A DNA stretch of 14,881 bases from Treponema sp. (GTDB lineage Bacteria > Spirochaetota > Spirochaetia > Treponematales > Breznakiellaceae): positions 1 through 14,881 of the forward strand of contig JAIRSD010000109.1 in the NCBI GenBank assembly GCA_031255615.1. Direction: 5' to 3'. Below are positions 1 through 14,881 of the stretch, piece after piece. A program made the position numbers and the translations under genes. Within the stretch, counting starts at the first letter, position 1. The number at the start of each line of letters is the position of its first letter. A model generated the notes under the pieces. That model had not been told where the DNA came from and ran no database searches. It saw only the letters and a list, made by a program, of their open reading frames with translations.

Positions 1-1181
1 TAAGGGCTGAGGAGCTTCAGGCTTAGACGCAGGGGCAGATGATCGCTCAGGCCCCCGCCGGTTCGGATGCTGTACAGGTTGGGGGTTCCCTGGGCATTTA
101 CAAAGGGTTCGACGCGCAGGGTTTCGCCCCCCTCAAATTCCCAGCCCTGTCCGTCAAAAAGAGCGGAGTTTAAAAGAAAATGATCGATGGTTTCCCAGTC
201 GTTGCTGTAAAAATAGGATCCCCCCTTTAACTCCTTCCCCCAGGGACTGTAAAGGGCGGCGGTCCCCTCGGCAAAGTAGGCGGACCGGGGCGGTTTATTG
301 CCGCTCAGCACCAGGAAATCCGTCTGGACCGACCCGGCTTCCGCGCCGCCGTCCCTGGCCAGCCCCGCGTGGTGGGCCGCCTTGGGGTCGTCGGGAAGGA
401 GGGCGCAGATGTAGCGGCCCGCCTGGCGGTAGTATTCGTCGTGGTTTTCGTTTAAATCCCCCATGATGAGGACCGGCGTCCCCGGCGTTTCGGCCTCGAT
501 TTCCCGAAGCCGCCGCAGAATAAGCCGGGCGGAGGCCCGCCGCTGGCCTTCGGTCTTTTCATCTCCCCCCAGTTTCGATTTCCAGTGGCAGATAAACAGG
601 GCCAGGGGGATCCCCTCCGCCTCTACCCACACTTCCGCCACGGGCCGGGGCGTGGTTTCATTCTCCGCGGTAAAAGAATGGGCCCGCTGCTGGACAAGGG
701 GGATCTTGCTTAAAATTCCAAGCCCCAGGGACATGCCGCTAACATTGGCGAAGGAACTGTAACGGTACCGCGCCTGGGAGCCCCCCAGGGAAGCCAGACT
801 CTCCGCCATATCCAGAAGCGTCTGGGGATTCTCAATCTCCGCCAGGGCGAGAATATCGGGAAAACCCGAGGGAATTTGACTAATCCCCTTGGCCATGGCG
901 GTGATCCTGGCCCTGTATTTCTCCGCCGACCAGCCCGCCGTTTCCATGTAATCCAAATATTCGGACCCGCTCTCCTCCCCGTCGAAAAGGGCCTGGACGT
1001 TCCAGAAAAGGACATCCAGTTCCCCCTTGTCCAAACCCGCCGCCGCTCCGGCGGCTGCCTCGCAGGAAGCCCCCAGCAGAATCAGCGCTCCCCCCAGCAG
1101 CAAGAGAAGCCCCGCCCAGACCCTCCAGGGGCCGAACAGCCGGGCAAGAGCCCCGCAGCCGCCCTCCAATCCTCGTTTCAT
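1..1181 (-). CDS. Endonuclease/exonuclease/phosphatase (EEP) family lipoprotein
   Basis: I translated this gene directly from the minus strand: 393 codons are open from an ATG at 1181. The family signature is complete: WNVQALFDG (residues 60-68), AEIEN with the metal-binding Glu near 115, CHWKSK (198-203), GDLNEN (241-246) and a C-terminal SDH (379-381). The fold is known for Mg-dependent phosphodiesterases, such as nucleases and sphingomyelinase- or phosphatase-like enzymes; the substrate cannot be read from sequence. Residues 1-40 form a basic then hydrophobic signal segment ending LLGASC, a relaxed lipobox, so export as a lipoprotein is likely. The start is supported by AAGGAGAG about 5 nt upstream. 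The final two bases at the window edge read TA on this strand, right where EEP domains usually end after SDH, so the stop (TAA or TAG) probably falls at the edge and the gene is essentially complete. Confidence 0.85.
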   Translation of the reverse strand, partial: MKRGLEGGCGALARLFGPWRVWAGLLLLLGGALILLGASCEAAAGAAAGLDKGELDVLFWNVQALFDGEESGSEYLDYMETAGWSAEKYRARITAMAKGISQIPSGFPDILALAEIENPQTLLDMAESLASLGGSQARYRYSSFANVSGMSLGLGILSKIPLVQQRAHSFTAENETTPRPVAEVWVEAEGIPLALFICHWKSKLGGDEKTEGQRRASARLILRRLREIEAETPGTPVLIMGDLNENHDEYYRQAGRYICALLPDDPKAAHHAGLARDGGAEAGSVQTDFLVLSGNKPPRSAYFAEGTAALYSPWGKELKGGSYFYSNDWETIDHFLLNSALFDGQGWEFEGGETLRVEPFVNAQGTPNLYSIRTGGGLSDHLPLRLSLKLLSP

Positions 1182-1202
1182 AGTCTCTCCTTGCGTATCC
1201 TT

Positions 1203-1222
1203 GTCCCGGCCCCCACCGGGAC
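1203..1222 (-). other. Hairpin in the leader of the EEP gene
   Basis: A perfect 7-bp inverted repeat (GTCCCGG / CCGGGAC, 6-nt loop) lies about 20 bp upstream of the EEP start. On the minus strand a TATATAGG box-like sequence sits just upstream at about 1234-1241. No good -35 is visible, so I call only the hairpin. It could be a 5'-UTR structure or another member of the palindromes scattered through this window. Confidence 0.4.
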
Positions 1223-1334
1223 GGGATCGTTCTCCTATATAGGGGGGGCAAAACGGCGATTTGCTTGGCTTTTTTCAATTTTTTTTAGCTTTTTCAGGTT
1301 TTGAAGGGGGCGGCAGGCCTCGCGCCGCGTTTTT

Positions 1335-1423
1335 TTGGGCGCATCCCCGCCTCCGGCGGGGACCGGGCTATCCGCTCTAACAAAAACCCTACGGGTTTTT
1401 ATTCCGCTTCTATCCCTTGCGCG
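1335..1423 (+). repeat. Modular hairpin repeat RepA, copy 1
   Basis: This 89-bp element runs from TTGGGCGCATCCCC to CTATCCCTTGCGCG. It contains a fixed hairpin (CCCCGCC tcc GGCGGGG), a conserved linker GGGCTATCCGCTCT, a second hairpin (AAAAACCC tac GGGTTTTT) and a conserved tail. GCGCA and TGCGC at the two ends could pair to close the structure. Copy 4 (13554-13642) is almost identical; copies 2 and 3 are inverted. It lies between two divergent genes, so it is not simply a terminator. Confidence 0.85.
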
Positions 1424-1562
1424 GGAGGAAGCCCTGCCGGTCCGGCAGGGCTTCCTCCTTCCGAGTTGCCGCGCGGTACGCGGCAACTCAAGGAATCCGC
1501 TCCCTAAAACGGAGTTTCGCGAAGCGAAACTCCGCAAAACCAAAACGCCCTGCGTTTTGGTT
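1424..1562. repeat. Hairpin array abutting RepA copy 1
   Basis: Four consecutive palindromes follow RepA. First, 1424-1458, a 17-bp perfect stem around a single central base. Second, 1463-1489, an 11-bp stem GAGTTGCCGCG. Third, 1510-1534, CGGAGTTTCGC gaa GCGAAACTCCG. Fourth, 1538-1562, AACCAAAACGC cct GCGTTTTGGTT. The third and fourth recur beside each other at 8944-9000 and 10593-10650, so they are family modules (here hairpins B and A). The linker GGAATCCGCTCC echoes the CCGCTC linkers inside RepA. ORFs across this stretch are readings through palindromes and not credible genes. From 1563 to 1645 I see only the leader of the next gene. Confidence 0.8.
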
Positions 1563-1645
1563 CGGCCTCCCTGTTGACGCGGTTTGCGGAACTTCTGTCT
1601 GGTAAGCGGCCCCCCTTCTTTATATGATGGGGCAGGGGGTACACG

Positions 1646-2338
1646 ATGTTTCCAGAGGGTAAAACCAAGGCATTGACCTTGAGCTACGACGACGGGGTGG
1701 AACAGGACCGGAAGCTGGTTGAGATACTGAACCGCTATGGGATAAAGGCCGCCTTTAACCTGAACAGCGGCATCCAGACCGGGGCCGGCGGCTGGGTGAA
1801 CAAGGATATTGCGGGGCGGGATCTGCCCATTAAACGGATGAATGTCCGGGGGCTTCGGGAGCTTTACGCGGGCCACGAGATCGCGGTCCACGGCCTGACC
1901 CATCCCCGTTTGGAGAACCTGGACGAGGAGACTGTCCTGAACGAACTGGAGCAGGACCGGCTGAATCTGGAGCGGATCTTTGGGGCCGGAATTTGCGGCA
2001 TGGCCTATCCCTATGGGACCTTCAACGATCTGGTGAAAAAATGCGCCGCCGCCTGCGGTCTGCGCTACGGCCGGGGGGTGCGGAGCACCCATTCCTTCGA
2101 TGTGCCGGAGGACTTGCTGGCCTACCAGCCCACCTGCCACCACGCCGACGCGGAGCTGATGGAACTGGGGGAGCGGTTTATCAAACTTAAGAGCCCCCGG
2201 CCCCAGGTCTTTTACCTCTGGGGCCACAGTTACGAGTTCGACATGGGCCGCAACTGGCAGGTGATAGAGGATTTCTGCCGGCTTATGGCGAACCGGGACG
2301 ATATTTTCTACGCCACCAATGCCCAGGCCCTGCTGTAG
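1646..2338 (+). CDS. Polysaccharide deacetylase (NodB/CE4 family) protein
   Basis: A 230-residue protein with the compact NodB homology domain. Motif 1 is LSYDDG (residues 12-17), giving the catalytic-base and metal-binding Asp pair. Motif 2 is HGLTH (82-86), giving two metal-ligand histidines. YPYGTF (121-126) is the motif-3 equivalent, and LWGHSYEF (191-198) provides a further His. The family removes N-acetyl or other acyl groups from polysaccharides such as peptidoglycan or chitin oligomers. There is no signal peptide or membrane segment, so a cytoplasmic role or an atypical substrate is likely. The ATG at 1646 is the only sensible start; a purine-rich GGCAGGGGG lies upstream, and two upstream ATGs (1624, 1627) are out of frame. 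The gene diverges from the EEP gene across a repeat cluster and converges on the next gene. Confidence 0.85.
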   Translation: MFPEGKTKALTLSYDDGVEQDRKLVEILNRYGIKAAFNLNSGIQTGAGGWVNKDIAGRDLPIKRMNVRGLRELYAGHEIAVHGLTHPRLENLDEETVLNELEQDRLNLERIFGAGICGMAYPYGTFNDLVKKCAAACGLRYGRGVRSTHSFDVPEDLLAYQPTCHHADAELMELGERFIKLKSPRPQVFYLWGHSYEFDMGRNWQVIEDFCRLMANRDDIFYATNAQALL

Positions 2339-2368
2339 GCCGCTTATAGGCCCGCTATAGGCCGTTTA
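2336..2368. repeat. Three tandem 11-bp repeats joining two convergent stop codons
   Basis: Three direct units, TAGGCCGCTTA, TAGGCCCGCTA and TAGGCCGTTTA, fill the intergenic space exactly. The first unit begins with the TAG stop of the deacetylase, and the last ends with the TTA that is the TAA stop of the minus-strand lipoprotein gene. I see no stem followed by a T-run here, so it is not an obvious terminator. Confidence 0.85.
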
Positions 2369-3070
2369 CAGATTAAAGGCCTTGAGGAGCTTTTCCACCC
2401 TGACGGGCCTTCCCTTCTCATCATCCGCGGGGACCGTGGTAAAGGTCCAGCCCGGAATCCGGGCGGGATCCGCGCCGGCCCCGGCAAGGGGGGCGGGGTT
2501 CAGGGCGAAGACGATGTCCATGTCGTTGGCCGCCGCATCCTTGGCCCACTCGAAAAGGTTGCCGTCCCCCAGGCTGATGCCGTAATGGTCCATGGCCATG
2601 TGGTAGCCGATGCTGTCCCGCTTGAGTTTGAGGATCTGCCGGTAAGATTCCAGGGGCGTCGCGTCCCCTGGATAGGAAAACCGCTCCCTCCCCAGTTTGG
2701 TTCCCACCGTGATCTTTTCGTCGGCGAATCCGTAATGATCCGGCAGTTTGCGGGGATCGAGGCCCGCCGCGATAAAGGGGGCGGCGTCGAATTCGAAGAA
2801 CAGATCGTATCGGGGGCTTTCCGCGAAATCGGCGCTCCAGATAAAACGGACGCTGTTGTCCGGGGCCGCCAGGGACCAGCCGCCCGCCGCTTCGTCCCGG
2901 CTGACGGGCCGGGGGAGCCGGGGGAGGATCTGTTCAAGGGACCGGAGCGAACCGGCTCCCACCACATCCAGCTTTTCGCAGGAGCAAAGGAGGCCGCCGG
3001 AGAAGACGGCCGCCGCGAGGAGGGCCGCCGTACCGAGGGCGGTCCGGGGGGGATGCTTCGTTCCTTTCAT
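2366..3070 (-). CDS. Unrecognised lipoprotein coupled to copA
   Basis: A 234-residue protein I cannot assign to a family. Residues 1-31 form a lipoprotein-type signal: basic N-terminus, Ala/Leu-rich core and GLLCSC with Cys31 as the likely lipidated residue (Cys29 also present). The mature part is soluble-looking, with aromatic and acidic stretches. The segment [10 protein letters not shown] (155-164), rich in Met and His, is the sort of cluster that can bind Cu+ or Zn2+, but that is inference. Its ATG overlaps the copA stop as ATGA (3067-3070), which implies translational coupling and a shared transcript. A purine-rich AAGGGGG lies just upstream, inside copA. Position and export suggest a periplasmic or surface partner of the copper exporter. 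Confidence 0.75.
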
Positions 3071-5598
3071 CGCGGGGCCCCCTTGGACGGGGCGGCCCGG
3101 ACCGGCTTAAAGTGTTTAAGCCGCAGGGCGTTGCTTACCACCGACACGGAACTCATGCTCATGGCGGCGGCGGCGAAGATGGGGTTGAGGAGGGGCCCCC
3201 CGAAAAGGTAGAGGAGTCCGGCGGCGACGGGGATTCCCAGGGTGTTGTAGCCGAAGGCCCAGAACAGGTTCTGCTTGATGGTGCGGATGGTCCGCTTGCT
3301 TAGGTTGATGGCCGTGGGAACGTCCAGGAGATCGCTGCGCATGAGGACGATGTCCGCCGATTCCATGGCCACGTCGGTGCCGCTGCCGATAGCGATTCCC
3401 ACGTCCGCCTGGGCCAGGGCCGGGGCGTCGTTGATGCCGTCCCCTATCATGGCTACAACCCGGCGGCGGGTTTGGGAGAGGGGCCGGCCCCCTTCCCCCG
3501 CCGGGGCCTCCCCCGATTCCTGCAATTTTTTTATCTCCGCCGCCTTATCCTGGGGCAGCACCTCCGCCAGGACCCGGTCGATTCCCGCCTGTTGCGCGAT
3601 GGCGGCGGCGGTCTTCCGGTTGTCCCCGGTGATCATGGCGACCTCTATCCCCATGGCGCGGAGGGCCGCCACCGCCTCCCCGCTGCTTCCCTTCAGCACG
3701 TCCGCCACCGCCGCGATTCCCGCGGCCTCCGGGCCGGCCCCGCCGTCCAGGGCGATATACATGGGGGTTTTGCCCGCGGCGGCCAGGCGGTCGCTTTCCG
3801 ATTCCAGGCCCTTAAGGGAGACCCGCCGTTCTTCCATGAGCTTCCGGTTCCCCACTACCACCCGGCAGGGGGCCGCCGCCGGGTCCCCCGGACCCGCCGC
3901 GCCGTCAAGTTCCACCTCGATGCCCCGGCCCGGCAGGGCGGTAAAGCTCCGAAGGGCCGCCAGTTCCAGCCCCCTGTCCCGCGCCCCCCGGACGATAGCC
4001 TCTCCCAGGGGGTGTTCGGAGCCCTGTTCGGCGGAGGCGGCGAGCCGGAGGAGCGCGTCTTCCGGGCTTAACTGGGGGGGCGTTGCGGGGGGGGAACCCT
4101 CGGGATTCGCCTTTCCCCCCCCGCTGAGGGGGGTGGCCCGCAACAAAGTGCGGGCCAGGGGGGAGGCTTCCCCCCTCATGACGATGAGATCGGTAACCTG
4201 GGGTTTCCCCTCGGTTAGGGTGCCGGTTTTGTCGAACACGATGGTGGTGATTTTGTGGGCGGTCTCCAGGGCTTCGCCGCCCTTGATGAGGATGCCGTTT
4301 TCCGCGCCCTTGCCGGCGCCGACCATGATGGCGGTGGGGGTGGCGAGGCCCAGGGCGCAGGGGCAGGCGATGACCAGGACGGAAATGAAGACGGTGAGGG
4401 CGAATTCCAGCGCCGATTTTCCCGGGGGGGGGCTGATGAGGCCGGCGGAGAGGGCGGCGAACCAGGCGACGCCGGCGATGAGGGCGAGGGCGCAGACGAT
4501 GGGGACGAAGTAGCCGGCCACGATGTCGGCCAGTTGGGCGATGGGGGCTTTGGAACCCTGGGCTTCCTCTACCAGGCGGATGATCTGGGCCAGGGCGGTG
4601 TCGCCGCCGACTTTTTCCGCCCGGAAGCGGAGGAGGCCGTTGCCGTTGATGGAGGCGCCGTACACCGGGTCGCCGGGTTTTTTGTCTACCGGCATGCTTT
4701 CGCCGGTGAGCATGGATTCGTCAACGGAACCGGCGCCCTCCGTAACGACGCCGTCCACGGGGATCTTGGCGCCGGGTTTGACGACCACGATGTCGCCGGG
4801 GACGACCGCCGCGATGGGGATTTCCCGCTCCACCCCTTCGCCGGAGGGGCCGGCGGCGACGATGATCGCCGTTTTGGGGGCCAGCCCCATGAGCCGTTTG
4901 ATGGCGTCGCCGGTCCGGCCCTTGGACACGGCTTCCAGGGTTTTTCCCAGCAGGATGAGGGCGATGATGATGCCGGCGGTTTCGTAGTACAGGGATTCCA
5001 CGGCGTGGAAGCTGCCCTGGGCGATCTGCCATACGTTGAAGGTGCTGTAGATAAAGGCCGCCGAGGTGCCGACGGCGATAAGGCTGTCCATGTTGGGGCT
5101 GCGGTGCAGGATGTTTCTGAAACCCGCCGTGTAGAACCGGAAACCCACGGCCATGATGGGGACGACCAGGACCAGCTCCGCCAGGGCGTAGACCAGGGGG
5201 TAATTCATGGGGGACAGCGCCCTGGGGAAGGGGAGGATGAGCCAGGAGGGGACCACCGCGCCCATCATGGGGACCATGGCGATATAGAGCAGGGGGAGGC
5301 CCAGGGCGGCGGCGACGGTAAATTTGGTTTTAAGGACCCGGATAGCCTTTTCCCTGCGCCGTCTGTCCTGCTCCGCCGCGTCGTCGCCGAGTTCCAGGGC
5401 CTTGTATCCGGCCTTCTCGACCGCCTCCTGGATGGCCGGTATCCTGATGACCCCCGGATCGTAGACCACCGCGGCTTTTTCGGTGGCCAGGTTCACCACG
5501 GCGCTTTCTATGCCTTCCAGTTTGCGGATAGCCCTTTCAACCCGGGCCGCGCAGGCCGCGCAGGTCATGCCGCCGATGGACAGGGTCTGACTTTGCAT
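3067..5598 (-). CDS. copA: Cu+-exporting P1B-1-type ATPase CopA
   Basis: An 843-residue heavy-metal ATPase that couples ATP hydrolysis to Cu+ export across the inner membrane. Visible in order: one N-terminal HMA domain with GMTCAAC (Cys13, Cys16); membrane helices from about residue 92; actuator TGES (298-301); CPC (412-414) in the ion-path helix; DKTGT with the phosphorylated Asp456; SEHP (527-530); TGDN (657-660); and GDGINDAP (719-726). C-terminal YN (784-785) and MSMSS (813-817) are the subgroup 1B-1 determinants for Cu+/Ag+. The start at 5598 is chosen because AGGAG sits about 8 nt upstream and the HMA domain begins at once; an upstream GTG at 5724 would add 42 residues with no domain. 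Two insertions relative to my memory of the family, about residues 476-510 and 696-713, coincide with palindromic GC-rich DNA. All catalytic motifs are intact. Confidence 0.93.
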
Positions 5599-5905
5599 GG
5601 TTTTCGCTCCTCCTCCCACATTTTTTGTCTTCGTCCGGGGCGGCCCGCCCGGCGATTCCCCTGCTGGGAAAGCGCCGAATGTCGATTCCCCTTTGGGCGT
5701 GTTTTTTGCCGCCGTAAAAAACACGGGCTCTCAAGGCAGCCGGAGGCTGCCGGGGTTCCGGTTTCGCCTTGCGTCAGGAGATTTCCCCGGCGGCCCCGGA
5801 AAACCGCGATTTCGCGAATGTTCGCAGATTTTTATACGAAAATCCCTCGCCGCCAGTGGGATTCGCGTAATCCACGGACAATCAACGCCCTTCGCAAGGC
5901 GCTGG
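5599..5905 (-). other. copA upstream region with two hairpins, no gene
   Basis: About 300 bp without a credible gene. It contains a 10-bp inverted repeat (CGTGTTTTTT / AAAAAACACG, 5698-5725) and a 7-bp one with a three-base loop (GGCAGCC gga GGCTGCC, 5735-5751). Both would lie in the copA leader if transcription starts farther right. On the minus strand CGTATAAAAATC around 5830-5841 resembles a -10 box, but I find no matching -35. No CopY- or CueR-type operator is recognisable. Confidence 0.4.
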
Positions 5906-6114
5906 TACCTTGCTTACCCTGCATCACCGGATAAGAGCAACGGCCGGAACAGGAATTTGAACCGCGAAGGCGCACCAGGGCGAGCTGCGGCTCGCCAGGA
6001 ACACGAAGGAATGAAAAAGCGCCGCCTATCCCCGCCTTTCGTGCGCCTTCTTCGCCTTAGTGGTAAATTTCTTCCGTCCGCATATCCAACTTTTTAGGCT
6101 AAGCGGCCTGCTAA
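5906..6114 (+). repeat. Dispersed repeat R2, copy 1
   Basis: This copy aligns with 8705-8878 and 14787-14881. It begins TACCTTGCTTACCCTGCATCA and ends GCGGCCTGCTAA. The interior has complementary arms, ACCGCGAAGGCGCACC on the left and GTGCGCCTTCTTCGCC on the right, so the unit could fold into a long imperfect hairpin. This copy alone carries an extra palindrome, GGCGAGC tgcg GCTCGCC (5979-5996). Its right end overlaps the TAG stop of the DUF2318 gene by the last few bases. Confidence 0.8.
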
Positions 6115-6632
6115 CTCCGCCTCCACCGGGAGAAGATGATCCGGGCCCCGTCCAGAAACTCTTTGGAGATGGTGATTGCCCCGTTCCCTACCGCTTTATG
6201 GGCGTCGGGAATGGGGACCGGGTTGCAGCCCCCGGAACGGATCCCCACCTGGCTCATGCGGAAACGGCTGCCGCAGTTCTGGCAGACCAGCACCGTTCCC
6301 TGCTGTTTGTAAAAGCCCCGGCCCGAGGCGTAGCACACCTGGCAGGTATTGAAGGCGGTGCGGACGCTCCCGTCCGGGGCCTTGACCGCCAGGACCTCAA
6401 GCCGGGTTCCCTTGATGTCCACCGGGTAGAAGGCCGCGTTTGCCGTAAGCTCCGCCAGGGGGATCACCAGATCCCGGTCGGCGACGGCGGGCTTGACCGT
6501 GTTGATCTCCCCGCCCTCTCCAAAGGCAAGACCGGCGGCAACCAGCATGAGCGCCCCCACGCACAGGCCCCCGCGCCGTCCGAAGGCTCCGGGTTTTTTC
6601 CCTCGTCCGCCTTCCTTAACCCCTCCATTCAT
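6111..6632 (-). CDS. DUF2318 (FtrD-like) Fe-S-containing protein
   Basis: A 173-residue protein with one N-terminal hydrophobic segment (about residues 21-38, signal or anchor) and the cysteine pattern of DUF2318/PF10080: TCQVC (Cys97, Cys100), CQNCG (Cys117, Cys120) and GGCNP (Cys136). Family members are described as membrane-associated Fe-S proteins, including FtrD of the copper-dependent iron transporter FtrABCD. A redox role beside the fusion protein's cupredoxin region is the reasonable inference. The start at 6632 follows a very strong Shine-Dalgarno, AAGGAGGA with a 5-nt spacer. The upstream gene's TAA at 6643-6645 is embedded in the same TAAGGAGG string, so the two genes form one operon. 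A longer ORF from 6740 would overlap the upstream gene and add no domain. Confidence 0.88.
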   Translation of the reverse strand: MNGGVKEGGRGKKPGAFGRRGGLCVGALMLVAAGLAFGEGGEINTVKPAVADRDLVIPLAELTANAAFYPVDIKGTRLEVLAVKAPDGSVRTAFNTCQVCYASGRGFYKQQGTVLVCQNCGSRFRMSQVGIRSGGCNPVPIPDAHKAVGNGAITISKEFLDGARIIFSRWRRS

Positions 6633-6642
6633 GGGTTCCTCC

Positions 6643-8556
6643 TTAGGTTCCGGATCTTTCCGGTGTTTCTTGTATGCCCTGCCTTTCCAGCGTCCCCGCC
6701 CGGCGGCGGTACGAGGCGTCCCCGGACCGGCCTTCAACATAGCCCTCCGGGTATATCAGGGTTTCGTGGTTCAAAACCTCCGCCCTCAGGGCCTCGATAT
6801 CCACCGCGGAAAGGTCGTCCACTACCTTCACATAGCCGTAGAATACATTGTCGGCGGTGGAAAAATCAAAATCCTCCCCCGGCAGAAGCCGGATAATATT
6901 GTCCCCCTGTTCCATGTCCAACCGGGCGGCATAGGCGGGAAAGATAAGGCTGCTGTTTCCCGGATCAAGGGAATCGTTGTTCACGATCCAGAGCGCCGGA
7001 ATTCCCCGCCGCAGCACCAGGATCGCCGGATCAATGCCCCCGTCCCGGAGGCTTATGGTTACGGTCTGGCCGCCATCCTTCCCCAACTCCGCCAGGGCCA
7101 CCCGATCCGTGGGAATAAGCACCCCCGCCGGGAAGGGGGCCGCGCCGGGATCGCCGGAATCGGCGGGGCTTTCCGGGATCGCCCCCGGCTCCACCACCGT
7201 GATGGAACCGCGGATCATCCCCATCCAGCAGGAATAGGAGAATTTTCCCGTCCTTGGGGGGGAGAATTCGACGACGTTCTCTCCGGATCTGAATCGGTGC
7301 TCGATCCCGTATTCCCGGAGGATCATCCGGTTATTGCAGCCGTTGACGCTCCCCGCCGGGGCGTTGATGATCCACCGCACCGGCATGCCCGCCCGCACCG
7401 TGATGGCCGGATAGCGGTTCCCGCTGAGGGTGGAATTGACAATCTGGACTCCCCCCTCGACCGGGGGAAGGGCCGGCGGGGCCGCCTCCCGCCGGAGCGC
7501 CGCCCCGCCGGGGAAACGGAGCGCGGCCAGGGCCCCGCCGGCGGCATCGAGGCTGAACCCCGCAAGGTTCAGGCCGTAACCGAACATGGTCAGGCCCATC
7601 ACCGTTATCAGGACCGCCCCCGCCCAGGCCGCCCGGCGGGTAAAGCCGGACCCGGCGGAATGGCCCAGCAGGGAACCCAGGGCTCCCAGGCCGAACATGA
7701 GGGGGACGGTGCCCGCGCTAAAGAGGAACATGGCGATTCCCCCCGCCAGGGGGCTCCCCGTGGACAGGGCGTAGATCTGCATGGCCTGCAAGGGGCCGCA
7801 GGGCATAAGGCCGTTGAGGAGGCCGATGAAAAGAGGGCCCCGGTTCCGGGCCCTTTGGCCCTCAATTTTCCGGGAGATAATCCGGGGAAGGCCCGGACGA
7901 AAACGCCGCAGGGCGGGGAAGAATCCCAGCATGTTGATCCCCATGATCACCATAAAGACTCCGGCGGCAAGCTGCACCAGGCCCTGGAAGCGGCCCGATA
8001 CGCTTACCGCCCGCCCCAGGCCCCCGGCCAGAACCCCCGCGGCGCTGTAGGAGATCACCCGTCCGGCGTTGTACAGGACCGCCGGGCCGAGGGCTTCCCG
8101 GCGTTTTTTCCCCTGCACGGCGGGGTTTAGGCATTGGGAAAGGTTGATCCCCCCGCACATGGCGGCGCAGTGGACCGAGGTAACCAGGCCGGTGATGAAC
8201 AGCATCCCGTAGCCCATGCCCGCCTCCGCCAGGGGAAAGGCCGCCGCCAGGTTCCCGATCCCCAGGGCCCGCAGCAGGACGTAGAGGGCAAGGATGAGCG
8301 TCAGGGTCCCGGCAAGCTCCCCCGCCGGGGCCCCGGTCCCCGCATCGTCCCCCAGCACCCGGTAGCCCAGCCCTTCGATGCCTCCTTTTATTTCGCCGAA
8401 ACTCAGTACCTGCGGATCGTAGCGCAGCGCCGCCGTACCGGCGGCAAAGTCCACCACCGCCTTTTCAACTCCCGGCGCACTATTCAGCCAGGTTTCAATC
8501 CGGTTCCCGCAGTTCGCGCAGGTCATGCCGCCGATACGGATGGTCTGGGTCTTCAT
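6643..8556 (-). CDS. HMA-SafE-cupredoxin fusion membrane protein
   Basis: A 637-residue multidomain metal protein. Residues 1-68 are an HMA domain with GMTCANC (Cys13, Cys16), like a copper chaperone. Residues about 82-335 are a polytopic SafE/DsbD-transmembrane-type region with the signatures TSVHCAAMCGG (126-136), LYNAGRVISY (161-170) and NGLMPCGPLQA (248-258). Residues about 368-455 are a cupredoxin-like domain with NGCNNR (Cys407) and SCWMGM (Cys443, Met445, Met447), plausible Cys/Met copper ligands. Residues about 495-580 look like a second, degenerate cupredoxin-like domain lacking Cys. The natural reading is a protein that takes copper from the cytosol and passes it to an external cupredoxin; substrate and direction are inferred. 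The start is at the HMA domain; GGAGGGGG lies upstream, somewhat distant. It is the first gene of a two-gene operon with DUF2318. Confidence 0.88.
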   Translation of the reverse strand: MKTQTIRIGGMTCANCGNRIETWLNSAPGVEKAVVDFAAGTAALRYDPQVLSFGEIKGGIEGLGYRVLGDDAGTGAPAGELAGTLTLILALYVLLRALGIGNLAAAFPLAEAGMGYGMLFITGLVTSVHCAAMCGGINLSQCLNPAVQGKKRREALGPAVLYNAGRVISYSAAGVLAGGLGRAVSVSGRFQGLVQLAAGVFMVIMGINMLGFFPALRRFRPGLPRIISRKIEGQRARNRGPLFIGLLNGLMPCGPLQAMQIYALSTGSPLAGGIAMFLFSAGTVPLMFGLGALGSLLGHSAGSGFTRRAAWAGAVLITVMGLTMFGYGLNLAGFSLDAAGGALAALRFPGGAALRREAAPPALPPVEGGVQIVNSTLSGNRYPAITVRAGMPVRWIINAPAGSVNGCNNRMILREYGIEHRFRSGENVVEFSPPRTGKFSYSCWMGMIRGSITVVEPGAIPESPADSGDPGAAPFPAGVLIPTDRVALAELGKDGGQTVTISLRDGGIDPAILVLRRGIPALWIVNNDSLDPGNSSLIFPAYAARLDMEQGDNIIRLLPGEDFDFSTADNVFYGYVKVVDDLSAVDIEALRAEVLNHETLIYPEGYVEGRSGDASYRRRAGTLERQGIQETPERSGT

Positions 8557-8667
8557 AGCGTCTTCGCGCCCCCTCCTCGCCCTGGAGTTGTGTCAACATG
8601 CGGGCGGAGAAAAAATTCCGGCCCCCGCCGAATCCGCGCCCGGCATCAGCCGGGGCCGCCGCTCCGC

Positions 8668-8692
8668 TAGATTATAATATCTATCGGTATAG
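8668..8692 (-). promoter_or_regulatory. Candidate -10 box and operator upstream of the SafE fusion operon
   Basis: On the minus strand TATAAT occurs at 8676-8671. It sits at the centre of a perfect palindrome TAGAT-N6-ATCTA (8668-8683), and a second palindrome, CTAT-N4-ATAG, lies just upstream (8681-8692). This AT-rich island stands out in very GC-rich DNA. I see no good -35, and the palindromes match no operator I can name. The leader to the start codon would be about 105 nt. Confidence 0.4.
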
Positions 8693-8704
8693 TATGAATA
8701 CTAG

Positions 8705-8878
8705 TACCTTGCTTAGGCTGCATCACCGGATAAGCGAAACGACCGGGAATAGGAATGTTAGCCATGAAGGAATGAATATACGCCTCCAATCCCCGGTCTT
8801 CGTGCGCCTTCCTCGCCTTCGTGGTAAATTTCTTCCATACCGCGCATATCTGGTCTTTTTGGTTAAGCAGCCTGCTAA
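8705..8878 (+). repeat. Dispersed repeat R2, copy 2
   Basis: Shares with copy 1 TACCTTGCTTA..CTGCATCACC at the left, a central CTTCGTGCGCCTTC.TCGCCTT.GTGGTAAATTTCTTCC and CCTGCTAA at the right. The ends form imperfect inverted repeats (TTGCTTAGGCTGC and GCAGCCTGCTAA), giving it a MITE-like look. Compared with copy 3 it lacks about 20 bp between two GAAGG direct repeats, as expected of a slippage deletion. It starts about 150 bp upstream of the SafE fusion gene. Confidence 0.8.
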
Positions 8879-8943
8879 ATATACCGCCCCGGTCCGGCGG
8901 CTTTTTCCGGCGGGGTGCGGGCGAAAGCTGCGCCGGCAGGGAG

Positions 8944-9000
8944 GCTGAACCAAAAGGCCGCGCCTTTTGGTTCAGCGGAGTTTCGCGGAGTGAAACTCCG
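8944..9000. repeat. Hairpin modules A and B, second occurrence
   Basis: Hairpin A is GCTGAACCAAAAGGC cgc GCCTTTTGGTTCAGC (8944-8976), a perfect 15-bp stem. Hairpin B is CGGAGTTTCGC gga GTGAAACTCCG (8976-9000), with one G-T wobble. They follow a GCCGGCAGGGAGGC lead-in and are followed by GAGCGGATTCC and RepA copy 2, the same order as in the 1335-1562 cluster read on the minus strand. Confidence 0.8.
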
Positions 9001-9018
9001 TGTTTATAGAGCGGATTC

Positions 9019-9113
9019 CGCGCAAGGGATAGGAGCGGAATTCCCCGCCCCCGCAGGGGGCGGGGAATTGGAGCGGATAGCCCGGTCCCCGCCGGAGGCG
9101 GGGATGCGCCCAA
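9019..9113 (-). repeat. Modular hairpin repeat RepA, copy 2 (swapped central hairpin)
   Basis: The flanks match the other RepA copies (CGCGCAAGGGATAGGAGCGG on one side, GAGCGGATAGCCCGGTCCCCG on the other), as does the CCCCGCC/GGCGGGG hairpin. The central hairpin is different: AATTCCCCGCCCCC / GGGGGCGGGGAATT, a perfect 14-bp stem, in place of AAAAACCC / GGGTTTTT. The three-base loop (TGC on the element strand) is kept. Both arms changed together, so base pairing has been preserved while the sequence was not. Confidence 0.85.
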
Positions 9114-9396
9114 AGAGTCCCGGTATTCTATCTTCGCCGAATTGAGGAGGCTGATTAAGGGCCCTGTTCCATCAATGCTATGGACTATGGACGCGGTTTT
9201 CACGGGGACCCGTTCCGGATAATCTTACAGGGGCTGCGGACAGGTTGCTCCGGCGGCGGTCTGGGTTCCGGGGGCCGCGCTTTTCCGCCCTTCCGGGGGA
9301 GGGGCTTTCCGCGCCTTCCGGGTTGGGGGGCCCGCATACTGTTTGGGCGGCTTGTCCGGGCCCGCCGGGTTCGTGATAAGTCCAGGGGAGCGCGTG
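9114..9396. other. Upstream region of the phospholipase gene, no gene seen
   Basis: About 280 bp between RepA copy 2 and the phospholipase start. The ORFs that cross it are low-complexity Pro/Arg/Gly readings that run into repeats or antisense to the phospholipase gene. I see no convincing promoter or terminator; TTGTCC near 9354 followed by ATAAGT near 9376 is the best weak promoter candidate. Confidence 0.35.
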
Positions 9397-10524
9397 ATGC
9401 CGTCGCAGATTCTGCATACCCTCTTTGGGGAAGATGTGATTACCGCCATGTACCGGCGGCTGGGGCCCCGGTTTGGGCTGGTGGCGGATAAGGCGCTGGA
9501 GAAGATCCGGCGGGATTACCGGACCGCCTTCGCCCTGGGCTGCCAGGGGCCGGACATTTTTTACCACAGCCAGGGCCGGCGGCCGGTGGGGCTTGAGTAC
9601 GGGACCCTGCTGCACCGCCGGGGGGCGGGGGTTTTCACGGCGGGGCTTTTGAAGATGGGGCTGCCGGACCCGCCGCCGGATGCGGAGGATATCGCCCGGG
9701 GCCGGCGGGAAAAGGGGATCAACGCCCTGGGGGTCTATGCCCTGGGTTTTATGACCCATGCCATCCTGGACCGGGAGGCCCATCCGTATATCGTCTATAA
9801 ATCCGCAGCCCTGGGGGGGCCGGCGGGATCCGGCGGAGGGGATTCCGGCGGGGGCCGCCGCGCCCGGCACCACGCCTTTTTTGAACGGATTATCGACGTG
9901 CTGATGTTGAAGGAGCTGCGGGGGGAGGAGGCCGCTTCCTGGGACCAGGAGGCTATTCTGGCGCGGATCTGCGAGGCGCCTCCCCTGGGGCTCAAGGAAC
10001 TGGTGGCCCGGGCCCTGGTTCTGGCTTTTCCCGAGCGGGCCGGCGGGGACGGGAAGCTGATGGCCCGGATAGACAATACCTTTGCCGACTGCGCCCGGTT
10101 TTACCGGCTTACCAGCCCCCGGCGCAGCGCCCTAAAGGGGGAGGTCCTGCCGGAGGACGGGGCGGCCGTCCGGCGGGTCCTGGAATATTTGTACCCGGAA
10201 GATCTGGAGGAGGATCTGGATTTTCTGAACCTGGGGAGGGAGCCCTGGTTTTACCCGGCGGGGGACGGCGGGGAGGATCGCCGTTCCTTCCCGGATCTCT
10301 ACGCCGGGGCGGTGGACCAGGCGGCGGCGGCCATCGCCCCGGTGATCGCCCGGTATCTGGAAAGGGGAATTTTCCCCATCCGGGAGGCGGCCCAGGCCAT
10401 CGGCAACGGGGGGCTTTCCATCCAGGACCGGGAGGGCAGGCCCTGCGCCCCGACCCGCAGTTCTCCGCTGCCCCTGGACCGGGTGCTGCGGCGCCAGGGG
10501 CGGCTGCGGGGCCTGGAAGGGTAG
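9397..10524 (+). CDS. Zinc-dependent phospholipase C family protein
   Basis: A 375-residue protein with the bacterial zinc-dependent PLC (PF00882) layout. The candidate ligands are spread as expected: His7 in QILHTLFGEDV, GPDIFYH (Asp53, His57), His73 in LLHRR, MTHAILDREAHPY (His121, Asp125, His129) and HHAFFERIIDVL (His158, His159). Family enzymes hydrolyse phospholipids to diacylglycerol and a phospho-head group; many bacterial members are uncharacterised. There is no signal peptide, so unlike the secreted clostridial and Bacillus enzymes this one is probably cytoplasmic. The start at 9397 is preferred because AGGGGAG lies 6 nt upstream and conserved sequence begins there; an ORF start 54 bp upstream has no such support. 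Residues about 139-156 are a Gly/Ser/Pro-rich insertion. The gene converges on the HAD/acyltransferase/kinase operon. Confidence 0.82.
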   Translation: MPSQILHTLFGEDVITAMYRRLGPRFGLVADKALEKIRRDYRTAFALGCQGPDIFYHSQGRRPVGLEYGTLLHRRGAGVFTAGLLKMGLPDPPPDAEDIARGRREKGINALGVYALGFMTHAILDREAHPYIVYKSAALGGPAGSGGGDSGGGRRARHHAFFERIIDVLMLKELRGEEAASWDQEAILARICEAPPLGLKELVARALVLAFPERAGGDGKLMARIDNTFADCARFYRLTSPRRSALKGEVLPEDGAAVRRVLEYLYPEDLEEDLDFLNLGREPWFYPAGDGGEDRRSFPDLYAGAVDQAAAAIAPVIARYLERGIFPIREAAQAIGNGGLSIQDREGRPCAPTRSSPLPLDRVLRRQGRLRGLEG

Positions 10525-10589
10525 GGGGGCCGCGCCGGAGCTTCCCGGGGTCTCCCGCCGGCGGAGGATCCTCCGGCCCCGCCGCCGGG
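10523..10589 (-). repeat. 67-bp direct repeat, left copy (degenerate HAD gene 3' end)
   Basis: This stretch starts inside the phospholipase stop codon and is identical to 11034-11100 at all but three positions, each G here and A there. On the minus strand the right copy encodes the end of the HAD protein. The same frame here reads RRGRRILRRRETPG instead of RRGWRILRWRETLG, so two Trp codons have become Arg. It is therefore a decayed partial duplicate of the HAD 3' end. Confidence 0.85.
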
Positions 10590-10592
10590 GAT

Positions 10593-10839
10593 GCCGAATC
10601 AAAGGGCCGCGCCTTTTGATTCGGCGGAGTTTCGCTTCGCGAAACTCCGCGTTGGGGGGCCGATTCTCCGCATCGCCGCACACCGCACGGCAATGCGGAG
10701 GACGAAGCCGCGCCGGCAGGGAGGCCGGCGGGAGGGGATGCGTTTCATCGGTTTTGGCGTGGAACAGCGGCGCTTGCGGGCTGAAAATCCGCAGGGAAGC
10801 GGATTTTCAGAAGGCGCAGGCCGCGGAGCGGCTTGCGCC
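10593..10839. repeat. Hairpin array, third occurrence of modules A and B
   Basis: In order: hairpin A, GCCGAATCAAAGGGC cgc plus its complement, 15 bp with one G-T wobble (10593-10625). Hairpin B, GCGGAGTTTCGC ttc GCGAAACTCCGC, perfect (10624-10650). An interrupted stem CTCCGCAT-c-GCCG (10666-10700). CTGAAAATCCGC agggaa GCGGATTTTCAG, perfect (10781-10810). GGCGCAGGCCGC gga GCGGCTTGCGCC with one wobble (10813-10839). The lead-in GCGCCGGCAGGGAGGC seen before module A in copy 2 appears here at about 10713. ORFs over this stretch simply read through the palindromes. RepA copy 3 follows directly. Confidence 0.8.
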
Positions 10840-10928
10840 CGCGCAAGGGATAGGAGCGGAACAAAAACCCGCAGGGTTTTTGTTAGAGCGGATAGCCCGG
10901 TCCCCGCCGCAGGCGGGGATGCGCCCAA
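10840..10928 (-). repeat. Modular hairpin repeat RepA, copy 3
   Basis: An 89-bp copy in the same orientation as copy 2. Its central hairpin is the AACAAAAACCC / GGGTTTTTGTT version, here a perfect 11-bp stem with a GCA/TGC loop. The GC hairpin has loop TGC instead of TCC. It lies between the convergent phospholipase and HAD genes. The A-rich/T-rich stem could act as a bidirectional terminator here, but copies 1 and 2 are between divergent genes, so termination is not the general role. 10929-11026 shows no gene. Confidence 0.85.
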
Positions 10929-11026
10929 CCTGCACTCATTATGCGGCATCCCTCAACCGGACCGCCGGGAACGGGGCCCTGTCCGGTTTTCCTGTCAAAC
11001 ATGAAGGCGCCGCGAAGGGGGGGCTG

Positions 11027-11710
11027 TTAGGGCAGGGGGGCCGCGCCGGAGCTTCCCAGGGTCTCCCGCCAGCGGAGGATCCTCCAGCCCCGCCGCCGGG
11101 CTTCCCGCCGCAGGATCCGGTCCGGGTTGACCGCCGCGGGGTGGCCGGAGAATTCCAGCAGGGGCAGGTCCGTGTAGGAATCCGAATAGAAATGCAGGGC
11201 GCCGGGGTCTATGGAGCGTTCCTCCAGCCAGCCCTTGACGGCGGCCAGCTTTTCGGGCCCGAAGGGGGCCCTGCCGCTCAGCCGGCCCGTGGTTTTCCCC
11301 CCGGCGAATTCCGGCACGCTGGCGATGGAGCCCTCGACGGCGAAGAATTCTTCCAGGGGTTCCAGCAGGGTGCGGGGGGAGGAACTGGCGAACCAGACCG
11401 TCTCCCCCCGGCGGCGGAGCGCGGCGATGAGGCCCAGGCCCTCCCGGTACAGTCTGGCCTTGACGCGGCGTTCAAAGCAGAGCCGCGCCAGATCTTCCAG
11501 GGCCCGCCGGTCGATGCCCGCCAGCCGCTTAAAGGCTGTTTCGATGAAGTCCCCCCGTATCCGCCCGGCCTTGTAGCGCAGCCATTCAAGGGGGAGCTGC
11601 CGGAGCTGCCGGAAACTCAGGATTCCCCCCTTTAGGGCCTCGGCGAGAAAGTACCGGGACGTGGAGCCCCGCAGCAGCGTATGATCAACGTCAAAAAAAT
11701 GGACCGCCAC
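11027..11710 (-). CDS. HAD-IB family phosphatase
   Basis: A 227-residue SerB-like HAD hydrolase. Motif I is FFDVDHT (Asp7 nucleophile, Asp9), motif II is FASSSP (Ser109/110), the motif III lysine is Lys154 in FGPEKLAAV, and motif IV is YSDSYTD (Asp177, Asp181). The helical cap lies at about residues 20-90. Substrates of the class include phosphoserine and lipid phosphates. HAD-IB and PlsC domains are known to occur fused in one polypeptide in some bacteria, and here the separate PlsC gene lies 34 bp upstream in the same operon, so a phospholipid-related substrate is plausible. The start is a GTG preceded by GAGGG; no in-frame ATG fits the motif. The last about 23 codons fall in the 67-bp direct repeat. 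Confidence 0.85.
   Translation of the reverse strand: MAVHFFDVDHTLLRGSTSRYFLAEALKGGILSFRQLRQLPLEWLRYKAGRIRGDFIETAFKRLAGIDRRALEDLARLCFERRVKARLYREGLGLIAALRRRGETVWFASSSPRTLLEPLEEFFAVEGSIASVPEFAGGKTTGRLSGRAPFGPEKLAAVKGWLEERSIDPGALHFYSDSYTDLPLLEFSGHPAAVNPDRILRREARRRGWRILRWRETLGSSGAAPLP
11034..11100 (-). repeat. 67-bp direct repeat, right copy (HAD gene 3' end)
   Basis: This is the intact copy of the repeat at 10523-10589 and encodes the C-terminal RRGWRILRWRETLG region of the HAD protein. The GW...W pattern resembles normal HAD-IB C-termini, so this copy is the parent. The two copies bracket 444 bp (10590-11033) that consist largely of hairpin modules and RepA copy 3. Confidence 0.85.
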
Positions 11711-11744
11711 GGCAAGCCGCCCTCAGGGCGCCCCCAGGGGAATT

Positions 11745-12521
11745 TTATAAAAATTCAAGATACTTACATTCCCGCCGGGCCTGTTCCGCGTAACAGCCCC
11801 GCATGGCCTCGGGAAGCAGGGCCGCCATCTGGCCCATCAATTCGGCCAGCATGGATTCCCGCACCGCCCTGCCGGGCCGCCCCTCGTATTTGAAACGGAA
11901 GGGCCGCCCCACCCGGAAGCGGAGGGGGGTCCGCCGGAAATGCCGGAGGTTGTCCCAGATTTTTTCCCCCCCAAAGTGGACTACCGGCAGCATCGGCGCG
12001 CCGGTGAGCAGGGCCAACTGCACCACCCCGGCCTTTCCCTGCCGGAGGACGCCGTTTTTGTTCCGGCTGCCCTCGGGGGCGATGCAGACGAAGAACCCCT
12101 TGTCGATGGCCTCCCTGACGTTTCGGAAGGTCTGCAAGTAGGAGCCGTTCCGGTTGATGGGGATGGCGTTGTAGGTATCGCAGAGGAAGGCCATAAAGGG
12201 GTTTTTCCAGGTTTCCGATTTTACCAACCCCGTAAGGAGCAGGGGGTGGCTGTGGGTAACCAGGATGGGGACCTCCAGGAAGTTGATGTGGTTTATCACG
12301 ACAATCATCGGGCCCCGGGGAAAGGCGCCGTCCGGGCCGTCCTCCGCCCCGCCGGAACCGCCCGCTCCCCCGGCCGTCCCCGGCGGACAGCCCCTGGTCC
12401 CGTAGATGAGGAACCGCAGGGTGCCGACAAATTCGCTGGCGTCTATTTCGCAGAGGGTATCCAGCAGCCCCTTGAGGACGGCGTTCACCATGGCCCGGCG
12501 GATACTCATAAGAGGTTTCAC
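11745..12521 (-). CDS. plsC: 1-acylglycerol-3-phosphate acyltransferase (PlsC-like)
   Basis: A 258-residue member of the LPLAT/PlsC family, which transfers a fatty acyl group to lysophosphatidate to make phosphatidate at the membrane. Motif I is NHINFLE (residues 77-83). This is HX4E, not the classical HX4D, so His78 is paired with Glu83. Motif II is IPINRNGS (119-126), motif III APEGSRNKNG (148-157) and motif IV LPVVHFG (178-184). Residues about 42-68 are a Gly/Pro/Ala-rich insertion ahead of motif I. The GTG at 12521 overlaps the upstream TGA (12518-12521), implying translational coupling; an ATG at 12509 is the alternative start, and neither has a clear Shine-Dalgarno. The gene lies between a lipid kinase and a HAD phosphatase in one operon. 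Confidence 0.85.
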   Translation of the reverse strand: MKPLMSIRRAMVNAVLKGLLDTLCEIDASEFVGTLRFLIYGTRGCPPGTAGGAGGSGGAEDGPDGAFPRGPMIVVINHINFLEVPILVTHSHPLLLTGLVKSETWKNPFMAFLCDTYNAIPINRNGSYLQTFRNVREAIDKGFFVCIAPEGSRNKNGVLRQGKAGVVQLALLTGAPMLPVVHFGGEKIWDNLRHFRRTPLRFRVGRPFRFKYEGRPGRAVRESMLAELMGQMAALLPEAMRGCYAEQARRECKYLEFL

Positions 12522-13456
12522 GGACGCACCGGATTACCTATCAGCCGAAGGGCCCCGGGCCGGCAGCTAATGACCAGTTCCTTGCCGTCCTCGCACACCG
12601 TTTCGCCGTCGCAGTGGGCCGCCATCCCTCCCTGAAGGGCCCTGATGCGGAAATGCGCCCCCCGATCCATGAGGGTCTCCGGGCACTCGCCCTGGGTGCC
12701 CTTGGGATAGCGGAGGACAATCTGGATAAGCCGCCGCCGGGAGGCGGGGTGCCGGATCGCGCAGAGGTCGAAAAGCCCGTCGTCCAGGACCGCCCGGGGC
12801 CCCATGTAAAACATGCCCCCCATGCGCCGGCCGTTCACCACCGAAACGATGATCGCCGGAAAGGCCGCGGTCTTCCCGTCGTATTCAATCTCCAGCAGGG
12901 GGGACGCCTCAAACCGGGCGGTGGTGATAAGGGCCCCCAGCGCGTAGGCCAGGGCGCTGTGGACGGACTTCATCTTCGCCGCCTCAAAGCCGACCTTCGT
13001 ATCAAAACCAATCCCCACGCCGTTGATAAAGTAGCGCCCCTCCGGAAAGTACCCCCCCGTAACCCGCCCCGCGTCCAGGGGGCTGATCTCTTTCCGCGTC
13101 AGTATCTCCAGGGCCCGGTCGAGGTCCTCGGGAACCCCCGCGGAACAGGCGAAATCGTTCCCCCGCCCCACCGGGATAAGACCGAGGATCGGCGGCTCCC
13201 CCGCGGGCCCCTTCCGGGAAAGAAGCCCATTAGCGACCTCGTTGCTGGTGCCGTCTCCCCCCGCCGCCACGACAATGCTCCGGGCCGGAGCCTTCTCCGC
13301 AATCTCCTGGGCGTGGCCGGGCCCCCTCGTCAAAAGGATCTCATATTCCACACGGCGTTCTTTCAGGAAACGGTCGATCTTGGGATATTTTTTTAGAGCC
13401 CTCCCCTTTCCCGCGACCGGGTTCAGGATAACGAGGAATTTACTAGGCTGCGACAT
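12518..13456 (-). CDS. Diacylglycerol/lipid kinase family protein (YegS/DgkB type)
   Basis: A 312-residue lipid kinase of the diacylglycerol kinase catalytic-domain family, which uses ATP to phosphorylate diacylglycerol or a related lipid, giving phosphatidate for re-use. Visible motifs: LNPVAGKG at the N-terminus (residues 11-18), GGDGTSNEV (66-74), PVGRGNDFA (95-103, family GTGNDFA), MGGMFYMGPRAVLDDGLFDL (212-231) and CDGE (282-285). The start at 13456 is chosen because the first conserved strand begins six residues later; upstream extension to a TTG at 13495 adds 13 unlikely residues. There is no Shine-Dalgarno, and a TATAAT box ends only 15 bp before the ATG, so the mRNA may be nearly leaderless. 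It is the first gene of the kinase-plsC-HAD operon. Confidence 0.9.
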   Translation of the reverse strand: MSQPSKFLVILNPVAGKGRALKKYPKIDRFLKERRVEYEILLTRGPGHAQEIAEKAPARSIVVAAGGDGTSNEVANGLLSRKGPAGEPPILGLIPVGRGNDFACSAGVPEDLDRALEILTRKEISPLDAGRVTGGYFPEGRYFINGVGIGFDTKVGFEAAKMKSVHSALAYALGALITTARFEASPLLEIEYDGKTAAFPAIIVSVVNGRRMGGMFYMGPRAVLDDGLFDLCAIRHPASRRRLIQIVLRYPKGTQGECPETLMDRGAHFRIRALQGGMAAHCDGETVCEDGKELVISCRPGALRLIGNPVRP

Positions 13457-13457
13457 T

Positions 13458-13477
13458 ATACAACAAATTGTATTATA
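13458..13477 (-). promoter_or_regulatory. -10 box with overlapping palindrome, lipid-kinase operon
   Basis: Minus-strand TATAAT at 13477-13472 precedes the kinase ATG (13456) by 15 nt. A perfect palindrome ATACAA-N4-TTGTAT (13458-13473) overlaps the box edge and the expected transcription start, where a repressor would act. No consensus -35 is visible 16-18 bp upstream. I cannot name a regulator. Confidence 0.45.
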
Positions 13478-13553
13478 AAAAGCCGGAAAAGGCAACCGAT
13501 GAACAAATCCACCGGCAATGCCGGGTCGAGGACAGGCGCGTATCGAGGCCAGG

Positions 13554-13642
13554 TTGGGCGCATCCCCGCCTCCGGCGGGGACCGGGCTATCCGCTCTAAC
13601 AAAAACCCTGCGGGTTTTTATTCCGCTCCTATCCCTTGCGCG
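13554..13642 (+). repeat. Modular hairpin repeat RepA, copy 4
   Basis: An 89-bp copy nearly identical to copy 1. It differs by TGC for TAC in the central loop and GCTCCTATCC for GCTTCTATCC in the tail. It lies about 100 bp upstream of the kinase operon, between that operon and the transposase remnants. Confidence 0.85.
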
Positions 13643-13824
13643 CTCGCTGTGCCCCGCCCTTCCCCGTTTGCGTTGGGGCGGCAGGGGTTTTTTTGTAACG
13701 TTGTTCAGAAACTTCAGTTTCTGAACAACAACCGCTTAAAAACGAAGAAGAACGCGGGTTTTCTCGGGAAACCCGCGTTCCTCGCAAGACCTGTTCAATA
13801 ATGCGGCTGCTTGTTGAACAAGTC
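13643..13824. other. Hairpin-rich spacer before the IS630 remnant
   Basis: No credible gene. It holds a 13-bp perfect stem GTTGTTCAGAAAC ttca GTTTCTGAACAAC (13700-13729), an 11-bp stem AACGCGGGTTT / AAACCCGCGTT (13751-13779) and a wider 11-bp inverted repeat with one mismatch, GACCTGTTCAA / TTGAACAAGTC (13788-13824), adjoining the transposase remnant. A T7 run at 13688-13694 follows GC-rich sequence (CCGCCC...GGGCGG) and could be a weak terminator. Confidence 0.5.
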
Positions 13825-13825
13825 C

Positions 13826-14389
13826 ATTTTTGATGAGAGTCCGAAGCAGTTGTAGGGGAAACCCGGCTTTCCCTGGCGGCGGAGCCGGGGAAACCGGCGT
13901 GTTTTGATACGGAGCATATACGGAGGGGGGCCTGCGATATCTTCATGTTTGCCGCTCCGCTTGAAGGCTGGAGGAGGGCCGGGACAACGGGATCGGCGGA
14001 CCCGTGCGGATGGGGCGGAACAAATAAGGCGCCTGGTGGATGAGGATTTTCCGCATGCTGAAAAGATCGTCCTGGTGATGGACAATCTGAATACCCATAC
14101 GACGGCTTCTGTGTATGAACGGTTTCCTCCGGAAGAAGCGAAACGGATAAAGGACAAACGGGAGTTGCATTACACGCCGAAGCACGGAAGCCGGCTGAAC
14201 ATGGCGGAGATAGAGATGAGCGTGATAAACCATCAGGGGCTGCCGCAACAGATACCCACGATAGAACGGATGCGGAAAGAGGCGGCGGCGTAGAAGCGGA
14301 ACCAGGAAACCTGTAAAATCAACCGGCGTTTTACCGCCGCCGACGCCCGCATCAAACTCAAACGACTCTACCCGCAGTTTGAATCGTGA
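13826..14389 (+). pseudogene. IS630-family transposase, C-terminal remnant with frameshifts and a nonsense codon
   Basis: This is the DDE catalytic part of an IS630-type transposase: IFDESPKQL (first Asp), VLVMDNLNTH (second Asp), the YTPKHGSRLNMAEIEMS box (Glu), and a tail ending in KLKRLYPQFES before TGA at 14387. It is decayed in three clear steps. A missing base in the Tyr codon after PKQL creates TAG at 13853, and the protein continues in another frame as AAEPGKPACFDTEHIRRG and MFAAPLEGW. An extra G near 13990 restores the first frame at DRRTRAD. Finally, an expected Trp codon after EAAA is TAG at 14291, with the tail still readable beyond. The N-terminal half is absent, replaced by hairpin repeats. 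Confidence 0.85.
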
Positions 14390-14396
14390 CTGACTA

Positions 14397-14442
14397 GTAG
14401 TCTCTGTATAGGGTGGCTATAGCCACCCTCTACAGAGACTAC
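14397..14442. repeat. 46-bp near-perfect palindrome, possible abutted IS630 ends
   Basis: Two 23-bp arms meet at GGCTATAGCC with one mismatch (14409 against 14430). The palindrome starts 8 bp after the IS630 transposase stop, where the right terminal inverted repeat of such an element is expected. The TATA centre equals two TA dinucleotides, and IS630 elements insert at TA. It may be the right end of one element joined to the left end of another. Confidence 0.7.
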
Positions 14443-14508
14443 AAAAAAAACAGCAAAACCCCTTATGATGGTGTCACCGCAACCTCATCAGCAAGGAGTA
14501 ATGCCGTT

Positions 14509-14786
14509 ATGCTCAAGTCTAGCACAAACCAGGAAATATGCTCTACCCATCTGTCCCCCGCCGAGCGTGAGGAAATCGCCATCGCCCCGGAACAGGGCCA
14601 GTCCCTGCGTTCCATCGCCCGGTCCCTGGCCAGAAGCCCCTCCTCCGTTTGCCGGGAAGCTCCATCGAAACACCCCGCCCCAAAATAACCGGGGAAACCA
14701 CGCCCAAAAACGGGCCGCAGACCGCTCCCGCCGCAGCCATGCGAAGGAGCATCCGGCCAATCCCCGCGTCAAAGCCTATGTGGAAT
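14509..14786 (+). pseudogene. IS30-family transposase, N-terminal remnant
   Basis: From an ATG at 14509 with AAGGAG upstream, the frame reads THLSPAEREEIAIAPEQGQ then SLRSIARSLARSPSSVCRE, the helix-turn-helix start typical of IS30 transposases. An extra base near 14660-14665 breaks the frame; the normal continuation HRNTPPQNN...ANPRVKAYVEY follows in the next frame up to about 14785. There the homology stops and repeat R2 begins, so the catalytic domain is missing. The fragment is non-functional. Confidence 0.8.
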
Positions 14787-14881
14787 ACCACCGGATAAGC
14801 GAAGTATCCGGGAAGAAGAATATTAACCACGAAGGCGCACCAAGGAATACGAAGGAATGAAGAAACGCTTCCAATTCCCGA
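14787..14881 (+). repeat. Dispersed repeat R2, copy 3 (cut by window edge)
   Basis: From TACCACCGGATAAGCGAA onward this matches copies 1 and 2 and continues through TTAACCACGAAGGCGCACC to the window end. It interrupts the IS30 transposase remnant. At the site where copy 1 carries a palindrome, this copy reads continuously (CACCAAGGAATACGAAGG), so it represents the empty state. Confidence 0.8.

Follow-up and report, generated by a model that had tools for sequence, protein, structure and literature searches.

The hairpin repeat at 9020..9111 of the window, the whole 14,881-nucleotide stretch of Treponema DNA analysed here, is probably a dispersed structural repeat of the Flavo-1 family rather than an ordinary small-RNA gene, with one strand folded into a Y, copies carried in part by miniature transposons (MITEs), and hairpins swapped. 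In the mechanism that we propose, the GGGATAG strand would fold into a Y. Besides its outer helix and hairpin 2, this Y would have a conserved arm that contains purine-rich internal loops and ends in hairpin 1. Copies would multiply partly as cargo of miniature transposons, recombination across the conserved boxes may exchange hairpins among copies, and some protein would read the boxes together with the Y shape, in which case only the pairing of the arms would matter.

Flavo-1 is catalogued as an sRNA, and a passage in a review places it among the most abundant small RNAs (PMC9029176). The family has the look of a repeat that is scattered through genomes and keeps its fold; if that is what it is, the annotation of its matches changes. 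A system that keeps its structure while hairpin sequence is exchanged would, moreover, make selection on the fold and the exchange itself directly testable.

Flavo-1 copies in the window

Intergenic repeats occupy four sites in the window and share a single frame when aligned on the GGGATAG strand, in agreement with the sequence-only reading, which had described four copies. The frame extends to the outer helix GCGCA/TGCGC that closes the predicted Y, and the extents of the copies are given from GCGCAA to TGCGCC.

1338..1422, minus strand: copy 1, hairpin 1 of the AAAAACCC type with a GTA loop; RF01705 match of 24.1 bits
9020..9111, plus strand: copy 2, the whole Flavo-1-type unit GCGCAA...TGCGCCC (9020-9110 to TGCGCC)
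9020..9024, plus strand: 5' arm GCGCA of the copy 2 outer helix, partner TGCGC at 9105-9109; predicted fold, 5 bp with DNA and 4 bp with RNA parameters
9026..9039, plus strand: conserved 5' box GGGATAGGAGCGGA of copy 2, from the alignment of the four copies and related genomes
9039..9069, plus strand: swapped hairpin 1 of copy 2, a 14-bp perfect stem with a GCA triloop at 9053-9055; near-identical stem in locus L113
9071..9083, plus strand: conserved 3' box GAGCGGATAGCCC of copy 2, from the alignment of the four copies and related genomes and from the core-pair analysis
9086..9104, plus strand: hairpin 2 of copy 2, TCCCCGCC-GGA-GGCGGGGA; predicted fold, differing among copies elsewhere
10841..10925, plus strand: copy 3, hairpin 1 of the AAAAACCC type with a GCA loop; RF01705 match of 24.3 bits
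13557..13641, minus strand: copy 4, hairpin 1 of the AAAAACCC type with a GCA loop; absent from the Rfam matches at E up to 1

Chance is excluded because copies 1 and 4 are 98% identical across 89 nt. Common to the four aligned copies are 'GCGCAAGGGATAG.AGCGGA', 'GAGCGGATAGCCCGG', a GC hairpin and 'TGCGCCCAA'. Hairpin 1 of copies 1, 3 and 4 is of the AAAAACCC/GGGTTTTT type with a GCA or GTA loop; in copy 2, arms 9039-9052 and 9056-9069 form a perfect 14-bp stem around GCA. This stem had been called unrelated to the others, a description that fits only its outer part, since copies 2, 3 and 4 have the same CCC-GCA-GGG at the inner end of the stem. The lower part of the stem has 8 nt in common with hairpin 2 of the same copy.

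The family, which the sequence-only reading did not recognise, is identified by Rfam covariance-model matches as Flavo-1 (RF01705). Model positions 1-76 match copy 2 at 9017-9091 (35.1 bits, E of 2.3e-4 for the window), and three of the four window copies are matched, at 35.1, 24.3 and 24.1 bits, all under the gathering threshold of 42. The conserved boxes GATNGNAGCGG ... AGCGGANAG are present in all four copies, and the pairs of the core helix covary in the family. Judged by these features, the window repeats are members of a known but poorly understood family. Rfam gives RF01705 the type 'Gene; sRNA', the family having been inferred by computation, and the entry for Flavo-1 in Weinberg et al. 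2010 reads Bacteroidetes, RNA 'y', cis-regulatory 'n' and switch 'n' (PMC2864571). Passages of PMC9769881 and PMC4383904 do not name Flavo-1.

Other repeats lie close by. Compound hairpin blocks (AACCAAAA..., CGGAGTTTCGC... palindromes) adjoin copies 1, 2 and 3 at 1506-1588, 8922-9004 and 10580-10653, and their paired arms likewise vary jointly from block to block. A near-perfect extra hairpin frequently adjoins the 5' end of the unit (L008, L066, L161 and window 1424-1460). The window also contains a second dispersed intergenic repeat (5902-6075, 8701-8836 and 14789-14880; copies 71-87% identical among the families listed) and an 89-nt direct repeat of 89% identity (10508-10596 and 11019-11107), in which the end of a HAD-like gene region recurs after the adjoining gene.

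Fold of the unit and change of its hairpins

Folding the four window copies with RNA and with DNA parameters gives the same predicted Y, one base pair apart, composed on the GGGATAG strand of the outer helix, the conserved arm with swappable hairpin 1, and swappable hairpin 2. The GGGATAG strand is predicted to be more stable than its complement in 165 of 169 copies with RNA parameters and in 168 of 169 with DNA parameters. The same strand is indicated by the mismatches within hairpins, where G-T (19) exceeds A-C (3). A looser count gives A-C 38 and G-T 14 for hairpin 1, and A-C 2 and G-T 21 for hairpin 2; the A-C excess in hairpin 1 is read as the conserved CGCA/GA internal loop being scored as mismatches. 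The strand-fold and mismatch counts, as well as those for loops, hairpin perfection and gene context below, cover all loci fetched by the time of each count.

The core helix covaries in Flavobacteriaceae, a set comprising the loci from the family of G017 (Christiangramia) together with L071, L107, L167 and L187, and three core pairs interchange GC, CG, TA or AT among its copies. Pair -1:+2 is GC in 16, CG in 8, TA in 4 and AT in 1 of the 29 distinct copies, that is, paired in 29/29, against a shuffled mean of 11.4 and maximum of 19 in a control that ignores relatedness. Pairs -2:+3 and W-W are formed in 28/29 copies each (shuffled means 13.0 and 12.9, relatedness again ignored). The mostly spirochaete set consists of the remaining loci, including some from Clostridiales Family XIII (G008) and one Christiangramia duplicate (L124); here -2:+3, -1:+2 and W-W are paired in 165, 172 and 172 of 196 copies, with shuffled means of 155.1, 156.9 and 125.8 that likewise ignore relatedness.

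Both arms change together, as had been proposed from the window copies, and the behaviour recurs in the diversity of the hairpins and in the compensatory core pairs. Perfectly paired hairpins of 6 bp or more are present as hairpin 1 in 141 of 182 distinct sequences, compared with 15 of 182 random stretches, and as hairpin 2 in 125 of 185, compared with 4 of 185; hairpin 2 also differs from copy to copy in other genomes. The copy 2 stem is no single insertion found nowhere else, since it recurs in the same frame, with two substitutions, at L113, a locus of the Treponema MAG Ct408_bin124.

Hairpin 1 differs in 11 of 26 same-flank pairs in genome G014, and one pair shown there has identical hairpin 2. 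The corresponding counts are 0/28 in G003 and 0/6 in G009; in G005 the hairpin is changed in 5/16 pairs, all five of which involve L008, four with a doubtful L008 match. A changed stem within the same flank, of the kind noted in copy 2, is thus clear in one genome. Stem families tend to go with the genome, as indicated by G110 (84% match to the window genes), in which all 7 fetched copies, of at least 12, have another stem family, AATACTTTTG....

Hairpins 1 and 2 of the same copy share at least 8 nt in 7 of 241 copies, against 16.6 with shuffled partners, and as this is below the shuffled value nothing is drawn from the 8-nt sharing in copy 2. In a permutation test on 219 copies, sharing of at least 8 nt occurs in 7 (mean 16.1) overall and 4 (5.9) within four genomes, of at least 7 nt in 24 (31.1), and of at least 6 nt in 78 (66.4) overall and 43 (42.9) within four genomes. 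These counts make neither copying of hairpin 1 from its own hairpin 2 nor avoidance of such copying secure.

Triloops make up 138 of 241 deduplicated loops, with GNA in 54 and TNC in 10; among tetraloops, GNRA occurs 6 times and UUCG 0 times. A C-G pair closes 72 of 79 GNA loops, and cGNAg is described as a stable DNA motif in a passage of PMC5815330, on which the stability point rests, as the DNA parameters of ViennaRNA give no bonus for GNA triloops. The argument for DNA applies to part of the family only, since 0 of 27 Flavobacteriaceae copies have a GNA loop. The loop type is not special to Flavo-1 either, because it is preferred as well among the long background hairpins of those loci (GNA/TNC in 57 of 115 triloops), and the excess of G-T over A-C mismatches fits RNA as well. 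For these spirochaetes only, we tentatively lean towards single-stranded DNA rather than RNA as the working form.

Placement, miniature transposons and distribution

Copies are intergenic and show no orientation preference. In gene calls from a simple gene finder of our own, 13 of 151 copies with enough flank have their midpoint inside a predicted gene, compared with 272 of 400 random positions; the other placements are tandem-same 30, tandem-opposite 32, convergent 28, divergent 17 and edge 31.

In some genomes the core is carried by miniature transposons. Flanking inverted repeats with a score of at least 11 surround 26 of 207 copies (3.3 expected), leaving 181 without, and none of the window copies has one at a score of at least 12. 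One inverted-repeat end occurs at 28 places in 6 of 11 genomes; by our reading the core is present at 23 of these places, in some cases truncated by the end of a contig, while two have a variant core, two the right part only and one no core. The variant core, GGGATTGGAGGGG..., stands within the same miniature-element frame at L243 and L247 of G001. Units in G003 with ends GGGTGCACCAATTTTTTCCG carry the core as well, and ten are complete in the fetched loci: eight of 153-155 bp, one of 250 bp and one of 411 bp. The right flank is full in seven of them; an exact 9-bp target duplication is present in five, including the 411-bp unit, one has 8 bp and one has none. G003 contains 151 ends of the GGGTGCACCAATTTTTTCCG type, and further inverted-repeat types are found in G003 and G014. 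Around the core alone, target duplications of 5-9 nt are no commoner than after shuffling (218 copies). In 19 stretches from relatives, compared for orthologous sites, a two-mismatch pattern detected no copy, and their intergenic DNA was unaligned and gave no base-level empty site. The window itself contains a partial DDE_3 transposase of 129 aa (13904-14400), and the downstream end of this fragment resembles the inverted-repeat end of a core-carrying miniature element in some relatives.

The element had been suggested to be a structured RNA, a protein-bound DNA hairpin or a landing site for mobile palindromes. Support is found for a folded strand, whether of RNA or of DNA, and for a dispersed repeat carried in part by MITEs. 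At least two copies fit the landing-site idea, L350 and L356 of G003, whose core is broken up by additional hairpin-rich sequence lying between matching ends. Tests that included PF01797 and TIGR02249 profiles over 18 genomes identified no protein that mobilises or binds the element.

The distribution of Flavo-1 is patchy, and its copy number is high in places. A pattern scan of genome contigs returned at least 120 stretches; among the 120 listed, 116 are titled Treponema, Spirochaetaceae, Spirochaetales or Spirochaetia, two Clostridiales Family XIII, one Christiangramia and one Tamlana. Across 18 genomes picked from these loci, and hence chosen because the pattern is present, the exact pattern occurs 1-32 times per genome (sums of 90 forward and 95 reverse), with 0 for the reversed-pattern control. 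RF01705 matches all 18 of these genomes, 13 over gathering, and 0 of 14 control genomes; two of the 18 have at least 150 matches each, and G009 has 86. Sampled without regard to the element, the family of G005 has RF01705 in 69 of 190 genomes, 43 over gathering, at up to 23 candidates scored per genome and under stricter filters, and the model is absent from four larger genomes of this family in which 150 candidates each were scored. In the Christiangramia family, 42 of 60 genomes have RF01705 (37 over gathering), one with at least 65 matches. The window DNA is 67-84% identical to its relatives among the matches listed. BLAST against plasmids and phages found nowhere that 80% of the query was covered, and a viral pattern scan gave two contigs. 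The 12 matches in G213 are too few to gauge replication-strand bias.

Alternative readings and known systems

Several other explanations were weighed against a dispersed repeat with a maintained fold. Flavo-1 could be a structured small RNA present in many copies, or an element within transcripts, that functions in its RNA form, as its Rfam type has it. Covariation and the preference for G-T over A-C fit RNA, and in a passage on the Flavobacterium psychrophilum transcriptome several 5' transcribed regions coincide with Flavo-1 matches; the same source, however, has matches indistinctly sense and antisense, many of them outside transcribed regions (PMC9723704). The lack of orientation preference, the mainly triloop loops of the mostly spirochaete set (GNRA 6 and UUCG 0 of 241), carriage by MITEs and the presence of at least 150 matches in two genomes also speak against this explanation, which we regard as doubtful. 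The perfect arms could instead be a by-product of template-switch (fold-back) replication that rewrites one arm, with no selection on the fold. Near-perfect arms do change as blocks, and the loop type is common to other long hairpins in the same loci. Such a process predicts no strand bias, whereas G-T 19 and A-C 3 were found, and it leaves the conserved boxes and the covarying core pairs of two groups unexplained; sharing of 7 nt or more gives no sign of copying from hairpin 2 (24/219 against 31.1), although sharing at 6 nt is above permutation (78 against 66.4). This origin is unlikely.

Mobilisation as a REP-type repeat by a Y1 (RAYT) transposase would account for dispersed intergenic hairpins, and PF01797 is matched at E 0.001 in 14 of the 18 genomes, one Y1 locus (L140 of G014) also holding a copy. 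L140 is nevertheless alone in this among 30 Y1 loci fetched (L131-L160), and PF01797 is missing from G001, G008, G009 and G016, possibly incomplete genomes, the third of which has its 86 RF01705 matches; RAYT mobilisation is not supported by this profile test in 18 genomes and is very improbable. Conserved boxes, internal loops, a variable terminal hairpin and a preferred strand are also what a folded single-strand site of an integron-type integrase would offer, attC recognition being described as structure-based and directed at one strand (PMC2727003, PMC6393395). The integron integrase TIGR02249 exceeds its cut-off in 0 of 18 genomes, its weaker matches in 18/18 recur in 14/14 controls, as general tyrosine recombinases would give, and Flavo-1 copies are dispersed; an integron-integrase site is not supported and is the least probable of these explanations. 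A more specific form of the dispersed-repeat reading can be put forward tentatively: Flavo-1 may be no sRNA but a folded single-stranded DNA site in which a protein reads the boxes and the shape rather than the hairpin sequence, which unrelated miniature transposons carry and whose copies swap entire hairpins, with an attC-like logic outside the recombination systems tested.

The window repeat has the same boxes and core helix as Flavo-1 RNA (RF01705), whose 76-position model comprises the hairpin-1 arm only; the outer helix and hairpin 2 of the window unit fall outside it. As in MITEs of DDE transposons (for example of the IS630 type), units in some genomes have terminal inverted repeats, in one genome with 9-bp duplications. 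What differs from MITEs is that a single core is carried by differing inverted repeats and that the core alone lacks duplications. REP repeats with RAYT are likewise dispersed intergenic hairpins in both orientations, but a Y1 transposase match is missing in 4 of 18 Flavo-1 genomes. The resemblance to integron attC sites lies in the way of working, with fixed boxes, internal loops, a variable terminal hairpin and one strand, whereas the 18 Flavo-1 genomes contain no integron integrase over cut-off.
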